From: Aquificota bacterium
Lineage (GTDB): Bacteria; Aquificota; Aquificia; Aquificales; Aquificaceae
Direction: 5' to 3'
Assembly: GCA_018771605.1 (NCBI GenBank)
Contig: CP076324.1
Coordinates: 248,001-312,000, forward strand
DNA length: 64,000 nucleotides
Positions 1-64,000 of the stretch are shown in pieces (within the stretch, counting starts at the first letter, position 1; each line of letters begins with the position of its first letter). The translations under genes and the position numbers were made by a program. The notes beneath the pieces were generated by a model, which saw nothing but the letters and a program-made list of their open reading frames with translations, was not told the origin of the DNA and did not search any database.

Positions 1-336
1 ATCAAGCTGGTGGGCCTCCACAACCGTTTCTATGGAGTCCGCTATAAGCTCCCTTGAGGGCAAGGAGTAGTGCATACCATAATGGCCCATGGCAATGCCA
101 TCGTCCACGCCAATCACATTGAACTCTATGGGCACACCGCCCGCCTTACGCACCTCTTCCTTTATAGGCTGGACAAACTCCCTAAGATGCACATGGCCGG
201 GGATAATGTCTATGTAAGAGTTGGCTATACCTATAAGTGGCTTGTCAAAATCTTCATCGGAGAGGCCACAGGCCCTGAGCAAAGCCCTATGGGGGGACCT
301 CTCTATACCTTTTTTGACCTTATCGCTTCTAAGCAT
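1..336 (-). CDS. ilvD: Dihydroxy-acid dehydratase, N-terminal part (cut by window edge)
   Basis: Only the first 112 codons are inside the window. The translation starts [20 protein letters not shown] and contains [17 protein letters not shown] and [14 protein letters not shown], the conserved N-terminal segments of IlvD/Edd-family dihydroxy-acid dehydratases. The enzyme dehydrates dihydroxy-acids in valine, leucine and isoleucine synthesis in the cytoplasm and carries an Fe-S cluster; most cluster cysteines lie beyond the edge. The ATG at 334-336 is preceded by a good AAGGAGGC ribosome binding site. It sits 10 bp downstream of the coiled-coil gene on the same strand. Family assignment is confident. 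Confidence 0.9.
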
Positions 337-346
337 TTTTGCCTCC

Positions 347-802
347 TTATTTTGATTCAAAAGCCTTCATTTCAAGCCTTTGTATTCTTATAAGCATATC
401 ATCAATTATCTCTTTTTGAGATAAAGCCCTGTTTAGGTCTCCTCTTATCTTGGAAACCTCTATATAAAGGTAGTCAATCCTTTGGGTGTTTTGGGCTATC
501 TCAGATTTTAGTTCCATCCTAGTTTGATCAATCTCAGCCTTTAGCTCCGCTCTTGTTTTATCAATCTTTTCGTTTGTCTCGTCAATCCTTTTATTTACAT
601 CGTCAATCCTTTTGTTTGTATCGTCAATCCTCTTGTTTGTCTCATCTATCCTTTGGTTGATGTATTCAAGCATCCTTTTTATCTCTCTCATCTCTGCCTC
701 AAGGCTTTCCTGCCTTGACTCAAGGGAAGCCATCCTTTGATTGAGAGATTCCACAACGAGCCTAAAGCCCGCAAGCTCTCCGCTAACGGTGGCTTTGTCC
801 AT
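347..802 (-). CDS. Coiled-coil protein with tandem 7-residue repeats
   Basis: A protein of about 151 residues of almost pure heptad repeat. The middle contains five or six near-identical 7-residue units of the type [14 protein letters not shown], encoded by a visibly repeated 21-bp DNA unit (about 545-660). No catalytic motif or membrane segment is visible. It overlaps the 3' end of nuoH: the longest frame starts GTG at 808 inside a GTGA overlap, and an ATG lies at 802. A paralogue with the same core ([14 protein letters not shown]) is at 5999. Function is unknown; a structural or scaffold role is only a guess. Co-transcription with the complex I genes is likely from the overlap. Confidence 0.75.
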
Positions 803-804
803 AA

Positions 805-1812
805 TCACATAATATAGGCCACTATGGCTGTCGCTACCACATTAACAATGGATATAGGCAACATGATCTTCCAGCCTATCTCTGTTATGTCCCTTGCTTG
901 AAATCTTGGCAAGGTCCAGTGAAGCCAAAGGACAAAGAAGACAAGGGCAAACATCTTTATAAGGAACCAAAGGTAGGGGGAAAGGGGTCCAAAGATGGGT
1001 GGTCCAGACCAGCCACCAAAGAAGAGAACCACCGCAATGGCGGAAAGGGCCATTACATTCAAATACCACTCGGCCAAAGGAAAGACTCCAAACCTCATGC
1101 CTCCGTATTCCACGTTATAACCTGTTACCAGCTCCGCTTCTGCCTCCTGTATGTCAAAGGGCACTCTTCCCGATTCGGCCAGCATACAAAAAAGGTAAAG
1201 TATAAAGGCCACAGGCTGGTAGACTATAAACCAAACTCCTCTTTCTATCTGGGCTTGCACTATGCCAGTGGTGCTCATGGTGCCAGCCAAAAGGATAACA
1301 CCAAGGACGGAAAAGCCAAGAACTACTTCATAAGATATCACTACCGCAGACTTTCTCAAAGAACCTATAAAGGCATACTTGGAGTTAGAAGCCCATCCGG
1401 AGAATATGGTGCCATACACAGCCAAAGAACCAAAGGCAAAGACCAAAAGCAAGGCAATGTTTACATCGGATATTATGGGCTTTATCTCATAGCCAAAGAG
1501 TTTAAAGCCCGGGCCAAAGGGGATTACAGAGAACAAAAGCAAGGCTGGAGCCACAGCCATAACAACGGCCAAATAATACACGGGCTTATCCGCATTCTGG
1601 GGCACTATGGACTCTTTGGTAAGGAGCTTGATACCGTCAGCCAAAGGTTGCAACAGTCCAAAAGGACCTACAAGCTTTGGTCCCATACGGGCCTGAATGT
1701 GGCCTGCCAGCTTTCTTTCAAACCATGTAAGGTAGGCACCTATTCCAAGGAAAACACCAAGAACCACAAGTATTTTGATAAGGGTTATAAGTATTGAAAG
1801 CCAAAGCTCCAT
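805..1812 (-). CDS. nuoH: NADH-quinone oxidoreductase subunit H
   Basis: A 335-residue polytopic membrane protein, the normal length for NuoH. It has the family signatures WFERKLAGHIQARMGP near residue 30 and, later, FDIQEAEAELVTGYNVEYGG, the loop facing the quinone chamber. NuoH joins the membrane arm of complex I to the NuoB/NuoD quinone-reducing module. The ATG has an AAGGAGGT site just upstream and follows nuoCD by 11 bp. Its stop overlaps the start of the coiled-coil gene. No genes for the other membrane subunits or NuoEFG are in this window, so the rest of the complex must be encoded elsewhere or past the edge. Confidence 0.96.
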   Translation of the reverse strand: MELWLSILITLIKILVVLGVFLGIGAYLTWFERKLAGHIQARMGPKLVGPFGLLQPLADGIKLLTKESIVPQNADKPVYYLAVVMAVAPALLLFSVIPFGPGFKLFGYEIKPIISDVNIALLLVFAFGSLAVYGTIFSGWASNSKYAFIGSLRKSAVVISYEVVLGFSVLGVILLAGTMSTTGIVQAQIERGVWFIVYQPVAFILYLFCMLAESGRVPFDIQEAEAELVTGYNVEYGGMRFGVFPLAEWYLNVMALSAIAVVLFFGGWSGPPIFGPLSPYLWFLIKMFALVFFVLWLHWTLPRFQARDITEIGWKIMLPISIVNVVATAIVAYIM

Positions 1813-1823
1813 CTATAACCTCC

Positions 1824-3581
1824 TTACCTGTCTGTTTCTCCCACCACTGGGTCCAAACTACCAAGAAGGGCTATAGCATCAGCTATGGTTCCATCTTGTA
1901 TAAGCTTGGGAAAGATGGAAAGGTTATACAATGCTCCAGACCTTATTCTTAACCTGTAGGGTTTAGAACCTCCCTTGGAGTATATGTAAAAGCCCAGCTC
2001 TCCCCTTGGGTTCTCACCACTGGCGTAGACCTCTCCCGGCGGTGCAGACTCTCCATGAACCACAATACGGAAGTTCTTCACCATGTCTTCAAGGTCCATA
2101 AAAACATCTTCCTTTGGAGCCATTACGGCGGGATGTTCCTTATTTATGTATGGTGCAGATTTTGGAAGCTTTTCAAGCTTTGCCACACATTGCTCTATGA
2201 TCCTCAAGCTTTGCACCATCTCCTCCATACGCACCAAATATCTATCGTATACATCTCCCACCTCTCCTACTGGAATGTCAAACTCCACCTCATCGTAGGC
2301 AGCATAAGGTTCAAGCTTTCTGATATCGTAAGGCACTCCAGAGCCTCTTGCCACAGGGCCTGTAAGGCCGTAATTGAAAACATCCTCCCTACTTATAACT
2401 CCTATATCTTTGGTTCTTCTGAGCCATATACGGTTCCTTGTAAGAAGGTTGTGGTATTCCTTTAGCCTATTTGGAAAGTCTTTTATGAAGGCCTTTACCA
2501 CATCAAGGGTTCCTTCCGCAAGGTCGTAATGCACTCCACCTATCCTAAGAAAGGCAGAGGTGAGCCTAAAGCCGGCGTTCCCTTCTATTATGTCCATTAT
2601 CTTCTCTCTTTCTCTAAAGGCATAAAGAAAGACGGTCAAGGCTCCAAGGTCCAAGGCGCCAGTGCCAAGCCAAAGAAGGTGGGAGTTTATCCTTTGTAGC
2701 TCTGCAAACATGGTTCTGATGTATCTGGCCTTCTCTGGCACCTCCACGCCAAGAAGTTTTTCAACGGCCGTTACATAAGAGAGTTCATTGCATATGGCCG
2801 AGATATAATCCATCCTGTCCGTATAAGGTAAAAACTGGAAGTAGTATATGTTCTCAGCTATCTTTTCCATTCCTCTGTGAAGCTGTCCAAGGATAACATC
2901 CGACTGGACTACTCTTTCCCCATCCAAGTCAAAGAGGAACCATATGGTTCCGTGGGTTCCCGGGTGCAAAGGTCCCCAGTTTAGCATAAGCTGTGCCTTC
3001 TTTTGAAGCCTTGATTTTTCTGTCCTTTCAAGGTCTTCAAGGGTTGCCACCCTTGTATGCATAACCTCATAGTCATGGCTTGGTGGATCTGTCCTTCCTG
3101 CGTATAGCTCGGTGAGAGAAGGAAGTTCTACCTCCGGAAAACCTTCAAGGGGAAAGTCTTTTCTCAAAGGATGGTAGGGATAGCCCTCCCACATAAACAT
3201 CCTTCTTAGGTTTTCATGGCCCTCATACTCCACACCAAACATATCGTAGGCTTCCCTTTCGGCCCACTTTGCACAAGGCCAAAGCTTTTCAAGGGAAGGA
3301 AGCTTACCATCTTTTGCCCAAGTTTTAACAATTACCCTCTCGTTGGTATCTGGATTATAGAGTATGTATATGCCTTGGAACCTTTCCTTTTTCTCCGGGA
3401 AATCTACGCAGGTGTGGTCTATAAAGTGCCTGTAGCCTTCCTTTTCTTTTAGATGTTTAAGAAGGTCTATCAGCTTTTCCTGTTTTACATGCAGGTTTGT
3501 TGTATGCTTTGTAAATTCCACATCCACATCTTTGAACTCAAACTTTACTCTATCGGCGGTAGCTCTGTTCATCCAAGGCAT
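1824..3581 (-). CDS. nuoCD: Fused NADH-quinone oxidoreductase subunits C and D
   Basis: A 585-residue fusion. Residues 1-170 are NuoC, with the signature WAEREAYDMFGVEYEGHE near 106. Residues from about 190 are NuoD, with GPLHPGTHG at about 203-211 and the C-terminal SLDPVVGETDR. NuoD forms the quinone site with NuoB; NuoC is a peripheral-arm subunit. The fusion is known in some bacteria, including enterobacteria and Aquificales. It lies between nuoB (8-bp gap) and nuoH (11-bp gap), consistent with one operon nuoA-B-CD-H. The frame is open throughout. Confidence 0.96.
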   Translation of the reverse strand: MPWMNRATADRVKFEFKDVDVEFTKHTTNLHVKQEKLIDLLKHLKEKEGYRHFIDHTCVDFPEKKERFQGIYILYNPDTNERVIVKTWAKDGKLPSLEKLWPCAKWAEREAYDMFGVEYEGHENLRRMFMWEGYPYHPLRKDFPLEGFPEVELPSLTELYAGRTDPPSHDYEVMHTRVATLEDLERTEKSRLQKKAQLMLNWGPLHPGTHGTIWFLFDLDGERVVQSDVILGQLHRGMEKIAENIYYFQFLPYTDRMDYISAICNELSYVTAVEKLLGVEVPEKARYIRTMFAELQRINSHLLWLGTGALDLGALTVFLYAFREREKIMDIIEGNAGFRLTSAFLRIGGVHYDLAEGTLDVVKAFIKDFPNRLKEYHNLLTRNRIWLRRTKDIGVISREDVFNYGLTGPVARGSGVPYDIRKLEPYAAYDEVEFDIPVGEVGDVYDRYLVRMEEMVQSLRIIEQCVAKLEKLPKSAPYINKEHPAVMAPKEDVFMDLEDMVKNFRIVVHGESAPPGEVYASGENPRGELGFYIYSKGGSKPYRLRIRSGALYNLSIFPKLIQDGTIADAIALLGSLDPVVGETDR

Positions 3582-3589
3582 AGCCTACC

Positions 3590-4126
3590 TCACACGCTTA
3601 TTTCTCTGGGGATAAGTCCTTGACGCTCTATATCCTTCCTAAACTCCTCAAAGGCCTTGTCGTATTTTTTGACGCCTTTTTCTTTTATCTTCTTTTGTAG
3701 TTGGAGTATGCCATACAGAAGGCCCTGCGGGTGTGGTGGACAGCCGGGTATATAAACATCTACGGGTATTATCCTATCCATACCTTGAAGGGTTGAGTAG
3801 GTAGGGAAAGGACCTCCCGCAGAAGCACATCCACCCATGGTTATACACCACTTAGGGTCTGGCATCTGTTCCCACAGAAGCTTTAGCATTGGAGCCACCT
3901 TATTTACAACAGTGCCAGCCACTATAAGAAGGTCTGCCTGCCTTGGAGAGGCCCTAAAGATAACGCCAAGCCTGTCAAGGTCAAACCTTGAAGCAGCAGC
4001 ATGCATCATCTCTATAGCACAACAGGCAAGACCAATGGTTAAAGGCCAAAGGGCATTACGCCTACCCCAGCTTAAAAGCTCATCTACTGTAGTTAAAACA
4101 AAGCCGTTGGAATTTAGCATAGCCAT
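3590..4126 (-). CDS. nuoB: NADH-quinone oxidoreductase subunit B
   Basis: A 178-residue protein carrying the cysteines that bind cluster N2 in complex I: the adjacent pair in [14 protein letters not shown] (residues 35-36), the third in [12 protein letters not shown] and the fourth in [12 protein letters not shown]. This is the last Fe-S centre before quinone. The ATG at 4126 has a TAAGGAGG site upstream. It sits between nuoA (27 bp upstream) and the nuoCD fusion. Length and motifs fit the family with nothing missing. Confidence 0.96.
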
Positions 4127-4153
4127 GTTAATACCTCCTTAAGGAAAATATAT

Positions 4154-4510
4154 TCAGAACTGCCACCTTAAGGCTCCTTTCTTCCACTCATAAGCAAGCC
4201 CAAGGGTAAGTATAAAGATAAATATCAAGGCACCTACCAAACCATACAAACCAACTTCCCTAAAGACAACCGCCCAAGGAAAGAGGAAGGCAACCTCTAT
4301 ATCAAATAGTATTAGGGATATACCAAGTAGATAATAGCCCTGCTTAAAAACGCCCCTCGCCTCTGGGTCATAGACAGGAACACCGCATTCATAAGGGTAG
4401 CCTTCCATCTTCTCCTTTGTCTTTGGACCAAAGAGGTCGTTAAGTAAGCTAAAGGCCAAACCTACAAGAAGAGCTATCAAGAAGAATATAAGCACACCCA
4501 AGTATTCCAT
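4154..4510 (-). CDS. nuoA: NADH-quinone oxidoreductase subunit A
   Basis: A 118-residue membrane protein with three hydrophobic segments. It has the NuoA signature around KMEGYPYECGVPVYDPEARG followed by YYLLGISLILFDIEVAFLFPWA. It is the first gene of the local nuo cluster, so the operon promoter should lie just upstream of 4510. No good ribosome binding site is seen; a TAAAAT sequence (minus strand, 4517-4522) lies 6 nt before the ATG, which would suit a leaderless transcript. That promoter call is an inference. Confidence 0.93.
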   Translation of the reverse strand: MEYLGVLIFFLIALLVGLAFSLLNDLFGPKTKEKMEGYPYECGVPVYDPEARGVFKQGYYLLGISLILFDIEVAFLFPWAVVFREVGLYGLVGALIFIFILTLGLAYEWKKGALRWQF

Positions 4511-4709
4511 GATTTAATTTTAGCATCTTTGAAAATTTAAGGTAAAAGTTTATGATTAAAATCAACAAAGCCAAACTACCCAAAAGGCCCAGCTCTGCAT
4601 GAGAAAAGGCAAGGATAAGGTTAAGGGAGTAGCTCACAAAGGTTGGAGAAAACCCTAAGGATTGTCATATTCCAATCAATAGCCCCTACACCTAAAAAAA
4701 GCTAAAAGA

Positions 4710-5912
4710 TTAAGCTACTGGATAAAGCCCTTCCACAAAGCCCTTCCAAACCTCCGGCATACGGTCAAGCTCTTCCTGAGCTATCCTCCTTACCACCTCT
4801 TCAATGGCTTTTATGTCTTTTTTGGTCCTTACGCTCACATCAAGCACCTGAGGCTCGTTTATGGGCTTTCCTATCTGAGAAACTATATAACAGTAGGATT
4901 CTTCCACCTCTTCTATCTCCTTTACCACCCTTTGTGCTATAAGGTTTGCCACCCTGTTGTATATCTTCCCTATGTGAGACACTGGATTTTTGCCCGCTGC
5001 TGCCTCAAGGCTCATAGGCCTGTAGGGAGTTATAAGGCCGTTGACCCTGTTGCCCCTTCCCACCTGCCCATCATCGCCCTGCTCTGCAGAGGTACCAGTC
5101 ACAGTTATATAAACAGAGTTCTCCTCCTTACTGTCTGCGGTGTTTATAAAGACCTCCACCTCCTTACCCACCACACCTTCTACCCTTTCCTTTACCTTCT
5201 TTAGGATGGCTTCCTTCTTTTGGAAGTAATCCTCTATGTCTTTTATGTATTTGCCCACAAAGGCCAAGGCTATGGTAAGCCTATATCTGTCTTTTATACG
5301 CACACCCATAACCTTTATGTCCTCTCCTATCTCAGGATGCTCCTTTTTCATATCTGGGGAGTTTAAAAAGCTTTCCGCCTCAAAGACAGCCCTTTCAAGG
5401 CTATCAAGGGGAGCATAGCCCACACCAAAGGATGTATCATTAGCCAAAGGCACCTCACCCTTCTTTTGGAACCTTTCAAAAAGCTCCACAAGGTCCTTGC
5501 TACCCGGCTTTATCTTTGTATGTATCTTTACGTGCCTTTCCACATCAAGGTTTCTTATATTCTCTCTTAGCCACCTTTTGGCGCTTTCTACAGCAAGCTC
5601 ATGGGCATCAAGCCTTTTACTGCCCTTTTCCAGTATGGCCCTACCCACCAGATATATCTCTATAGGCTCTATTACCTCACCACCACCAAACTCCGCCCTT
5701 GCCACGCCGCCCACAAGCAGGGCTTTATCCACATTATGGTGCATGATGGCACCATATTCGGATATATACCATTTGCATAGCTCTCTTGATAGATTTTCCG
5801 CAAGGTAATCACATATGGTATCTGGATGGCCTATGCCTTTTCGCTCCACAATCTCCGCATCCAATTCATAAACAGGTTTAAAGGTCATGGGAGTAATAAC
5901 AATGTTAGCCAC
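4710..5912 (-). CDS. mat: S-adenosylmethionine synthetase, archaeal type
   Basis: Makes S-adenosylmethionine from methionine and ATP. The roughly 400-residue sequence belongs to the archaeal AdoMet synthetase family rather than the bacterial MetK type: it has ERKGIGHPDTICDYLAE near the N-terminus, DKALLVGGVARAEFGGG, and later TGTSAEQGDDGQVGRGNRVN. Aquificales are among the bacteria known to carry this form. The longest frame begins TTG at 5918, but that codon abuts the AGGAGG site; GTG at 5912 has AGGAGG six bases upstream and is the better start. It is transcribed divergently from the coiled-coil gene at 5999. Confidence 0.93.
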   Translation of the reverse strand: MANIVITPMTFKPVYELDAEIVERKGIGHPDTICDYLAENLSRELCKWYISEYGAIMHHNVDKALLVGGVARAEFGGGEVIEPIEIYLVGRAILEKGSKRLDAHELAVESAKRWLRENIRNLDVERHVKIHTKIKPGSKDLVELFERFQKKGEVPLANDTSFGVGYAPLDSLERAVFEAESFLNSPDMKKEHPEIGEDIKVMGVRIKDRYRLTIALAFVGKYIKDIEDYFQKKEAILKKVKERVEGVVGKEVEVFINTADSKEENSVYITVTGTSAEQGDDGQVGRGNRVNGLITPYRPMSLEAAAGKNPVSHIGKIYNRVANLIAQRVVKEIEEVEESYCYIVSQIGKPINEPQVLDVSVRTKKDIKAIEEVVRRIAQEELDRMPEVWKGFVEGLYPVA

Positions 5913-5938
5913 CGGCAACCTCCTGAGGATTTTGGGAA

Positions 5939-5986
5939 ATTATACCACAAACTAAGCTTGACATAGCATATATACAATGGTAAATT
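5939..5986. promoter_or_regulatory. Divergent promoter region between mat and the coiled-coil gene
   Basis: On the plus strand TTGACA (5958-5963) is separated by 17 bp from TAAATT (5981-5986), a plausible sigma-70 promoter for the gene starting at 5999. On the minus strand a perfect TATAAT (5939-5944) lies about 26 bp upstream of the chosen mat start, with no good -35 hexamer. The two promoters overlap back to back. Confidence 0.55.
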
Positions 5987-5998
5987 TTAAAAGGGAAG

Positions 5999-6511
5999 AT
6001 GGATGTTGAAAAGTTAGCAGAAAAACTAAAGGATTTGATAGTTGGCGAAATTAAAGAAGAATTAAAGGATTTTAAATTTTATGTCTCAAAGGAGCTTGAG
6101 GTAATAGGCGAGAAATTGTCTTCTTTGGAAGAGGAAATTAAAGAGGTAAAAAAATCCATAGAATATACGAATATAAGGATTGATAACGCAAATAATAGAG
6201 TAGATGATGTTAACAAAAGGATAGATGAGGTTAATGAAAAGATAGATAAAGTGAGGTCAGAATTAAAGACAGAAATTACACAATCTAAATCCGAAATAAA
6301 AATGGAAATAATACAAAATACTCAAAGGATTGATGAAGCTAATATGAGAATAGAGGAAGTTAATAAAAGGATTGACCAATCAAGGACAGAACTAAAGGCG
6401 GAGATAATGCAAATTACCCAAAGGATTGACAATCTAATATTTAAGTTGGTAGAAAGATTAACAGAAAAGGGAATAGAAACTATAAGACAAAGAAGAGTAA
6501 GAGGTATCTAA
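5999..6511 (+). CDS. Coiled-coil protein, paralogue of the gene at 347
   Basis: A 170-residue, strongly charged coiled-coil protein. The core between about residues 55 and 150 consists of 7-residue units such as [14 protein letters not shown] and NEKIDKV, then longer TQRIDEA-type units. It shares this core with the protein at 347-802 but has a different N-terminus (EKLAEKLKDLIVGEIKEELK) and C-terminus. Codon use is more A/T-rich than that of the helicase that follows. No enzymatic motif is seen. It has its own promoter and is followed after 37 bp by a DEAD-box helicase. Function is unknown. Confidence 0.7.
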   Translation: MDVEKLAEKLKDLIVGEIKEELKDFKFYVSKELEVIGEKLSSLEEEIKEVKKSIEYTNIRIDNANNRVDDVNKRIDEVNEKIDKVRSELKTEITQSKSEIKMEIIQNTQRIDEANMRIEEVNKRIDQSRTELKAEIMQITQRIDNLIFKLVERLTEKGIETIRQRRVRGI

Positions 6512-6548
6512 GGAACAAAACCTGAAATAATACAAAAAGGAGGAAAGA

Positions 6549-7646
6549 ATGGATTTCAACTTTTCACAGCTGAGCGACCTTGTACAGAGGGCTCTCAAGG
6601 ACATGGGCTTTGAAAAGCCCACACCAATACAAAAGGAAGCCATACCCTTGGCTTTGAAAGGCTACGATATTATGGGGCAAGCTGCCACAGGAACGGGCAA
6701 AACGGCAGCCTTTGGCATACCCATAGTGGAAGGAAGCAAAAAGGAAGAAGGGACCACAGCCCTTATAATGACGCCCACAAGGGAGCTGGCCCTTCAGGTA
6801 AAGGAACAGTTGCAACAGCTATCCAAGTACAAAGGCCTTAAGGTCTTTAGCTTTTATGGCGGTACGCCAGTGCAAAAGGACTTAGAACTACTTTGGAAAA
6901 TCACACCAAACATAGTGGTTGGAACTCCGGGAAGGCTAAAAGACCTTATGATGAGAGGCCTTTTTAACTTTGATAACCTCAAATACTTTGTGCTGGATGA
7001 GGCTGACAGGATGCTTGATATGGGCTTTATAGAGGATATTGAGTGGATAATATCCCAGCTACCAAAGGAGAGACAAACCTTTCTCTTTTCCGCCACCATG
7101 CCAAGGGAAGTGGAAAGCCTTGCCAAAAGGCACCTAAGGAAGGACTACAAGTTTGTAAAGGTTATAACGGAAGAGCTAAAGCCAAAGATAGAAGAAAGGC
7201 TTATAAAGCTTAACTCTTCAAGGCAAAAGCTTTCCGAGCTTGAAAAGATACTAAGAGAGCATCTCCTTGAAAAGGTCATAGTCTTTGTAAAGACAAAGAA
7301 GGATGCAAGAGAGATAACAGAAGAGCTAAAAAGAAGGGGCTTTAATGTGGTCTCCTTGCACGGCGATATGACACAAAGACAGAGGGAAAACTCTTTGAGA
7401 CTCTTTAAAGAAGGAAAGGTAAAAATAGTGGTGGCCACCGATGTGGCCTCAAGGGGCCTTGATATAAAGGGCGTGAGCCTTGTGATAAACTACCACATAC
7501 CGGAGGACCCAGAGGTGTATATACACCGGATAGGAAGGACTGGTAGGATCGGCTCCTACGGCAAGGCCTATAGCTTAGTGACGCCAGAGGACAGCAGGGC
7601 CCTTATGAGGATAAAGAAGCTAAAGGAAAGCTATTCAGAAGCATAA
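6549..7646 (+). CDS. DEAD-box ATP-dependent RNA helicase
   Basis: A 365-residue protein with the complete two-domain helicase core and almost no tail. In order: a Q motif (FEKPTPIQKEAIP), Walker A (AATGTGKTA), PTRELALQ, GTPGRL, the DEAD box (LDEADRMLDMGF), SAT, and in domain 2 VATDVASRGLDI and HRIGRTGRIG. Such enzymes unwind RNA duplexes in ribosome assembly or RNA decay. Lack of the long C-terminal extension of DeaD/CsdA makes the exact orthologue uncertain. A strong AAAGGAGG site precedes the ATG; kdsC begins one base after its stop. Confidence 0.93.
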   Translation: MDFNFSQLSDLVQRALKDMGFEKPTPIQKEAIPLALKGYDIMGQAATGTGKTAAFGIPIVEGSKKEEGTTALIMTPTRELALQVKEQLQQLSKYKGLKVFSFYGGTPVQKDLELLWKITPNIVVGTPGRLKDLMMRGLFNFDNLKYFVLDEADRMLDMGFIEDIEWIISQLPKERQTFLFSATMPREVESLAKRHLRKDYKFVKVITEELKPKIEERLIKLNSSRQKLSELEKILREHLLEKVIVFVKTKKDAREITEELKRRGFNVVSLHGDMTQRQRENSLRLFKEGKVKIVVATDVASRGLDIKGVSLVINYHIPEDPEVYIHRIGRTGRIGSYGKAYSLVTPEDSRALMRIKKLKESYSEA

Positions 7647-7647
7647 T

Positions 7648-8169
7648 ATGGACCTTAAAGAAAGGGCTTTAAAAGTTAGGCTTTTGGTCCTTGATGTGGA
7701 CGGTGTGCTTACCGATGGGAGGCTGTATTACACTTCAAGGGGGGAGGAGATAAAGGTCTTTAATGTAAAGGATGGCTTTGGTATAAAGATGGCGCAGATG
7801 GCTGGCATAAGGGTTGGAGTCATCTCTGGAAGGAAGAGCAAAGCCCTAAGGAAGAGGCTTGAGGAGCTTGGCATAGAAGAGGCCCACCTTGGCTTTAACG
7901 AAAAGCTTCCTGTTTTGGAAGATATGCTAAGGAGGCTTTCCATTGACCTTGAGCATGTGGCCTTTATTGGGGATGACTATGTGGACCTGCCCATCTTAAA
8001 AAGGGTGGGCTTTCCCATGGTAGTTTGCGATGCACCAGAGGAGATAAAGGCCCATGCCCTTTATACCACAAAGGCAAAGGGCGGAGAAGGAGCAGTAAGG
8101 GAGGCCATAGAGTTCCTTCTAAAGCTAAGAGGACAGTGGGAAGAGATAATAAGTAAATACCATGCTTAG
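7648..8169 (+). CDS. kdsC: 3-deoxy-D-manno-octulosonate 8-phosphate phosphatase
   Basis: A 173-residue HAD-family phosphatase of the short, cap-less KdsC type. Motif I is LVLDVDGVLTDG near the N-terminus, the motif II region is VISGRKS, and motif IV is FIGDDYVDLPIL. KdsC releases phosphate from KDO-8-phosphate during synthesis of the LPS inner core. The context agrees: lptC overlaps its last 8 bp and lptA follows. The frame is intact and of normal length. Confidence 0.92.
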   Translation: MDLKERALKVRLLVLDVDGVLTDGRLYYTSRGEEIKVFNVKDGFGIKMAQMAGIRVGVISGRKSKALRKRLEELGIEEAHLGFNEKLPVLEDMLRRLSIDLEHVAFIGDDYVDLPILKRVGFPMVVCDAPEEIKAHALYTTKAKGGEGAVREAIEFLLKLRGQWEEIISKYHA

Positions 8170-8653
8170 GAGCCTTCTTATAAGCCTTATGATAATATTC
8201 GCTTCTTACATGCTAAGGGCCTATGTGGATAGCTTTGAACCCACTGGAGGAGAGGAGAAGATAGTAAATAGGCTGGAAGGTGTGACCATAAGGTCCTACG
8301 GCAAAGGTGGCATTGAATGGACCATAAAGGGCAGATCCTTGGAGGTGGTGGGGAAAGACGTGCTTCTGAAGGGAGCAGAGCTTATATCTGAAGAAGCCAC
8401 CATAAGGGCTGGAGAGGTTTATATAGATAGGAATACTGGAAAGGGTGAGCTTTTGGGAGGCATTGAGCTAACATCAAAGGACCTTGTGGCAAAGAGCCAA
8501 AGGGCCTATATGGACCTAAGGGAAGGAAGGTTTTATGGTGATGGCAGGATAGAGCTAAGGGAAGGGGACAAAAAAGTGGAAGGCTATGGCTTTGAGATAA
8601 GGTTAAAGCCCATGAGGGTTATAATTAGTAAGGCGAGGGTAAACATAGAATGA
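8162..8653 (+). CDS. lptC: LPS export protein LptC-like
   Basis: A 163-residue protein with one N-terminal membrane anchor (about residues 4-20) and a periplasmic beta-rich region, the layout of LptC, which passes LPS from the inner-membrane transporter to LptA. Primary sequence is weakly conserved in this family, so the call rests on topology, the pattern in the middle (LLKGAELISEEATIRAGEVYI) and position between kdsC and lptA, the standard gene order. It overlaps kdsC by 8 bp and lptA by 4 bp, implying coupled translation. Confidence 0.8.
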   Translation: MLRSLLISLMIIFASYMLRAYVDSFEPTGGEEKIVNRLEGVTIRSYGKGGIEWTIKGRSLEVVGKDVLLKGAELISEEATIRAGEVYIDRNTGKGELLGGIELTSKDLVAKSQRAYMDLREGRFYGDGRIELREGDKKVEGYGFEIRLKPMRVIISKARVNIE

Positions 8654-9108
8654 GAAGGGTTCTATTTTTTCTTTTATTTATAGCTTCCTTTGCCTTTTCA
8701 CAGCCCATAGCGGGTGAAGGAGACCAACTTACTTACGAAAAGGACAGGATAATCTATACGGGCAATGTGAGGCTTACAAGGGGCAACGCCCTCTTGACAG
8801 CCAACAAGGTAATCATATACCTTGATGAAAACAGAAAGGCAAAGCTTATGGAAGCGGAGGGGAATGTAAAGTATGTGGAGGGAAACAGAAGGGCCTTTGC
8901 AGATAGAATGACCTACGACCTGAGGGAAGAGGTTATAACCCTTAAGGGTAGGGCAAGGGTGGAAGATGGCCCAAACTTTGTGGATGCAGAGGAGATAATT
9001 TACTATAAGAAGGAAGATAGGGCTGTGGCCATAAGCAAAGGCTCAAGGGTAAGGACCTTTTATGTGGAGGAAAAGGATGAAAAGGGCAGACCTAATAGAA
9101 AGCCTTAG
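8650..9108 (+). CDS. lptA: LPS transport periplasmic protein LptA
   Basis: A 152-residue protein with a cleavable signal peptide (residues 1-17, ending FAFSQ) and the OstA/LptA repeat pattern: QLTYEKDRIIYTGNVRLTRGNALLTANKV, then MEAEGNVKYVEGNRRAFADRMTYD. LptA bridges the periplasm and carries LPS to the outer membrane. It overlaps lptC by 4 bp. Its last 32 bp overlap the HU-like gene, which begins within the lptA reading frame. Confidence 0.88.
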   Translation: MRRVLFFLLFIASFAFSQPIAGEGDQLTYEKDRIIYTGNVRLTRGNALLTANKVIIYLDENRKAKLMEAEGNVKYVEGNRRAFADRMTYDLREEVITLKGRARVEDGPNFVDAEEIIYYKKEDRAVAISKGSRVRTFYVEEKDEKGRPNRKP

Positions 9109-9352
9109 AAAGGAGTTTAAACTAAGTAGAGAAGAGGCTAAAAGGTTTGTGGATTGCTTTTTTGAAGAATTGGTAAACATGATAATAGAAAATGGAAGAG
9201 TAGAGCTAAGAGGCTTTGGTGTTTTTAAGCTAAAGAGTCTTAGCGGTAGGTTTATAAAGAATCCAAAGACGGGCATTGAGATGTATGTGGAGGAAAGACA
9301 TAGCATAAGCTTTAAGCCTTCAAGCTTGTTTAAGAAAAATGAGAAAGGTTGA
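9077..9352 (+). CDS. HU/IHF-family DNA-binding protein
   Basis: A 91-residue protein of HU/IHF length. The N-terminal helices (KRADLIESLRKEFKLSREEAKRFVD) are followed by the family core VELRGFGVFKLKSL and the DNA-arm signature GRFIKNPKTGIEM. Such dimers bend DNA and compact the nucleoid. The frame is open from 9062, but ATG 9077 is preferred: GGAGG at 9066-9070 lies six bases before it. It starts inside lptA and its end overlaps the next gene by 14 bp. Whether it acts as HU or as an IHF subunit cannot be told. Confidence 0.9.
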   Translation: MKRADLIESLRKEFKLSREEAKRFVDCFFEELVNMIIENGRVELRGFGVFKLKSLSGRFIKNPKTGIEMYVEERHSISFKPSSLFKKNEKG

Positions 9353-10379
9353 TGTGCTTATTGTAGGTGGTGGCCCTGCGGGTTCTACCTGCGCCTATGA
9401 GCTTTCAAAGAGGGGTCTTAGTGTAATCTTTGTGGATATAAAGAAGAAAATAGGCACGCCGGTGCAGTGTGCCGAGTTTGTTCCCATACAGCTATACCAC
9501 CAGTTTAAAGACTTCTTTCCAGAGGAAGCCATAGCCCAAAGGGTGGAAAATATGGTGCATTTTACACCTTGGGGTGAGGTGGTCAGTATGTGGTCGGAGG
9601 GTTTTGTTTTAAACAGGGAGGTCTTTGATTACCATATAGCCAAGCTTGCCAAAGAAGAGGGTGCCGAATGCTTACTTAGGACACAGTTCCTAAGCTTTGA
9701 GGATGGAAAGGTTTGGCTTGAGAATATAGATAATAGGGAGAGGTTTTGCGTAAAGGCAGATGTGGTGGTGGGTGCGGACGGACCAAGGTCCAAGGTGGCA
9801 AGGCTTACAGGAAAGGGAATAGAAAACTTTCTTACCACGGCGCAAGCCACCATGCCCTTAAAAGAGCAAATAAAAGACCTTTTGATATACTTCAGAGATT
9901 ACATACCCGGTGGCTACGGATGGGTCTTCCCAAAGGGAGAGGTGGCCAACGTAGGCGTTGGCATAGACCCTTCCTATCCTATAAACGTAATGGAGAGCTT
10001 AAGGAGGTTTATAACAGAGGTGTATAAAGAAGGTATTGTGGAAGAAAGAATAGTTAAAAGGACTGGTGGTTGGATACCTGCCGATGGTCTTTTGCCCTTG
10101 GTGAGGGGAAGGGTGGTCCTTGTAGGAGATGCGGGTGGCTTTTGCCATCCTATAACCGGTGCGGGCATAGCCAATGCAGTCCTATCTGGTAGTATGGCTG
10201 GTAAATACATAGCGGAAGGAAACCTTGAAGAATACCAAGAGGAGGCAGAAGACACCTTTGGAAGCGTGCTATGGAGAGCATCGGAAAAGAGGAAAAAACA
10301 TATGAAGAGTTGGGATAATTTGAGAAATATAATACCAAAGACATGGATAGCCTTTGAGGAGTATTGGCGTATAATTTAA
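9339..10379 (+). CDS. Geranylgeranyl-reductase-family FAD oxidoreductase
   Basis: A 346-residue flavoprotein. The N-terminus has the FAD-binding GxGxxG fold (DVLIVGGGPAGSTCAYELSKRG) and CAEFVP. A second FAD motif is VVGADGPRSKVARL near residue 145, and a third is GRVVLVGDAGGFCHPITGAGIANA near 260. This pattern fits the geranylgeranyl reductase family, which saturates isoprenoid chains of lipids or quinones. Here it might reduce the menaquinone side chain, but the substrate is not shown by the sequence. It ends just before the encapsulin gene, whose promoter-like TATAAT lies within its last codons. Confidence 0.85.
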   Translation: MRKVDVLIVGGGPAGSTCAYELSKRGLSVIFVDIKKKIGTPVQCAEFVPIQLYHQFKDFFPEEAIAQRVENMVHFTPWGEVVSMWSEGFVLNREVFDYHIAKLAKEEGAECLLRTQFLSFEDGKVWLENIDNRERFCVKADVVVGADGPRSKVARLTGKGIENFLTTAQATMPLKEQIKDLLIYFRDYIPGGYGWVFPKGEVANVGVGIDPSYPINVMESLRRFITEVYKEGIVEERIVKRTGGWIPADGLLPLVRGRVVLVGDAGGFCHPITGAGIANAVLSGSMAGKYIAEGNLEEYQEEAEDTFGSVLWRASEKRKKHMKSWDNLRNIIPKTWIAFEEYWRII

Positions 10380-10390
10380 CTTCAGGAGGT
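10370..10390 (+). promoter_or_regulatory. -10 box and strong ribosome binding site of the encapsulin gene
   Basis: A perfect TATAAT (10370-10375) lies over the stop of the upstream flavoprotein. AGGAGGT (10384-10390) follows, six bases before the ATG at 10397. No clear -35 hexamer is seen at 17 bp. This suggests the encapsulin-VWA pair can be transcribed on its own. Confidence 0.5.
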
Positions 10391-10396
10391 GGAAAA

Positions 10397-11245
10397 ATGG
10401 ACTTTTTAGGAAAAGAACAATCACCCTTAACCTTTGAGGAGTGGAACCAGCTTGAGAAGGCTATAATTGAGGTTGCAAAAAAGACGCTTGTGTGTAGAAG
10501 GTTTATGCCTGTGGTTGGCCCCATAGGTGTGGGCCATCAGGTGATATCTTATGATGTATACCTTGGTGTGGAGCCGGGTGTATGTGAAGTAAGGCCTGGG
10601 GAGGAAAGCGAACATTGTGAGCCTGTAAGGACCGGAAAGAGAAGGCATATAGTCCTTCCAACCATATACAAGCCCTTTAGCATAAGCTGGAGGGACTTAG
10701 AATACTACAGGCAGTTCAACCTTCCCATAGATACATCTCAAGCTTCTGCGGCAGCCTTTGCCACAGCGGTGGCGGAGGACACTCTCATAATCCATGGAAA
10801 TCCAAAACTGGAGATAGAGGGCCTTTTGACGGTGGAAGGAAGGCAAACCATGTCCATGAGCGATTGGGATGTGCTTGGTAATGCCTTTAACGATATATCT
10901 CTTGGTATAGCCAAGCTTTCAGAAAAGGGCTTTTATGGAGACTACTACCTTATACTAAACCCAAAGGACTACTTTAAGCTAAACAGGGTATATCACAACA
11001 CAGGCCTTTTGGAGATTGAACAGATAAGAAAGCTTGTAAAGGATATATACTACACGCCCATAATGCCAGAATCAAAGGCATTGCTTATATCGGCAGGACC
11101 ACAGAATATGGACATAGTCATAGGCTTGGACTTTAGCCTTGCCTATGTGGAATCTACCAACATGGTGCATCACTTTAGGGTTATGGAGATAGTAGCACCA
11201 AGGATAAAAAGGCCTGGGGCCATACTGGTGATAGGAGAAAAGTGA
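10397..11245 (+). CDS. Family 1 encapsulin shell protein (HK97 fold)
   Basis: A 282-residue protein matching the encapsulin/linocin M18 family. The N-terminus MDFLGKEQSPLTFEEWNQLE parallels the Thermotoga shell protein (MEFL..PLT..W), followed by RRFMPVVGPIGVGHQ. Mid-protein AEDTLIIHGNPKLEIEGLLT corresponds to the conserved E-loop to P-domain region, and the C-terminus ends VEIVAP-type (MEIVAPRIKRPGAILVI). These proteins self-assemble into hollow icosahedral compartments that hold a cargo enzyme. ATG 10397 is chosen for its AGGAGGT site; the open frame begins earlier. No ferritin-like, hemerythrin or DyP peroxidase cargo gene is nearby. Its stop overlaps the VWA gene start (GTGA), so the two are coupled. 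Confidence 0.92.
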   Translation: MDFLGKEQSPLTFEEWNQLEKAIIEVAKKTLVCRRFMPVVGPIGVGHQVISYDVYLGVEPGVCEVRPGEESEHCEPVRTGKRRHIVLPTIYKPFSISWRDLEYYRQFNLPIDTSQASAAAFATAVAEDTLIIHGNPKLEIEGLLTVEGRQTMSMSDWDVLGNAFNDISLGIAKLSEKGFYGDYYLILNPKDYFKLNRVYHNTGLLEIEQIRKLVKDIYYTPIMPESKALLISAGPQNMDIVIGLDFSLAYVESTNMVHHFRVMEIVAPRIKRPGAILVIGEK

Positions 11246-13089
11246 AGGAAAAGTGGAAGGTAATAGAAAGGCTACTTTCTGAAGAGTATGATATTGAGGT
11301 CCAGGGGAGTTATGAGGGGTGGGGTGCGGGCTACGACCCTAAGTTTTTACCCCTTACAGAGATGTGGGCAAAGGGAGAGGTGGAGGATGTGCCAGAGGTA
11401 GTAAAAAGGCCTGCGGGGGTGGTCTTTCACATACAAGAGCTTTCAAAAAAATCGGAAGAGGAGGCCATAAACACCATAAGGCATGAGATTGAATACCTCT
11501 TTTCCACAGACCTTTACCTGTGGAGGCTTGGCCAGAGAGAGTTTTACAAGTTTGGCTTTACCCCCACCTCCTTCCTTGTGCTTTACTCTGTGCTTGAGTC
11601 CATAAAAACAGACTCAAGGATAATAAACGGCCATCCTCAAAGCTATTCAACAATCATAAAAAACTACGAAGATATTCTAAAGGAGATAGACACATACTAT
11701 CCACACCATAATTTTTCCCTTAGCCTTTTGAAGTCATGGCTTGGAAAGGAGGCCATTCCCAAAGATACAGAAAGGACACTCTATGAATACTTAAACTCAA
11801 AAAACAGAGAGGCCTACGACATACTCATGGAAGACCTGCTTGGAAAGTATATAGCCCATATAGAAAAGGCGCAAGAGATAAACTACATAGACCTCCTTTT
11901 GGATGAGGCAAGAGGAAAGGTAAGAAAGGATACCCACAAAGGAAGGATAATGACAGACCTCCTTAAAAAGCTTCCGGAGGCTCTGCAAGAGGTAATAACA
12001 GAATACAAGGATAAAAGGGCCATAGATATACCAGAAATTGAAAGAAAGGAGATTTTAAAGAGCCTAAGGAACATGCCCGACTGGATGAGGGACTACCTAA
12101 GGCAGATGTCTTACATAGATATGATAGAGAGGGATGTGGAGCTTATAAGGCACTTTTTACCAAAGACCTTGGAGGTAGATATAGAGCATAGGGGATTTCT
12201 TAGCTTTTTGATAAAGGGATGGGAGGAGCAAGGTAGTTCTGCCTCCAGCGGTTTGAGCCTTGGGGGAAGGTCTGGAGAAAAATCTCAAGAGGACAGACTG
12301 TATGAAAAAGCCTACGGAATGAACAAGGAGGAGTTTAAGGCCTACAGGAGGATGATCTCAAACATACTGCCCTATGTGGAGGCACTAAAGAGAAAGCTTA
12401 AAAAACTCATGCCAGAAGAGGAGGAAGGCTGGTCTGGAAAATACTTTTATGGAAGGAGGCTTAACAACAAGGCCCTTAGCGTGGAGGCTTCCATAGGAAG
12501 GGGGAGGATGTACATGAGAAGGGAAGAAAGCATAAGAAAGGAGATAGCCTTTAAGCTTCTCATAGATATATCCACATCCATGAAAAGGGAGGATAAAATA
12601 CAAAAGGCCATAGAGGCACTTCTTTTGTTCTCCGAGGTAATAAGCACTTTAAAGATGCCCTTTTCCATAGATGTGTTTAGCGACAGAGTATTTAGATTAA
12701 AGGAGTTTCATGAGGATTATAAGGTAGTAAAGTGGAGGATTTTGGAGCTTTTTAACATGCTTGGTGGTGGAACAAACTTTGAAAAGGCTTTACTTTATGC
12801 ACATGAAGATATTCAAGTATTTTGCGCCAAAAACCATATGAAAGGCTGTATGCTTGTCTTCTCCGATGGCGAGCCTACAAGGGGCCTAAGAGGCCAAGAG
12901 CTAAAAAGCCTCATAAACCAGATAAAATCCCTAACACCCATCATAGGCATAGGCGTTGGCTTGGAAAAAAATTATGTGGACTATTACTTTGAAAGTACAG
13001 GCATAAAGATAAAAGATGTATCCGAGCTTACATTGACCTTCACAAGGATAATAGAAAATCAGGCAAGGAGGCTTCTGGCCTTTCAATAA
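11242..13089 (+). CDS. Large VWA-domain protein coupled to encapsulin
   Basis: A 615-residue protein. The C-terminal 200 residues form a von Willebrand A domain with a complete metal-ion-dependent adhesion site: DISTS (Asp at residue 442), GGGTNF and FSDGEPT. The N-terminal 330 residues are helical and charged and contain IRHEIEYLFSTD, an HE motif reminiscent of metal sites but not a clear protease signature. Between them, near residue 335, is a flexible Ser/Gly stretch (SSASSGLSLGGRSG). It starts at GTG within the encapsulin stop, so translation is coupled. VWA proteins often work with AAA+ ATPases in metal insertion or complex assembly. Its role, and whether it is cargo, are unknown. Confidence 0.8.
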   Translation: MKEKWKVIERLLSEEYDIEVQGSYEGWGAGYDPKFLPLTEMWAKGEVEDVPEVVKRPAGVVFHIQELSKKSEEEAINTIRHEIEYLFSTDLYLWRLGQREFYKFGFTPTSFLVLYSVLESIKTDSRIINGHPQSYSTIIKNYEDILKEIDTYYPHHNFSLSLLKSWLGKEAIPKDTERTLYEYLNSKNREAYDILMEDLLGKYIAHIEKAQEINYIDLLLDEARGKVRKDTHKGRIMTDLLKKLPEALQEVITEYKDKRAIDIPEIERKEILKSLRNMPDWMRDYLRQMSYIDMIERDVELIRHFLPKTLEVDIEHRGFLSFLIKGWEEQGSSASSGLSLGGRSGEKSQEDRLYEKAYGMNKEEFKAYRRMISNILPYVEALKRKLKKLMPEEEEGWSGKYFYGRRLNNKALSVEASIGRGRMYMRREESIRKEIAFKLLIDISTSMKREDKIQKAIEALLLFSEVISTLKMPFSIDVFSDRVFRLKEFHEDYKVVKWRILELFNMLGGGTNFEKALLYAHEDIQVFCAKNHMKGCMLVFSDGEPTRGLRGQELKSLINQIKSLTPIIGIGVGLEKNYVDYYFESTGIKIKDVSELTLTFTRIIENQARRLLAFQ

Positions 13090-13399
13090 GAAGGCTTATG
13101 TTCTCTTCCGGCTTTTCCACCAAAAAGCTGTATTGGGTTTGAGGGGGATATTTTTTTGCCTCATAAAAGAACTCATCCCCTTGGGACCTTTGGCCGAGGG
13201 CATAGTTTATAAGAGCCAAAAGTATATACTTCTCTTGACAGTCTTGTGCCAACATCAACCATTTGGTAGCCTCCAAGTATTTAAACTCTGTTATATACCT
13301 CATGCCTATGTAAAGTGGTTCACTGTTTTTTAAAAAGTCTTCCTTTTTAAGCCTTTTACCCTCTTTGTCCACTATCCTTATCCTAAACCTGACCCTCAT
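13040..13399 (-). CDS. Hypothetical protein, convergent to the VWA gene
   Basis: A 119-residue protein I do not recognise. It begins MRVRFRIRIVDKEGKRLKKE and has a central helical part (YIGMRYITEFKYLEATKWLM, ILLALINYALGQRSQGDEFF) that could be a short helical-repeat pair. The C-terminus is LPDFLLSL. The last 50 bp overlap the 3' end of the VWA gene on the opposite strand. ATG 13399 is chosen; a GTG lies one codon earlier. No upstream partner on the same strand is close, so it is probably a single-gene transcript. Confidence 0.6.
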   Translation of the reverse strand: MRVRFRIRIVDKEGKRLKKEDFLKNSEPLYIGMRYITEFKYLEATKWLMLAQDCQEKYILLALINYALGQRSQGDEFFYEAKKYPPQTQYSFLVEKPEENISLLIERPEASLPDFLLSL

Positions 13400-13450
13400 C
13401 ACCCAAACCCATCATGGAGTAAACATAAACATGTTTTTAAATTAAAGCAC

Positions 13451-13663
13451 ATGAGGACTTATTTCAAGGAAGAACTAAAGGAAAGGAATATAATATTGGC
13501 AAGGTCTGGAGAAACTCCAGAGAAGATAGAGATAGACCAAGATGAGATAAAGGTTTATGCTAAGGATGAGGTTTATCATATACCCGTAGAGTCTTTAAGA
13601 GGCAAGGCTATAATGGATAGGTTAAACTACAAGGGAGAACTCACACAGGAGATATATATTTAA
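13451..13663 (+). CDS. Small hypothetical protein upstream of bioB
   Basis: A 70-residue, charged protein (MRTYFKEELKERNIILARSG...) with an alternating pattern in EKIEIDQDEIKVYAKDEVYHIPVE that suggests a small beta sheet. No known domain is recognised and no signal peptide is present. It lies 28 bp upstream of bioB on the same strand and is divergent from the gene at 13040-13399 (51 bp between starts). It may be co-transcribed with bioB, but no link to biotin is evident. Confidence 0.55.
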   Translation: MRTYFKEELKERNIILARSGETPEKIEIDQDEIKVYAKDEVYHIPVESLRGKAIMDRLNYKGELTQEIYI

Positions 13664-13691
13664 AACATTAAACTGAGCTAAGGAGGTTTTT

Positions 13692-14690
13692 ATGGATAAG
13701 TGGGAAGCTTTTCTCTTTGATGTGGCAGAAAAGGCCATAAACTACCAAAGGCTTTCAAAGGAAGAGGCTTTAAATATATTGAGATTGCCCGACGAGTATA
13801 TAGCCCTCATGGTCTACTTAGCGCAGAAGGTAAAAAACCATTTCCATCCACCAGATAAGATAGAGTTCTGTTCCATAATAAACGCCAAAAGCGGTGCCTG
13901 TTCGGAGGACTGTAAATTCTGCGCCCAGTCTAAGTTTTATAAGACTCCCATAAACGTGTATAACCTTGTGCCAAAGGATGAGATAGTAGAAGGTGCTTAC
14001 AGAGGTGTGGAGTTTGGAGCAAACCGATATTGTGTGGTCCTAAGCGGGAGGGCTGCCACAAAGGAAGAGGTAGAAAGAATATGCGAAGGTGTTAGTGAGA
14101 TAAAGAAGGAAGGCCTTCCTATAAATGTGTGCGTTTCTGCCGGGACTCTTGATGAGGAGTCTTTAAGAAAGCTAAGAGAGGCTGGCGTAAAGCGTGTGAA
14201 CCATAACCTTGAAGCATCAGAAAACTTCTTTCCAAAGATAGTTACCACTCACTCTTGGAGAGAAAGGTATGAGACAATAAAAAGGATAAAGGCTGTGGGC
14301 CTTTCCACCTGTTGTGGTGGCATATTCGGTATGGGAGAAAGCTATGAAGACAGGGTGGACCTTGCCCTAACTTACAGAGACCTTGAAGTGGACTCCATAC
14401 CCCTTAACTTCCTTATGCCCATTGAAGGCACACCACTACAGAATGCACCCGGCATATCACCCATAGAGGCACTAAAGGTTATAGCCATGTTTAGGTTTAC
14501 AAACCCAAAGGCGGAGCTAAGGCTGTGCGGTGGTAGAGAACAAAACCTCAGAGATTTTCACGGTATGGCTGTGCTTATGACCAACGCCATGATGGTAGGA
14601 GGATATCTCACCAGAGCAGGTAGGGATATAAAGAAGGATTACCAGCTTTTGAAAGACCTCAATTTTGAAAGGTTGGTTAGTGTGGAATAG
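13692..14690 (+). CDS. bioB: Biotin synthase
   Basis: A 332-residue radical SAM enzyme that inserts sulfur into dethiobiotin. The radical SAM cysteine motif is CSEDCKFCAQS near residue 74, and the family segments VNHNLEAS, HSWRERYETIKRIK and LCGGREQNLRD are all present; the last includes residues near the auxiliary [2Fe-2S] cluster. An AAGGAGG site precedes the ATG at 13692. No other bio genes are in the window. It is followed by the 700-bp non-coding repeat block. Confidence 0.96.
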   Translation: MDKWEAFLFDVAEKAINYQRLSKEEALNILRLPDEYIALMVYLAQKVKNHFHPPDKIEFCSIINAKSGACSEDCKFCAQSKFYKTPINVYNLVPKDEIVEGAYRGVEFGANRYCVVLSGRAATKEEVERICEGVSEIKKEGLPINVCVSAGTLDEESLRKLREAGVKRVNHNLEASENFFPKIVTTHSWRERYETIKRIKAVGLSTCCGGIFGMGESYEDRVDLALTYRDLEVDSIPLNFLMPIEGTPLQNAPGISPIEALKVIAMFRFTNPKAELRLCGGREQNLRDFHGMAVLMTNAMMVGGYLTRAGRDIKKDYQLLKDLNFERLVSVE

Positions 14691-15388
14691 GTGTGAAATT
14701 CCTTGTAGAAAAATTACGGGAAAAGCCATACTTAGGAATGGTATGTGAAATTCTCCCGTAGGGTGTGTAATTCCTGTGAAATTTGACCCCCTCAACCTGT
14801 GAAATTTGAAAACAAAAAATTATGGAAAAAGCTATACTTAGGTAAATCTACCCCCTTAAATTTGAGTCTGGTGTTATAAAATGCATATTCTTCTTCTATA
14901 TATTTAGCTTCCTTAATAAAAAAAGAAAATATAGAAGAAGATAATAGGACCCCCAGAATTTCACACCCCTTTGGGAAATCCTTGAAAATCAAGCACTTGC
15001 GGAAAAAGAATTTCACATCCCATTTCAAAAGCTTGATATTCCTTGTTTTTGTGTATTGAGAGAAGCCTTGATAATCAAGCACTTCAGAAGAATTTCACAA
15101 TTTCACACCCATAATCCTAAATACGGGTTTTTCCGAACTTTTTTGAAGTTGATGTGTGTAAAATTTTTATGGAAAACGCCATATTTAGAAATAGGGTGTG
15201 AAATTCTTCCACAAGGTGTGAAATTCTTTTATGATTTAAATCATATTTCAAGATGGCAATTTATTGCCTGCTTCAAATAATTATGAAAAACATATGCCAA
15301 GTGAAAATTAATCAAACCAGGTCTTACCACTTGTCTTTGAAAAAGATAAATGAGACAAATAAGGAAGGATGACTTTCTTACCCAGCTA
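14691..15388. repeat. 698-bp non-coding block rich in TGTGAAATT repeats in both orientations
   Basis: No credible gene lies between the converging bioB and comM genes. The 9-mer TGTGAAATT occurs on the plus strand at 14692, 14744, 14775, 14798, 15197 and 15217, and its reverse complement at 14957, 15009, 15091 and 15099. A longer degenerate unit (ATGGAAAA.GCCATA.TTAG) recurs near 14715, 14821 and 15168. Another unit (CCTTGAnAATCAAGCACTT) occurs at 14980 and 15066. Plus-orientation copies flank a minus-orientation group, with a 13-bp hairpin (14889-14941) between the first two groups. From about 15230 to 15388 the sequence is plain A/T-rich spacer. Confidence 0.85.
14889..14941. repeat. Inverted repeat, 13-bp arms
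   Basis: TCTTCTTCTATAT (14889-14901) is exactly complementary to ATATAGAAGAAGA (14929-14941) with a 27-bp A/T-rich loop. It lies between the first group of TGTGAAATT repeats and the inverted group. It is too long-looped for a typical terminator and has no G/C-rich stem; it looks like part of the repeat structure. Confidence 0.8.
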
Positions 15389-16915
15389 TTACAATGTGGG
15401 CGTCTTTTCCTTTATTCTAAACTGTAGCGCCTCTGCAATATGATGGCTTGCTATCTTTTCTTCGCCTTCAAGGTCTGCTATGGTCCTTGAGACCTTTAAG
15501 ACCTTCATGTAGCCCCTACCGGTTAAATTCAATCTATCAAGGGCGCCTTTCAATAAGCTATGAGCTTCCTGCGTCATCACACAATACTTTTTCACCTCTT
15601 CGTTAGTCATGCGTGAGTTATACTTGGTTTTGCTGTTTTTGAACCTTTCCCTTTGAATATCCACAGCCCTTATAACCCTCTCCCTTATCTGCGCCGAAGT
15701 TTCTCCCGAGTTCATACTAAGAAGCTCCTCCTTTTCCACCGGGTTTACCCACACCCTTAGGTCTATCCTATCCATTATGGGCCCAGATATCTTGGATTGA
15801 TAGGCCCTTAGTTGCACGGGGGTGCATGTGCAGGCCTTATATGGATTCCCGTAGTTTCCGCAGGCGCATGGGTTCATTGCCACCACAAGCAAAAACTCCG
15901 AAGGAAAGCTTATCCTTCCCCCAACCCTTGAAACAGTAACCCTCCCATCCTCTAAGGGCTGTCTTAAAGATTCTATTGCCTTTCTGCTAAACTCTGGGAA
16001 CTCATCAAGGAAAAGAACACCCCTATGGGCTAAGGAGATCTCCCCCGGCTGTGGTGTGGTGCCACCTCCCACAAGGGCGGACTCTGAGGCGTTGGTAAGT
16101 GGATTTCTAAAGGGCCTTCTGGTTATTATGGGAGTCTTCTCATCCAAAAGGCCTGCCACGCTGTATATGCGTGTTATCTCTATAGCCTCTTCAAAGGTCA
16201 AGGGTGGCATTATGGTTATGAGCCTTTTGGCAAGCATACTCTTGCCAGCTCCCGGAGGTCCAATTAGCATAACAGGATGAAAGCCAGCTGCCGATATCTC
16301 CATTGCCCTTTTTGCCTGATGCTGTCCATAGACCTCGCTAAAATCCACATCAAAGCTTTCAAAGTTTGAAAATATCTCTTGAAGGTCCACCCTTACTGGC
16401 TCTTTTTTTATATTACCCACTAAAAAATCCACCACATCTTTTAAAGATTCAAAGCCATAAACTTCCACACCTTCCACAATGCCAGCTTCCTTCGCGTTCC
16501 TCATTGGCACTATAAAACGCCTATAGCCCAGCTTTTTCAAGGATAAAACCACCGGCAAAACTCCCTTTACAGGGTTTATCTTCCCATCAAGGGAAAGCTC
16601 GCCCATGACAACATAATCCTCTGGAAAATCCAAGCCTGTAGAAAGCCTTATGATGCCAAGGGCCATGGGAAGGTCGTAGAAGGTGCCTTGCTTTTTAAGG
16701 TGAGAAGGAGAGAGGTTTACCGTTATCCTTTTTACAGGAAGCTGAAAGCCTGTGTTCTTTAGGGCTGACCTTACTCTGTCCTTTGCTTCGTTTATGGCCT
16801 TGTCTGGAAGGCCCACGATAGAAAACTGGGGAAGCCCGTTGGATATGTCTACCTCCACATCCACCTCAAACCCCTCTATCCCCAAAACCCCACCGCTTTT
16901 TATCCTACAGAACAT
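15389..16915 (-). CDS. comM: ComM/YifB-family AAA+ ATPase (Mg chelatase-like)
   Basis: A 508-residue protein of the YifB/ComM family. An N-terminal subdomain (SIVGLPDKAINEAKDRVRSA) is followed by an AAA+ module with Walker A GPPGAGKSMLAKRL, Walker B VLFLDEFPEF and the zinc-type cluster NPCACGNYGNPYKACTC. ComM is a hexameric helicase that drives branch migration when transformed DNA recombines. The family is widespread, so natural competence here is an inference only. It lies 12 bp downstream of mqnC and may be co-transcribed. Confidence 0.93.
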   Translation of the reverse strand: MFCRIKSGGVLGIEGFEVDVEVDISNGLPQFSIVGLPDKAINEAKDRVRSALKNTGFQLPVKRITVNLSPSHLKKQGTFYDLPMALGIIRLSTGLDFPEDYVVMGELSLDGKINPVKGVLPVVLSLKKLGYRRFIVPMRNAKEAGIVEGVEVYGFESLKDVVDFLVGNIKKEPVRVDLQEIFSNFESFDVDFSEVYGQHQAKRAMEISAAGFHPVMLIGPPGAGKSMLAKRLITIMPPLTFEEAIEITRIYSVAGLLDEKTPIITRRPFRNPLTNASESALVGGGTTPQPGEISLAHRGVLFLDEFPEFSRKAIESLRQPLEDGRVTVSRVGGRISFPSEFLLVVAMNPCACGNYGNPYKACTCTPVQLRAYQSKISGPIMDRIDLRVWVNPVEKEELLSMNSGETSAQIRERVIRAVDIQRERFKNSKTKYNSRMTNEEVKKYCVMTQEAHSLLKGALDRLNLTGRGYMKVLKVSRTIADLEGEEKIASHHIAEALQFRIKEKTPTL

Positions 16916-16927
16916 AGGAAAATTATA

Positions 16928-18001
16928 TCAATCAAAAACCCTTACAATCCTATAATAGGTATCCCTCTGGGCTGGCACAAAGCCCGCAGACCTTATGGCT
17001 TCCACCATATCCTCCACCTTTGGAATGCTTACCTTGTAAGAAGTGGAAGATATTACATTCTCCTCAATCATCACGCTTCCAAGGTCGTTGGCCCCAAAGT
17101 TAAGGCCTATGATGCCTATTTGCATGGTTTGGGTTACATGAGAGCTTTGAATGTTTTTGAAGTTATCCAGGTATAGCCTTGAGATGGCAAGCACCTTTAA
17201 GTAGTAGTTGGAAGAGGCCTCTTCTAAGTTGTCAAGCTGGGTTTTGCCCTTTTTGAAGGTCCAAGGTATGAAGGCGGTAAAGCCTCCCGTCTGGTCCTGT
17301 ATCCTCCTTACCCTCTCTAAGTGTTCCACTATATGCCAAGGCTTTTCCACATGGCCAAACATCATGGTGGCTGTAGAAGTCATACCAAGCTCATGGGCCG
17401 TCCTGTGGACCATCTCCCACTCTTCAACGGTGCATTTACCGGGGCTTAAAAAGCTTCGTACCTCTTGGGAAAGGATTTCTGCACCACCGCCTGGAAGGGA
17501 GTCAAGGCCCGCCTCTTTTAACCTTTTTAACACCTCCCTTATGCTTAGCCTCTCTATCTTTGCAAGATAGACTATCTCCGGTGCAGAAAAAGAGTGTATT
17601 TGAACCTGTGGAAACCTCTCCTTTATGGAGCTTATAAGGTCCTCGTAGTAGCTAAGTGGTAGGTCTGGGTTTAGGCCGCCTTGCATGAGAAGGGTTGTCC
17701 CACCCCATTCTACAAGCTCCTCAACCTTTTTAAGTATGTCCTCCTTTGGAAGCACATAGCCTTCTGGAGAGCCTACCTTCCTTTGGAAAGCACAGAACTT
17801 GCACCCTGCCACGCATACATTGGTGTAGTTTACATTCCTATCTATGACAAAGGTGGCTATGTTTTCTGGGTGGTGCCTTTTTCTTACCTCATTGGCAAGG
17901 TATCCCAAAACTGTTATATCTTCCTCAAAAAGGCTAAGAGCTTCCTCCGGACTTAGCCTCTCTCCTTCCAAAACCTTTTCATAGACCTCCGCCTGCACCA
18001 T
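16928..18001 (-). CDS. mqnC: Cyclic dehypoxanthine futalosine synthase
   Basis: A 357-residue radical SAM enzyme of the futalosine route to menaquinone. The Fe-S motif CVAGCKFCAF gives CX3CX2C near residue 60. Family segments QGGLNPDLPLSYYEDLI, IHSFSAPEI and DSLPGGGAEIL identify MqnC rather than the related MqnE or CofH. It cyclises dehypoxanthine futalosine. The open frame starts at 18055 inside apgM, but the product aligns best from ATG 18001 (MVQAEVYEKVLEGERL), leaving a 16-bp gap to apgM. No other mqn genes are visible here. Confidence 0.9.
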   Translation of the reverse strand: MVQAEVYEKVLEGERLSPEEALSLFEEDITVLGYLANEVRKRHHPENIATFVIDRNVNYTNVCVAGCKFCAFQRKVGSPEGYVLPKEDILKKVEELVEWGGTTLLMQGGLNPDLPLSYYEDLISSIKERFPQVQIHSFSAPEIVYLAKIERLSIREVLKRLKEAGLDSLPGGGAEILSQEVRSFLSPGKCTVEEWEMVHRTAHELGMTSTATMMFGHVEKPWHIVEHLERVRRIQDQTGGFTAFIPWTFKKGKTQLDNLEEASSNYYLKVLAISRLYLDNFKNIQSSHVTQTMQIGIIGLNFGANDLGSVMIEENVISSTSYKVSIPKVEDMVEAIRSAGFVPAQRDTYYRIVRVFD

Positions 18002-18017
18002 GCCTACAAAATTTATC

Positions 18018-19235
18018 TCAAGCTCCAAACTTAGCAAGCCTAAGAGAGTGGGCAAGCATGAGGTTTATCAGCTTTTTGGCTGGAAATATGCCAAGCTCAC
18101 CCTTTAAACACTCCCTTTCTGTAAACCTTTGAGATGTTCCACCAAGCACGTAGGGAGAGTGTAAAAGCACGGGCACAGGATGCCAAGAGTGTCCCTTTAA
18201 AACGGAAGGCGTAGAGTGGTCTCCCGTTATCACAAGCACATCGGGTTTTAGCTCCAGTATTTGTGAAAGGTTTTTATCAAACTCCTCTATAACCTTTACC
18301 TTTCCCTTGTAGTTTCCATCCTCTCCATAAGAATCTGTCTTCTTTATGTGAAGGAAGAAAAAGTCATAGTCCTTCCATACCTCTTTTAGAGCCTTTATCT
18401 CATCCTCTATGCTTTGTCCTTCAAAGCTTATAAGGTCCATGCCTACAAGGCTTGCAAGGCCTTTATACATAGGATATACCGCTATGGCGCAGGCTTTTAG
18501 TCCAAACCTCTCTTCAAAGCTTTCCATCTTTGGCTTTTGAGAAAAGCCCCTAAGGAGCATGTAGTTTGCCCTTTCCTCATCCTTTAATACCTCTTCAACC
18601 CTCTCTAAAAGCCTTCTTACCACCTTTGCCACCCTTTCGGAAGCTTCCGTCTCACCCCTTGGCTCTATAGGTTCCAGCCCTTCCTTCTGCGGGTCCGTAT
18701 CTTTTATCCTGTCGCTACCCTCTGGAAGCTCTTCTGGAAATCTAAGGAGTATGGCAACCCTGTGTTCCATACCGGGCGCAAAAAAGACCTTAACCCCGTC
18801 TATCTCCTTTATCTTTTCGGATAGCTTTGATGTTATCCTCCTGTTTTCTTCTGTGGGTATCCTTCCGGCTCTTCTATCCTTTACTACAAGCCTTCCGTTT
18901 AATCTTTCCACCGTGGCGTAGTTGGCCCTTATGGCTATATCGGTGGACCTCACTTCCAATCCAAGGCCCAGAGCCTCAAGTATGCCCCTTCCTATCTGGT
19001 ATTTCAATGGGTCATAGCCAAAGATACCAAGGTGTCCAGGCCCACTACCGGGAGTTATGCCATAATCTACAGGGATATGAAGGCCAAGGGCTGACCTTTT
19101 TGCCAAGCTATCAAGGTTTGGCGTGCTTGCAAGCTCAAGCTCCGTTTTCCCATCCTTTACAGGAAGGCCACCTATGCCATCAAGCACAATCAATAGTAGC
19201 TTTGTATTGTTCTTTTGGACCAAGGCCTCAAGCAT
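18018..19235 (-). CDS. apgM: Cofactor-independent phosphoglycerate mutase, archaeal type
   Basis: A 405-residue metalloenzyme of the alkaline phosphatase superfamily interconverting 3- and 2-phosphoglycerate. The N-terminal [21 protein letters not shown] holds a metal-binding Asp. [14 protein letters not shown] carries the catalytic Ser segment, and [25 protein letters not shown] contributes the C-terminal metal ligands. This is the short ApgM form, found mainly in Archaea and some deep-branching bacteria, not the 510-residue GpmI. It precedes mqnC on the same strand by 16 bp. Confidence 0.92.
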
Positions 19236-19253
19236 AAAAGTTATTTTAGCACC

Positions 19254-20663
19254 TTATGGCCCTATCTGCCTTAGGAAAGGCGGTATTTCCTCCGTTTTTA
19301 GCCATCCACACTCTTCCAAGGCCCTTTCTACAGATTCCCTTGATAGCCTTGTCCTCTCCATTAAGAGCTTTACAAACTCTTCCCTTCTTCCCTTATAGTT
19401 CTCCACCTCTTCATGGCTTACCTCTGGGAACCTTGAGGCTATCCTATCCTTTACTATGTTCCAAGCTGCAAGGTTGGAGTAGAGGTTAAACTCCTTGTTT
19501 CTAACTGTTTCTTTCACCGTCAAAGATTTAAGGAATTCAATCCTTTCAGGCTTTATGGTTAAAATGGCTTCTGCCATAAGTGGGTCCACAGTGTAGAATA
19601 TGCCAAAGAGCTTTCCGAGTATCCTCCTTTGAGTCCTTATCATCTGGTCCAGTAGGTCCTGCACTTCTGGTTCCACCTTATCGTATATAAGCTCAAAGTA
19701 GTTTAGCTCTTCCAGCTCAAGGCCTCCGAGGTATCTTATAAAATTGGCAAGCTCATGGTAGCTTGTTAGTTCTCCTTTTATCTCTTCCTTTACCGCCTCC
19801 TTTTGAGCCTCTCCATAGTCAAGGACCACATCTGTATGTATGGGTGGTATTATGTGGTAGGTTTCCGACTCCCATCCTGCCTTTCTAAGTATCTGTTCCG
19901 CCGCATCCATGGTAAGGTTATACTTCTGCATAAGGAGTTTCTTTAGGCCTTCCCTGTCTTTTCTGTATTTGCCCAATTCTTCATCTGGTATATCCACTTC
20001 CACATATACAAGCCTTTCCTTTCCGTTGTCCAGTAAGATCACATTCTTCCTACCCTTTATATGCCTCTTTATAAAGCTCCAATCCTCATCGGTCATTATA
20101 GGCTCTGGATGCCACTGCTTGGACATTTCCTCTTCAAGCTCAAGGTATGGCACGCTTTCATACCATGTGGCCTTGTTTAGCTTTGACTCTATTACCTCCT
20201 CGCTTTCTCCCAGCTTGTTTTTTACATACTCTATAAACTCTTTTCTTTTGAACTTAAACCTTTCTATCTCATCAAGGCTAAGCTCTGGGAAAAGAACTTT
20301 TAGCTTATACTTTATAAAATCCCAGTTGCCAAAGAGGTTTTGTGGGTCAAGGGCCTCATACCCGTAGGGGTTTGTCCTCAAAAAGTCAAAGTAATAGCCT
20401 ATAAACTTCCTCACCCTTGGGTCCGTTAGGGCCAAGGTTTTTATAAAATCTGGGTCGTAGAACTCTATTATGCTGAGAAGCCTTGCTATGTTTACTTTCT
20501 TGATGTTGTGAAGATGGCATAGCTCTATGGCATACTTTCTTGGTATATTTTCCACAGCGCAATACTCATTCAGCACATCCATCTCAGACCTCAAAAGGCT
20601 TCTAAAGAAAGAAAGCTTCTCCCTTCTTGATAGGTTTTCTTTGTTAAGTAGAACTTCTATCAT
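19254..20663 (-). CDS. Unrecognised protein with three CsbD-like helical repeats
   Basis: A 469-residue soluble protein. Three segments (about residues 114-167, 195-264 and 401-454) share a layout: a Trp, then IK or VK, a helix, a Glu/Asp-rich turn, a K.K/R.EF or REG helix, a final helix and a closing Trp. Examples are FPELSLDEIERFKFKRKEF and FPEVSHEEVENYKGRREEF. The spacing resembles the small CsbD stress-protein fold; this is pattern matching by eye. Open frame extends to a TTG at 20762, but ATG 20663 has AAGGAG nine bases upstream. It is divergent from a 3'-5' exonuclease and 18 bp upstream of apgM. Function is unknown. Confidence 0.7.
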   Translation of the reverse strand: MIEVLLNKENLSRREKLSFFRSLLRSEMDVLNEYCAVENIPRKYAIELCHLHNIKKVNIARLLSIIEFYDPDFIKTLALTDPRVRKFIGYYFDFLRTNPYGYEALDPQNLFGNWDFIKYKLKVLFPELSLDEIERFKFKRKEFIEYVKNKLGESEEVIESKLNKATWYESVPYLELEEEMSKQWHPEPIMTDEDWSFIKRHIKGRKNVILLDNGKERLVYVEVDIPDEELGKYRKDREGLKKLLMQKYNLTMDAAEQILRKAGWESETYHIIPPIHTDVVLDYGEAQKEAVKEEIKGELTSYHELANFIRYLGGLELEELNYFELIYDKVEPEVQDLLDQMIRTQRRILGKLFGIFYTVDPLMAEAILTIKPERIEFLKSLTVKETVRNKEFNLYSNLAAWNIVKDRIASRFPEVSHEEVENYKGRREEFVKLLMERTRLSRESVERALEECGWLKTEEIPPFLRQIGP

Positions 20664-20734
20664 CTTTCCCATCTCCTTACCCTTTAAAGATAGAACATTA
20701 AAAGAGTTGGACAATAAAACCTTCTTATATTGGC

Positions 20735-20758
20735 TATAATAATACACATCAGGAGGGA
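20735..20758 (+). promoter_or_regulatory. -10 box and ribosome binding site of the exonuclease gene
   Basis: TATAAT at 20735-20740 and AGGAGGG at 20751-20757 precede the ATG at 20762. TTGGAC at 20707-20712 is the nearest -35-like hexamer but at a long spacing of 22 bp. Unlike other divergent starts in this window, this gene has a normal leader and Shine-Dalgarno site. Confidence 0.5.
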
Positions 20759-20761
20759 GCA

Positions 20762-21802
20762 ATGGAGAGGTTTGTAGCCTTTGACATTGAAACCTTTTGT
20801 CCCATAGAAGAGCTTTCGCAGGAAGAGCTTTTGTATCTCATAGGTAGGAAGGACCTCCTTTCTAAGGATAGGCTTTACAGGGAGATTTCTACAAACCCCT
20901 ACGTTTCTTATGTTATTTCCTTTGCTTTCTTTTTCATAGAATCAAACATTGCAGAAGTTTATTATGTGTGCGAGGAAGAAAAAGAAGAGATAAAAGATTA
21001 TGCAATAAACCATAGAGTTATAAAGGTGTTTTATAAGCCAATAGTTATGAACTCCGGCCTTTTGGAAGCAGAAAGAATGCTTTTGGAATATTTTTGGGAG
21101 AAGTTTAGCACAATAGAAAGGCCTATAACCTTTCATGGTGAAAGCTTTGATATGGAGTTTATGAGGATAAGAACCATAATACATGGTCTAAAGCCAAAAT
21201 CCTTTATGGATTATTTACGTTCAAAGTATACTTATAACATAGATTTAAAAGAATTTTTTAGATTTGCTAAAAATAACTATTCCCTAAGCTTCATATCAAG
21301 AAGGTTTAACCTTCCAGTAGATAAGGGGGATATGGATGGTTCAAAGGTTAGGGAAGCCTTTCTTAACAAAAGGTATAAGGATATAGCGGAATACAACCTA
21401 AGGGATGTTATCATTACAGGTTTGTTATACGAGAGGGTGAAAGACTATATACACTGGCATGGAGATGACTTTCCACAACTTAAGGAACGTATGTTAAACC
21501 TTTTGGAATCAAAAAATATGTTAGAACCTAAGGAATTTTTGAAATATGTTTTAGAAAAAGATATCCTTACATCGGCGGAGGCTTCAAAGCTTATAAATTT
21601 CTACTTGCTTAAACAAAATAAAGCTTCAAACCAGAGGCAAATGGACAAACCAAAAGAAAATACGGTTTCAGAAAAACAGATTGGTTTTCTTCGCGACTTG
21701 GCTCAAAAGGTAGATGTGGATATGGAGGAGGTATGCGACCAGCTTAGCTCTTATACCATAAGGCAGGTAATACAATCCTTGGAAGAAGAAGAGATAACAT
21801 AG
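20762..21802 (+). CDS. DnaQ-like 3'-5' exonuclease (PolB-exonuclease type)
   Basis: A 346-residue protein with an RNase H-fold exonuclease domain in residues 1-230. Exo I is FVAFDIETF, Exo II is ITFHGESFDMEFM and Exo III is IAEYNLRDVIITGLLYERV, giving the acidic metal ligands. The pattern matches the family of stand-alone exonucleases related to the proofreading domain of B-family polymerases. The C-terminal 80 residues include a predicted helical part (SEKQIGFLRDLAQKVDVDME) resembling small motifs found at the ends of DNA-repair proteins. It probably trims DNA or RNA 3' ends; the substrate is not known. Confidence 0.85.
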   Translation: MERFVAFDIETFCPIEELSQEELLYLIGRKDLLSKDRLYREISTNPYVSYVISFAFFFIESNIAEVYYVCEEEKEEIKDYAINHRVIKVFYKPIVMNSGLLEAERMLLEYFWEKFSTIERPITFHGESFDMEFMRIRTIIHGLKPKSFMDYLRSKYTYNIDLKEFFRFAKNNYSLSFISRRFNLPVDKGDMDGSKVREAFLNKRYKDIAEYNLRDVIITGLLYERVKDYIHWHGDDFPQLKERMLNLLESKNMLEPKEFLKYVLEKDILTSAEASKLINFYLLKQNKASNQRQMDKPKENTVSEKQIGFLRDLAQKVDVDMEEVCDQLSSYTIRQVIQSLEEEEIT

Positions 21803-21862
21803 GCTTGTTTATCCTTCCTTATTGCCTATATTAAAAGTAGTATAAAAGACAGGAGGTTTTTT

Positions 21863-22993
21863 ATGTCTTTAAGGCCCTTAAAGCTTAGGAACAAAACCAT
21901 ACCAATACCCATAATACAAGGGGGTATGGGTGTGGGTATATCTTGGGAAAGGTTGGCGGGTGCAGTGGCAAAAGAGGGAGCTGTGGGAGTGGTGTCAGCA
22001 GTAGGAACTGGTTATAGGTATCCAGAGCTTGTTAAAAGAGATAAGTTTGGAAGGCCCATAGGGTCTGTGTATGCTCATAGCAAGGAAGCTCTTACAAGGA
22101 TAATTCAAGAGGCAAAGAGAATATCTGAAGGCAATGGCGCCATAGGCGTGAATATACTATGTGCCATAACGGATTATGGTAGGGTTGTGGCAGATGCAGT
22201 AGAAGCCGGTGCAGATGCCATAATATCTGGCGCTGGGCTTCCTTTGAGGCTTCCCGAATATGTGGGTGATGCGGACGTAGCTTTAATTCCCATCGTATCT
22301 TCCGCCAGAGCTTTGAACCTTATATGTAGAACATGGGAAAAGAAATATAAGAGGCTTCCAGATGCAGTTGTTTTGGAAGGGCCCAAGTCTGGAGGCCATC
22401 AAGGATTTAAGTATGAAGAGTGCTTTATGCCAGAATACCGGCTTGAAAACCTATTCCCTTCTGTGCTTGAAGAGGCAAAAAAGTGGGGAGATATACCTGT
22501 AATAGTGGCTGGTGGAGTTTGGAGCTATAAGGATATACTCTACTACATGGAAAGGGGAGCAAGTGGAGTCCAAATGGCTACGCGATTTATAGCAACTTAT
22601 GAATGTGATGCACCACCCATTTACAAAGAGATATTACTAAATGTAGAGGAAGAGGATATAATACTCCTTAAATCTCCCGTCGGCTATCCTTTAAGGGTTG
22701 TAAGGACCCCCTTTATAGAAAGGCTTCTTGCAGGATATAACGGCTGGAATGGGTGCGTTTCTCACTGTATAACTCCTTGTAATAAGGGTGAAGAAGCCAA
22801 AAAGGTTGGCTTTTGTATAGCGGATAGGCTTGGAGCTGCATGGCTTGGAGATTACGAGGAGGGCATATTCATAAGTGGCGCAAACGGCCATCTTCTTAAA
22901 AAGCAAGGTATTATAAGCGTAAAAGAGCTGATTGAGATGCTAACCGGTAAAAGACCAGACCCCACATTGGAAGATTCTTATGCGTTAAAATAA
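21863..22993 (+). CDS. Nitronate monooxygenase / NPD-family FMN enzyme
   Basis: A 376-residue TIM-barrel flavoprotein. It has the N-terminal signature PIIQGGMGVGISWERLAGAVAKEG, the mid-barrel ILCAITDYGRVVADAVEAGADAIISGAGLP and VIVAGGVWS, and the FMN loop GASGVQMATRFIATYECDA. The family includes 2-nitropropane dioxygenase and the enoyl reductase FabK; the length and C-terminal insert with several Cys (VSHCITPCNKG) favour the NPD group. Physiological substrate is uncertain. AGGAGG precedes the ATG. It lies 18 bp before flgG on the same strand but is not obviously flagellar. Confidence 0.85.
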   Translation: MSLRPLKLRNKTIPIPIIQGGMGVGISWERLAGAVAKEGAVGVVSAVGTGYRYPELVKRDKFGRPIGSVYAHSKEALTRIIQEAKRISEGNGAIGVNILCAITDYGRVVADAVEAGADAIISGAGLPLRLPEYVGDADVALIPIVSSARALNLICRTWEKKYKRLPDAVVLEGPKSGGHQGFKYEECFMPEYRLENLFPSVLEEAKKWGDIPVIVAGGVWSYKDILYYMERGASGVQMATRFIATYECDAPPIYKEILLNVEEEDIILLKSPVGYPLRVVRTPFIERLLAGYNGWNGCVSHCITPCNKGEEAKKVGFCIADRLGAAWLGDYEEGIFISGANGHLLKKQGIISVKELIEMLTGKRPDPTLEDSYALK

Positions 22994-23011
22994 ACCTAAA
23001 GGAGGGGTAAT

Positions 23012-23800
23012 ATGTTTAGAGCCTTATGGACCTCAGCATCGGGCATGACAGCCCAGCAAACAAACCTTGATGTAATATCTCACAACATGGCAAACGTTAA
23101 CACTGTGGGCTTTAAGAAGATGAGGGCAACCTTTCAGGACTTAGTCTATCAAACAATAAGGGACCCAGGAGCTCCCACATCACCAGCCACACGTAATCCC
23201 TCCGGCTTCCAAGTGGGTCTTGGAACCTATGTATCGGACACCTATGGGATTTTTACACAAGGGAACATTTTACAGACTGGCAATAACTTGGATGTGGCCA
23301 TTCAAGGTGATGGCTTTTTTAAGGTGGTTATGCCAGACGGCACAATAGCCTATACAAGGAATGGACAGTTTAGGCTTGATGCGGACGGAAGGATAGTTAA
23401 CCCAGATGGCTACCCACTGGACCCAGAGATAACCATACCCCCGGATGCTATAAGCGTAGGCATTGGTCCAGACGGAACCGTAACTGTTCTAAGACAGGGA
23501 GCTACCACAGTGGAAGAGGTGGGAAGGATTGAGCTTGCCAAGTTTGTAAACCCAGCAGGCCTTCGTAGGATTGGCAACAATCTTTTTATACAAACAGACG
23601 CTTCTGGAGAGCCTATTGTGGATAACCCTGGAAACCAGGGCTTGGGAACGCTTCTTCAAGGTTATTTAGAAGCCTCCAACGTGAATATAGTGGAGGAGAT
23701 GGTAAACCTTATAATAGCCCAGAGGGCCTTTGAGTTTAACACAAAGGGCATAACTGCAGCGGATGAAATGCTTGGCCAGACTGCCAATCTAAGGAGATAG
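23012..23800 (+). CDS. flgG: Flagellar distal rod protein FlgG
   Basis: A 262-residue protein of standard FlgG length. The N-terminal rod motif [33 protein letters not shown] and the C-terminal coiled segment [26 protein letters not shown] are diagnostic. FlgG forms the distal rod of the flagellar basal body outside the cytoplasmic membrane, exported by the type III apparatus encoded just downstream. The start has an AAAGGAGG site. fliL follows after 15 bp. Confidence 0.96.
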
Positions 23801-23802
23801 TA

Positions 23803-23808
23803 TATAAT
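23803..23808 (+). promoter_or_regulatory. -10 box directly upstream of fliL
   Basis: A perfect TATAAT lies in the short gap between flgG and fliL, seven bases before the fliL ATG at 23816. If used, transcription would start on or next to the start codon, giving a leaderless fliL message. The AAGGAG overlapping the flgG stop (23791-23796) is too far upstream (20 bases) to serve as a normal ribosome binding site. Confidence 0.4.
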
Positions 23809-23815
23809 TTAATGC

Positions 23816-24289
23816 ATGGCTGAAGAAGTAAAAGAGGCAAGGGAGGAGAAAAAGGGAAAGTCAAAGCTAATCTTTATAGTTGCTTTTCTTTTAATACTTC
23901 TGGCTGGTGGTGGAGGTGCTTATTTTTTCCTTTTTGCAAAGAAGGATAAAAAAGAAGAAAAGGCACCATTACCATCTCATGTGGGTGTTATGATGGAAAT
24001 TGGCACCTTTACTGTTAACCTTGCTGATAAGGATGTGGATGCTTATGCGAGGGTATCCATAACCTTGGAACTGCCCGATGAAAAGGTTCGTCAAGAGGTA
24101 GAAAAAAGGCTTCCCATAATAAAGGATGCCATCATTGATGTGATAAGCAGTAAAACCTCATCCTTTGTAAAGACGCCAGAGGGAAGAGAAAACCTTAGAC
24201 TTGAGCTTATAAAGAGGATAAACACCATACTCTTTGAAGGTGGTGTTAGGAACATATACTTTACGGAGTTTGTAGTGCAGACCACATGA
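23816..24289 (+). CDS. fliL: Flagellar basal body-associated protein FliL
   Basis: A 157-residue single-pass membrane protein. A charged cytoplasmic N-terminus is followed by one membrane helix (about residues 20-40, LIFIVAFLLILLAGGGGAYFF) and a periplasmic domain with the FliL pattern IGTFTVNLADKDVDAYARVSITLEL and LPIIKDAIIDVISSKTSSFV. FliL associates with the stator and modulates motor torque. Its stop overlaps the fliO start by 4 bp. Confidence 0.92.
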   Translation: MAEEVKEAREEKKGKSKLIFIVAFLLILLAGGGGAYFFLFAKKDKKEEKAPLPSHVGVMMEIGTFTVNLADKDVDAYARVSITLELPDEKVRQEVEKRLPIIKDAIIDVISSKTSSFVKTPEGRENLRLELIKRINTILFEGGVRNIYFTEFVVQTT

Positions 24290-24561
24290 CGGACTTCTTC
24301 CTTAGCCTTTTACGCGTTCTTGTGGCCCTTGGGATAGTAATAGTACTTATACTCATTACTTTGCCTTACCTTCTTCCCCTTTTACAGAGGATAAGATGGA
24401 CAAAGGAAGAAAAAGGTTCTGATATAAAGCTAAAAAGGCTAATTCCCATCGGTAGGAATATGTTCTTAATTGAGCTTGAGATAAAGGGCAAGCTCTTTGT
24501 TGTTGCCATGAGTGAGGGCGCAGTAGAGGTGATATACAAAGATGAAGCTGATAATACTTAG
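24286..24561 (+). CDS. fliO: Flagellar biosynthesis protein FliO-like
   Basis: A 91-residue protein with one N-terminal membrane helix (about residues 8-30) followed by a small cytoplasmic domain (LKRLIPIGRNMFLIELEIKGKLFVVAMSEGAVEVI). This is the FliO layout. FliO helps assemble the FliP ring of the export gate and then leaves. Sequence conservation is weak, so the call rests on topology and position between fliL and fliP. It overlaps fliL by 4 bp and fliP by 20 bp. Confidence 0.82.
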   Translation: MTDFFLSLLRVLVALGIVIVLILITLPYLLPLLQRIRWTKEEKGSDIKLKRLIPIGRNMFLIELEIKGKLFVVAMSEGAVEVIYKDEADNT

Positions 24562-25273
24562 CCTTTTATTTATTAGCCTTTCCTTTTCACAGCAGATCAT
24601 CCCAAACATAGACCTAAGGGTTGGCACAGGACAGCTTGATACCTCCATAAGGCTACTTATCCTCCTTACCATCCTTTCCCTTGCGCCCTCCATACTCATA
24701 ATGACCACCTCCTTCATAAGAATAGTTATAGTCCTTTCCCTTCTTAGGCAGGCCATTGGCACTCCAACCGTGCCACCAAACCAGGTTATAGTTTCCCTTG
24801 CCCTTTTCCTTACCTTCTTTATTATGAAGCCAGTCTTTGACCAGATAAACCAGGAAGCTCTTCAACCTCTCTTAAAAAGACAGATAACGGACCAAGTGTT
24901 TTTTGAAAGGACCTCATCCATAATAAAGGATTTTATGGTTAAAAATACACGCAAAGAAAGCCTAAAGGTCTTCCTTGATGTGGCAAACCTCCCAAAGGAG
25001 GAAAGGGAAAGGATAAAAGGACCAGATGATATTCCCTTAAGCGTGGTAATACCAGCCTTTATGGTAAGCGAGATAACCACTGCCTTTCAGATAGTCTTCC
25101 TTTTATACCTTCCCTTTTTAATAATAGACCTTGTGGTAGCCTCCATACTCATATCCATAGGCATACTAATGATACCACCGCAGATAATCTCCCTGCCCTT
25201 TAAGATAATGCTCTTTGTGCTTGCCAACGGATGGGAATTGGTGGTATTATCTCTTGTAAGGAGCTACCAATGA
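24542..25273 (+). CDS. fliP: Flagellar type III export gate protein FliP
   Basis: A 243-residue membrane protein with a cleavable signal-like N-terminus (residues 1-17) and family signatures PSILIMTTSFIRIVIVLSLLRQAIGT and VVIPAFMVSEITTAFQIVFLLYLPFLIIDLVVASIL. FliP pentamers with FliQ and FliR form the gate through which rod, hook and filament proteins are exported. It overlaps fliO by 20 bp and shares an ATGA overlap with fliQ. Confidence 0.95.
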   Translation: MKLIILSLLFISLSFSQQIIPNIDLRVGTGQLDTSIRLLILLTILSLAPSILIMTTSFIRIVIVLSLLRQAIGTPTVPPNQVIVSLALFLTFFIMKPVFDQINQEALQPLLKRQITDQVFFERTSSIIKDFMVKNTRKESLKVFLDVANLPKEERERIKGPDDIPLSVVIPAFMVSEITTAFQIVFLLYLPFLIIDLVVASILISIGILMIPPQIISLPFKIMLFVLANGWELVVLSLVRSYQ

Positions 25274-25539
25274 GTCCAGATATGGTTATATCCCTTGGAC
25301 AAAAGGCTCTTGAGATGGCCCTTATACTATCCGCGCCCGTCCTTCTTATTACCTTTTTGGTAGGCCTTGTTATAAGCATACTCCAATCGGCCACACAGAT
25401 ACAAGAGATGACCCTTAGCTACATACCCAAGATAGTGGCAGCATACATTACAATTCTGGTGCTTGGAGCATGGATGCTCAACAAACTGCTTGACTACACA
25501 AAGGAGTTAATAATAAACATACCCACCTGGTTCCGATGA
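25270..25539 (+). CDS. fliQ: Flagellar export gate protein FliQ
   Basis: An 89-residue protein with two membrane helices. It begins MSPDMVISLGQKALEMALIL and contains VGLVISILQSATQIQEMTLSYIPKI, the FliQ signature. FliQ packs around FliP in the export gate. The open frame extends upstream into fliP, but ATG 25270 overlaps the fliP stop (ATGA) and gives the family length. It overlaps fliR by 4 bp. Confidence 0.95.
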   Translation: MSPDMVISLGQKALEMALILSAPVLLITFLVGLVISILQSATQIQEMTLSYIPKIVAAYITILVLGAWMLNKLLDYTKELIINIPTWFR

Positions 25540-26294
25540 CCTTGGACATAAACGCCCTTCTTACCCTTTTCCTCGTTTATATGAGGGTTGCTACCTTTCT
25601 TATAATGGTTCCAGTCTTTGGAAAGGAGTTTATACCAAACACCTTTAAGCTTTTCCTTGCAACGGCCTTAGGCTTTGCCCTTTTTCTTTATTCTGACATA
25701 AAGCCCTTAGAGTTTCCAACCACAGCCCACTTTTTCTTAGCCTTGCTAAAAGAGTTTCTTTTTGGCTTTACTGCTGGCCTCATGCTTAGGCTACTTTTTG
25801 ATGCCATGCAGATGGCCGGTGAGTTTATAAGCATAAACATGGGCCTTAGCTTGGCCACAATTTTTAACCCTCAACAGCCCCAAACTACGGTAATTTCCTT
25901 CTTCTTTTCCCTCCTTGCCACGCTTATCTTTTTATCCCTTGGCGGTACAGAGATCGTTCTGCTTGCTATGGTAAAAAGCTTTGAAAGAATGCCCCCCGGC
26001 GCCTTTAGTATTTATAGTATAAACTCTGAGTTCTTTCTAAACTTTTTTTATGAGAGCTTTCTTTTGGCCTTCAAAGTAGCCCTTCCAGTTATGGTTGTGA
26101 TGCTACTTTTTAACTTAATACTTGCCTTAGTAAACAGGTTTATTCCACAGATAAACGTTTTTATTGTGGGCCTTCCTATACAGATATTTATAGGCCTTTG
26201 GGTGCTCATACTTTCTATGCCTGTTATACTTTGGGCCTTCTCTTCTCATACTAGGGAGTATATAATTAAATTTGTAGCCCTACTTGGTGGTTAA
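25536..26294 (+). CDS. fliR: Flagellar export gate protein FliR
   Basis: A 252-residue protein with about six membrane helices. Family patterns include YMRVATFLIMVPVFG near the N-terminus, KEFLFGFTAGLMLRLLFDAMQMAGEFISINMG in the middle and PQINVFIVGLPIQIFIGLWVL near the end. FliR completes the FliPQR gate with FliP and FliQ. Start overlaps fliQ by 4 bp, and flhB begins 2 bp after its stop, consistent with one flagellar export operon. Confidence 0.94.
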   Translation: MTLDINALLTLFLVYMRVATFLIMVPVFGKEFIPNTFKLFLATALGFALFLYSDIKPLEFPTTAHFFLALLKEFLFGFTAGLMLRLLFDAMQMAGEFISINMGLSLATIFNPQQPQTTVISFFFSLLATLIFLSLGGTEIVLLAMVKSFERMPPGAFSIYSINSEFFLNFFYESFLLAFKVALPVMVVMLLFNLILALVNRFIPQINVFIVGLPIQIFIGLWVLILSMPVILWAFSSHTREYIIKFVALLGG

Positions 26295-26296
26295 AT

Positions 26297-27343
26297 ATGG
26301 CGCAAGAGAATAAAACAGAAAAGGCTACGCCTTATAGGCGTAGGAAGCTTAGGGAGGAAGGAAATGTAGCAAAAAGCCCAGAGCTTGCCTCTTCTATTAC
26401 TGTCTTTTTATCCTCTATAGTCCTTTTCTTCACCGGTGCCTATCTCTTCTATGAAGTTGTCGGCCTTATACGCCTTATTATGGAAAACCCATATGTAGGA
26501 TATTCTTCAATCTTTGGATTGTTGAGCCAAAGCCTTCCACGGTTGCTTCTTCCCTTTTTCCTAATAGCAGTGCTTGCGGTCATACTTGTTCATATAGGAC
26601 AGTTTGGCTTTATTTTTACCTTAAAACCTCTACAGTTTAAGTGGGAAAGATTAAACCCCTTTGAAGGATTAAAAAGATTGTTCTCTTTAAACACCCTATT
26701 TGAGCTTGTAAAGAATACACTAAAGGTTTCCTTGTTTATCATAGTTTCCTACTTTCTTGTAAAAGGAGATATAGACCATCTGCTTACTGCGCCCTCCGAG
26801 GACGCCCTTAGCTTTATACTCTATCTACTTAAGCTCATCTTTAAGATAGTGATAACGCTAAGCATCTTTGCCATACTAATATCCGTCCTTGACTATGGAT
26901 ATAAGAGGTGGGACTATGAAAGAAGGATAAGGATGAGTAAGGAGGAGGTAAAGGAAGAGTACAAACAGCATGAGGGCAACCCACAGATAAAAGGTGCGAT
27001 AAAAAGAAGGATGAGACAGCTTGCCCGTGGAAGGATGATGCAAGAGGTGCCAAAGGCGAGCGTGGTCATAACAAACCCAACCCACATAGCCATAGCCCTT
27101 AGGTATGACCCAGAAAGGGGTGATAAGGCTCCCAAGGTTTTGGCAAAGGGAAAGGGTATCGTGGCAGAAAGGATAATTGAGGTGGCTCAAGAGCATGGCG
27201 TTCCAATAATTAGAAAGGAAGAGTTGGCAAGGGCCATGTATCCTTTGGTTGAAGTTGGTGAAGAGATACCACCAAGGTTTTATAAGGCTGTGGCAGAGAT
27301 AATAGCCTTTATAATGTTTAGGAAGAAGAGGGTGGCGGTATGA
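26297..27343 (+). CDS. flhB: Flagellar export switch protein FlhB
   Basis: A 348-residue protein: a cytoplasmic start KTEKATPYRRRKLREEGNVAKSPEL, four membrane helices, then a cytoplasmic domain with the autocleavage motif Asn-Pro-Thr-His in VVITNPTHIAIALRYDP. Cleavage at this site switches export from rod/hook to filament substrates. The sequence looks complete. It overlaps the DUF2905 gene by 4 bp. Confidence 0.95.
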   Translation: MAQENKTEKATPYRRRKLREEGNVAKSPELASSITVFLSSIVLFFTGAYLFYEVVGLIRLIMENPYVGYSSIFGLLSQSLPRLLLPFFLIAVLAVILVHIGQFGFIFTLKPLQFKWERLNPFEGLKRLFSLNTLFELVKNTLKVSLFIIVSYFLVKGDIDHLLTAPSEDALSFILYLLKLIFKIVITLSIFAILISVLDYGYKRWDYERRIRMSKEEVKEEYKQHEGNPQIKGAIKRRMRQLARGRMMQEVPKASVVITNPTHIAIALRYDPERGDKAPKVLAKGKGIVAERIIEVAQEHGVPIIRKEELARAMYPLVEVGEEIPPRFYKAVAEIIAFIMFRKKRVAV

Positions 27344-27567
27344 GTGAAATGGGTAAAGTTCTGTTGCTTATGGGCCTTATCCTTATAATCTTAGGCCTTC
27401 TGCTTACCTTTTTTGAAAAGTTACCCTTTGGGCTTGGAAGGCTTCCGGGAGACATACTTATAAAAAGGGATGGCTTTACCTTCTATTTCCCTATAGCCAC
27501 TTCTTTGGTGTTAAGCATACTTTTTTCTTTACTTCTTATGCTTTTGGTAAATCTTTTGAAAAGATAA
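27340..27567 (+). CDS. DUF2905 family membrane protein
   Basis: A 75-residue protein with two hydrophobic helices flanking the conserved core KLPFGLGRLPGDILIKRDGFTFYFP, which is the DUF2905 signature. Function is not known for the family. It is coupled to flhB by a 4-bp overlap and ends 1 bp before the 3' end of the tRNA-Asp gene on the other strand. Confidence 0.88.
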   Translation: MSEMGKVLLLMGLILIILGLLLTFFEKLPFGLGRLPGDILIKRDGFTFYFPIATSLVLSILFSLLLMLLVNLLKR

Positions 27568-27568
27568 G

Positions 27569-27646
27569 TGGCGGAGCCGACGGGACTTGAACCCGCGCCC
27601 TCCGGCTTGACAGGCCGGCGTTCTGACCGGGCTGAACTACGGCTCC
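27569..27646 (-). tRNA. tRNA-Asp (anticodon GTC)
   Basis: A 78-nt gene including an encoded CCA end. The 7-bp acceptor stem pairs GGAGCCG with CGGCTCC, followed by discriminator G. The anticodon stem CCGGC/GCCGG encloses loop CTGTCAA, giving anticodon GTC. The T arm reads GCGGG-TTCAAGT-CCCGT. A TATAAT (minus strand, 27658-27663) lies 11 bp upstream and directly abuts the stop of the pterin dehydratase gene. Confidence 0.95.
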
Positions 27647-27657
27647 TACAGATTTAT

Positions 27658-27663
27658 ATTATA
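27658..27663 (-). promoter_or_regulatory. -10 box of tRNA-Asp
   Basis: Minus-strand TATAAT immediately after the stop codon of the upstream gene and 11 bp before the mature tRNA 5' end. No good -35 hexamer is seen, as it would lie within the upstream coding sequence. Confidence 0.5.
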
Positions 27664-27978
27664 TCACCTTTTTAGAAGAAGTGTAGCCAGTTTTTCTATT
27701 TCCAATGCTAAGTTAAAGTCCTTTTCTGTAATACCGCCAGTCTCGTGTGTTGTTAGCCTTATTTTGAGTTTTTTAAAGCTTACTTCCACATCTGGATGAT
27801 GCCAATGAGCTTCCGCAAGGCTTGCTATTGCATTAAAAAGAAAAACAGTTTCTTTCCAGTTTTTTGTATTGTATTCCCTTATTAGGTAGTTATCTTGGTG
27901 TTTCCACTCGGGAAGGGCCTTTAGGCCCTCTTCTATCTCTTGCCTTGAATATACTCTCAATTCTCCATCGCCTGGCAT
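27664..27978 (-). CDS. phhB: Pterin-4a-carbinolamine dehydratase
   Basis: A 104-residue protein of the PCD/DCoH family. The active-site motif is EAHWHHPDVEVSFKKLKIRLTTHETGGIT, with the conserved His residues. It dehydrates 4a-hydroxytetrahydropterin, recycling the cofactor of aromatic amino acid hydroxylases; in bacteria without such hydroxylases other roles have been suggested. Its start overlaps the end of the Fur-family gene by 22 bp and has no good ribosome binding site, so it is probably translated by coupling. Confidence 0.88.
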   Translation of the reverse strand: MPGDGELRVYSRQEIEEGLKALPEWKHQDNYLIREYNTKNWKETVFLFNAIASLAEAHWHHPDVEVSFKKLKIRLTTHETGGITEKDFNLALEIEKLATLLLKR

Positions 27979-28385
27979 TTAGGGCATACCCCGTATATAT
28001 GCAGGGAGTAGTTATGCACCTTATAACCTTCCATATACTGTGGAGGATTCCAATCTATGCAAAACTCTATATCCTTTATGGCTCCGCATTGGGTACATAT
28101 AAGGTGATGGTGGTCGCTCGTGTTGGCATCGTAGCGTACAGAACCACCCCAGTAGGCCACCTTTTTGACAAATCCAAGCTCTTCAAGAGTTTCCACCGTT
28201 CTGTATACGGTTGCAAGAGATACAAAGGGGTATTTCTTCTTTATCTCGTTGTATATATCCTCCACAGTAGGATGGTCATCCCTGCTAAGAAGCACCTCAT
28301 ACACCGCCACCCTTTGGGGCGTAATCTTTAGCCCCATATTCTTACAAGCCTCTATAAACTCCTTAATTTTTTCCTCTTTAAGCAT
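27957..28385 (-). CDS. Fur-family metal- or peroxide-responsive repressor
   Basis: A 142-residue Fur-family protein. The winged-helix part has GLKITPQRVAVYEVLLSRDDHPTVEDIY and ATVYRTVETLEELGFVKKV. The metal-binding part has DHHHLICTQCGAIKDIE and a second CXXC (VCPKC), forming the structural zinc site. The HHH patch and overall length resemble PerR and Fur equally, so the sensed signal is unresolved. The ATG directly follows a symmetric A/T-rich 20-bp spacer shared with the DUF192 gene and has no ribosome binding site. Confidence 0.88.
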   Translation of the reverse strand: MLKEEKIKEFIEACKNMGLKITPQRVAVYEVLLSRDDHPTVEDIYNEIKKKYPFVSLATVYRTVETLEELGFVKKVAYWGGSVRYDANTSDHHHLICTQCGAIKDIEFCIDWNPPQYMEGYKVHNYSLHIYGVCPKCQAMEN

Positions 28386-28405
28386 AAGTATATAATATAA
28401 ACCAC
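28386..28405. promoter_or_regulatory. 20-bp bidirectional promoter between fur-like and DUF192 genes
   Basis: The whole gap between two divergent ATGs is 20 bp. It contains TATAAT on the plus strand (28391-28396), nine bases before the DUF192 ATG. Its near-symmetric complement gives TATATT/TATTAT on the minus strand, six to eight bases before the regulator ATG. Neither start has a Shine-Dalgarno site, so both messages would be leaderless or nearly so. Confidence 0.55.
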
Positions 28406-28783
28406 ATGCTAATAATTTTCAATATCATACTCTCTTTCCTTGCTTTGGCTAAGGATATGCAATTTCCTACTTGCAGGCTCATGGTGGCAGACACACAAGA
28501 GGAACGAGAAAAGGGCCTTATGGGGTATAGGTACCTTGTGGGTTATGATGGTATGGTTTTTGTTTATAAAGACAAAAGGATAAGGCATTTTTGGAACAAG
28601 AACACCTACCTTGAGCTTGATCTGTACTGGATTGAGGGTAATAAGCTTGTAGGAAGGTCCTATCTTCCACCGGTGGATAAGGCTGGAATAGTAATAGTTT
28701 CTTCTCCAAAGCCTGTGGATGCTGTTGTGGAGCTTATTAAGGACAGGAGGTGTGTTTATAAGGGTATATTGCTTTCACCTTAG
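28406..28783 (+). CDS. DUF192 family secreted protein
   Basis: A 125-residue protein with an N-terminal signal peptide (about residues 1-15, ending FLALAK) and the DUF192 core: [47 protein letters not shown] and a closing [15 protein letters not shown]. The family is small, beta-rich and of unknown function. It is divergent from the Fur-family gene, and its last 9 bp overlap the 3' end of mraY on the other strand. Confidence 0.88.
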
Positions 28784-29854
28784 CTTTAGCATTGCCAACG
28801 CCAGAATGCCAAGCAGAAGTGATATGATCCACATCCTTACAACTATCTTTGGTTCTGGAACTCCAGATAGTTCAAGGTGATGGTGAAAAGGTGCCATCTT
28901 AAACAGCCTTTTGCCTTTTGTGATCTTAAAGTATGCCACTTGAAGTATTACTGAAAGGGTTTCAAAGACAAAAATACCACCAGCTATAGGAAGTAAAAGC
29001 TCCGACTTGGAGACCAAGGCTATAACCCCAAGCCCAGCCCCCAAGGAAAGGGCCCCCACATCTCCCATAAAAAGCTGTGCAGGAAAGGCATTGAACCACA
29101 AAAAGCCCAGTCCAGCACCTACTATGGCAAAGCACAAGATGGTAAGGTCTCCTGCATAAGGCACATAGGGAATGTTAAGGTAGTTGGCTATGCCCATATG
29201 CCCCGTTGCGTAGGCAACTATACCAAGGCTTGCAGCTGTGGTCATAACAGGTCCAATAGCAAGGCCATCAAGCCCATCTGTTAGGTTTACGGCGTTTGAT
29301 GTGGCCACTATAACAAACATGGCAAAGGGTATGTAAAGGATGCCAAGGTCAATCTGTAGGTTTTTAAACAGAGGGAAATAGAGCTTTGTATTAATATCAC
29401 CGTGCATATATATAAAAAAGGCAGTTATGCCAGCTACAAACACTTGGGCTATGAATTTTTTCTTGGCTGATATACCTTTTTTGTTCCTTAGTTTTACCAT
29501 ATCATCCCAAAGGCCAATGAGGGCAAAGCCCAAAATACAAAAGGTTATTATCCAAAAATATAAAAGGTCAAGCCTCATAAGTAAAAGAGAGGAAAGTAGA
29601 ACAGAAAGCACTATGATAAGGCCACCCATGGTGGGAACGTATCTTTTTACCAAATGCCCCTCTGGAGTATATTCTCTTATATAACCTTTAAAAAGCCTTT
29701 GTATGGCCTTCATCTTTTTCATAAAAAAGGGTGTAAGTATGAGCGTTATTGTGAAGGCTATAAGCACAGCCAAAAAGGACCTAAAGGTTATGTATTTAAA
29801 CACATTGAAGACAAAGAAGTAATCTCTAAGGTAAAGGGCTAAATGGTATAGCAT
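28775..29854 (-). CDS. mraY: Phospho-N-acetylmuramoyl-pentapeptide transferase
   Basis: A 359-residue polytopic membrane enzyme that makes lipid I from UDP-MurNAc-pentapeptide and undecaprenyl phosphate. Catalytic Asp pair D117-D118 sits in GLWDDMVK. The third is in [13 protein letters not shown] (D193/D196), and the His-rich loop is [13 protein letters not shown] near residue 325. About ten membrane segments are visible, as expected. It is not in a dcw cluster here; it follows the RNA methyltransferase gene by one base. Confidence 0.95.
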
Positions 29855-29855
29855 C

Positions 29856-30428
29856 TTAGCACCTGTTCCTGCTTAGGAGTCTGTCAAGTATTATGGCAAC
29901 GGCGTTCCTAACAGAGAGATGGTTCCAGTCTCCAGCACCGTATATAGGCTCAAGGATGTAGTCAAAGGTGTTCATAAGGGATGGGGGAACTCCATAGCCC
30001 GTGCCAAAAACTATCAAAAAGTCCCTTTCCCTTTTGTTTATTTCTTCCGAAAGCCATTTGTAAGATACGGTGTTTGGGTAAGTTCTTGCATCTGTGCCAA
30101 CAACCACTGGCTTTTTGCCCCTTGTTGCTGTTATGTCCTCAAGCACTTCTTCAAAGGTATAACATAGCTTTACAAGCTTTACCACCTCATTTCTTGTAGG
30201 GTTTGTCTTTTGACCCTCCTCTGAAAGCCAATAGTCTATCTGCTTTCTAATTATCATTCTTTGGCCATCCACTGGTTGTACTATATAGTAGGTGTTTATC
30301 TCATAGGCCCTTGCAGGCCTTGCAATATCATGAAGGTCCATGGTGGTAAAAGAGGTTATGATGCTCCTCCCTTCCTTATCCATGGCTGGAAAGTGGAGGA
30401 GAGCAATAAAAACATTATGGTTTATCAT
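29856..30428 (-). CDS. SAM-dependent RNA methyltransferase, TM1570/SPOUT type
   Basis: A 190-residue protein resembling the small SPOUT-class family typified by Thermotoga TM1570. The N-terminus [37 protein letters not shown] and the C-terminal [25 protein letters not shown] and [15 protein letters not shown] form the trefoil-knot SAM-binding pattern. RNA target is not known. No ribosome binding site is evident. It follows kup by 18 bp on the same strand. Confidence 0.8.
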
Positions 30429-30446
30429 AAATTCCTTATTATAACA

Positions 30447-32261
30447 CTAAAACTCAACTCTAACTGCCACTCCATGCAGTTTTTTATGTGGAAACCTATA
30501 AAACTCTACAAAGCTGGGGGTAGAACGCTTTATCCAGCTAAAGATTTTCCACAGGAGTTTATCCGTATATATGTACTCAACGCCGTAGAATATAACCTTT
30601 TCTCTTATTCCAACCTTTGAGAGCTCCTTATCAATATCCAAAACCTCCATATATCCATACCTTATTTCAACAAGCCTTAGTCCTTCCGCTATGCTTCCTT
30701 TTACAAAAGTCTCGGTACCAAAGGGTTCATCCTTTTTCAATAGGGAAAGAAACACATTATCCTTGTATAGTATGCCATGGTCAAACATGGTTTGAATAAC
30801 ATAAGGCGGTATGGCTTTTAAATCCCTTATCAAAAATATGGCTGTGCCTTCTATCTTTGGAGATTTTTTGTATATATCTTCAAATTCTATAACAAACTCT
30901 TTAAATGGTTTGAATCTCATCTTTTTGTAGAGCCTTGCCTGACCTTTTATGTAAAGCGTCATTATAGATAAGGGTACAGAAGCAAAAAAGATGGACAAGT
31001 ATGCACCGTGAGGTATTTTTGTAATATTGGATAGCCAAAAGGTTAGGTCTACTATCACTAGTAATAAAGCAATGAAAAAGTGTAAATATAACTTTTTAAG
31101 GAAGTAAATTATCATAAGGAAAAAGCCAGTGATGCTCATGGTTGTTATAACAGCAAAGCCGTAAGCTGCAGCCATATTGTCTGAAGTTTTGAAGTTGAAA
31201 TACATAAATATAACACCCAACATTAAGGCCCAATTTACCGCTGGTATGTATATCTGTGTGCTTATCTCTGTGGATGTGTGTTTTACATTAAGAAGTGGAG
31301 CTATCCTTGTGTTTATAGCCTGAAATACAATGGAAAAGACACCGCTTATGAGGGCTTGGGAGGCTATGATGCCGGCTACTATTACGAGTAAAAGAAAAGG
31401 TATATAAAATCTATCTCCCAGTAATGCTTTTGCTGATGCAAAAAATATAGATTGTCCCTCCACAGTGGTGTTAAGTATGACAAAAGCCACCTGTCCAAGA
31501 TAGTTTAAAGTTAACATAAAAAACACAAAGACCCATGCCCTTCTTATAGATACCCTTCCAAGATGCCCCATATCTGCGTATAGGGCTTCTCCTCCTGTAG
31601 CTGCCAAAATAACCTCAGATAGGGCTATAAAGCCTTTTAGCGGGTTTGATATTAAAAACTCAATGGCGTAGTGGGGACTAAGGGCTTTTATGACCTGTGG
31701 TGCTTGTAAAATATAGTAAAGTCCTATTATACCTATGGAAGTAAACCAAAGGACCATTATGGGTCCAAAGAAACTGCCTATCTTGCCCGTTCCCTTACTT
31801 TGAATGGAAAAGAGTGCTATTGTTATGATTATGGCTATGAGAATTACTTCCGATTGGGGCATGTTTTCAAATCCAGGGATAAGCCTTATACCCTCGGAAG
31901 AGCTTAGGATGGTTATGGCTGGTGTGATTACACCATCTCCCATAAGGAAGCTAAGGCCCAACACTATTAAAGCCCTATAAAGTTTTCTAAGTTTTTGGTT
32001 TTTTGTAAGAGACTTGGCTATTTCGCCCAAAACTACTATTCCACCCTCCCCTTTTATGCTTAGGTTCATGGCAAGCCATGCATATTGAACAGAAACCAGT
32101 ATGATTAGCGTCCAAATTATGAGAGATGCTATGCCTACCATCTGGTCCTTTTCTGGTTTTGTGAGTAGCATAAGGACTGTTAGTGTATATATTGGGCTTG
32201 TTCCAATGTCGCCAAATACTGCACCTATGGCTCTTATGATATCCCTTATTTCTTTTAACAT
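30447..32261 (-). CDS. kup: KUP-type potassium uptake permease
   Basis: A 604-residue membrane protein of the KUP/HAK family. The first helix has GAVFGDIGTSPIYTL, a family hallmark. Later come VLGLSFLMGDGVITPAITILSS, GTGKIGSFFGPIMVLWF and EALYADMGHLGRVSIRRAW. About 12 membrane helices occupy residues 1-440, followed by a cytoplasmic C-terminal domain. It takes up K+ with protons. Kup starts 2 bp upstream of the end of trpC (both minus strand), suggesting co-transcription. Confidence 0.93.
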   Translation of the reverse strand: MLKEIRDIIRAIGAVFGDIGTSPIYTLTVLMLLTKPEKDQMVGIASLIIWTLIILVSVQYAWLAMNLSIKGEGGIVVLGEIAKSLTKNQKLRKLYRALIVLGLSFLMGDGVITPAITILSSSEGIRLIPGFENMPQSEVILIAIIITIALFSIQSKGTGKIGSFFGPIMVLWFTSIGIIGLYYILQAPQVIKALSPHYAIEFLISNPLKGFIALSEVILAATGGEALYADMGHLGRVSIRRAWVFVFFMLTLNYLGQVAFVILNTTVEGQSIFFASAKALLGDRFYIPFLLLVIVAGIIASQALISGVFSIVFQAINTRIAPLLNVKHTSTEISTQIYIPAVNWALMLGVIFMYFNFKTSDNMAAAYGFAVITTMSITGFFLMIIYFLKKLYLHFFIALLLVIVDLTFWLSNITKIPHGAYLSIFFASVPLSIMTLYIKGQARLYKKMRFKPFKEFVIEFEDIYKKSPKIEGTAIFLIRDLKAIPPYVIQTMFDHGILYKDNVFLSLLKKDEPFGTETFVKGSIAEGLRLVEIRYGYMEVLDIDKELSKVGIREKVIFYGVEYIYTDKLLWKIFSWIKRSTPSFVEFYRFPHKKLHGVAVRVEF

Positions 32262-32263
32262 CC

Positions 32264-33052
32264 CTAAAGATGTATTTTAACATAGCCCAAAAGCTCTTTT
32301 AGCTTTTTGAAGGGGTCTTGGCTTTTCATAAGGCTTGTGCCAATGAGGAAGGCATCCACTCCAAGGTTTTCCAGCTTTAGGATCTGCTCCCTATTATCTA
32401 TGCCACTTTCAGCGATCACAAACCTGGCGCCCATCTCCTTTATCTTTGGTGCAAGCCTTTCCGATAGGCTTACATCCACCCTTAAAGTATCAAGGTCTCT
32501 GTTGTTTATGCCTATTATGTAGGCTCCTGCCTTTAAGGCTCTTTCTGCCTCCTCAAGAGAAAAGACCTCCGCTATATGGGAGAGGCCAAGCTCCTTTGAA
32601 TAATCAAGAAGATCCTTCAAAAGGCTATCCTCAAGGATTCTTACTATAAGCAAAACTATATCTCCGCCGTAGGCCTTTGCCTCAAGCACCTGCACTGGAT
32701 GCAAAATAAAGTCCTTTCTGAGCAATGGAAGGCTCACTGCCCTTCTTACCTCAAGGAGGTCCTCCAATGAACCGTTAAAAAAGCTTCTATCTGTAAGGAC
32801 AGAAATGGCAATGGCTCCAGCTTTCTCATAGACCTTTGCTTGGTCCACAGCGGACACATCCTTTATCTTGCCCTCCGATGGCGAGGCTCTTTTTACCTCT
32901 GCAATTATCCTTGTCCTACAGGAGGTTAAGGCCTTCTCAAAAGGGTAGTAGTCTTTTCTCTCCTTTATAAGGCCTTCAAGCTCTTTTATATACTCTAAAG
33001 ATGTGTTTATCTCTTTCCTCTTCTGCTCAAGTATCCTTTCTAAAACTCCTAT
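32264..33052 (-). CDS. trpC: Indole-3-glycerol phosphate synthase, apparent ATA start
   Basis: A 262-residue TIM barrel of tryptophan synthesis. Signatures are LERILEQKRKEI at the N-terminus, IIAEVKRASPSEG with the catalytic Lys, LLRKDFILHPVQVLEAKAYG, IGINNRDLDTL and ESGI. A conventional start (GTG at 32857) would remove the catalytic Lys segment, so the gene must begin upstream. There the frame has no ATG, GTG or TTG back into the preceding gene, but ATA at 33052 lies eight bases after AGGAGG and overlaps the preceding TAG stop as ATAG. That ATA is the best start and gives family length. Confidence 0.88.
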   Translation of the reverse strand: MGVLERILEQKRKEINTSLEYIKELEGLIKERKDYYPFEKALTSCRTRIIAEVKRASPSEGKIKDVSAVDQAKVYEKAGAIAISVLTDRSFFNGSLEDLLEVRRAVSLPLLRKDFILHPVQVLEAKAYGGDIVLLIVRILEDSLLKDLLDYSKELGLSHIAEVFSLEEAERALKAGAYIIGINNRDLDTLRVDVSLSERLAPKIKEMGARFVIAESGIDNREQILKLENLGVDAFLIGTSLMKSQDPFKKLKELLGYVKIHL

Positions 33053-33636
33053 GGATAGACCCTCCTGTATTCCTTTCCTTCCTTCTTGTATATGGCTTCC
33101 ACGCCAAAGCCTTCCCTTTTTAACTCTTCATAGATCTCCTTGGCCTTTCCAAATCCATGCACAGCCAAAACCACTCCACACCTTGGGTCTATCTCATCGG
33201 GTATGGGTATAAGTTTAGCCTTTCCTTTAAGGTGCTTTTCTGCCCTTGTGCCTTCCGATATTGCCGTAAAGGTTATAAAGTGGTCTGGTTTTTTGCTGAA
33301 GGGGTTTATCTGCATAAGTATATGCCTTACGTGGAGCTTTACTCCAAGGGAGTGGAACTTTATCCAATACCAAAGGCTTGGCTCTATAGCCTGAGACCTC
33401 TTCCTTAGAACGGCTATAACCTTACCATCCTCTTTTTTAAGTTTGACAAGCTCGTTGCCCGTTTGCAAACACCAGCTCATAATGTCCCTTTCAAAGCCTG
33501 GGTCTGTGGATATAACGGTGAGGGTTTGCCCCTCTTGTAATTTTCTCATCTTCTCCGATGTTATAACCACAGGTAAAGGACACATAAGCCCAGTTAGGTC
33601 AAGGTGTTCTTCTTTAACCTCTTCCATCGTCTTCAT
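33049..33636 (-). CDS. TusA domain fused to DUF3343 domain
   Basis: A 195-residue two-domain protein. Residues 8-80 are a TusA/SirA fold with LDLTGLMCPLPVVITSEKMRKL, including the sulfur-carrying Cys of the CPxP motif. Residues 115-185 match DUF3343, a putative Se/S carrier: FTAISEGTRAEKHLKGKAKLIPIPDEIDPRCGVVLAV, with a conserved Cys. The fusion would place two sulfur (or selenium) carrier cysteines on one chain. It is upstream of trpC and overlaps its proposed start. No sulfurtransferase or selenium gene is adjacent; the partner is unknown. Confidence 0.8.
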   Translation of the reverse strand: MKTMEEVKEEHLDLTGLMCPLPVVITSEKMRKLQEGQTLTVISTDPGFERDIMSWCLQTGNELVKLKKEDGKVIAVLRKRSQAIEPSLWYWIKFHSLGVKLHVRHILMQINPFSKKPDHFITFTAISEGTRAEKHLKGKAKLIPIPDEIDPRCGVVLAVHGFGKAKEIYEELKREGFGVEAIYKKEGKEYRRVYP

Positions 33637-33645
33637 GGCTTCACC

Positions 33646-34491
33646 TCACACCGCTATCACCTTAGCTTTGGACTTTTCTTCAAAGCCTTCTATGTATAAA
33701 TTTATAAGCTTACTGGCTTTTTCAAGGTTTTTTAACAGCTCCTTATCGTAAAGCTCTAAGGGATTATTAAAGTAAAAGCTTACTTTGGCCTTCCCCTTTT
33801 CAAGTTCTATGGGTACATGGAAGCTATATGTGGATGGGTCTATCTCCTTAGAACTGTCCTCGTAAATTGGTACAATCCTTATCGCCTTTAGATTGAACTC
33901 TTCTTTTATAGACCTAAGATAATGTTCAAGGCTTGAACTTTCTTCAATCTTATCCAAAAGAGAGGCATACATTTTAATGCTTGATAGTTCTTTTTCTAAC
34001 CTACCATAATCAGAAATCATTTTGTGGTATGCTTTTCGCAGGTTCTTTATATAGAACCTTTCTTTTCTAAGAGCTTCTATTAGATCTGGATGTATGGAAG
34101 CTATGTAAATACCTATAAGCAAGGGTAAAATTGTAAGCCCAACCTTACCATAGTGGTAAAGAGAAAAGATAATAGATAACCAAAGAAAGAGAGTACCTTG
34201 AAATATCTTCCTGCTTGTATTAAGGGATATAAATGGTAAAAAAGTCAAGAAGGATTCCTTTTGTCCAGATAAAAAGGCCAAAATTGGTATAAAAATTAGA
34301 TCTCCATAACTTTTGAATATTTTTAACTTTCCAGGGTACAAGAAGTTATACATACTAACCAGCAGGTATATTACGGAAGGTATTATTATTAGGGCTTGCT
34401 TGGTGGGTGGTTTGCCAATAGAAATTGTAATAAAGTAGCTAAAGACCAGCACCCTAAGCACCAAGGAGATTAAAGCTATATCCCTCAGCAC
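33646..34491 (-). CDS. Membrane protein with coiled coil and GAF-like C-terminus, no output domain
   Basis: A 281-residue protein I do not recognise. Residues 1-135 hold about five hydrophobic segments. Residues 140-175 form a charged helix typical of a signalling coiled coil. Residues 180-265 (LEHYLRSIKEEFNLKAIRIVPIYED, then YSFHVPIELEKGKAKVSFYF) have the alternating pattern of a GAF-like domain. The layout is that of a sensor input module, but no kinase, cyclase or phosphatase domain follows. It is nine bases upstream of the TusA-DUF3343 gene and follows the 85-residue gene by 9 bp. Confidence 0.6.
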   Translation of the reverse strand: MLRDIALISLVLRVLVFSYFITISIGKPPTKQALIIIPSVIYLLVSMYNFLYPGKLKIFKSYGDLIFIPILAFLSGQKESFLTFLPFISLNTSRKIFQGTLFLWLSIIFSLYHYGKVGLTILPLLIGIYIASIHPDLIEALRKERFYIKNLRKAYHKMISDYGRLEKELSSIKMYASLLDKIEESSSLEHYLRSIKEEFNLKAIRIVPIYEDSSKEIDPSTYSFHVPIELEKGKAKVSFYFNNPLELYDKELLKNLEKASKLINLYIEGFEEKSKAKVIAV

Positions 34492-34500
34492 GGTAATATT

Positions 34501-34758
34501 TTACTCCACTTCAATTCTTTTTACCTTTTCTTTCTTTTCCCTTTTCTCTATTTTTCCTTCCAGCTTGCTCACTTCATAATCTACAAGCGTTTTGAGGATC
34601 TTCCAAAAGGAAAGCTCTATTGTATATAGATTCTTCATCACTTCCCTCCTTATCTCCTTTGGTGGAAGCAAAAGCTCAAAGACCTTAAAAACATCCTTCC
34701 TTAGCTCTTCTACTTGCTCCTCAAGGCTTTCTTGTTCCAGCTTTTCCTTTTTCCCCAT
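34501..34758 (-). CDS. Small charged hypothetical protein
   Basis: An 85-residue helical, highly charged protein (ESLEEQVEELRKDVFKVFELLLPPKEIRREVMKNLYTIELSF). It has no known domain, signal peptide or membrane helix. The Pro-Pro in the middle separates two helices, and the C-terminal 20 residues are Lys/Glu repeats. It lies between pdxJ (15 bp upstream) and the membrane protein at 33646 (9 bp downstream), so it is likely co-transcribed with both. Confidence 0.6.
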   Translation of the reverse strand: MGKKEKLEQESLEEQVEELRKDVFKVFELLLPPKEIRREVMKNLYTIELSFWKILKTLVDYEVSKLEGKIEKREKKEKVKRIEVE

Positions 34759-34773
34759 GCTTTAAAATATATC

Positions 34774-35502
34774 TCACAGTCTTATCAGCTTCAAGAACTC
34801 TTCCACCGCCCTTTCCATACCCCAAAGGATAGCGTTGGATATGATAGAATGTCCCACGTTTAGCTCCTCTACCACATCCTTTAGCTCCTTTACCAAGAGG
34901 GGGGTATTTTTATATGTAAGGCCATGGCCTGCATAGACCCTTAAACCGAGAGACCTTGCCTTTAAACCTGCTTCTTTTAACCTTTCAAGCTCTCTTTTTG
35001 CCTCCTCTATAAGGTGGGCGTTGAAGAGGTTTGCATACCTGCCTGTGTGTAATTCTATGGCGTCTGCGCCTACTTCCTTGCTCGCATACACTTGACTTTC
35101 TTCCGCCTCTATAAATATAGAGACCTCTATGTTGGCCTCTTTAAAATCCTTAAGATACTCTTTTAAATAGTCCTTCATCTTTGCCACATCAAGGCCACCT
35201 TCTGTGGTGATCTCTTCCCTCCTTTCTGGCACCAGAGTTATCCTGTTCGGTCTTACCCTTAAGGCTATCTCTTTCATCTCCTTTGTTGGTGCCATTTCAA
35301 GGTTTATTGGCACATGGACAGACCTTTTTATTAATTCCAAGTCTTCTTCTTGAATGTGCCTTCTGTCTTCTCTGAGGTGAAGGGTTATCTGATGGGCTCC
35401 CGCTTGCTGGGCCAAAAGGGCTGCAAAAAGTGGGCTTGGTTCAAAGGTCCTCCTGGCCTGCCTTACGGTTGCCACATGGTCTATATTTACACCGAGCCTC
35501 AT
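34774..35502 (-). CDS. pdxJ: Pyridoxine 5'-phosphate synthase
   Basis: A 242-residue TIM-barrel enzyme that makes pyridoxine phosphate. It starts MRLGVNIDHVATVRQARR, the invariant family N-terminus. Further motifs are ITLHLREDRRHIQ, INLEMAPTKEM, ITLVPERREEITTEGGLD, AIELHTGRYA and the terminal NVGHSIISNAILWGMERAV. ATG 35502 is chosen; a TTG one codon earlier extends the frame. No ribosome binding site is present; the start follows a short A/T-rich promoter-like gap shared with the gene at 35522. Confidence 0.95.
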   Translation of the reverse strand: MRLGVNIDHVATVRQARRTFEPSPLFAALLAQQAGAHQITLHLREDRRHIQEEDLELIKRSVHVPINLEMAPTKEMKEIALRVRPNRITLVPERREEITTEGGLDVAKMKDYLKEYLKDFKEANIEVSIFIEAEESQVYASKEVGADAIELHTGRYANLFNAHLIEEAKRELERLKEAGLKARSLGLRVYAGHGLTYKNTPLLVKELKDVVEELNVGHSIISNAILWGMERAVEEFLKLIRL

Positions 35503-35521
35503 CAAGGTTTATATTATAACT
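35503..35521. promoter_or_regulatory. 19-bp bidirectional promoter between pdxJ and the gene at 35522
   Basis: The gap contains TATAAT on the minus strand, ten bases before the pdxJ ATG. On the plus strand TATATT (35510-35515) lies six bases before the ATG at 35522. Neither gene has a Shine-Dalgarno site. The same arrangement occurs at 28386, 56698 and 62054. Confidence 0.5.
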
Positions 35522-36400
35522 ATGCTGGAGATAAAGGAAAGGGACCCCTTAAGCAACCTGCTTTTGGAGGTGTTGGAAGACCCATCAAAAAAGGAGATGG
35601 TCTATTACCTTATGTGCTACCTACAACTTGTTAGAAGGGAGGATAGCTTTCATGTAGAGTTGAACAGGTTTCTTTCTTGTGCCTATAGGAACTTTCAAAA
35701 GGCAAGAAGTTATTGGAAGGACCTTTTGGTTGGCATGAACATATTTGTTATATCCGACTTATATGGCAACGTGTATATGGGCAAGGATATATACAAAGTG
35801 GAAGAAGGAGGGATATACCTTATAAGCCTTAGGCATGAATACCTGAATCAAATTGAAGATATAGGCCATAAAGCCCTAAAGCTATGGAATATACTTAGCA
35901 GGGCTATGATATACAGAAGGTATATGACTGCACAAGATGCAGTAGTAATATCCACGCTTATGTTTAACGAAGGCCTTTACCAAGAGGTGAAAAATTACTG
36001 TGAAGTATGCGTTGAAAGGTACACCTCTGAAGCTCCGTATTTTAGAGTTTTGGACAGGCTTTCCAGCCTTTATATTGAAAAATTAAACACAATTGCTGTT
36101 TTAAAAGAATTGGTGCGGGACCTTGAGGATCTGGGGAATGTTTTTTATAGCATAAACATACTAAAGCTTAGGAAAGATGTGGAAAATATGCTAAGAAGGG
36201 TTGAAAAAGGTCAAAGTATAGGTCCAATAAAGATTGAGTTTGTAAAGCATATGGACAGAGGGGGAAACTGGTTCGGTAGGATATTTGGTAGTCTTAAAAG
36301 ATTTGCAAGTAAAATATTCAAAAGGAGGGATAATAACCTTTATTCCTTTGAGGAAGCCTTATGTTCAAAGAGTTTTCGGACCCAATACATCAGCTTATAA
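35522..36400 (+). CDS. Hypothetical protein upstream of HD hydrolase
   Basis: A 292-residue, mostly helical soluble protein with no recognised domain. It begins MLEIKERDPLSNLLLEVLED. The C-terminal region is basic (FGSLKRFASKIFKRRDNN). There is no signal peptide or membrane helix. Its last 40 bp overlap the start of the HD-domain hydrolase, so the two are translated together and may work together. It starts directly after a shared divergent promoter with pdxJ. Confidence 0.65.
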   Translation: MLEIKERDPLSNLLLEVLEDPSKKEMVYYLMCYLQLVRREDSFHVELNRFLSCAYRNFQKARSYWKDLLVGMNIFVISDLYGNVYMGKDIYKVEEGGIYLISLRHEYLNQIEDIGHKALKLWNILSRAMIYRRYMTAQDAVVISTLMFNEGLYQEVKNYCEVCVERYTSEAPYFRVLDRLSSLYIEKLNTIAVLKELVRDLEDLGNVFYSINILKLRKDVENMLRRVEKGQSIGPIKIEFVKHMDRGGNWFGRIFGSLKRFASKIFKRRDNNLYSFEEALCSKSFRTQYISL

Positions 36401-37470
36401 AAGCGGACCAATGTGAGACTAAGGTAATAAACAGCTTCCCAATACAAAGGCTAAGGTTTATAAAACAGCTGGGTATAACCTACCTTGTCTTTCCGTCCGC
36501 ACAGCACAGTAGGTTTGAACACTCCCTTGGCACCATGGAACTGGCGGGGAGGCTTTTTAAAAGCCTTGACCTTAAGGATGAAAGACTTTATAGCCTTTTT
36601 AGGCTTGCAGGTCTTTTGCACGACGTAGGGCATACGCCCTTTTCTCACACTACAGAGGTCCTTCTTGGAGACAAAAGCCACGAAAACATAGGCGAAAGGG
36701 TTATCTTTGAGGAAGGTGTGGCGGACATTCTAAAGGATTGTGGATACACAGATGAAGAGATCAACATAATTGTGCGTATAGCCTTTAAGAAGGATAAGAG
36801 CTTTCCAAAGATAATAACGGGAGAGTTTGGTGCAGACAGGATGGATTATCTTAGGAGGGATGCCTACTTTTGTGGCACTTCCTATGGCTTTTTTGATTAC
36901 AGCAGGCTCCTTGAGAACATACTTTTAATAGATGGTAAGAAGTGTGTTCATATTAGCGCCCTAAGGTCCTTGGAAAGCTTTATACTTGGCAGGTACTTTA
37001 TGTACTCTCAGGTCTATTTCCATAAGGTTGTGCGCATACTAAACATACATCTAAAGGAGGTCATTGAAGACTTTTTTAAAGAGGGCCTTCTGGACCCAAG
37101 GGATTTTCACAGAAAAACGGACAATCATGTTATATCCCTTATGTTGGACAGGCATGAAGAAGAAAGGGTGAGGAGGATTCTGGGTAGAGAGCATTACAGG
37201 GAGGTGTTCTTTACCTCTTCAAAGGAGGTTTTTGAATATGTAAAAGATAGACTTTTGGAGAAGTATGAAGAGGACCTTTTGCGCTTTGACCACATAAGCA
37301 AAAAAGTTTTGGATGAGGACATACCCTTATGGGATGGGAGCAAGCTTAAAAGCCTTAGGGAAGTTTCACACCTCGTCTCTTCCCTAAGGGATATAGAATT
37401 TTACAGAATATACGCCCATCCTAAGCACAAGGATGATGTAAAAAGCTATGTTCGCAAAGTATATGGATAA
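36361..37470 (+). CDS. HD-domain phosphohydrolase, dGTPase/SAMHD-like
   Basis: A 369-residue HD-superfamily enzyme. Its first residues FKEFSDPIHQLIKADQCETKVINSFPIQRLRFIKQLG are typical of SAMHD1-like bacterial HD proteins. The metal motif runs HSRFEHSLGTMELAGRL, LLHDVGHTPFSHTTE (His87-Asp88), then GADRMDYLRRD with the last Asp. The likely reaction is hydrolysis of a nucleotide or dNTP; the true substrate is unknown. It overlaps the upstream unknown gene by 40 bp and the TgpA-like gene by 23 bp. Confidence 0.88.
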   Translation: MFKEFSDPIHQLIKADQCETKVINSFPIQRLRFIKQLGITYLVFPSAQHSRFEHSLGTMELAGRLFKSLDLKDERLYSLFRLAGLLHDVGHTPFSHTTEVLLGDKSHENIGERVIFEEGVADILKDCGYTDEEINIIVRIAFKKDKSFPKIITGEFGADRMDYLRRDAYFCGTSYGFFDYSRLLENILLIDGKKCVHISALRSLESFILGRYFMYSQVYFHKVVRILNIHLKEVIEDFFKEGLLDPRDFHRKTDNHVISLMLDRHEEERVRRILGREHYREVFFTSSKEVFEYVKDRLLEKYEEDLLRFDHISKKVLDEDIPLWDGSKLKSLREVSHLVSSLRDIEFYRIYAHPKHKDDVKSYVRKVYG

Positions 37471-39373
37471 TTCCAGATTTATCACCCTTTTTCTGGTGCA
37501 TCTTACTGCCCTTATAGGCATACTTTCCTTGTGGAATGTGGCTGAAAGCCTTTACTTTTTTATCTTTCTTCTTGTCTATCTTCTTGGCGTTTATATGGAT
37601 TTTAAAGGTATTTATCCTATAAGAAGGCTATTCTTAACCCTCTTTGGCTTTATACTTAGCCTTTACTTTTTGTCCTTTTTGAGCCTTGAGGACCTATTAA
37701 AACCCTTTGCCCATGTGGTCCTTTTGCTTCTTTCCATAAAAAGCCTTGAGGAGAAAAAGCCAAGGGACCTATACCAAATACTTCTTCTTGGCCTTTTTGC
37801 CCTTTCCATATCAACGGCCTATAACCTAAGCCTTAGCTTCCTTTTGGTCTTTTTGCTCTATAGCTTTCTTGGCCTTACTTCCCTTGTTTTTTTAAACCTC
37901 TACAGAAAGGTTGGAGAAAAAAGGCTTGGATGGCTTAGCTACAGGAGCTTTTTCTTTGTAAGCCTTATTTTCTTTTTGTTTGTGCTTTTCCTTACTCCAG
38001 CCTTTTTCTTCTTTTTACCACGAAGCCAAGCTCCTCTTTTTGACCTTTTTTCCAGAGGTAGTGGTCTAAAAACGGGCTTGGCCGATAGCGTAAGCCTTGG
38101 AAAGGTAGGACAAATACAGGAGGACAACACGGTTGCTTTTAGAGTTTATGGGCTTCCACCAAGCTTAAAAGAGCCATACTGGAGGGCTGTAGTTTTTGAT
38201 AGATATGAAAATCACACATGGCTTAAGGAAAAGGAGGTGCCACTGCCTCAACCTAGCGGTGTGGGAGAATATGTTTATACCTTAGTAATTGAGCCATCCT
38301 TTGACAATATCATACCAGCTCTTGATTATCCTTATAACATCCTTAAAGTGGAAGGCATAAGCGCCAATGCTTATATAACACCGGGAAACACTCTGCGCCT
38401 TGAGAGGGAGATAAACAGAACCATAAGGGTAAAGCTTAGTTCCTCAAGGGAGATGTATATAAAGGAAAGCCCAGAAAGGTACTTGGATGTGCCAAAGGAT
38501 ATAAGCCCAAACATAAAAAGGCTTGCAAGGGAGCTTGAAAAGGGTGTAAAGGATGATATGGAAAAGGTAAAAAGGGTTATAAATTACTTTTCCAAAGGCT
38601 ATAGCTATACCTTAAAGCTTGAAAAGTATGAAGGAGACCCTCTTGACTACTTCCTTTTTGTGTCAAAAAAGGGCAACTGTGAATACTATGCAAGCGCAAC
38701 CGCATTGCTTTTGAGAGTTATGGGGGTGCCAGCAAGGGTGGTGGGTGGCTATAAAGGAGCCTTATGGAACCAATACGGTGGCTATCATATAATTACCAAC
38801 TCTATGGCCCATGTGTGGGTAGAGGCCTACGTTAACGGAGAATGGATAAGGGTGGATACCACACCACCCTACATACCCCCAGCCGTCAAAAGAATATCCA
38901 CCCTTGCCCTCATAAGGGACTACATAGTTAGCTTTTGGTATTCCAATGTGGTGGGATATTCTTCCGAAAAGCAGATAAGGCTTTTTAAAAACATTGGGGA
39001 AGGTTTAAAGTCTGAATTAAAGCTGGAAAGCCTAAGGAAGAGGTTTTTGCAAGCCTTTTATCTTTTGGTATTCACAGCCGGTCTTTATTTGACTGTCCTT
39101 TTTGTCCTAAAACAGAGAAGAACGCCGGAGAACCTATACGGTAGGACAAAAGCCCTGCTTGTAAAAGAAGGCATAATAAAGGAGGATGCCCTCCCTGAAG
39201 AGATACTCTCCTCTTGCAAAGACAAAGAATACTACAAGTTGGTCAAGTTTATCCTTTCCATATACCAAAGGTACAAATACTCCCCCTACAAGGTCTATCC
39301 AGATGAGATAAGGGAAGGCTACAGGGCCTTAAGCAAGTTAAAAGATCTTATCCGTAGTTCTCGTCGCTCCTGA
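37448..39373 (+). CDS. TgpA-like membrane transglutaminase (DUF3488)
   Basis: A 641-residue protein. Residues 10-190 carry about six membrane helices (DUF3488-type). The periplasmic part contains a transglutaminase-like core: [28 protein letters not shown] with catalytic Cys at residue 411, then [19 protein letters not shown] with the His and Asp. A final membrane helix near residue 545 and a short tail follow. TgpA-type proteins are essential envelope proteins in some bacteria and are commonly near MoxR ATPases; here moxR is 20 kb away. The frame opens at 37448; ATG 37463 is an alternative start. Its 3' end overlaps queF by 26 bp, convergently. Confidence 0.88.
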
Positions 39374-39728
39374 TTTTTATAACTGTATGCACGTTTCCCC
39401 TTGGATTGAAATCTCCTATTACTTCCAAAAATCTGGGCTTTAAAAGCTCGTAGAGGGCTGAATATATCTCGTTTGTGGCCTGCTCGTGAGAGATATACCT
39501 GTTTCTAAACTTGTTTAGCCAAAGCTTTAGGGACCTTAGCTCCACTATCTTTTTGTCCGGTATGTATCTTATCTTTATGGTGGCATAGTCTGGATAGCCA
39601 GAGCGGGGACAAAGGCAGGAAAACTCTGGAAAGGTAATCTCAATCATATAGTTCCTTTCTGGTGTAGGATTGTCCCAAGCTTCCAGCTCCGCCTGCTCTA
39701 TAGCAATCTCTCCATACTTCTTTTCCAT
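39348..39728 (-). CDS. queF: NADPH-dependent preQ0 reductase (short form)
   Basis: A 126-residue enzyme that reduces preQ0 nitrile to preQ1 on the way to queuosine in tRNA. This is the unimodular type. It has [25 protein letters not shown], with the catalytic Cys and Asp, and the QueF motif [22 protein letters not shown]-terminal [15 protein letters not shown] is also conserved. It lies 5 bp downstream of the GT39 glycosyltransferase on the same strand. No other queuosine genes are in the window. Confidence 0.94.
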
Positions 39729-39733
39729 AGGAT

Positions 39734-40999
39734 TTATTTTAAGCCACCATTACACTCAAGCAAGGCATAAACTCCGTCAAACTCCTTGCCCTTTAGAAGA
39801 AGTTTGCAACTCGATAAATCTTTTAGATGGCTTTCCTTTGTTATGATTAGGCCTTTCGCCCGAAGGGGGTCTTCAAGCCTTTCTATGCATCTTTCTGAGT
39901 AATAAACCAAGGCTGAGTCTTCTGCCTTGTAAAAATAAACTGGCCCTTGATAGGCTTTGACTATGGGGTATGCCTTGGGTGTAAACCTGTTGGACTGGTA
40001 GAAGTATAAAAGGGGCAACAAAGAGATAAGCATAAGTAGGGAGAGGGAAACAGCGAGTCTCAAATAGCTTTTGCTTGCCACATGGGCCAGAAGGATGGCA
40101 AGGGGTGGGTAGGCAAAGAGTATGTAGTGGTGTAGCTTGTTGCTGGCAAGGCTAAAAAAGATAAGCACAAAGGAAAACCAAAGAAGTAGAGGGGTCCACT
40201 CCCTTTTAAAGCCTTTCAAAAGTCTTGGGTATAGGGGTAGGTACCAAAGGGTGCCTACGGCGAGGACAATAAGGTAATAATAAAAAGGTGCAGGATGGGT
40301 GGACCTCTGCCCTATGTATCTCATAAAGTTCTCATATATGAAAAACCTATAGAAGTATTCGTAGCCATGATGGGCTATCATGAGGGCATACCAAGAGAAG
40401 CCAAAAACAAAGAAAAGGAATAAGCCTTTTGGGTTGAGAAATCTAAAATCCCTTTTCCAAAGGAGATAAACACCTACGCATAGGACCACACCTACAGGAC
40501 CTTTTGTAAGAAAGGCAATGGACAAGGCAAGCCAGCCCAAAAGGAACCTTTCCTTTAAAAAGGCGTAAAGCCCAGCAAAGGTGAAAAAGGTATTTAGCAT
40601 CTCTGGAACTACGGCCCTTGACTCTATCCAAAGATGGGGAAAGGTAAGAAGTATCAAAGAGGCTTTTATAGCTATGTCCTTTGAGTAAAGGTCTCTTGCC
40701 AAAAGGTATGTTAGGACTGTTAGGCCTATGGCCGAAAGGCCTGAAACAAGCCTTGCAGAAAATTCATTTAAACCGAAGAGAAAAGAACTTATAGAAACAA
40801 GCCAGTATAGCATTGGAGGCTTTTCAAACCTTGGCTGGCAGTTATACATGGGAAGGATAAAGTCTTTACTCTTTAACATATGCTGGACTGCGCTCATATT
40901 CCTCCCTTCATCAAGGGAAGTAAAGGACAATATCCAGTTGCCAAGGAGGAAGTAGAGGAAGGATAAGATTAAAAAACCAAATAGGCCACGAGAAAGCAT
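39734..40999 (-). CDS. GT39-family membrane glycosyltransferase (ArnT-like)
   Basis: A 421-residue protein with about ten membrane helices. The first periplasmic loop carries the acidic motif SLDEGRN, which binds the lipid-phosphate sugar donor in GT39 enzymes, followed by [14 protein letters not shown] as in ArnT. It probably transfers a sugar from a polyprenyl phosphate donor to lipid A or another envelope target. ATG 40999 is chosen because AGGAG lies just upstream; the frame continues into duplicated DNA. Its first 208 codons lie in the exact 641-bp tandem repeat, of which the upstream copy is a truncated pseudogene. Confidence 0.85.
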
Positions 41000-41657
41000 A
41001 GCACTCCTATAAACCATATCATGAGGGCATACCAAGAGAAGCCAAAAACAAAGAAAAGGAATAAGCCTTTTGGGTTGAGAAATCTAAAATCCCTTTTCCA
41101 AAGGAGATAAACACCTACGCATAGGACCACACCTACAGGACCTTTTGTAAGAAAGGCAATGGACAAGGCAAGCCAGCCCAAAAGGAACCTTTCCTTTAAA
41201 AAGGCGTAAAGCCCAGCAAAGGTGAAAAAGGTATTTAGCATCTCTGGAACTACGGCCCTTGACTCTATCCAAAGATGGGGAAAGGTAAGAAGTATCAAAG
41301 AGGCTTTTATAGCTATGTCCTTTGAGTAAAGGTCTCTTGCCAAAAGGTATGTTAGGACTGTTAGGCCTATGGCCGAAAGGCCTGAAACAAGCCTTGCAGA
41401 AAATTCATTTAAACCGAAGAGAAAAGAACTTATAGAAACAAGCCAGTATAGCATTGGAGGCTTTTCAAACCTTGGCTGGCAGTTATACATGGGAAGGATA
41501 AAGTCTTTACTCTTTAACATATGCTGGACTGCGCTCATATTCCTCCCTTCATCAAGGGAAGTAAAGGACAATATCCAGTTGCCAAGGAGGAAGTAGAGGA
41601 AGGATAAGATTAAAAAACCAAATAGGCCACGAGAAAGCATAGCACTCCTATAAACCA
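40376..41657. repeat. Exact tandem duplication, two copies of 641 bp
   Basis: Copy 1 (40376-41016) and copy 2 (41017-41657) appear identical base for base on reading through both. Each covers the 5' part of the GT39 gene plus about 17 bp upstream of its ATG. Because 641 is not a multiple of 3, reading from copy 2 into copy 1 shifts the frame. Copy 2 ends exactly where host-like sequence stops next to the TnpB element. Confidence 0.95.
40969..41640 (-). pseudogene. Truncated duplicate of the GT39 glycosyltransferase
   Basis: The upstream copy encodes the first 213 or so residues identical to the gene at 39734-40999, up to FSWYALM, then runs out of frame at the copy junction and ends after [16 protein letters not shown]. 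It lacks the C-terminal half, so it is unlikely to be active. It carries the same start and AGGAG site as the intact copy. The out-of-frame tail is itself interesting because it looks like the C-terminus of a PAP2 phosphatase. Confidence 0.9.
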
Positions 41658-41660
41658 TCC
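41609..41660 (-). pseudogene. Possible 3' remnant of the interrupted PAP2 phosphatase gene
   Basis: On the minus strand, in a frame different from GT39, the sequence [16 protein letters not shown]-stop overlaps the GT39 start. It reads like the last membrane helix of a PAP2 phosphatase, which commonly ends with an AGW/GxxxG helix. The 5' fragment of a PAP2 gene without its C-terminus lies at 49101-49493 on the same strand, on the other side of the island. This suggests PAP2 and GT39 overlapped before the insertion. Inference from a short sequence only. Confidence 0.45.
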
Positions 41661-41671
41661 TACAGGGTGTT

Positions 41672-43177
41672 TCAAAAATAGCCCGTGCTTTCACACAGAC
41701 CACCGCCCCCGCCCCCTGAAGCGGGAACTTGCGCCCTTCTCGGGTCTCCCCACAAGCCCCGAAAGAGAATATCTTTCAGGACAGAGAGGTCCCTTAGGAC
41801 CTTCTCAGGGGAGAGTGCAGTCAGCACCACTACCTTGAGAACTTGCCATGGATTAAATCGGATACCTAAGCTTGTTCCTTCCAGAGGCTCAGATACCCTC
41901 CATGACTCACTCTCAAGGCTTAAAGACTTTATTAATGCTTCTATTTCTTTCATATGCTTGACCTTCAAATAGGCATTCTTTACTTTCTCTTTTACATATT
42001 CTTTTAGCTCCTTTAATTCCTCTACGCTTAGCCTTTTTATAAGCTCCATATAATTCTTTGGCACTTTTTCTTTTAGCCCTAAGCCTTTTCTTGCTATCAC
42101 ATAGGCACTTGCTACATCCTTGCTTACCATGTATTGTGGTGCATACTTTAACATGCCTATGATGGATGTGTAGGCTGGATTTACTTCTATCACTTCTATG
42201 CCATTCCTTTTTGCAAGTAGCTTTATCCTTTCTAATAGCTTTCTGTAAGCAAAGTTATGCCTTATCCTTCTTGAAAGCCTCCCAGAATAATCTCCTTTTT
42301 TTCCTTTGTCTTTTATCCTTAACTTCTCTATAACTATTGCCTTTCCTTTCTCTTTGGCTAAGCTTATAACCTTATGTGCGTATATCCATGTGTAGTAGTC
42401 TCTCTTGTTGCTATTACCACTTGATAGCTCTGGCATAGGCACCTCACCATAGCTTGTAAGGTTTCCACACTCATCCGTTTCTACCCAAGCTATGTGGTTT
42501 GGATAGGCGTTTAGGTCTATGCCTATTACTCCATAATCCTTTGTAATCTCTATCTGTGGATATTCCTCTTCTGCGGTAAAGTAAGCATACACATTGCCGT
42601 CTCTTAGCTTTAGTTCTACAGAATAAGCCTTTCCAGAAAAGGCTATCTCTTTGATCTTCTCTATCCTATCCCCTGCACTTATTAAGGCATAAACATATTG
42701 CCTCTCTCCTGTGGTTATCCTCAAGTATGTCCCATTTTCCTTTACCTCTATCCTTGTGTTTTGATTGCCTTTACAATTTGCTTCTCCTATGGAGTATAGA
42801 TTGCCTTTTCTCCTCTCTTGGAATTGGACTTTTAACCTTTGATAATCTTTCCCATTTATGTGTCTTTTCTGTAGTTTTCTAAAAATATCTCTTCCACCAA
42901 ATATAACCTTTTTTAAGCTTTCTCCTTTTTCTTTTCTTACTTTCATAAAGGCTTGTGCTTTAACAATGGCTGAGTGTGAGTATCTGGCGTTAAGTCCAAA
43001 CATACTTTGAATTAACTTTCTTAAAGTGTTTATATCCATGCCTTCCAGAAGTCTTTTGTAAGCATATCTCATGGCTGAAGACCATCTTCTCATGAGGTTT
43101 AGGACCTTTTCCTTGTCTTGATAGTTTGAGAATAAAAGCTTAGCGCTTATGGTTATCATCTTTTGGTATTTTAACAT
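41672..43177 (-). CDS. TnpB-like protein without zinc finger (IS200/IS605-type)
   Basis: A 501-residue RuvC-like nuclease homologue. RuvC-I is GVIGIDLNAYPNHIAW, RuvC-II is AIVIEKLRIKDKGKK and RuvC-III is SKDVASAYVIARKGLG, so all three acidic residues are present. Between II and III the usual CXXC...CXXC finger is missing: NPAYTS runs into IIGMLKYAPQYM. The C-terminal tail GDPRRAQVPASGGGGG is typical of TnpB proteins whose 3' end overlaps the guide-RNA scaffold. ATG 43177 is preferred over the extended frame (to 43309). No TnpA partner of the HUH type is adjacent. It may be an RNA-guided nuclease. Confidence 0.8.
   Translation of the reverse strand: MLKYQKMITISAKLLFSNYQDKEKVLNLMRRWSSAMRYAYKRLLEGMDINTLRKLIQSMFGLNARYSHSAIVKAQAFMKVRKEKGESLKKVIFGGRDIFRKLQKRHINGKDYQRLKVQFQERRKGNLYSIGEANCKGNQNTRIEVKENGTYLRITTGERQYVYALISAGDRIEKIKEIAFSGKAYSVELKLRDGNVYAYFTAEEEYPQIEITKDYGVIGIDLNAYPNHIAWVETDECGNLTSYGEVPMPELSSGNSNKRDYYTWIYAHKVISLAKEKGKAIVIEKLRIKDKGKKGDYSGRLSRRIRHNFAYRKLLERIKLLAKRNGIEVIEVNPAYTSIIGMLKYAPQYMVSKDVASAYVIARKGLGLKEKVPKNYMELIKRLSVEELKELKEYVKEKVKNAYLKVKHMKEIEALIKSLSLESESWRVSEPLEGTSLGIRFNPWQVLKVVVLTALSPEKVLRDLSVLKDILFRGLWGDPRRAQVPASGGGGGGLCESTGYF
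41700..41775 (-). ncRNA. Candidate omega-RNA 3' scaffold of the TnpB-like element
   Basis: On the minus strand the end of the TnpB-like gene becomes very G/C-rich and can fold as CCCGC-TTCAGGG-GCGGG after GGGAGACCCGAG-like pairing. TnpB guide RNAs normally overlap the 3' end of tnpB and end in such a hairpin at the element boundary. The guide would then be the flanking sequence just below about 41705. Boundaries are a guess. Confidence 0.35.
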
Positions 43178-43273
43178 AACCGGTAGGTTAAGTGGATTTT
43201 TGGAACAGCCTCTATAGACCCTGCCATAGCCTATGAGAAGGGGGTATAAAAGAAGAAAGGCCTTAGCCAAGGT

Positions 43274-43338
43274 GGGGAGAGTTCCCCTCCACATAGACAG
43301 ATATTCCACTGCCTATGTGCACCTAACTTAGTGTTAGG
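43274..43338. repeat. Cluster of three hairpins between the two TnpB-type genes
   Basis: GGGGA/TCCCC with loop GAGT (43274-43287), CACATAG/CTATGTG with a 16-bp loop (43290-43319), and CCTAAC/GTTAGG with a 5-bp loop (43322-43338, over the stop of the IS607 tnpB). Subterminal hairpins are usual at ends of IS200/IS605 elements and in TnpB guide RNAs. The boundary of the two elements is probably here, but neither end can be fixed by eye. Confidence 0.6.
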
Positions 43339-44834
43339 TCCTGCCGAGGGTTTAGGATATCCTCAAGGAACTCCTTGTAATAAGGATTTCCCTTGAGAAT
43401 ATCCAGGGGAGCACTCTTACACCCCTTTAGTCTCTCAAGGTGCCTCTTAATCAACACCTTAAGGAGTTGCTTTTTCGGCAGATTTAGATTAAACTCCCTG
43501 AGAGAACTTCTCTCAAGGAGATTTTTAGCACTATTCACTTGTGCATTTATCTTCTTACCACAAAATTTACACTCAAATTCTTGCGTACTTTTCCTATTCT
43601 TTTTATCTACATACCCACAACAACTACACTCCTGACTTGAATAAGCAGGATTAACTTCTACTATTTCTATACCATATAGCTGATGCAACCTCTCCAACTT
43701 CTCCTTTAAATAACGCTTACCAAAGTTTTGAATAAGCCTATTCATTCTCTTTGATAGTTCAGGACTTCTAAAGTCAAGCTTTTCTACAATAATCATCTTT
43801 GGCTTGTAAAGGTTAACAAGTCTATTCAACAGTCTATTTATTTCGTTCTTAAGAAACTCCCTCAACTTTTTCACATACTTTCTATACTTACTATCTCGAC
43901 TTAGTAACCCTTCATTCCTTTGAATATAAGCCATCCGTTTAACAATTTTCTCATCCATCTTCTTTAGAAAATCAAAAAATTGCCTGCCCATTAACTCTCC
44001 AGTGTTTGTAGCAATCAATGGATTTAGCCCTAAATCTATAGCTACTTTTTCCGTTAACGGTATGTATTCTCTCTTCTTTAACTGCTTCACTATTCTAAAC
44101 TCTATATTCCCAGTATCATCCTCAACCACTTGACAATAATTTAAAAACTCCCCCTCTACCTTCTCTGCATATGTATTTGCTCTAAGAGGCATATAGACTG
44201 GTTTTCCTTTTTCTAATGTAGCAACCTTTATCCAATAATCGAAAGATTTAGCACCATTTTCCTTCTTTTTACTTATCTCTACAACCTTCCCGTCTAAATG
44301 CATTGAAATATTCTCAAACCGGGGCTTCCTATTCTTCTTGAGCAAATGCTTAAATATCTTTTTTGCCAATTTCTTGTGAAACTCTGAAACCTTAACTATC
44401 TTTTTCTCCAACCCATTATCTCTTCTATCATAAACCTCTATCTCATCGTTATCATAGATAAGCCAACCCTTTACATTATTAAGTGCAAGCAAAATTAATT
44501 TATCCTCTCTCCTTAAACTCGAATTAAACACAATGTTAGCAAATTGTCGTTGAATGTTAGCTATATACCCTGCTAATATACTATACACTTGCCATAAACA
44601 CACATACTTATAGCGTTCTGATAACTGGCTTGGAATGTGCTTGATATTCAGAGACTTTCTATGCGGAAGCCTTCCAAAACGAAAGAACTGGTTCCAAAGA
44701 TATTCCGATATATCCTCAGCTGTTTTTCTGTATTCTTTTAAAACCCTTCTAACTTTTTCCAGTTTACCCTTATTTGCATAATTCACAAACAAATAAGAAC
44801 CAAATATTCTGTCTTCACTAACTTCACTCATCAT
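43323..44834 (-). CDS. tnpB: IS607 TnpB with altered RuvC-III motif
   Basis: A 503-residue TnpB-family protein. RuvC-I is KVAIDLGLNP (D267), RuvC-II is IIVEKLDFRS (E351). A full zinc finger follows: CSCC at 403-406 and CKFC at 422-425. In RuvC-III the family normally reads A-D-x-N-A-A-x-N; here it is NAQVNSAKN, with Gln432 (codon CAA) in place of the catalytic Asp. The protein may therefore bind guide RNA and DNA without cutting, unless another acidic residue substitutes. It overlaps the serine recombinase gene by 11 bp, forming an IS607-type pair. No stop or frameshift is present. Confidence 0.85.
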   Translation of the reverse strand: MMSEVSEDRIFGSYLFVNYANKGKLEKVRRVLKEYRKTAEDISEYLWNQFFRFGRLPHRKSLNIKHIPSQLSERYKYVCLWQVYSILAGYIANIQRQFANIVFNSSLRREDKLILLALNNVKGWLIYDNDEIEVYDRRDNGLEKKIVKVSEFHKKLAKKIFKHLLKKNRKPRFENISMHLDGKVVEISKKKENGAKSFDYWIKVATLEKGKPVYMPLRANTYAEKVEGEFLNYCQVVEDDTGNIEFRIVKQLKKREYIPLTEKVAIDLGLNPLIATNTGELMGRQFFDFLKKMDEKIVKRMAYIQRNEGLLSRDSKYRKYVKKLREFLKNEINRLLNRLVNLYKPKMIIVEKLDFRSPELSKRMNRLIQNFGKRYLKEKLERLHQLYGIEIVEVNPAYSSQECSCCGYVDKKNRKSTQEFECKFCGKKINAQVNSAKNLLERSSLREFNLNLPKKQLLKVLIKRHLERLKGCKSAPLDILKGNPYYKEFLEDILNPRQDLTLS

Positions 44835-45411
44835 CTTGAATTACCCTCATTATCTCCTCTGTTTTTTTCTTTGCTCTTCTAAGTCCATATAACCTTGCTG
44901 AAAAGCTATAAACTATTGAAACCAAATCCTGTATCAAATCTGTTTTATCATCATCCGCTTCATTTACTATTTCAATCCTTCTACCAGTGCTTTCAAGCCA
45001 TCCTTTGATGTAAGTAAAACCAAATCTTGTAAGCCTATCCTTATGTTCCACAAGTAGAATTTTATAATCATTTTGATTAAGTAGCTTCATTAATTTAGGT
45101 CTTGCATCATTAACGCCTGACCCTATTTCCTTTACAACATGCTTTATATGATATCCTCTCGCTACAGCATACTCCTTCAACCTCTCAGCCTGCCTTTCTA
45201 AATTATCCTTACTTGCATGATCCGATACTCTACAATAAATCGCAACTGTATTATCATCGCTAATTATGTTTTTATTAACACAATCATCCTCTAAAACTAT
45301 AATACTTCCCGTAGGCAACTTTACAGCATTTGGAATTTGCCCTTTTCGATACATCCTCCAAGCTGTCTTATAGCTTATCCCTAATTTCTTTGCCCACTGT
45401 GATAACTTCAT
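44824..45411 (-). CDS. tnpA: IS607-family serine recombinase TnpA
   Basis: A 195-residue protein. An N-terminal MerR-like helix-turn-helix (MKLSQWAKKLGISYKTAWRMYRKGQIP) precedes a serine recombinase domain with VAIYCRVSD, holding the nucleophilic Ser, then ERQAERLKEYA and LLVEHKDRLTRFGF. This order, DNA-binding domain first, is that of IS607 transposases, which recombine at short core dinucleotides without target duplication. The frame extends upstream to 45459, but MKLSQW at 45411 is the natural start. It is translated just ahead of tnpB. Confidence 0.92.
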   Translation of the reverse strand: MKLSQWAKKLGISYKTAWRMYRKGQIPNAVKLPTGSIIVLEDDCVNKNIISDDNTVAIYCRVSDHASKDNLERQAERLKEYAVARGYHIKHVVKEIGSGVNDARPKLMKLLNQNDYKILLVEHKDRLTRFGFTYIKGWLESTGRRIEIVNEADDDKTDLIQDLVSIVYSFSARLYGLRRAKKKTEEIMRVIQDDE

Positions 45412-45494
45412 AAGAACAATGTAAAACAAAAAGGAAAATTTGTCAATAGATTTACCCAAAAGGACATTAAATTAAAAACAAATTTCAAGACCTT

Positions 45495-46160
45495 ATGGTT
45501 TCCTACATGAGAGCCAGCAACATACCATATGGACTCTTCGCCATGCACGATATAGAAACCGAACAAAGAAGAAAAAAAGGCTTCTTAAGGAACAGGATAA
45601 CCATCACTTTCTACGAAAAGCCCAAATTCTATGCCATCATTAAAGATGCGGGCGTAGGACAGCATCTGGGCTACGGATACTACCTTATAGAAGAGGGGCA
45701 ATTTAACGACTTTATAAAAAACAGAACTTATCTTGACCAAACATCAAGGTCAGGCTGGAGCTTCTTTGGCAACCTCTTCTTCTTTGCAATTACCGCTGCT
45801 GTTGCCGCCTTTGCCCTACCTGCACTGGGAATAGGAGGGCTGGCAGCAGGGACGGGGTCAATGACAGGATCCTTCTTCGCCCCCGTTTTCCTTTCTACCT
45901 TTGGAGTTCAGGTTGGCATGTATGCTATAAGGATTGGTAGCACTGGAGCCACTACAACGGGTCCGTGGAACGCTCTTCTTGCTCCTGCCAATTACGAAAG
46001 GATAAATGGCGTAAATAATCCTGGCACCAATGCACTGAGAAACAAGATTGCTAACGAAAACGAAGATAATGGTTCTCTCTCTGGTTTCAGAGAGGCGTGG
46101 CACGTCCGCAAGTCTCAGGAAAGCTCTACGAGGGCTCCTGCTTACTTCTATAACTACTGA
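45495..46160 (+). CDS. Unknown protein with hydrophobic hairpin, island cargo
   Basis: A 221-residue protein I do not recognise. A soluble N-terminal part (about 1-85) with YEKPKFYAIIKDAGVGQHLGYGYYLIEE is followed by two Gly/Ala-rich hydrophobic segments (about 95-120 and 128-150), then a polar C-terminus rich in Asn and Gly. It begins 15 bp from the presumed end of the IS607 element and has no clear ribosome binding site, so its 5' end may have been cut by the insertion. The 3' end overlaps a ribbon-helix-helix gene on the other strand. A viral or plasmid membrane protein is possible but unproven. Confidence 0.5.
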   Translation: MVSYMRASNIPYGLFAMHDIETEQRRKKGFLRNRITITFYEKPKFYAIIKDAGVGQHLGYGYYLIEEGQFNDFIKNRTYLDQTSRSGWSFFGNLFFFAITAAVAAFALPALGIGGLAAGTGSMTGSFFAPVFLSTFGVQVGMYAIRIGSTGATTTGPWNALLAPANYERINGVNNPGTNALRNKIANENEDNGSLSGFREAWHVRKSQESSTRAPAYFYNY

Positions 46161-46281
46161 GTATCTCCGTAAGCAACAGAGAGAGGCTCTTACCCTCTCT
46201 TTCCGCCTTCTCATACAGCCAGTCCACAATATCCGCAGGCAACAAAGCCCCTATCCTCCTTAACTGCATCTTCGGAGACAT
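46126..46281 (-). CDS. Small ribbon-helix-helix-like DNA-binding protein
   Basis: A 51-residue protein, MSPKMQLRRIGALLPADIVD then WLYEKAEREGKSLSLLLTEIL. This has the length and pattern of a ribbon-helix-helix repressor: a short beta strand with basic residues, then helix A, a Gly-containing turn (REGKSLS) and helix B. The frame is open to 46317, but ATG 46281 fits the fold best. It converges with and overlaps the unknown ORF at 45495 by 35 bp. Such proteins often regulate plasmid or phage genes; its target is unknown. Confidence 0.55.
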   Translation of the reverse strand: MSPKMQLRRIGALLPADIVDWLYEKAEREGKSLSLLLTEILSSYRSKQEPS

Positions 46282-46366
46282 GGCTCTAAAACCTTTCCTG
46301 CCCCTTAACTGTCTCATAAAATGTATTTTACCACATTCTTATGACTGAGTATTTAGCAAAAGATAC

Positions 46367-46395
46367 TTGACAAAAGATGTTGCAGGAGTTATAAT
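46367..46395 (+). promoter_or_regulatory. Consensus sigma-70 promoter of the lipoprotein gene
   Basis: TTGACA (46367-46372), a 17-bp spacer and TATAAT (46390-46395) match the consensus exactly. An AAAGGAGG ribosome binding site follows before the ATG at 46427. It is the strongest promoter seen in the window and lies in the foreign island. Confidence 0.8.
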
Positions 46396-46426
46396 AACTA
46401 ATAGAAACCTGAAAGGAGGTTTGACC

Positions 46427-47137
46427 ATGAGGGGAGTTTTGGCAGTAGGACTTGCAGGAGTAGTAGCTTTGAGTGGGTGTGCTTACATGGTCACTGGCAA
46501 ATATGAGAACAGGGTGCCAGAGGATGAGCACAGGCAAATGCTAACAAGATACAAGGTTGACATGCAGGAAGTGAGCAAGGACTTTGAGGAAGTGAGCAAT
46601 CTGGCTCAGAAGAGGGTAAAGCAGTTGAAAACCGTAAACTACACATATCCTCTCTCTGTGGCTGTGCCCTTTGTTGGACCCACTGCGTGGTTTGTCTATA
46701 CGGGAACGGTAAAATACAACATGCAGAAGGACGCAGAGGAAAGAAGGACTGTAAGGATAAGGACGCTTTACGAGGACAGCTCCGTCAAGCTTGACAGGTG
46801 CGTCTTCAAGCGAGTGGTCTCTCAATCTCCTGAAATTGAGAGGGTGATTGTGGATAAAGTGGGTGTTGGAGAAGCTCAGAGTGTCTCTGGTCTTAAACTG
46901 GATGAGAAGGAAAAGGAGCAGGTTTTGAGGATACACTACCTGAAGCAGAGGATGCTTTACGAAGGAGAACTCTACGGAACTCATGCGGCAATCATGGAAA
47001 TAAGCAAGGATGGCAAGCCGATAAAGGCGGTGCTTGCCACAGGCACATTTGGAGTAGGATTGCCCCTTGTTTACGGAGAAGCCTTTAAGGAGCTTGCCAC
47101 TGCGTGTAAGAAGAAAGAAGAGGTCGGGGGTGAATAA
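46427..47137 (+). CDS. Predicted lipoprotein in the island
   Basis: A 236-residue protein with a lipoprotein signal: MRGVLAVGLAGVVALSGCAY, with the lipobox LSGC placing the lipidated Cys at residue 18. The mature part is charged and helical near the start and has a hydrophobic stretch (YPLSVAVPFVGPTAWFVYTG) near residue 75. No known domain is recognised. ATG 46427 is chosen for the AAAGGAGG site; it has a consensus promoter. It converges with the GspF-like gene with a 1-bp gap. It may belong to the same secretion or pilus system, which is only a guess from proximity. Confidence 0.75.
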   Translation: MRGVLAVGLAGVVALSGCAYMVTGKYENRVPEDEHRQMLTRYKVDMQEVSKDFEEVSNLAQKRVKQLKTVNYTYPLSVAVPFVGPTAWFVYTGTVKYNMQKDAEERRTVRIRTLYEDSSVKLDRCVFKRVVSQSPEIERVIVDKVGVGEAQSVSGLKLDEKEKEQVLRIHYLKQRMLYEGELYGTHAAIMEISKDGKPIKAVLATGTFGVGLPLVYGEAFKELATACKKKEEVGGE

Positions 47138-47138
47138 T

Positions 47139-48125
47139 TCACCCCCCTCTTGCCATCTGCTGGATTTTGTATAGCAGATAAAACATAAAGCCATACATGA
47201 CAATTATCACAGTGCCTGCGACTGTAAGTTTTATAAGGTTTAGCGTAGAAAAGAGAGAGTTAAGCAAGACTGAGCGCCTGCGTTCTACTTCAGAAGAGAG
47301 GTAGTTAAACAGGTCAAGGTTTCCTGTTTGAGCTACCGTCTTGAAAACTCCCTTCTCCACTTCGTTGAAAAGATTGCTCCTGGTAAAACTTTCAAAGCCC
47401 TTTTCTGGAAACAGTCTTGCCACAAGATGCATTCTGTAGCGGTCTCTGAAAAGCCTGTGGAGAATTCTGACTGCTTCCATCGGATTGGGAGCGGTAAGGA
47501 GCAGGGTAAAGACCACTGCCTTTTCGTTCTCCACAAGGAGTTTCCTGTAGGAAGGAATAAGAAAAAGCACTTTCCTGTGTAGCTTCAACACAAGAGCAAT
47601 TACCACTGGCAGAGAAAGAACAACAAATATCACAAACTTCTTGACAAAACTTGCCTGAAAGAAAAGGTTATACACAGTCCTTAAAAGAGCGTCCCTGCTT
47701 ATCCTCTCTGGCTCTCCTATGCCCGACATAAGATTGTTGACTACCACAGGCAGATAAAACATAGACGCCACCGCAAAAGCAATTACTATAAGAATTCCAA
47801 GTATCCACATGTCTCTGTCTATCTTTTTGTAAGTGTTTTCCACCTCCATGAGTTTTTCCAACTGCCTTATGGTGTTGTCAAGCCCCTCTTTTAATGCTCC
47901 AGCCTGCTCGTAAGCGGATAACTGCTCCGTCAGGTCCTTAGGAAAACCCGCAGAAAGTAAAGCAGTCCTTAATGATGAACCCGCACTCAGCCTCTTGCTT
48001 ATCTGTCTTGCCCACTCAGGAAAACCCACAGATAGCTCCGCTACCTTTGCCGCCTGCGACAAGTCCATTACCTCTAAAGCGTTGCTCAGAGCCTGCAAAT
48101 ATGAGTAAATGCTCTCCAGCTTCAT
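47139..48125 (-). CDS. GspF/PilC-like inner-membrane platform protein
   Basis: A 328-residue protein with the layout of type II secretion/type IV pilus platform proteins. A helical cytoplasmic domain (SAGSSLRTALLSAGFPKDLTEQLSAYEQAGALKEGLDN) is followed by a pair of membrane helices near 105-130 and 170-190. A second cytoplasmic domain is followed by a last membrane helix near 300-320. It is shorter and more divergent than standard GspF. It overlaps the upstream ATPase gene by 4 bp. No pilin or secretin gene accompanies it, so the system here is incomplete. Confidence 0.8.
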   Translation of the reverse strand: MKLESIYSYLQALSNALEVMDLSQAAKVAELSVGFPEWARQISKRLSAGSSLRTALLSAGFPKDLTEQLSAYEQAGALKEGLDNTIRQLEKLMEVENTYKKIDRDMWILGILIVIAFAVASMFYLPVVVNNLMSGIGEPERISRDALLRTVYNLFFQASFVKKFVIFVVLSLPVVIALVLKLHRKVLFLIPSYRKLLVENEKAVVFTLLLTAPNPMEAVRILHRLFRDRYRMHLVARLFPEKGFESFTRSNLFNEVEKGVFKTVAQTGNLDLFNYLSSEVERRRSVLLNSLFSTLNLIKLTVAGTVIIVMYGFMFYLLYKIQQMARGG

Positions 48126-49141
48126 CGCACCTTGTTAACTACTTCATCTATGGATACCTCCCCCTTCACCGCAAGCTCTATAGCTTTTTCTACCATGCTC
48201 CTGAAACCATACCTCTCCCTTACCAGTTCAAAACAGCTCCTGTAGTCAAAAACTTCCCTCCTCGCTATAGCCTTCTTTATCTCCTCATCATATACAGGTA
48301 AAAGCTCTATCACAAGCTCCTTCTCCTTCGTGCTACCTGAATAACCACACTGAGGACACCCCTCGTTGTAAACTACAACCACATCCTCCTTTATGCCAAA
48401 CAACATCTTCTCCGCCCTGGTCATCGGTCTTTGCTTCCTGCAGTAAGGACAGCTCTTCCTTAAAAGCCTCTGCCCCATAAACAACACACCATACTCAAGC
48501 ACGTCCTTCTCCTCTACACCCAAATCCACAAGCCTGCGTATAACCTCAAAAGCATTGTTGGCATGTATGGTGGAAAAAGTTAAATGCCCAGTGCCCGCAA
48601 GCTTTATAAGCGCCGACGCACTCACAGGGTCCCTCACCTCACCCACAAGACATACGTCCGGGTCTTCCCTCAATATGCCCTTTATTATCTCGTCAAAACT
48701 CATGTTCTGCGTTATCTGATGCTGCCACCATAAATAGTAGTTCTGATACTCTATAGGGTCCTCCACCGACACTATCTTCCTGTCAAGTGCGTTTATGGAG
48801 TTTAGTATGGCATACATGGTAGTGGTCTTGCCCGAAGAAGTAGGACCCGAAGTCAACACTATCCCATAACTCGCATCCCTCGCTATCCTTATAACGTCAT
48901 ATTCCTCATCACTCAAACCAAGCCTTGAAAGCGAATAAGAACTCCCGCTCCCCTTCCGTAATAGCCTCAAGACACACCTCTCGTTGGTATACTCCCCTAC
49001 CTCTACATACGGACTCGCAGGCATTACCACCACCCTCACGTCAAGCTCATCACCCGCAAAAACCATACTGAAAGAACCGTCCTTCCTCCTGTCCCTCGGC
49101 TCACCCGCCCTGTTTATCCTCGCCTTTATCGCATTTATCAA
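48122..49141 (-). pseudogene. GspE/PilB-type secretion ATPase, 5'-truncated
   Basis: A 339-codon reading frame with a complete ATPase core: Walker A GPTSSGKTTTMYAILN, Asp box EDPIEY, Walker B LREDPDVCLVGEVRD, His box STIHANN, and the zinc motif CPYCRKQ...CPQCGYSG. The frame opens (TTG at 49141) in the middle of the usual N-terminal domain; the family normally has 150 or more residues before this point. Just upstream the sequence becomes a PAP2 phosphatase gene in another frame. It is therefore most likely a fragment cut at the island edge, though the core might still be made. Confidence 0.75.
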
Positions 49142-49493
49142 AGACTTCTATAAGACATAGGGCAATGCTCATTGCCATGGCAGAGTCTCCAGAAGGGAAG
49201 GATTTTAGATGTAGGTCCTCTAAGGCATAAACCTTTGGAAGGACAGCAGGAGGCCTTTTTGCCCTTATGGTATACTTTAGTGCTTTTACGATAATAGTTT
49301 GTAAAACCATTACAAAAAGATACTTTGGAAAGGCTTTTTCCAAAAAGATGAAAAACAATGCACCAACAAAGGCGACAAACCAGCCTTTTCCAAAAAGATG
49401 AAAGTATCTGTAAAAGAGGTCCAAAAAGGTACGTCTGTTATAGTTCATAAGATAGAAAAGCCTATGGTTAAAAGGAGTATTTCCTATGTCCAC
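49101..49493 (-). pseudogene. PAP2-family phosphatase, 3'-truncated by the island
   Basis: A 130-codon fragment. It has the first PAP2 motif ALKYTIRAKRPPA and the second LKSFPSGDSAMAMS (Asp where most have His). The third motif (SR...H...D) is missing. After FDK the frame continues about 12 residues into island sequence and stops. Membrane helices are visible near residues 40-70. Such enzymes dephosphorylate polyprenyl or lipid phosphates. A plausible 3' remnant sits at 41609-41660. The start overlaps the upstream gene by 10 bp. Confidence 0.75.
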
Positions 49494-49909
49494 TTATAGA
49501 CTATCTTACCCCTGCTTACCTCCTCTGGCACAAGCACCACCTTTTGGTCGCTCATAAAAGAGACAAAGCCTTCTATTAGCCCTGCAAAGAAGTAAATTAC
49601 AGGAGAGTTCATAAGGTCGTTGCCCACTATGGCATCGGTAAATATGTCCTCTTCCGCTATCACCTTATCCCCTTCCATCCTTATTGATTTGGCAAAGCCA
49701 AGGTCCTCAAGTATGATGCAGGACCTTCTTAGGGCTTCTTCCTTTTGCAAAACTTCTGGAAAATGCCCTATTAGACTCTCTAAAAGTCTTGGCCCTGCTT
49801 GCTTTCCAGCATCGCGCATTACAGCCTTTGCTCCCTTGTCTCCTATAAGGTTCTTTACACCCTCCGCCATATTTACAATGGCAAGCAGTAGTATGTCTGC
49901 GTCAATCAT
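49484..49909 (-). CDS. Hypothetical protein, weakly V4R-like
   Basis: A 141-residue soluble protein. The N-terminal half is helical (MIDADILLLAIVNMAEGVKNLIGDKGAKAVMRDAGKQAG). The C-terminal half (VIYFFAGLIEGFVSFMSDQKVVLVPEEVSRGKIVYKW) faintly resembles the end of 4-vinyl-reductase (V4R) ligand-binding domains, but the Cys ligands of that family are missing. It overlaps the PAP2 fragment by 10 bp and was probably the gene before PAP2 in one operon. Function unknown. Confidence 0.6.
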   Translation of the reverse strand: MIDADILLLAIVNMAEGVKNLIGDKGAKAVMRDAGKQAGPRLLESLIGHFPEVLQKEEALRRSCIILEDLGFAKSIRMEGDKVIAEEDIFTDAIVGNDLMNSPVIYFFAGLIEGFVSFMSDQKVVLVPEEVSRGKIVYKWT

Positions 49910-49988
49910 GTTATTTACCCCCAGTTTATTATACTTGATGGCCTTTGGTAAAACTGATTAGTTTTTCTTATAAAAGCTATAAGCTTTT

Positions 49989-51350
49989 TTAACCTACCAC
50001 TTCATAGACCCTTCCCCTGAACTTGGCACCAAGGGATCTGGCAAGCTCCTCTGTTTTTTTCATATCCACCCCATCATAATCCACAGCTGTGGCCACAACC
50101 TCAAAACCTTCCTTAAGGGCCTCTTTTATAAAGTCTATAACCATTTCAAAGGCATTGACCTGTGCTGGCCTGCATACCCTATCATAAGTTTCCTTATCTG
50201 GCGCATTAAGGCTTACAGACCAAACATCCACTAATCCCTTTAGCTCTTTTAGCTTCTCCCTTGGTAAGAAGGTAAACATAAGGCCGTTAGTATCCACCCT
50301 TACCCTTCCACCCCTTTCCTTTACCCACTTGGCTATCTCTTTTAGGGCAGAAAACCTTAAAGTAGGCTCTCCATATCCACAAAAGACTATCTCCTCATAT
50401 TTCTTTGGGTCTCCTATCTCCCTTATTACCTCTTCCACGCTTGGGTCCCTTGAGACCCAAACCCAGTAGCCCTTTACCATAAAGTTCCTTTCCCTTTCCC
50501 TTTGACAGAAGGCGCAGTGAAGGTTGCACTTATTGGTAAGGTTTATATAAAGCTTGTTGTTTATTACGTAGGTTATTGTCTCCTTTTTTCCGTTTATGAG
50601 GTTAAACAGAAGCTTGGCGTTTTCTGAAGTCATCCTCTCCACATCTTCAAAGGAGCTGTTGGGTATTAGCTGGGCCAAAACCTCTGCCGTATACCTTATG
50701 TATGGTGGTTTGTTGGGCTTTCCTCTCACAGGCTGGGGTGCCAAAAAGGGGGCGTCCGTCTCTATCAAAAGCCTATAGGTAGGCGTCTTTTTTACCACTT
50801 CCCTGAGGGCTTGGGCATTGGGGTATGTGATTATGCCAGAGTAGGATATATAAAAGCCAAGGTCCACGCACGCCTTCATAAACTCATAGGACCCTGTAAA
50901 GCAATGCATCACACCACCCACTTCATAGGCCTTTTCTTCCCTCAAGATCCTGATAGTTTCCTCTTCTGCATCCCTTGAGTGGACCACAATGGGAAGGCCA
51001 AGCTCCCTTGCTATGGCTATCTGTCTTCTAAAGACCTCTTCCTGCCTTTTCCTGTCTGAATACTCCTTATAAAAATCAAGGCCCATCTCGCCAAGGGCCT
51101 TAACCTTTGGATGCTTAGTTGCCAGCTCCTTTAGCCATTCAAAATCCTCTTCCCTTACCTTGTCCGCCTCGTGGGGATGGAAGCCTATGGCGCAAAAGAC
51201 ATGGTCCTTTTCTTCCGATAGCCTTATGGCATTCTTTATGGTCTTCCTATCATAGCCTACGGTAATAAGGCACTCTAAGCCCTCATCTTTTAGCGTCTCT
51301 TCCAAATCTTCCTTCTTCAAAAGGTCAAGGTGGCAATGGGTGTCTATCAT
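49989..51350 (-). CDS. TatD metal-dependent hydrolase fused to a radical SAM domain
   Basis: A 453-residue fusion. Residues 1-255 are TatD: MIDTHCHLDLL, AIGFHPHEADKV, LGEMGLDFYKEY, VVHSRDAEEET, VMHCFTGSYEF and LIETDAPFLAP cover all metal ligands. Residues 262-453 are a radical SAM protein with NLTNKCNLHCAFCQRE (CXXXCXXC) and FCGYGEPTLR. The second half resembles the group annotated as TatD-nuclease-associated radical SAM proteins, usually separate genes. TatD is a 3'-5' exonuclease or aminoacyl-type hydrolase; the SAM-dependent reaction is not known. The single frame is uninterrupted. Confidence 0.9.
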   Translation of the reverse strand: MIDTHCHLDLLKKEDLEETLKDEGLECLITVGYDRKTIKNAIRLSEEKDHVFCAIGFHPHEADKVREEDFEWLKELATKHPKVKALGEMGLDFYKEYSDRKRQEEVFRRQIAIARELGLPIVVHSRDAEEETIRILREEKAYEVGGVMHCFTGSYEFMKACVDLGFYISYSGIITYPNAQALREVVKKTPTYRLLIETDAPFLAPQPVRGKPNKPPYIRYTAEVLAQLIPNSSFEDVERMTSENAKLLFNLINGKKETITYVINNKLYINLTNKCNLHCAFCQRERERNFMVKGYWVWVSRDPSVEEVIREIGDPKKYEEIVFCGYGEPTLRFSALKEIAKWVKERGGRVRVDTNGLMFTFLPREKLKELKGLVDVWSVSLNAPDKETYDRVCRPAQVNAFEMVIDFIKEALKEGFEVVATAVDYDGVDMKKTEELARSLGAKFRGRVYEVVG

Positions 51351-51716
51351 GGAAATAGAAAGATATAAAAAAGCCGTGCTTTTTCAAGGCCTATTGTTTT
51401 TAGAAATATTTGAAGCAAGCGCCAGTTAAGAAGTTCTTTGTTTGCGTTTTAATCTCTCACCCAACGTATGAAAAAAATTATTTGAGACAAAAATACATGT
51501 TGGGTGAGAAATTCATCCTTTGTAGTAGCAGGTTTTAAACCTGCCAAATTATAAAACATCGGGCGGGTTCAAGACCCGCCCCTACAACACTATTTTGGGT
51601 ATGCATCAGCGTGCCCCTACATTTAAAAAATCAACGGGTAGGAAGCCCACGGCTTTAATTTCTCACCCAACGTATGAAAAAAAAATTATTTGAGACAAAA
51701 ATACTCCCCTTTGAAG
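51351..51716. repeat. 366-bp non-coding spacer with palindromic and direct repeats
   Basis: No gene is visible. A 42-bp unit (TCTCACCCAACGTATGAAAA and on to AAAATAC) occurs at 51455-51496 and, with two extra A's, at 51661-51704. The first copy pairs with GTTGGGTGAGA (51499-51509) to give an 11-bp stem. Between the copies is a 65-bp cassette bounded by TGTAG/CTACA with two hairpins: GCAGGTTT/AAACCTGC (51528-51544) and GGGCGGGT/ACCCGCCC (51561-51581). It lies downstream of the hydrogenase genes and upstream of the TatD fusion. Confidence 0.85.
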
Positions 51717-52988
51717 TTATTTGTTTACTACTCTTACCCTCAAAAAGTGCGTAGCGCAGGATATGCATGGGTCAAAGTTCCTTATCATGGGCTCTGCTAT
51801 ATCTTGAAGGTCCTCTTCCCTCATGTCCTCAAGGCCCTTTATATGCTCCCACAGGGAAAGCTCCATGGCTGGAAGGTTTTGGGCCGTAGGTGGCACTATG
51901 TCCGCCTTTAAAATCCTTCCCTCCTCATCAAAGGCATAGCTGTGCCATAGCACACCCCTTGGTGCCTCAGAAACTCCAAAGCCCTCAGACCTCTTTGGCC
52001 TAAACTCCACAAGGCTTTTCTCTGGCCTTTTGTAGCCTTTGACAATATCAAGGGACCTCTCAAGGGAATGGATGATCTCCAGCATCCTAACAAGAAGGCT
52101 CTTGTAGGGGTTTTTCAATGGTGGCACAAGGCCAAGCTTTAAGGCCATCTCTTTTGCCAGCGAAGATAGCTTTTCAAAGGCGTTGTTAAAGCGTGCAAGG
52201 GGTCCAACCAAATAGACCCTGCCATCCCTTAGCTTAGCATGCTTGGCATTAGAATATGGCACCTCAAACTCTTCAAAAATCTCCTTAAAGGAAGATGGCC
52301 TTATCCTTTGACCCTCAAGGTATATATCACCCTTGAGTATGGGGTATTCCTCCTCCCAGAGGGAGACAAAGACTATATCTTTTAACTCAAAGTCCGGAAA
52401 TTTAATGCCTTTTAGCCTTTCCATCACCCAAAGGCTCTTCTCTAAGGCAAGGCCTATAGGCTCAATAAGGTGGGATAGGTCCTCTGGAAGGTGGCTAAAG
52501 CCTCCTGCCACCACAGAAACAGGATGGGAAGTCCTACCACCAAGGCTTTGTATTATAAGGCTTCCAGCCCTCTTTATCTCCATACCAGCCATCACAATCT
52601 CTTTGTCCACCTTGGACATCTCAACCAAGGAAGGCACACCATAAAAGTCCGGAAGGTGTAAAAAGAAAACATGAAGGGCATGGCTCTGTATCCATTCACC
52701 AAAGTACATAAGCCTTCTTATTTTCTCTATTTTCTTTGGAACTTCAACGCCGAAGGCGTCCTCTATGGCTTGAACACCGCTCATCTGATAGGCCACTGGG
52801 CATATGCCACATATGCGCGCAGTAATATCCGGAATAAGATGGTAGGGCTTCTCCTTTAGTATGCCCTCTATGAACCTGGGTGGCTCGTATATGGAAAGCC
52901 TCAAGGCCTTTGGCTTCCCATCCTCAAGGTATACCTCAAGGGCACCCTCACCCTCTACCCTGGTAAGGGCAGAAAGCCTTAGCCTCAT
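51717..52988 (-). CDS. [NiFe] hydrogenase large subunit, group 3b type
   Basis: A 423-residue catalytic subunit. The Ni-Fe site cysteines are in TARICGICPVAYQ (L1) and the C-terminal FDPCISCATHF (L2). Group 3 features are the short N-terminus LSALTRVEGEGALEVYLEDGKP and FIEGILKEKPYHLIPDITARICGIC. The protein ends about seven residues after the L2 His, so any maturation peptide is very short (LRVRVVNK). Group 3b enzymes are bidirectional NADP-linked hydrogenases, some with sulfhydrogenase activity. It overlaps the small subunit gene by 4 bp. Confidence 0.93.
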   Translation of the reverse strand: MRLRLSALTRVEGEGALEVYLEDGKPKALRLSIYEPPRFIEGILKEKPYHLIPDITARICGICPVAYQMSGVQAIEDAFGVEVPKKIEKIRRLMYFGEWIQSHALHVFFLHLPDFYGVPSLVEMSKVDKEIVMAGMEIKRAGSLIIQSLGGRTSHPVSVVAGGFSHLPEDLSHLIEPIGLALEKSLWVMERLKGIKFPDFELKDIVFVSLWEEEYPILKGDIYLEGQRIRPSSFKEIFEEFEVPYSNAKHAKLRDGRVYLVGPLARFNNAFEKLSSLAKEMALKLGLVPPLKNPYKSLLVRMLEIIHSLERSLDIVKGYKRPEKSLVEFRPKRSEGFGVSEAPRGVLWHSYAFDEEGRILKADIVPPTAQNLPAMELSLWEHIKGLEDMREEDLQDIAEPMIRNFDPCISCATHFLRVRVVNK

Positions 52989-53728
52989 AGCCAGCTCCTT
53001 ATGTTTTTATTAAAGCCGTTAAAAGACAACCTCAAAAGCTCCCTCAGATCCTCTTCTCCTACTCCAAGCCTCTCATAGGCTTCCTTTAGGGCCAAAAGGT
53101 TAGGGTTTTCTATGGGTCCATAACAGCCATAGCACCCCCTTCTAAAGCTAGGACATAAGGCACCACAGCCAGCCATGGTTATTGGCCCAAGGCATGGCCT
53201 TTGATAGGCCACCATCACGCAAGGATTTCCTTTCCTTTTGCACTCAAGGCACAAAGGATAAGAAGGTAGGTTTGCAGACCTGTTTTCAAGGAAGGCCATA
53301 AGGACCTCCCTGAGGTGTTCCTTGTTTATGGGACAGCCCCTTATCTCTAAATCCACCTTTACAAAGTCCGACAGAGGTCTTGACTGAGGGTTTACATCAT
53401 ACTTTTGAGAATAAACGGAAGAATAAAGGCTTAAAAAGTCTTCAAAGTTCCTCGCCGACTGGATGCCACCGGAGACGGCACAGGCCCCAATGGCTATCAA
53501 AAACCTAGAGCTTTCCCTTATCTTCCTTATCCTCTCTTCCTCCTCCGGTGTGGATACGGACCCCTCCACAAAGGCGAGGTCAAAAAAGTCCCATCGGTTT
53601 GCCGACTGCGCCTCAAGGAAATACTCTATGCTTACAATTTCGGAAAGCTTTAAAAATTCCTCCTCCAGTTCAAAGAAGGCAAGCTGACAGCCATCGCAGG
53701 AGGAGAACTTAAAGACGCCTACCCTCAT
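52985..53728 (-). CDS. [NiFe] hydrogenase small subunit, group 3b type
   Basis: A 247-residue Fe-S subunit without a Tat signal, hence cytoplasmic. Proximal cluster cysteines are in FSSCDGCQLAFF, AIGACAVSGG and IRGCPINKE. The C-terminal segment CLECKRKGNPC, AGCGALCPSFRRGCYGCYGP holds the medial and distal cluster ligands, typical of the delta subunit of sulfhydrogenase-type enzymes. It transfers electrons from the Ni-Fe site to the beta and gamma subunits. It overlaps both neighbours by 4 bp. Confidence 0.93.
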   Translation of the reverse strand: MRVGVFKFSSCDGCQLAFFELEEEFLKLSEIVSIEYFLEAQSANRWDFFDLAFVEGSVSTPEEEERIRKIRESSRFLIAIGACAVSGGIQSARNFEDFLSLYSSVYSQKYDVNPQSRPLSDFVKVDLEIRGCPINKEHLREVLMAFLENRSANLPSYPLCLECKRKGNPCVMVAYQRPCLGPITMAGCGALCPSFRRGCYGCYGPIENPNLLALKEAYERLGVGEEDLRELLRLSFNGFNKNIRSWL

Positions 53729-54525
53729 ACCTCCTTCCTTTCAAAGTATTCCTTTATCAAATCATACCTAAATATGGGCCCATCCTTGCAGACAAAGTAG
53801 GGCCCTATCATACAGTGCCCGCATGTACCCACAGAACACTTCATATGCCTCTCAAGGGAAGCATAGATTCTATTCTCTTCAATGCCCTTCTCTTTCAAAA
53901 GGCTTACGCAGGCCTTCACCATAGGGTCTGGACCACATATAAAGACTAAAGAATCCTTTTCAATATCCAATTTCCTCAAAAGGTCTGTTATAATCCCCGT
54001 TTTTCCCTTCCATTGTGGATGAGAGGTGCCTATTATGGCCCTAAGGTCCGCCTTTGAGGACCACTCCTCATAAAGATACTTATACAGAAGGCTGTCATAG
54101 TCCTTTGAGCCATAAAGGTGTATTAGCCTTTTTATGGGCCTTTTCATGGCCTCTTCAAAGACCCACCGGGTTGCCGCAAGGCCAAGGCCACCGGAGAGGA
54201 TAAGGAGGGTTTTCCCATAGGCCTCCTCCAGGCTCCACCTGTTGCCATAGGGTCCTCTCCAGTATAGAAGGTCTCCCTCCCTCAGGCTGTCTATATACCT
54301 TGTCACATCACCCACAGCCCTTACCGTATGGACCAGATAGCCTTCTCCCTTGCTTGCTATGGTTATGGGTGCCTCGCCCCTTCCAAAGGCATAAAGCATG
54401 TTATACTGCCCAAATTGTGCCTCCTCCTCTGTGGCAATATAAAAGGTATAAACACCCTCACACTCCTTTATCACCCTTATTATCCTTGAGGCCTTTAGCC
54501 TGTAAGGATTTTCAACCATAGGCAA
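53725..54525 (-). CDS. Hydrogenase gamma subunit, FAD/NAD(P)-binding
   Basis: A 266-residue ferredoxin-reductase-type protein. An FAD domain in residues 1-100 is followed by a nucleotide domain with LLILSGGLGLAATRWVFEEA and FICGPDPMVKACVSLL. A C-terminal [2Fe-2S] site is formed by KCSVGTCGHCMIGPYFVC. This is the electron exit to NAD(P)H in group 3b hydrogenases and is related to the PyrK family. It overlaps the delta gene by 4 bp and the beta gene by 14 bp. Confidence 0.92.
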   Translation of the reverse strand: MPMVENPYRLKASRIIRVIKECEGVYTFYIATEEEAQFGQYNMLYAFGRGEAPITIASKGEGYLVHTVRAVGDVTRYIDSLREGDLLYWRGPYGNRWSLEEAYGKTLLILSGGLGLAATRWVFEEAMKRPIKRLIHLYGSKDYDSLLYKYLYEEWSSKADLRAIIGTSHPQWKGKTGIITDLLRKLDIEKDSLVFICGPDPMVKACVSLLKEKGIEENRIYASLERHMKCSVGTCGHCMIGPYFVCKDGPIFRYDLIKEYFERKEV

Positions 54526-55618
54526 GCCTTCTTACCTCCTGTCTTATGTCTATGCCAGCAGGACACCATGTGATACACCTTCCACAGCCTACACAGCCAA
54601 AGCTATCAAACTGGTCCACCCAATAGGCAAACTTATGCATAAGCCACTGCCTATATCTGGAGTGGATGCTCTGCCTGAGGTTAAATCGGTGGACTGTGGC
54701 AAAGGAGGGAGAAAAGCATGAGTCCCAAAGCCTTATCCTCTCGCTACAATCCGATTCTAAGCTGTTTCTCTCCACTATATCAAAGCAAAAGCAAGTAGGA
54801 CAAACTTGCGTACAGGAGGTGCAAGCAAGACATCTTTTCTCAATATGTTCCCAATGGGAGCTATCCATCTTACCATAAAGCCTTTGCGCCAGCCCTTCCC
54901 TATCAAAAAACTCCTCTATAGAATCCTTCAGGTACTTTAACTTTCTTTCCTTCTCTTCAAAGTGTCTCTCTTCTGTCCTCTCCTTCTTCTCCAAAAGGCT
55001 AACCATCTTCTCACCCCTTTCTGAACCCACCTCCAAAAGGAAGGAGTCCTCCAGCTCTGTGATAAGGAGGTCAAAGCCACCTTTTACCTCTGGACCAGTG
55101 CCCATTGTATTACAAAAGCAGGTGGAGGTCCTATAGGTGCAGTTTACGGCCACTATGAAGGCCCTTTCTCTTAGGCTCTTGTAGTATGGGTCTGGGTGTG
55201 AGTTCTTTTCAAGGAAAACCCTGTCAAGAATTTTTATGGCAGAAAGGTCGCAAGCCCTCACATCAAAAAAGCAGTACTTTTTTTCTACCCTCTCCATCTC
55301 GAAGCTTAAAGCCCCATCGGACCTTCTTACCTTCATAAGCCTTAGTTCCGGTGGATGCAAAAAGGCTTTTGGAGAGTTGGCAGGATGGGTGTAGGTAAAG
55401 TAGCCATTTGAAGCCTTCTCAACAGCATAAAGGGCAGGTCCTTCTACATTTTTGTAGCCCAAGGCAAGGCTTTCAAAGTCTTTAACATGGTCGTATACCA
55501 AAAGGCCATCCCTCAAAGTTGGAGCAATAACCTTATAGCTTTCGCTAAGAAGATAAAAAAGCTCCCTTAGCCCCTCAAGACCTATTATGTAGCCTTTGCC
55601 TTTTCCTTTGCCTTCCAC
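54512..55618 (-). CDS. Hydrogenase beta subunit, 4Fe-4S ferredoxin type
   Basis: A 368-residue subunit. The C-terminal third has two 4Fe-4S motifs, [18 protein letters not shown] and [18 protein letters not shown]. The N-terminal part ([41 protein letters not shown]) matches the sulfhydrogenase beta/HydB family. It links the small-subunit clusters to the gamma flavoprotein. The frame opens at GTG 55618, overlapping prfB by 34 bp; the precise start is uncertain because the family homology begins about 10 residues later. It is the first gene of the hydrogenase operon. Confidence 0.9.
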
Positions 55619-56697
55619 CTCAAGTATTCCTCTATAAATGGGTCTATGTCCCCATCCATCACGGCTGACACATTGCCTATCTCCAGGCCAGTCCTTAGGT
55701 CCTTTACAAGCTGGTAGGGCTGAAAAACATAGGACCTTATCTGGTAACCCCAGCCTATGTCTGTCTTTTCTCCCTCAAGGGCCTTCTTCTTCTCTTCAAG
55801 CTTTTGAAGCTCAAGCTGGTATAGCTTAGCCTTTAGAAGTTCCAAGGCCTTTAGCCTGTTCTGTAGCTGGGACCTCTCCTGCTGGCATGTTACCACTATG
55901 CCCGTTGGCTTGTGCCTTATCCTTACCGCCGTGTCTGTTTTATTTACATACTGGCCTCCCGCACCGCTGGCCCTAAAGGTCTCCATCTCAATGTCCTCTT
56001 CCCTTATCTCTATGTTTATACTCTCATCTATCTGTGGCATGACAGAAACGGAAGCAAAGGAGGTGTGCCTTCTTGCGTTGGCGTCAAAGGGTGAAATTCT
56101 TACAAGCCTGTGGACTCCATGCTCTCCCTTTAGATAGCCGTAAGCATACGGTCCCTTTATAAGGAGGGTGGCACTCCTTATGCCCGCCACATCGTCTGGG
56201 TTAATATCCACCACCTCCACCTCATAGCCATGCCTTTCCGCCCACCTTTTATACATCCTCAAAAGCATACTTGCCCAATCGCAAGCCTCCACACCACCCG
56301 CACCTGCCTGTATGGTAAGGTAGGCGTTCTTTGAATCCATCTCCTCCGAAAGGAAAGCCTTTATCTCCAGGTCCCTAATGGGCTTTTCAAGCCTGTTTAA
56401 CTCTTCCATTAGTATCTGTATTGTTTCAAGGTCCTCTTCAGGGGTTATCTCCATAAGGTCCTCTATGTCTTTAAGGCCCTTTTCTATCTCCTCCAATTCC
56501 TTTATATTCTCCTCCAGCCATCTCCTTCTTTGTGTTAGGCTTTTTGCCTTTTCTTGGTCATTCCAAAAATCTGCGGAAGCCATACTCTTGTCTATATTTT
56601 CTATCTCCTCCTTAAGCGCTTGCACATTAAAGGTAGTTTTCACATCTTCAAACTTTTCTTTAAGATGTTCTAACTTTTCCCTAACTTCCGTCAGCAT
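55585..56697 (-). CDS. prfB: Peptide chain release factor 2, no programmed frameshift
   Basis: A 370-residue class I release factor. The RF2-type stop-recognition motif SPF is in [19 protein letters not shown] and the catalytic GGQ in [21 protein letters not shown]2 reads UGA and UAA. The gene is a single open frame; the in-frame UGA that drives +1 frameshifting in many bacteria is missing. ATG 56697 ([12 protein letters not shown]) is chosen over the longer frame, which would overlap the divergent acetyltransferase. No ribosome binding site is present; a TAATAT box lies eight bases upstream. Confidence 0.94.
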
Positions 56698-56715
56698 AGA
56701 ATTTAATATTAAGCT
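56698..56715. promoter_or_regulatory. 18-bp bidirectional promoter between prfB and rimI-like genes
   Basis: The gap contains the perfect palindrome TTAATATTAA. It gives TAATAT on both strands, six bases before the acetyltransferase ATG and eight bases before the prfB ATG. There is no Shine-Dalgarno sequence for either, so leaderless transcripts in both directions are likely. Confidence 0.5.
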
Positions 56716-57198
56716 ATGGTAAGAGAGATGCAACCGTCAGACTTGGAAGAGGTTCTAAGGATAAGCGAAGAGTGCTTTAACTCAGATGCATGGAGTAGGC
56801 AGGCCTTTGAAAAGGAGTTCAACCTTGATTATTCCTATAGGTTTGTTTTAGAGGAGGATGGTGAGGTAATAGGCTATGCGGTAGTGTGGCAGATATACGA
56901 TGAGGCTACCATCATGTCCATAGCCATAAAGAAAGACAGATGGGGCAAGGGCTACGGCAAAAGGCTTATGAAGTTTCTCATAGAATACTTTAAAGGTAAA
57001 GTAAGCAGGTTTGTGCTTGATGTGAGAAGGTCCAACATAAGGGCCATAAGGCTATATCAGTCTATTGGCTTTAAAATAATATCCGAAAGGCGTGGTTATT
57101 ATTCCGATGGTGAGGATGCCTTTCAGATGACTCTTGAATTGGAGGAGAATGGTGGAGATAAAGGGAAGGCCTTTGAAGCTGTTAATACCGGAGGATAA
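56716..57198 (+). CDS. rimI: RimI-like GNAT acetyltransferase
   Basis: A 160-residue GNAT enzyme. It starts [21 protein letters not shown], a typical RimI opening. The acetyl-CoA site is [25 protein letters not shown], followed by [31 protein letters not shown]. RimI acetylates ribosomal protein S18 and some members acetylate other proteins, so specificity is an inference. Its last 50 bp overlap the hpt gene. Confidence 0.85.
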
Positions 57199-57676
57199 GA
57201 TCCTCCAAAGGGTAAAGGAGTTGGCAAAGGAGATAGAGGACTATTTTGCAGGCCCCTTTTTTGTGGTAAGCCTTCTAAAGGGCGCCTTCATCTTTACGGC
57301 AGACCTGGTGAGAAGCTTTAGCATTCCTGTGCAGGTGGATTTTATATGGGTCTCCAGCTATGGCTCCTCTCAAGAAAGTCAAGGGCATGTAAAGGTTATA
57401 AAGGACCTGGACAGAGACATAGAGGGTCTAAAGGTTCTCTTGGTGGATGATATTTTGGACACAGGCTATACCCTTGAGGAGGTCTACAGGCTTCTCAAGC
57501 TAAAGGGTGCCAAGGAGGTAAAGACCTGCGTCCTTTTGGACAAAAAGGAAAGAAGAAAGGTGCCTTTTGAGGCGGACTTTGTGGGCTTTGAGGTACCAAA
57601 CCTCTTCCTTGTGGGCTATGGCCTTGATTGGGATGAAGAGGGCAGGAATCTAAGGGGCATATACGCAGTGCTTTAG
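57149..57676 (+). CDS. hpt: Hypoxanthine phosphoribosyltransferase
   Basis: A 175-residue purine salvage enzyme. The PRPP-binding motif is VLLVDDILDTGYTLEEVY, preceded by VVSLLKGAFIFTADLVR and VDFIWVSSYGSSQESQG (flexible loop). The C-terminal LFLVGYGLDWDEEGRNLRGIYAV is the family signature for purine binding. ATG 57149 is chosen because GGAGG lies just upstream; the frame is open from 57134. It overlaps rimI by 50 bp and converges with pncA with a 4-bp overlap. Confidence 0.93.
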   Translation: MVEIKGRPLKLLIPEDKILQRVKELAKEIEDYFAGPFFVVSLLKGAFIFTADLVRSFSIPVQVDFIWVSSYGSSQESQGHVKVIKDLDRDIEGLKVLLVDDILDTGYTLEEVYRLLKLKGAKEVKTCVLLDKKERRKVPFEADFVGFEVPNLFLVGYGLDWDEEGRNLRGIYAVL

Positions 57677-58257
57677 CCTACGTCCTCTATGCTTATGCCT
57701 ACGGTACCAGCCCTAAGCATCTCCTCTATGGCCCTTTCCGAGTCTCCAGGGTTTACATCCACACCCTTTATACCATCAAGGAGGAGAAAGGCCTCATAGC
57801 CAAGGTTTATAGCGCCAAGCACAGTGTTTTTTACGCAATAATCGGTGGCCACACCACCCACAAAGACTCTCCTTATGCCCCTTTCCTTTAGAAGGCTGTC
57901 AAGAATGGTTCCTTGAAAGCCCGAGTAGGCGTCAAAGTCTTTACTTGTGCCTTTTGAGATGATAAAGCGGTTGTCCTGTGGTATAAAAAGGTCCTTGTGG
58001 AACATGGCCCTTTCCGTGTTTTGAACGCAGTGAGGTGGCCACACACCCCCTTGCTCTTTGAAGGATATGTGGTCCGGCGGATGCCAATCCCTTGTAAAGA
58101 ATACGGGAAGCCCTAAGGAGTTAAAAAGCTTTGTGTATTGGTTAAGCCTTGGGATTATCTTGTCTCCCTCTGGCACAGGAAGGGCTCCCCCCGGCATAAA
58201 ATCCTTTTGCATATCCACCACTATAAGCGCATCCTTTGGGCTAAGCTTTACTTTCAT
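57673..58257 (-). CDS. pncA: Nicotinamidase
   Basis: A 194-residue isochorismatase-fold hydrolase converting nicotinamide to nicotinate for NAD salvage. The catalytic Asp is in LIVVDMQKDFMPGGALPV, metal ligands in FTRDWHPPDHISF, the Lys in IISKGTSKDFDAYSGF and the nucleophilic Cys in VFVGGVATDYCVKNTV. All are in the expected order. It overlaps sfsA by 4 bp and likely shares its transcript. Confidence 0.94.
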   Translation of the reverse strand: MKVKLSPKDALIVVDMQKDFMPGGALPVPEGDKIIPRLNQYTKLFNSLGLPVFFTRDWHPPDHISFKEQGGVWPPHCVQNTERAMFHKDLFIPQDNRFIISKGTSKDFDAYSGFQGTILDSLLKERGIRRVFVGGVATDYCVKNTVLGAINLGYEAFLLLDGIKGVDVNPGDSERAIEEMLRAGTVGISIEDVG

Positions 58258-58898
58258 AGCAAAACCTCCACAGGTATTTCATCTTTTAATTTAATCTCCT
58301 CAAGGCTAACAGAACATCGGTAGGCCCTTGCCTCTAAGCCAAGCTTTACATACTTCAAAAGAGCTTCGGAAAACTTTGGGTCTACACGCCAGTTGGGAGA
58401 GAAGGCTCTGCAGTCTTCCCTTTGAACCACAAAGACTACGAGTGGTTCATATCCTTCCCTTGAAAGCTCAATAAGCTTTTCAATATGCCTCCTTCCCCTC
58501 TCCGTGGGCGCATCTGGAAAAAGGGCAATGCCATCCTCTACCAAGTTTACAGACTTTACCTCCACAGGCCTATGGCCTAAAAGAAGGTCAAACCTTTTGT
58601 CGCCAAAGGTAGGTTCAAAGGAGACTGGAACCTTTATATACTCTGCATAAAGCTTTGGAGCAATGTGAGAATCAATGCAAACAAGGTAATCTTTAAACTC
58701 TGCGAGGACTATTTCAAAGGGATGTTTGCCTTCTTTCCTTTTTGCCACATAAATTTTATTGCCTTCACATAGAAGTTCTTTTAACCTTCCCGTGTTCCTT
58801 ATGTAGGCTGTGTAGTCTTTGCCTTCAAGCTCTATAAGGCCTACAAACCTGTTTAACCTCTTTTTGAATTTTGCTTCCTTTAACTTTGGAAATCTCAT
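58254..58898 (-). CDS. sfsA: SfsA-family protein
   Basis: A 214-residue protein of the SfsA family. It has an OB-like N-terminus with FVGLIELEGKDYTAYIRNTGRLKELL. The nuclease-like part is DLLLGHRPVEVKSVNLVEDGIALFPDAPTERGRRHIEKL with the restriction-endonuclease-like E-x-K and T-x-R-G patterns. Role in the cell is poorly known (named for sugar fermentation stimulation in E. coli). The start is 11 bp downstream of a strong hairpin (58910-58929) and has no ribosome binding site. Confidence 0.88.
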   Translation of the reverse strand: MRFPKLKEAKFKKRLNRFVGLIELEGKDYTAYIRNTGRLKELLCEGNKIYVAKRKEGKHPFEIVLAEFKDYLVCIDSHIAPKLYAEYIKVPVSFEPTFGDKRFDLLLGHRPVEVKSVNLVEDGIALFPDAPTERGRRHIEKLIELSREGYEPLVVFVVQREDCRAFSPNWRVDPKFSEALLKYVKLGLEARAYRCSVSLEEIKLKDEIPVEVLL

Positions 58899-58909
58899 TT
58901 TTTAGAAAG

Positions 58910-58929
58910 GCCCCACCGGGCGGTGGGGC
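58910..58929. repeat. Strong G/C hairpin upstream of sfsA
   Basis: GCCCCACC and GGTGGGGC pair perfectly around a GGGC loop. The next base on the sfsA (minus) strand is followed by CTTTCTAAAAA and then the ATG at 58898. It could be a 5' leader structure for sfsA, a processing site, or the end of a short unannotated transcript. It is not followed by a clear T-run in either direction. Confidence 0.75.
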
Positions 58930-58939
58930 AAAACAATTA

Positions 58940-58957
58940 GGGGAGGGAGGGGGAGGG
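58940..58957 (+). other. G-quadruplex motif with single-base loops
   Basis: Four G-runs, GGGG-A-GGG-A-GGGGG-A-GGG, separated by single A loops, on the plus strand between sfsA and moxR. This composition is expected to form a very stable parallel quadruplex. It lies 120 bp upstream of moxR and 42 bp upstream of the sfsA start. The rest of the spacer (58958-59077) is A/T-rich. Confidence 0.8.
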
Positions 58958-59062
58958 AGTATCTAACTTTCCCCAACTTATCTAATTGAAAATTATATAC
59001 AAAATTTTCTCATTGTCAAGTAGTATAAGCAGGGTGTTCCAAAATCCAACTAACTCTAATAT

Positions 59063-59068
59063 TATAAT
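59063..59068 (+). promoter_or_regulatory. -10 box directly upstream of moxR
   Basis: A perfect TATAAT lies nine bases before the moxR ATG at 59078. There is no Shine-Dalgarno sequence, so a leaderless message is likely. No good -35 hexamer is seen. Confidence 0.5.
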
Positions 59069-59077
59069 GTTTGAAGC

Positions 59078-59989
59078 ATGGATTTAGAATCTGTAAAGTC
59101 GGAGATAGGCAAGGTATTCAAGGGAAAGGATGAGATTATAACCTATTCGCTTGTGTGCCTTTTGTCTGGTGGGCATTTGCTTCTTGAGGATATACCTGGC
59201 GTTGGTAAAACCACCCTTGCCCTCTCAATGGCTAAGGTTCTTGGCCTTTCTTTTGCGCGAATACAATTCACCAGTGATCTTCTTCCTTCGGATATACTTG
59301 GTGTAAGCGTATATGACCAAGCAAAAAAGAGCTTTGTTTTCAAAAAAGGTCCTATTTTTAACAATCTTGTCTTAGCAGACGAGATAAACAGGTCAACGCC
59401 AAAGACCCAAAGCGCCCTTTTGGAAGCTATGGCAGAGGGGAAAGTATCCGTTGACGGTATAACTTATGAGCTACCCCAACCCTTTTTTATAATAGCTACT
59501 CAAAACCCTGTTGAACAGTATGGAACTTATCCTTTGCCAGAATCACAGTTAGACCGTTTTAGTATGAGGCTTAGCCTTGGATATCCAGACCCAGAAACAG
59601 AAATGCAAATCATAAGGGGAGAGAATCCCTTGGAAAGGGTTGAAAAGCTAAAACCAGTTGTTAAACCTCAAGATATTCTTACTACAATTGATGCCATAAA
59701 ACGGTTTTATGTATCTCCGGAGGTAGCCAAACTTGTGGTTGCGATAGGGCAGGCCACAAGGCAACACCCTGGAATTGTTGTTGGCGTTTCTACAAGAGCT
59801 TTAATACATCTTGTAAACTGTGCAAAGGCGTTAGCTTATACAAAGGAAAGGGATTTTATCGTTCCAGAAGATGTTTTAGAGTTAGCACCCGTATGTTTAT
59901 CTCATAGAATTATTACAAGGGATGGAGAATCTTCCATATCTCTTATAAGGCAGATAGTAGAGGATATTAGGTCTTCTTTAAAATCTTAA
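59078..59989 (+). CDS. moxR: MoxR-family AAA+ ATPase
   Basis: A 303-residue AAA+ protein. Walker A is LEDIPGVGKTTLALSMAKVL, Walker B LVLADEINRSTPKTQSALLEAMAEGKV, sensor 1 FIIATQNPVEQYGTYPLPESQLDRF and arginine-finger region FSMRLSLGYPDPETE. MoxR ATPases normally act with VWA-domain proteins to activate or assemble enzymes, and often sit beside TgpA-type transglutaminases. Here it stands alone; a TgpA-like gene is at 37448 and a VWA gene at 11242. Whether they cooperate is an inference. Confidence 0.93.
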   Translation: MDLESVKSEIGKVFKGKDEIITYSLVCLLSGGHLLLEDIPGVGKTTLALSMAKVLGLSFARIQFTSDLLPSDILGVSVYDQAKKSFVFKKGPIFNNLVLADEINRSTPKTQSALLEAMAEGKVSVDGITYELPQPFFIIATQNPVEQYGTYPLPESQLDRFSMRLSLGYPDPETEMQIIRGENPLERVEKLKPVVKPQDILTTIDAIKRFYVSPEVAKLVVAIGQATRQHPGIVVGVSTRALIHLVNCAKALAYTKERDFIVPEDVLELAPVCLSHRIITRDGESSISLIRQIVEDIRSSLKS

Positions 59990-60011
59990 TGATTTTTTCA
60001 TTAATCAGGTA

Positions 60012-60017
60012 TATAAT
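60012..60017 (+). promoter_or_regulatory. -10 box of the OmpA-family gene
   Basis: TATAAT at 60012-60017 lies in the gap after moxR, followed by an AGAAAGGAGGT ribosome binding site ending seven bases before the ATG at 60050. A weak A/T-rich stem (TTAATGA/TCATTAA, 59987-60003) just upstream may end the moxR message. Confidence 0.5.
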
Positions 60018-60049
60018 TAAAAGAAATACCTTAGAAAGGAGGTGGCACA

Positions 60050-60694
60050 ATGAAGAAAATAGCTATCGCATTGGCTGTGGCTTCTGGATTTGCTATGGCT
60101 CAAGAACAAAAACCTCTTGATCCTTGCGGTAGCCCCAAGGAATTCTATTCAAAGTACCTTTTGGACAAGTGCTACAAGGGATACTTTGATGCCATAATGG
60201 AAAGCAAAAAGGCAGCAGAAGAGGCCAACAAGAAGGTAAAGGACCTTGAAGGAAGGGTCCAAAAGCTTGAAGGTATAGCCAATGACCACGAAAGAAGGAT
60301 AAAAGCACTTGAGGAAAGGCAAACGCCAGCTCCTAAGAAAGAAGAAGGCATTGGTCCTTACAAATGGCAATTGGAAGAGGTTGGCACAGTGCACTTTGAC
60401 TTTGATAAGTTCAATATAAAGGCCTCCGAAGCCAAGAAGTTGGACGAGGTAGCCGAAAAGCTTAAAGGGGAAACAAGGGAAGTTTTGGTAGTTGGCTTTG
60501 CAGATACGAGGGGATCAAGCAAGTATAACTTCAACCTCTCCATGTGGAGAGCCCAAATGGTAGCCAGCTACTTGGCACAGAAGGGAGTGGATATAGGAAA
60601 GATAAAGATGGCTGCCTATGGTAAGGAAGTGGCAAAGCTTTTAGGCTCCAAGCATGCAGAACAAAGGGCAGTAAAGATCTATCTGGTTAAATAA
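60050..60694 (+). CDS. OmpA-family peptidoglycan-binding outer-membrane protein
   Basis: A 214-residue secreted protein. A signal peptide (residues 1-17, MKKIAIALAVASGFAMA) precedes a region with two Cys, then a short coiled coil (residues 50-85), then an OmpA-C domain: VHFDFDKFNIKASEAKKLDEVAEKL, VVGFADTRGSSKYNFNLSMWRAQMVASYL, KIKMAAYGKE. It lacks a lipobox, so it is not a standard Pal lipoprotein. The domain binds the peptide of peptidoglycan, anchoring the outer membrane. Strong ribosome binding site and own promoter suggest high expression. Confidence 0.9.
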   Translation: MKKIAIALAVASGFAMAQEQKPLDPCGSPKEFYSKYLLDKCYKGYFDAIMESKKAAEEANKKVKDLEGRVQKLEGIANDHERRIKALEERQTPAPKKEEGIGPYKWQLEEVGTVHFDFDKFNIKASEAKKLDEVAEKLKGETREVLVVGFADTRGSSKYNFNLSMWRAQMVASYLAQKGVDIGKIKMAAYGKEVAKLLGSKHAEQRAVKIYLVK

Positions 60695-61800
60695 TCCCTT
60701 ATCCTTCTGGCACCCTCTTGTAGGGTGCCCCCATCCTTAGCAAAGGATATCCTTATAAATTTATCTGTGTTGTTTTTACCAAAATCTATACCAGGTGTTA
60801 CAGCAACCTTGGCCTCCCTTAAAAGCTTCATGGAAAGCTCATAGCCACTCATTCCATATTTGCTTACATCTATCCAGAGATAAAAGGCTCCTTCGGGATA
60901 AACATCTATTTTCCCTACACCATCAAGCTCTTTTATCAAAAGGTCCCTCCTTTTCTTGTATGTTTCTCTTACTTGTTCAAGATATTCATAGTCAAAGGCC
61001 TCAAGGGCTGCATACTGGCTTATTGTGGGTGCTGATATATAGAGGTTTTGGGATATTAACTCCGCTTTTCTTACAAGGTCCTCATCTGGCAGTATAAGCC
61101 AGCCAAGCCTAAAGCCCGGCATACAAAAGGCCTTTGAGAAACCATTTATTACTATGGCCCTTTGGCTAAATTCAAGGGCAGTTCTTTCTTTTCTATCGTA
61201 TACAAGCCCATGATAGATCTCATCAGATATTAGGTATACGCCTTTTTCATCGCAAAACTGACAGAGAGCTTTTAAATTCTCTTCTTTATAAAGGTTCCCA
61301 GTAGGGTTGGATGGGCTGGAGATCTGTATAGCCTTAAAACCCTTTATGTCTATAAGATGGTCTGGAGTTATCTGGTAGTTTGTGCTGTGGTCCACATTGA
61401 CCATTAGAGGTTCAATATCCAATATATGCGCAAAGTTCTTGTAGCAGGGATAAGAAGGGTCGGAAAGCACTATCTTATCTCCAAAATCCAACAGTAAGGC
61501 ATAGGCTATTAAAAAGGCGGCAGAAGTGCCGGTTGTTATTATTATCCTTGAAGGAGATACCTCCACACCATAATAGTCATAATAATGCTTGGCTATCCTT
61601 TCCCTTAGCTCCCAAAGGCCAAGGCTTGGAGTATAGGAAAAGTTCCTATCTTTTATAATCCTTTCCAAAGCTTCAATAACCTTCGGTGATGGCTCAAGGT
61701 CTGGTTCGCCTATTTCCATATGTACCACATCTTTGATATTTTGGGCCTCTTTGAGTATATCCATAACAAGAAAAGGGCTTATCTTTTCAACCCTTCTCAT
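60679..61800 (-). CDS. Class I/II PLP aminotransferase (aspartate aminotransferase type)
   Basis: A 373-residue fold type I aminotransferase. It has MEIGEPDLEPSPKVIEAL near the start, ITTGTSAAFLIAYALLLDFGD, the substrate/PLP region IQISSPSNPTGNLY with LISDEIYHGLVYD, and the Schiff-base lysine in VINGFSKAFCMPGFRLGW. The Arg for the substrate carboxylate is in KFIRISFA. Subgroup is close to aspartate/aromatic aminotransferases, but the amino acid used cannot be fixed. Its 3' end overlaps the OmpA-family gene by 16 bp, convergently; its start overlaps the FlgJ-like gene by 14 bp. Confidence 0.9.
   Translation of the reverse strand: MRRVEKISPFLVMDILKEAQNIKDVVHMEIGEPDLEPSPKVIEALERIIKDRNFSYTPSLGLWELRERIAKHYYDYYGVEVSPSRIIITTGTSAAFLIAYALLLDFGDKIVLSDPSYPCYKNFAHILDIEPLMVNVDHSTNYQITPDHLIDIKGFKAIQISSPSNPTGNLYKEENLKALCQFCDEKGVYLISDEIYHGLVYDRKERTALEFSQRAIVINGFSKAFCMPGFRLGWLILPDEDLVRKAELISQNLYISAPTISQYAALEAFDYEYLEQVRETYKKRRDLLIKELDGVGKIDVYPEGAFYLWIDVSKYGMSGYELSMKLLREAKVAVTPGIDFGKNNTDKFIRISFAKDGGTLQEGARRIRDYLTR
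60709..60729. terminator. Hairpin after the OmpA-family gene, inside the aminotransferase coding sequence
   Basis: GGCACCC (60709-60715) pairs exactly with GGGTGCC (60723-60729) around a 7-nt loop, 15 bp after the OmpA stop. No T-run follows. It lies in the last codons of the converging aminotransferase (DGGTLQEGARR). It may stop or process the ompA message, or be fortuitous. Confidence 0.45.
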
Positions 61801-62053
61801 CTCTTATATTCTCCAAAATGAACTTGGCTATTCCAATACCACCTGCTTCTGCGAGCTTTTTACTTAAGCCTTCAAGGAAGTTATCATAGTATAGCTTTGT
61901 ATCAAAAGATTTATTTTGAAGCATTGGCTTAAAAGCCTCTTTGAGGACTTCCTTTAGAAGTATGGCTTCAAACTCTTTGGCTATATCTCTCTTGTCCCTT
62001 TTTACCAGTTCTGAGTATGTTAAACTTGGGTTTGAAAATAATACCTTATCCAT
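61787..62053 (-). CDS. FlgJ-like rod-binding protein, single domain
   Basis: An 88-residue protein matching the N-terminal rod-scaffolding domain of FlgJ: DIAKEFEAILLKEVLKEAFKPML, a short linker and YYDNFLEGLSKKLAEAGGIGIAKFIL. The C-terminal muramidase domain of proteobacterial FlgJ is missing, as in many other phyla. It would help the flagellar rod assemble in the periplasm. It is separated from the main flagellar cluster at 23012-27343. No ribosome binding site precedes its ATG, which follows a 15-bp divergent promoter. Confidence 0.8.
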   Translation of the reverse strand: MDKVLFSNPSLTYSELVKRDKRDIAKEFEAILLKEVLKEAFKPMLQNKSFDTKLYYDNFLEGLSKKLAEAGGIGIAKFILENIRDEKG

Positions 62054-62068
62054 TGTTAAAATTATAGC
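62054..62068. promoter_or_regulatory. 15-bp bidirectional promoter between flgJ-like and Omp85 genes
   Basis: The shortest divergent gap in the window. On the minus strand TATAAT ends seven bases before the FlgJ-like ATG. On the plus strand TAAAAT (62057-62062) lies six bases before the Omp85 ATG. Neither start has a Shine-Dalgarno site. Confidence 0.5.
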
Positions 62069-64000
62069 ATGCTCCTTATTCTGATTATGCTTCTCCCAAT
62101 AATTGCTTTTGGAGAGGTGGTCATAATATCTAACTTCCCATTAAGAAAGAGCAATCTTGAGAAGGTTATAAACCTTGAAAACTACAGAGATATGGTTGAA
62201 ATAATAAAACATGTAGATGATGTAAAGGATGTATATCTTATGGAGGAAGAGGGTAGGATAGTCATCTATATAGAGAGGTACCCTATTATAAGAAGGATAC
62301 ACATAAAAGGAAACATGGCAGTTGCAAAAGAAGAAATACTTTCTTACCTTGGCTTTTATGAGGGCATGCCTATCCGTGGACCAGAGTTTAATGAGATGGA
62401 CTTACAAACAAGGATAAAAAGGTTATACATGGACAAGGGATTTTTGGATGCATCCGTTGGTGTTACTATGGAAGAAGATAAGGATGGTTATGTGGACCTT
62501 TACATAGGGATAGATGAAGGTCCAATTTATTTTACAGAAAGTGGAGTGTATAAAGGTTCAAGCTACGACCCATCCCTTTTGGACTCAAAGATAGGCTTGG
62601 TTAAGGGTAGGGTTTTTAAGGAAGGTTTATTTAGAGAAAGTATATTCTCCCTTCAGGACTTTTATACAAAAGAAGGCTATTGGGACAGTTTTGTGTATTA
62701 TGAAGGCGTTGAAAAACTTAAACTAAGCAAGCCTTTTTACTCTGTGCTTGCTCCAATGGATAAAAGGCTTACCAAAAACCCGCTTAAGGTCCTTGGGTCT
62801 ATATCGGAGGGCATATCAAACCTTTTTAGCCATCCCATAGGAACATTAAAAGCTTTGATAGGTAGAGGTTATGTAGCCAGGCCTGTATTTCAGATAATTG
62901 AAGGGAAAAAGTATAAGCTCAGCTTTGAGGGTACAAGCTTTTTTACACAACAAGACCTAACCGACATAAGCGAGCTTGAAAAGAAAGGCGTTGATCCTTT
63001 TTCTTTGGAAGAGGCAAAAGAAAACATAATTAAAGCCTATCATAGAAAGGGCTTTTTTGATGTGGAGGTTTATTATGAAGTTAAGGAGGGACAGATAAGC
63101 TTTAGGGTAAAAGAAGGGGAAAGGTATAAGGCCGTAGGTACGGTGCTTGATGGAGAGTTTTACGATGAAGATAGGTTAGAACAATTGTTAAAAATGGAGC
63201 TTGAACGCCTTATGGAAGAAGGCTATACATTAGCGGAAGGACGAATAAACAAAGAAGTTTTTAAGGAGGAAAAGAAGGTAAAAGTTAGCTTGGATATAAA
63301 ACCTGGAAAAAGGCAAATACTTAAAGACTTTGTATATGACGGCCACAATCAAGAAATCAAAAAGATATTTTCAAGGCATGAAGAAAAACTTCCTGCCATA
63401 TTCAACTCACAACTTGTGGAGTCTTTAAACTTGAATATACAAAATTATTTTCTTAAAAAGGGTTTTATGGAAGGCGATTTTGAAACACAGGTAAAATTGG
63501 AAGAGGATGACAAAAACATCTATTACGCATACATATACACAGTAAATGAGGGGCCTGTTTATAAATTGGGAGAGACCATATACTATGGATACAAAAACAC
63601 CACTTCCCGTGAGCTTTCTTATATGACTGAAAAGGCAGTAAATTACTCTGAAAGTTTAAACGATAAAACATTACATAACATGTTGAATAGTGGAATATTT
63701 ACTGGTGTATATATAGATACTTTCGTTGATAAAAACAAAAAAACTGTACACAGGCTCATACAATTATCCGAAGACAAAAGAGGTATACTGGATTTTTCAT
63801 TAGGATACAATACAGAAGAAAAAATTTCCTTAGAGGCATTCCTTGGTATGAAAAATATCTTTGGAATAGGGCTGTCCTCGGGTTTAAAATACAGAAAAAC
63901 TGGTAAAAGAAAGCTTTATGATATAACACTTGAGGATAGGTTTATCTTTTCAAGTAGATACTGGTTTAAAGCCGACGCTTTCAAAAACTATGAAGAACAT
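62069..64000 (+). CDS. Omp85/BamA-TamA-type outer-membrane protein (runs off the window)
   Basis: An open frame of 644 codons to the window edge. A signal peptide (MLLILIMLLPIIAFG) is followed by POTRA-like repeats: YPIIRRIHIKGNMAVAKEEI with IKRLYMDKGFLDASV, then YKLSFEGTSFFTQQDL with AYHRKGFFDVEVYYEV, then ILKDFVYDGHNQEI with NYFLKKGFMEGDF. From about residue 570 the pattern (RGILDFSLGYNTEEKISLEAFLG) suggests the start of the beta barrel. It would insert or export outer-membrane proteins. BamA versus TamA cannot be decided from the visible part. Confidence 0.85.
   Translation, partial: MLLILIMLLPIIAFGEVVIISNFPLRKSNLEKVINLENYRDMVEIIKHVDDVKDVYLMEEEGRIVIYIERYPIIRRIHIKGNMAVAKEEILSYLGFYEGMPIRGPEFNEMDLQTRIKRLYMDKGFLDASVGVTMEEDKDGYVDLYIGIDEGPIYFTESGVYKGSSYDPSLLDSKIGLVKGRVFKEGLFRESIFSLQDFYTKEGYWDSFVYYEGVEKLKLSKPFYSVLAPMDKRLTKNPLKVLGSISEGISNLFSHPIGTLKALIGRGYVARPVFQIIEGKKYKLSFEGTSFFTQQDLTDISELEKKGVDPFSLEEAKENIIKAYHRKGFFDVEVYYEVKEGQISFRVKEGERYKAVGTVLDGEFYDEDRLEQLLKMELERLMEEGYTLAEGRINKEVFKEEKKVKVSLDIKPGKRQILKDFVYDGHNQEIKKIFSRHEEKLPAIFNSQLVESLNLNIQNYFLKKGFMEGDFETQVKLEEDDKNIYYAYIYTVNEGPVYKLGETIYYGYKNTTSRELSYMTEKAVNYSESLNDKTLHNMLNSGIFTGVYIDTFVDKNKKTVHRLIQLSEDKRGILDFSLGYNTEEKISLEAFLGMKNIFGIGLSSGLKYRKTGKRKLYDITLEDRFIFSSRYWFKADAFKNYEEH

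Follow-up and report, generated by a model that had tools for sequence, protein, structure and literature searches.

In the Aquificaceae genus analysed here, the 14–22 bp spacer between two divergent genes is very probably a minimal bidirectional promoter, in which overlapping, near-symmetric −10 elements give rise to leaderless mRNAs in both directions. The starting point was a stretch of 64,000 nucleotides (hereafter the window) taken from the complete 1.72 Mb genome of a heat-loving bacterium (G000:C1:248001-312000). One window protein has named relatives at 60–75% identity, and these come from Aquificaceae MAGs. Four divergent gaps of 15–20 bp had been singled out there by an initial annotation, and reading the sequence directly confirmed that each has the position and length given and lies between a CAT and an ATG. 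Every gap contains a near-palindromic box made of TAnnnT-type −10 hexamers, which overlap on opposite strands and lie 6–9 bp from their respective ATGs. As also claimed, a Shine–Dalgarno (SD) site is absent from all eight starts of the four pairs; the sole SD-like 4-mers among them, AAGG/AGGT at the gene starting at 35522, are too distant from the start codon.

Pair 1 consists of a gene for a Fur-family regulator (PF01475; 27957..28385, − strand) and one for a DUF192 protein (PF02643; 28406..28783, + strand), separated by 20 bp (28386..28405; AAGTATATAATATAAACCAC), and the entire spacer is the predicted promoter. The −10 hexamer of the DUF192 gene is TATAAT (28391..28396, +), 9 bp before the ATG; that of the fur-family gene is TATATT (28394..28399, −), 8 bp before the ATG, and TATTAT at 6 bp also fits. 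In pair 2, 19 bp (35503..35521; CAAGGTTTATATTATAACT) separate pdxJ (PF03740; 34774..35502, −) from a gene for an unknown protein of 292 aa with no Pfam match (35522..36400, +). TATATT precedes the latter gene (35510..35515, +; 6 bp before the ATG) and TAATAT precedes pdxJ (35511..35516, −; 8 bp), with TATAAT at 35513-35518, 10 bp from the ATG, as an alternative.

Pair 3 joins a peptide chain release factor gene (PF03462, PF00472; 55585..56697, −) to a GNAT acetyltransferase gene (PF00583; 56716..57198, +) across 18 bp (56698..56715; AGAATTTAATATTAAGCT). Both of its −10 hexamers read TAATAT, at 56704..56709 on the + strand, 6 bp before the GNAT ATG, and at 56706..56711 on the − strand, 8 bp before the release-factor ATG. 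The gap of pair 4 is only 15 bp long (62054..62068; TGTTAAAATTATAGC) and holds a 10-bp core, TAAAATTATA. To its left lies a gene for a small, rod-binding-like protein of 88 aa (61787..62053, −; a weak match to rod-binding PF10135, below the cut-off), and to its right a gene for a POTRA-domain, BamA-like protein (62069..64000, +) that continues past the window end. The former is preceded by TATAAT (62061..62066, −; 7 bp before the ATG), the latter by TAAAAT (62057..62062, +; 6 bp). One-sided versions of the box are likewise present where they had been proposed, TATAAT at 23803..23808 (+), 7 bp before the ATG of fliL (23816), and TATAAT at 59063..59068 (+), 9 bp before the ATG of moxR (59078).

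The initial annotation had hinged on an excess of such short divergent gaps across the genome. We therefore surveyed 844 kb of the genome, comprising the window and 39 spaced stretches of 20 kb. The gene caller used coding potential and start codon type only, without SD or promoter signals, so the called starts are uninfluenced by either. The starts rest on coding potential, and exact start codons may be off in some pairs; in the window, the caller set the start of one gene 18 bp downstream. Among 121 divergent pairs, none had a gap of 0–13 bp and 17 had a gap of 14–22 bp, with density dropping beyond. In a congener (G006, 400 kb), the gap was 14–22 bp in 14 of 54 divergent pairs. The genus total of 31/175, with no gap of 1–13 bp, compares with 0/80 in a sister family from the same order, represented by two genera (G020, G018; GC 33–34%; Fisher P = 5e-6), in which nearly all divergent gaps exceed 30–40 bp. 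The excess was thus found, and the idea survived. Two other Aquificaceae genera (G029, G025) were intermediate (5/55), and stretches of E. coli K-12 had none at 14–22 bp (0/23; minimum 44 bp). Extrapolation gives some 40 short divergent pairs per genome. On the Thermus plasmid pTT27, a leaderless-rich comparison, none of 16 pairs fell in this range (smallest gap 26 bp), so leaderless use alone may not suffice, the sample being small; Gemmatimonadota loci were uninformative as controls owing to high GC. Divergent gaps of 30–45 bp were often hybrid, one gene being leaderless and its partner carrying AGGAGG (for example, L064:16967-16998, L041:2337-2375 and L054:11491-11532), as if one side had kept or gained a leader.

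Placement of the −10 hexamers was examined in the 31 called short pairs together with the fourth pair of the window, for which the upstream ATG was taken (n = 32). TAnnnT occurred 6–9 bp from the ATG in 58 of 62 short-gap genes, and hexamers were correctly placed on both sides in 26/32 pairs, whereas 2000 shuffles averaged 1.6 such pairs and never gave more than 8. A −10 hexamer was found 5–10 bp before the ATG in 88% of short-gap genes and in 19% of tandem genes (gap <20 bp). SD matches of at least 4 bases had the opposite distribution (9% versus 64% of tandem genes with an upstream gap <20 bp), and matches of at least 5 bases were found at none of the 62 short-gap starts versus 34–41% of other genes. 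Only 1/62 short-gap genes had an SD-led alternative start within the first 24 codons (13–14% elsewhere), indicating that misplaced starts are not the reason for the absence of SD sites. Hexamers on both sides together with the missing SD sites support the earlier proposal of leaderless messages fired both ways, from a near-symmetric −10 region that is shared or overlapping.

It is hardly credible that these pairs are a product of chance, with A/T-rich gaps in a compact genome and start codons picked by the annotator so as to yield short gaps. TAnnnT is indeed common in A/T-rich spacers, and start calling is imperfect, as the gene misplaced by 18 bp illustrates. However, the sister family has lower GC and yet no such gaps, shuffling yields only 1.6 of 32 doubly matched pairs, starts were called blind to promoter and SD signals, and both the ATGs and the gap lengths are conserved in orthologues. 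A less remote but still improbable alternative is that the box drives one direction only, the other gene being transcribed from an upstream promoter inside its neighbour and having a normal leader that lacks an SD site. One-sided firing does exist in this genome, as in the hybrid 30–45 bp gaps, and 6/32 short pairs have no clear hexamer at 6–9 bp on one side. Against this, correctly placed hexamers point both ways in the other 26, SD sites are missing on both sides, and both sides are conserved in the orthologues of pairs 1 and 4.

The bidirectional reading raises the question of how symmetric the box is. A reverse hexamer overlapped the forward one in 54/58 short-gap genes (93%), against 41 under a column-shuffle null. 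By gene, the reverse hexamer was offset by +1 (TAnnnTA) in 30/58, +3 in 21/58 and +4 in 13/58, although many of these A/T-only cores can be read in more than one register and the assignment is ambiguous to that extent. TAnnnTA, the commonest single register, gives start sites 18 bp apart. The initial description of one symmetric −10 element is therefore literally correct in about half of the cases, those in this register; the others comprise two hexamers overlapping by 2–3 bp, as in TAAAATTTTA. Predicted start-site separations range from 13 to 21 bp in the 26 pairs and are mostly 15–18 bp. The three positions 3′ of the hexamer are mostly A/T, and a TGn before the −10 is found in 25% of one-sided leaderless promoters and 9% of short-gap ones. 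Of the one-sided leaderless promoters, ~60–66% have a reverse hexamer overlapping the forward one, roughly as their base composition predicts. The idea that symmetry is selected for in one-sided promoters was rejected, as counts barely exceeded those of column shuffles (88 versus 81; 39 versus 34). This agreement with column composition indicates that part of the palindromic look comes from the −10 consensus itself.

The further claim that −35 contacts lie inside the opposite coding sequence did not hold as a general feature. The sequence logo reached at most 0.18 bit there, TTG position profiles showed no peak, and TTGACA-like matches of at least 4/6 at 15–19 bp (24%) were little different from those at shifted positions (14–19%), so that none of the three measures supported such an element. 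Only the fur-family gene of pair 1 has a conserved −35-like element, TTGAAA-N17-TATATT, inside the opposite DUF192 gene: TTGAAA (28417..28422, −) lies within DUF192 codons 4–6, 17 bp from TATATT, and the third positions of these codons are invariant in 10 genomes. The first six DUF192 codons (28406-28423) are nearly invariant in DNA across the 10 genomes, including most synonymous positions, perhaps because they harbour the −35 of the fur-family gene on the other strand. Separately, 6/208 one-sided leaderless promoters of the two congeneric genomes have a TTGAC separated from the −10 by exactly 17 bp.

The gap of pair 1 is itself strongly conserved. Across ten genomes of the genus, its core reads CATATAATATA or TATATAATATA, followed mostly by AAACC, and in most of them the same two start codons are 20 bp apart. 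Of the 20 gap columns, 12 are invariant, versus 0/29 third codon positions of fur (mean identity 0.62). This conservation, which extends beyond the −10 elements, and the Fur-family product of pair 1 are what would be expected if the palindromic cores were operators for regulators, such as a Fur-family protein acting on its own promoter, and not promoter elements. As a general explanation this is very unlikely, because unrelated gene pairs whose flanks differ share this A/T core, which keeps a constant position relative to the ATG in hundreds of unrelated genes. At pair 1, an operator superimposed on the promoter is possible.

Conservation at the other pairs bears on the origin of the proposed bidirectional promoters. 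The 19 bp gap of pair 2 is kept in two loci (L146 and L150), and elsewhere pdxJ occurs without such a partner. Orthologues of pair 3 retain the release-factor box as TTATATTAAA or a close variant, at a nearly constant distance from the ATG, while the distance to the partner varies from 18 to about 410 bp. The core of pair 4 is kept with the partner at about 15–16 bp and, with small variants, also where the partner is missing (L205, L213-L216, L222). Retention of the box irrespective of the partner suggests that at pairs 3 and 4 a leaderless and already pseudo-symmetric promoter existed first, and that the partner's start codon came later.

Restriction of the arrangement to the family was also seen without gene calling. 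We counted the motif CAT-N6-TAWWWTA-N6-ATG in 81 whole genomes from the phylum and used the reversed pattern as a control. Sites outnumbered controls in the genus (29 versus 5) and in the other Aquificaceae genera (25 versus 5), amounting to 54 versus 10 in 40 Aquificaceae genomes, as against 14 versus 24 in the 41 genomes from other families. Not all of these sites are independent, since orthologous ones are found again in related genomes.

Short pairs are a consequence of a family-wide leaderless habit and are not peculiar to special loci. In the genus, −10 hexamers peak 6–9 bp before the ATG in tandem, divergent and within-operon genes. The sister family has no such peak; its −10 hexamers lie ~28–37 bp upstream, and about 67–72% of its genes have an SD site. 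Judged by −10 placement, the leaderless share is ~25% of genes in the genus and 18–22% in two other Aquificaceae genera, and it is 6%, equal to background, in the sister family. ATG use was equal in leaderless and SD genes. Among tandem genes with a gap <20 bp, 55/387 have a −10 hexamer 6–9 bp before the ATG (background ~2 per position), that is, leaderless promoters that sit within the last stretch of the preceding gene.

Based on this anatomy, RNA polymerase with the main sigma factor would bind the A/T-only, near-palindromic −10 region in either orientation, with the start point on, or 0–3 nt before, the A of the ATG in each case. Both mRNAs would be leaderless and would be translated without an SD site. 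Initiation in one direction should preclude initiation in the other, as the two −10 hexamers share 2–5 bp. The minimum of ~14 bp arises because the −10 plus 6–9 bp to each start codon must fit, and short pairs are possible because leaderless genes make up about a quarter of all genes in the genus. Such pairs would exploit promoters that are already pseudo-symmetric. We lean towards a broader view for Aquificaceae, in which the spacer is one symmetric, −35-less promoter for two mutually exclusive leaderless mRNAs, a standard gene-pair architecture that is close to the smallest divergent region and originated in the symmetry of leaderless promoters predating the partner.

Bidirectional promoters with symmetric −10 elements were reportedly described by Warman et al. 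in Nat Microbiol in 2021. The Aquificaceae spacers resemble such promoters of E. coli and Salmonella in their overlapping, opposite-strand −10 elements and weak or absent −35. Bidirectional promoters are defined by start sites 7–25 bp apart, most commonly 18 (PMC10268837, PMC12825309), which accommodates the 13–21 bp predicted here, and TAnnnTA, the E. coli optimum, is the commonest single register by gene here. As a difference, spacings of 15–16 bp are no rarer in Aquificaceae than the 18 bp spacing. Neither for E. coli nor for Salmonella are start codons described as coinciding with the start sites, and the word "leaderless" appears in neither PMC10268837 nor PMC12825309. In Aquificaceae, by contrast with the sampled E. 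coli gaps of at least 44 bp, both start codons lie at the predicted start sites, which makes the promoter the whole intergenic region. The abstract of PMC12825309 reports that steric exclusion limits E. coli bidirectional promoters, with no competition at low basal output; at the Aquificaceae spacers, the two orientations may compete.

TA-led (leaderless) genes make up 20.7–32.4% of genes in 2/5 Aquificae genomes (Zheng et al. 2011, PMC3160421). The ~25% of genes found here match these in having a TATAAT-like signal about 10–12 bp upstream and no SD site, but in that study the word "divergent" is absent, and symmetry and minimal intergenic distance are not treated. Ordinary back-to-back divergent promoters of compact genomes likewise transcribe two genes outward from one intergenic region; they differ in using two separate promoters and two SD leaders, a pattern that the sister-family and E. 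coli gaps fit. A literature search, with subscription papers mostly outside its reach, found no combination of leaderless and bidirectional promoters in Aquificota, nor minimal spacer fusion, its abundance, its family restriction or evidence of promoters preceding partners. Each ingredient was thus known on its own, leaderless genes in this phylum as well as bidirectional promoters with a symmetric −10, and their fusion into a minimal divergent spacer seems new and family-specific.

The spacers connect promoter symmetry with leaderless mRNAs, which have been studied separately, and symmetry here probably yields two useful messages instead of transcriptional noise. They form a natural genome-wide set in which the output of two housekeeping genes has to be determined by a single box of ~10 bp, so that competition between polymerase orientations becomes directly testable. 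Additionally, two contrasting families within one order offer a phylogenetic handle on the change between SD-led and leaderless initiation. Elsewhere in the window, several large open frames at 41672-45459 (e.g. 43323-44834) score weakly under the genome's own codon model and are possibly acquired DNA.

Follow-up and report, generated by a model that had tools for sequence, protein, structure and literature searches.

The window, by which we mean the whole 64,000-nucleotide stretch of Aquificota DNA analysed, carries on its minus strand an IS607 element with two overlapping genes. The tnpA gene (44824-45459), recognised as an open reading frame and by profile NF033518 (186.8 bits, for a cut-off of 110), encodes an IS607-type serine recombinase. 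It overlaps by 11 bases with tnpB (43323-44834), which encodes a protein of 503 amino acids and was recognised from its open reading frame, a profile search, motif positions and a fold model. The minus strand is the coding strand of tnpB, the plus strand having 30 stops over the same span, and the frame is undamaged. The left end and tnpA leader region lie at 45385-45491 (minus strand), as judged by sequence similarity to the left end of a related copy, L010. At the other extremity, the right end and a putative guide-RNA (omegaRNA) scaffold of 38 conserved pairs, delimited by the right-end motif, folding and covariation, occupy 43280-43509 (minus strand) and terminate in GGGGAACT. The first 16 nt beyond it (43264-43279, minus strand), placed by flank comparison, make up the expected guide and fall inside an interrupted PAP2 gene.

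An altered RuvC-III motif

In the TnpB of the window, the RuvC-I motif AIDLG at 265 contains Asp267 (codon 44034-44036, minus strand) and the RuvC-II motif IIVEKLDF at 348 contains Glu351 (codon 43782-43784, minus strand). The zinc cysteines C403, C406, C422 and C425 are found in CSCCG at 403 and CKFCG at 422, within a zinc ribbon spanning C403-C425 (43560-43628, minus strand). All were assigned by motif position. At RuvC-III, the motif reads NAQVNSAKN at 430, and codon 432 (43539-43541, minus strand) is CAA, glutamine, where an aspartate is expected. Q432 aligns opposite the Asp of NADxNAxxN in solved Cas12f chains. Going from GAT or GAC to CAA or CAG takes at least two base changes. The sequence-only reading had described Gln432 (CAA) in place of the RuvC-III Asp, an exchange requiring two or more base changes, in an otherwise intact frame where Asp267, Glu351 and the zinc finger are preserved and an overlapping serine recombinase is present; each of these points was borne out.

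The protein passed the cut-off of the guided_TnpB profile (NF040570, 110.2 bits for 100), and scored 31 bits with the IS607_TnpB profile (NF038280), far under the cut-off of 350. An AlphaFold2 model (pLDDT 90, pTM 0.81) adopts the TnpB fold, its top structural match being ISDra2 TnpB (8h1j; Z 18.0, rmsd 4.5, 336 residues aligned). ISDra2 TnpB differs in belonging to a Y1-transposase element and in having Asp at RuvC-III. The model has a strand at 345-351 and a helix from 431 on, so that Q432 is predicted to sit where the RuvC-III helix begins.

Gln432 is shared by a clade

Relatives were searched in 101 genomes, then in 136 of the phylum, and by tblastn in phages and plasmids. The genome searches gave the window copy and nine others with Gln, from nine related genomes in total; tblastn added the Thermus phages YS40_Isch and TMA and the T. 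thermophilus plasmid pTthSNM7-6b, all three with Gln. In the alignment of these 13 members, D267, E351, Q432 and the four zinc cysteines of the CxxC-CxxC ribbon are present in every one, and all 13 match NF040570 at E ≤ 0.001. Outside this group, Asp was found in 36 of the 36 rows with a letter at the RuvC-III column and in 82 of 87 viral open reading frames (the other five having a gap), counts that are inflated by near-identical rows. L060, a damaged fragment of 97 amino acids outside the clade, has Gly in this column; it was excluded from later alignments together with other frames under 280 amino acids. A search of viral contigs with the single window protein found no relative, and a DNA pattern for NAQVNxAxxN gave 18 stretches in viral contigs, none of which profile searches identified as TnpB at E ≤ 1.

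In a tree of 54 rows (L087-L162 and short rows being excluded), the Gln group forms one side of a branch with support 100/99, recovered in 100% of 200 bootstrap trees. Deeper forks near the clade are weak (83/85), and the branch leading to the T. thermophilus row is long. Because all outer rows have Asp, a single Asp-to-Gln change in the clade ancestor suffices. Clade members diverge down to about 45% identity, yet share the Gln, and its being common to all 13 shows it to be more than chance.

The sequence-only reading had proposed an alignment with related TnpBs, and held that close relatives with Asp would mean a recent mutation. The alignment placed Q432 in all 13 members, and close relatives with Asp were looked for without being found, Asp appearing only outside the clade. 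As tnpB is present in a single copy in its own genome, an inactivating mutation or a sequence error in one copy could have been imagined, but the same residue in 12 other copies at such distances, written with both Gln codons, leaves this idea hardly any credit, and Gln432 throughout the clade led us to reject it.

Selection on the protein

For seven pairs within the clade, dN/dS was 0.112-0.192 over the whole gene; for the RuvC region, the range was 0.082-0.163 in six pairs, with the seventh at saturation. Such values (0.08-0.19) indicate that the Gln clade is under purifying selection. Synonymous variation is seen at each of codons 267, 351 and 432, with no change of residue across the clade; at 432, CAA is found in nine copies and CAG in four. 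Of the 13 copies, 11 are unbroken; an insertion removed the start residues of L043, and the G029 copy is split.

A putative guide RNA and changing insertion sites

The scaffold spans the 230 nt leading up to the right end, and comprises six helices with 38 pairs, 22 of them with two-sided changes. Its cells are paired at 96.4%, versus 83.8% in shuffles, and on each of five measures none of 500 shuffles reached the observed value. When the partners are slid, pairing falls to 38.7-51.8%; this control is biased towards the scaffold, because the same alignment served to predict it. However, two-sided changes are seen in each of the five outer-helix pairs, and these are hard to explain other than by a real structure. 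Synonymous codon identity goes from 0.39-0.51 in codons 10-429 up to 0.66-0.70 in codons 450-503 (scan of 10 of the 13 clade rows). The 3' end of tnpB appears from this to encode a strongly covarying, putative guide-RNA scaffold, at the location expected for a TnpB. An Rfam search gave two unrelated matches only, far under their thresholds.

The right-end motif GGGG(G)(A)ACT is found in all 13 copies at most 59 nt past the stop, and overlaps the stop in L013. What follows it differs in each copy: the 16-nt guide regions are 13 distinct sequences, the best pair being identical at 8 of 16 positions, and flanks of up to 600 nt had no mutual similarity at E ≤ 1e-3. The copy in phage TMA interrupts a site that is continuous in phage phiYS40, with flanks 99% identical, and the YS40_Isch copy lies at a different site, where phiYS40 and TMA have no insertion. 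The common right-end motif, the different flanks and the TMA insertion facing an empty phiYS40 site argue that the Gln432 TnpB lineage is mobile and, putatively, RNA-guided, unlike TldR repressors. The left ends of nine copies have a common ACTART core, mostly preceded by a GTATTAG-like sequence. As the TATT of this motif is already present in the empty phiYS40 site, the motif may be a candidate target-side motif (TAM), a lead that comes from one clear case.

In the window, the PAP2 gene, intact in G007 and L184, is split into halves on the 49126-49493 side and at 43215-43281, 5.8 kb apart (43281-49127). The gap contains the IS607 element and about 3.6 kb with a T2SSE-type ATPase gene truncated at its start and a T2SSF protein gene; for this 3.6 kb stretch, only matches under 50 bases were found in 13 congeners. 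The right end of the element lies exactly at the PAP2 break, and at the left break (..TTATAGAAG/TCTTTGAT..) the sequence is similar to that of other left ends, for which reasons the element may have carried adjoining DNA as cargo. A joined-flank search in the genus gave no contiguous empty site, but showed that the right flank belongs to the PAP2 gene.

Loss of the transposase gene

Intact, adjoining TnpA is found in three of the 13 clade copies, and three of the nine host genomes have any TnpA match at E ≤ 1e-8. Several of the other copies keep the left end and the TnpA start or a helix-turn-helix fragment, with differing deletion junctions; in L076 (2320-2502), L013 and L016, only the N-terminal helix-turn-helix is left after internal deletions whose junctions are different. 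Such loss is also common outside the Gln clade: at 24 Asp-type loci, a full-length TnpA lay upstream in five, a fragment in one and none in 18, one of these 18 having only 505 bases of upstream sequence covered. TnpA loss was hence discarded as a marker of the clade, being not tied to Gln.

L010 and L011 have the same TnpA deletion junction at different sites, so a TnpA-less element moved, presumably in trans, while its TnpB was under selection. As this pair keeps a RuvC dN/dS of 0.082, it further suggests that TnpB itself benefits the element.

Apart from the element, a second IS607-type TnpA, with 40% identity, occurs in the genome of the window (C1, 1287554-1288135 of G000) and in L002, and a short TnpB frame lies near it. 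On a Salipiger profundus plasmid (L080, 1-2596), the gene annotated immediately before a related Asp-type TnpB is that of an IS1595 transposase, not of an IS607 recombinase.

Acidic residues around the site

A relocated acid would restore the triad, D354 or D314 standing in for Asp432 and making the site effectively D-E-D. All 13 clade members have D354, a position occupied by Asn in five of the six Asp relatives nearest to them, and D314, present in 12 of 13, is absent from all six. However, L083, as well as plasmid relatives with Asp432, also has Asp at position 354, and the T. thermophilus copy has Val at 314. Other RuvC-region acids do no better. The sequence-only reading had named Glu402, Asp410 and Glu421 as possible replacements, and none of them looks compensating: E402 is kept in eight of 13 and E421 in ten, and D410, although in all 13, is also in the six nearest Asp-bearing relatives, so that these three were rejected. 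E393 is kept in 11 of 13, and D294 and E331 also occur in Asp432 relatives. E467, in the RNA-coding C-terminal part, is found in all 13, and is Glu in 21 of the 36 Asp rows. Among the RuvC-region acids of the 13 members compared with Asp-bearing relatives, none was both invariant and clade-specific, for which reason a relocated acid is not supported; we regard it as improbable. Residues 356, 370, 373, 374 and 382 are clade-specific, and presumably fall at the expected lid, if E351 is taken to be E278 of ISDra2 TnpB.

Possible activities of the D-E-Q protein

The RuvC-III Asp is treated here as the equivalent of D134 in RNase HI. In E. coli RNase HI, according to the available part of the source, D134 is the last Asp and binds metal A with D10; its change to Asn or His keeps reduced activity and raises thermostability, and there is a Mn2+-dependent activity without need of it (PMC4032109). 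Because these substitutions keep reduced activity, a D-E-Q site is chemically plausible by analogy, if weaker or metal-selective. On the other hand, cleavage by the IS607 TnpB of ISFba1 requires D194, E290 and D371, D371A being the catalytic mutant (PMC11061315, available in part), and this dependence would count against cutting by a D-E-Q site. Retained D and E are no proof of cutting either, because Cas12m variants keeping D-E-D do not cut dsDNA in the available portion of PMC11013384. In the mutagenesis literature examined, as far as its available text goes, no assay of Gln at the third RuvC position was found.

We favour, with a probability of about 0.5, a protein that is still a metal-dependent nuclease, probably weakened or strand-biased, with Gln as third ligand. 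The protein is a transposon-borne TnpB whose clade ancestor swapped its RuvC-III Asp for Gln. It would bind the right-end RNA, be programmed by the DNA adjoining the right end, and recognise the empty donor site. Asp267 and Glu351 would hold the metals, the side-chain oxygen of Gln432 replacing the third carboxylate, and DNA would still be hydrolysed; the cut may be slower, metal-selective or strand-biased (nicking), and would still favour retention of the element.

Binding without cutting is possible, but less favoured by us than retained nucleolysis. The ribonucleoprotein would then serve the transposon by binding the empty donor site uncut, and D267 and E351 would do no more than hold a metal and the strand that is displaced. 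Its task could be to keep the empty allele blocked, to regulate tnpA, or to offer the site to TnpA so that the element re-inserts. Cas12m with H-D-D, N-D-D or D-E-D sites acts through binding, and Cas12m2 holds one Mg2+ and the non-target strand (available parts of PMC11013384 and PMC10442227); the conserved guide scaffold and fold would be expected irrespective of cutting. However, binding alone has no obvious benefit in cis for a TnpA-less element, though TnpB is selected there, and D267 and E351 were never lost in 13 copies. A further proposal, which we consider rather unlikely, is that D-E-Q TnpBs are targeting factors and not double-strand cutters: by guided binding or nicking of the empty donor site they would pass the site on, in cis or in trans, to the IS607 recombinase, as a minimal RNA-guided re-insertion, the third carboxylate having been traded away to avoid breaks.

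A TldR-type protein, domesticated to repress a host or phage gene under RNA guidance, would account for the changed RuvC residue, one of three in the D-E-Q site, the ten of 13 copies without intact adjoining TnpA and the two phage-borne copies. Yet D267, E351 and the zinc ribbon are intact in all 13. In the window TnpA is intact, and the 13 copies, each with a distinct guide, share no right flanks. In its own genome, the window guide has no match with zero or one mismatch besides itself; at two mismatches there are six further matches, compared with three for the control. We rejected a domesticated regulator with a fixed guide, since guides differ in all 13 copies and the window guide has no other target with zero or one mismatch in its own genome, and hold the repressor reading to be very improbable. 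The intermediate step between nuclease and regulator put forward by the sequence-only reading has likewise lost ground: the change arose once and persisted in a diverse clade while copies moved and gained guides.

Comparison with known systems

A census of TnpB proteins (PNAS 2023) reportedly describes rearranged and inactivated sites in several branches. Site changes are known generally in the TnpB family, as Glu relocation in Fanzor (PMC10711439) and inactivation in TldR (PMC13418256), both sources being available in part, as are those cited below. Like Fanzor and pro-Fanzor proteins, which are TnpB-family and partly IS607-linked, the Gln clade has a clade-wide altered RuvC site; unlike them, it keeps its Glu and has Asp changed to Gln, whereas their Glu relocates and the RuvC-III Asp is kept (PMC10711439). 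With TldR it shares an altered RuvC site, a kept guide RNA and some phage copies, but in the Gln clade every insertion has its own guide, two of the three catalytic residues never vary and the copies remain mobile (PMC13418256). Canonical ISFba1 TnpB has the same fold, zinc ribbon, 3'-end guide RNA and IS607 context, but has Asp371 where the window TnpB has Gln432, and the clade is far under the IS607_TnpB cut-off (PMC11061315). Cas12m is another TnpB-derived protein with a non-canonical triad under selection, but it works as a CRISPR effector, and its substitutions are different ones (H-D-D and N-D-D among them), D-E-Q not being among those described in the available text (PMC10442227, PMC11013384). 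In the literature on RuvC-site variants that was searched, partly available and covering neither the main TnpB census (PNAS 2023) nor the Nature 2024 TldR study, no RuvC-III Gln clade was found; a clade-wide Asp-to-Gln change at RuvC-III in still-moving elements was not met there, which does not establish its absence from print.

The clade, from hot-spring bacteria and phages, is a natural test of active-site needs. Should Gln432 support cutting, nature would offer a case in which a neutral residue can replace the third carboxylate of the TnpB/Cas12 RuvC site, and the proteins could be developed into nickases that are thermostable or editors under metal control. Should it not, they would be mobile, re-programmable, non-cutting TnpBs under selection, whose role for the transposon would need explaining.

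Two other features were seen next to the element. The neighbouring gene at 41672-43309 (minus strand) encodes a TnpB-like protein, of the TIGR01765 type, that lacks a zinc ribbon ahead of its RuvC-III-like sequence SKDVASAYV; the genome has related open frames in several further places. At 39734-41035 and 40969-41703 (minus strand), a glycosyltransferase-like gene adjoins a partial second copy of its own N-terminal part.
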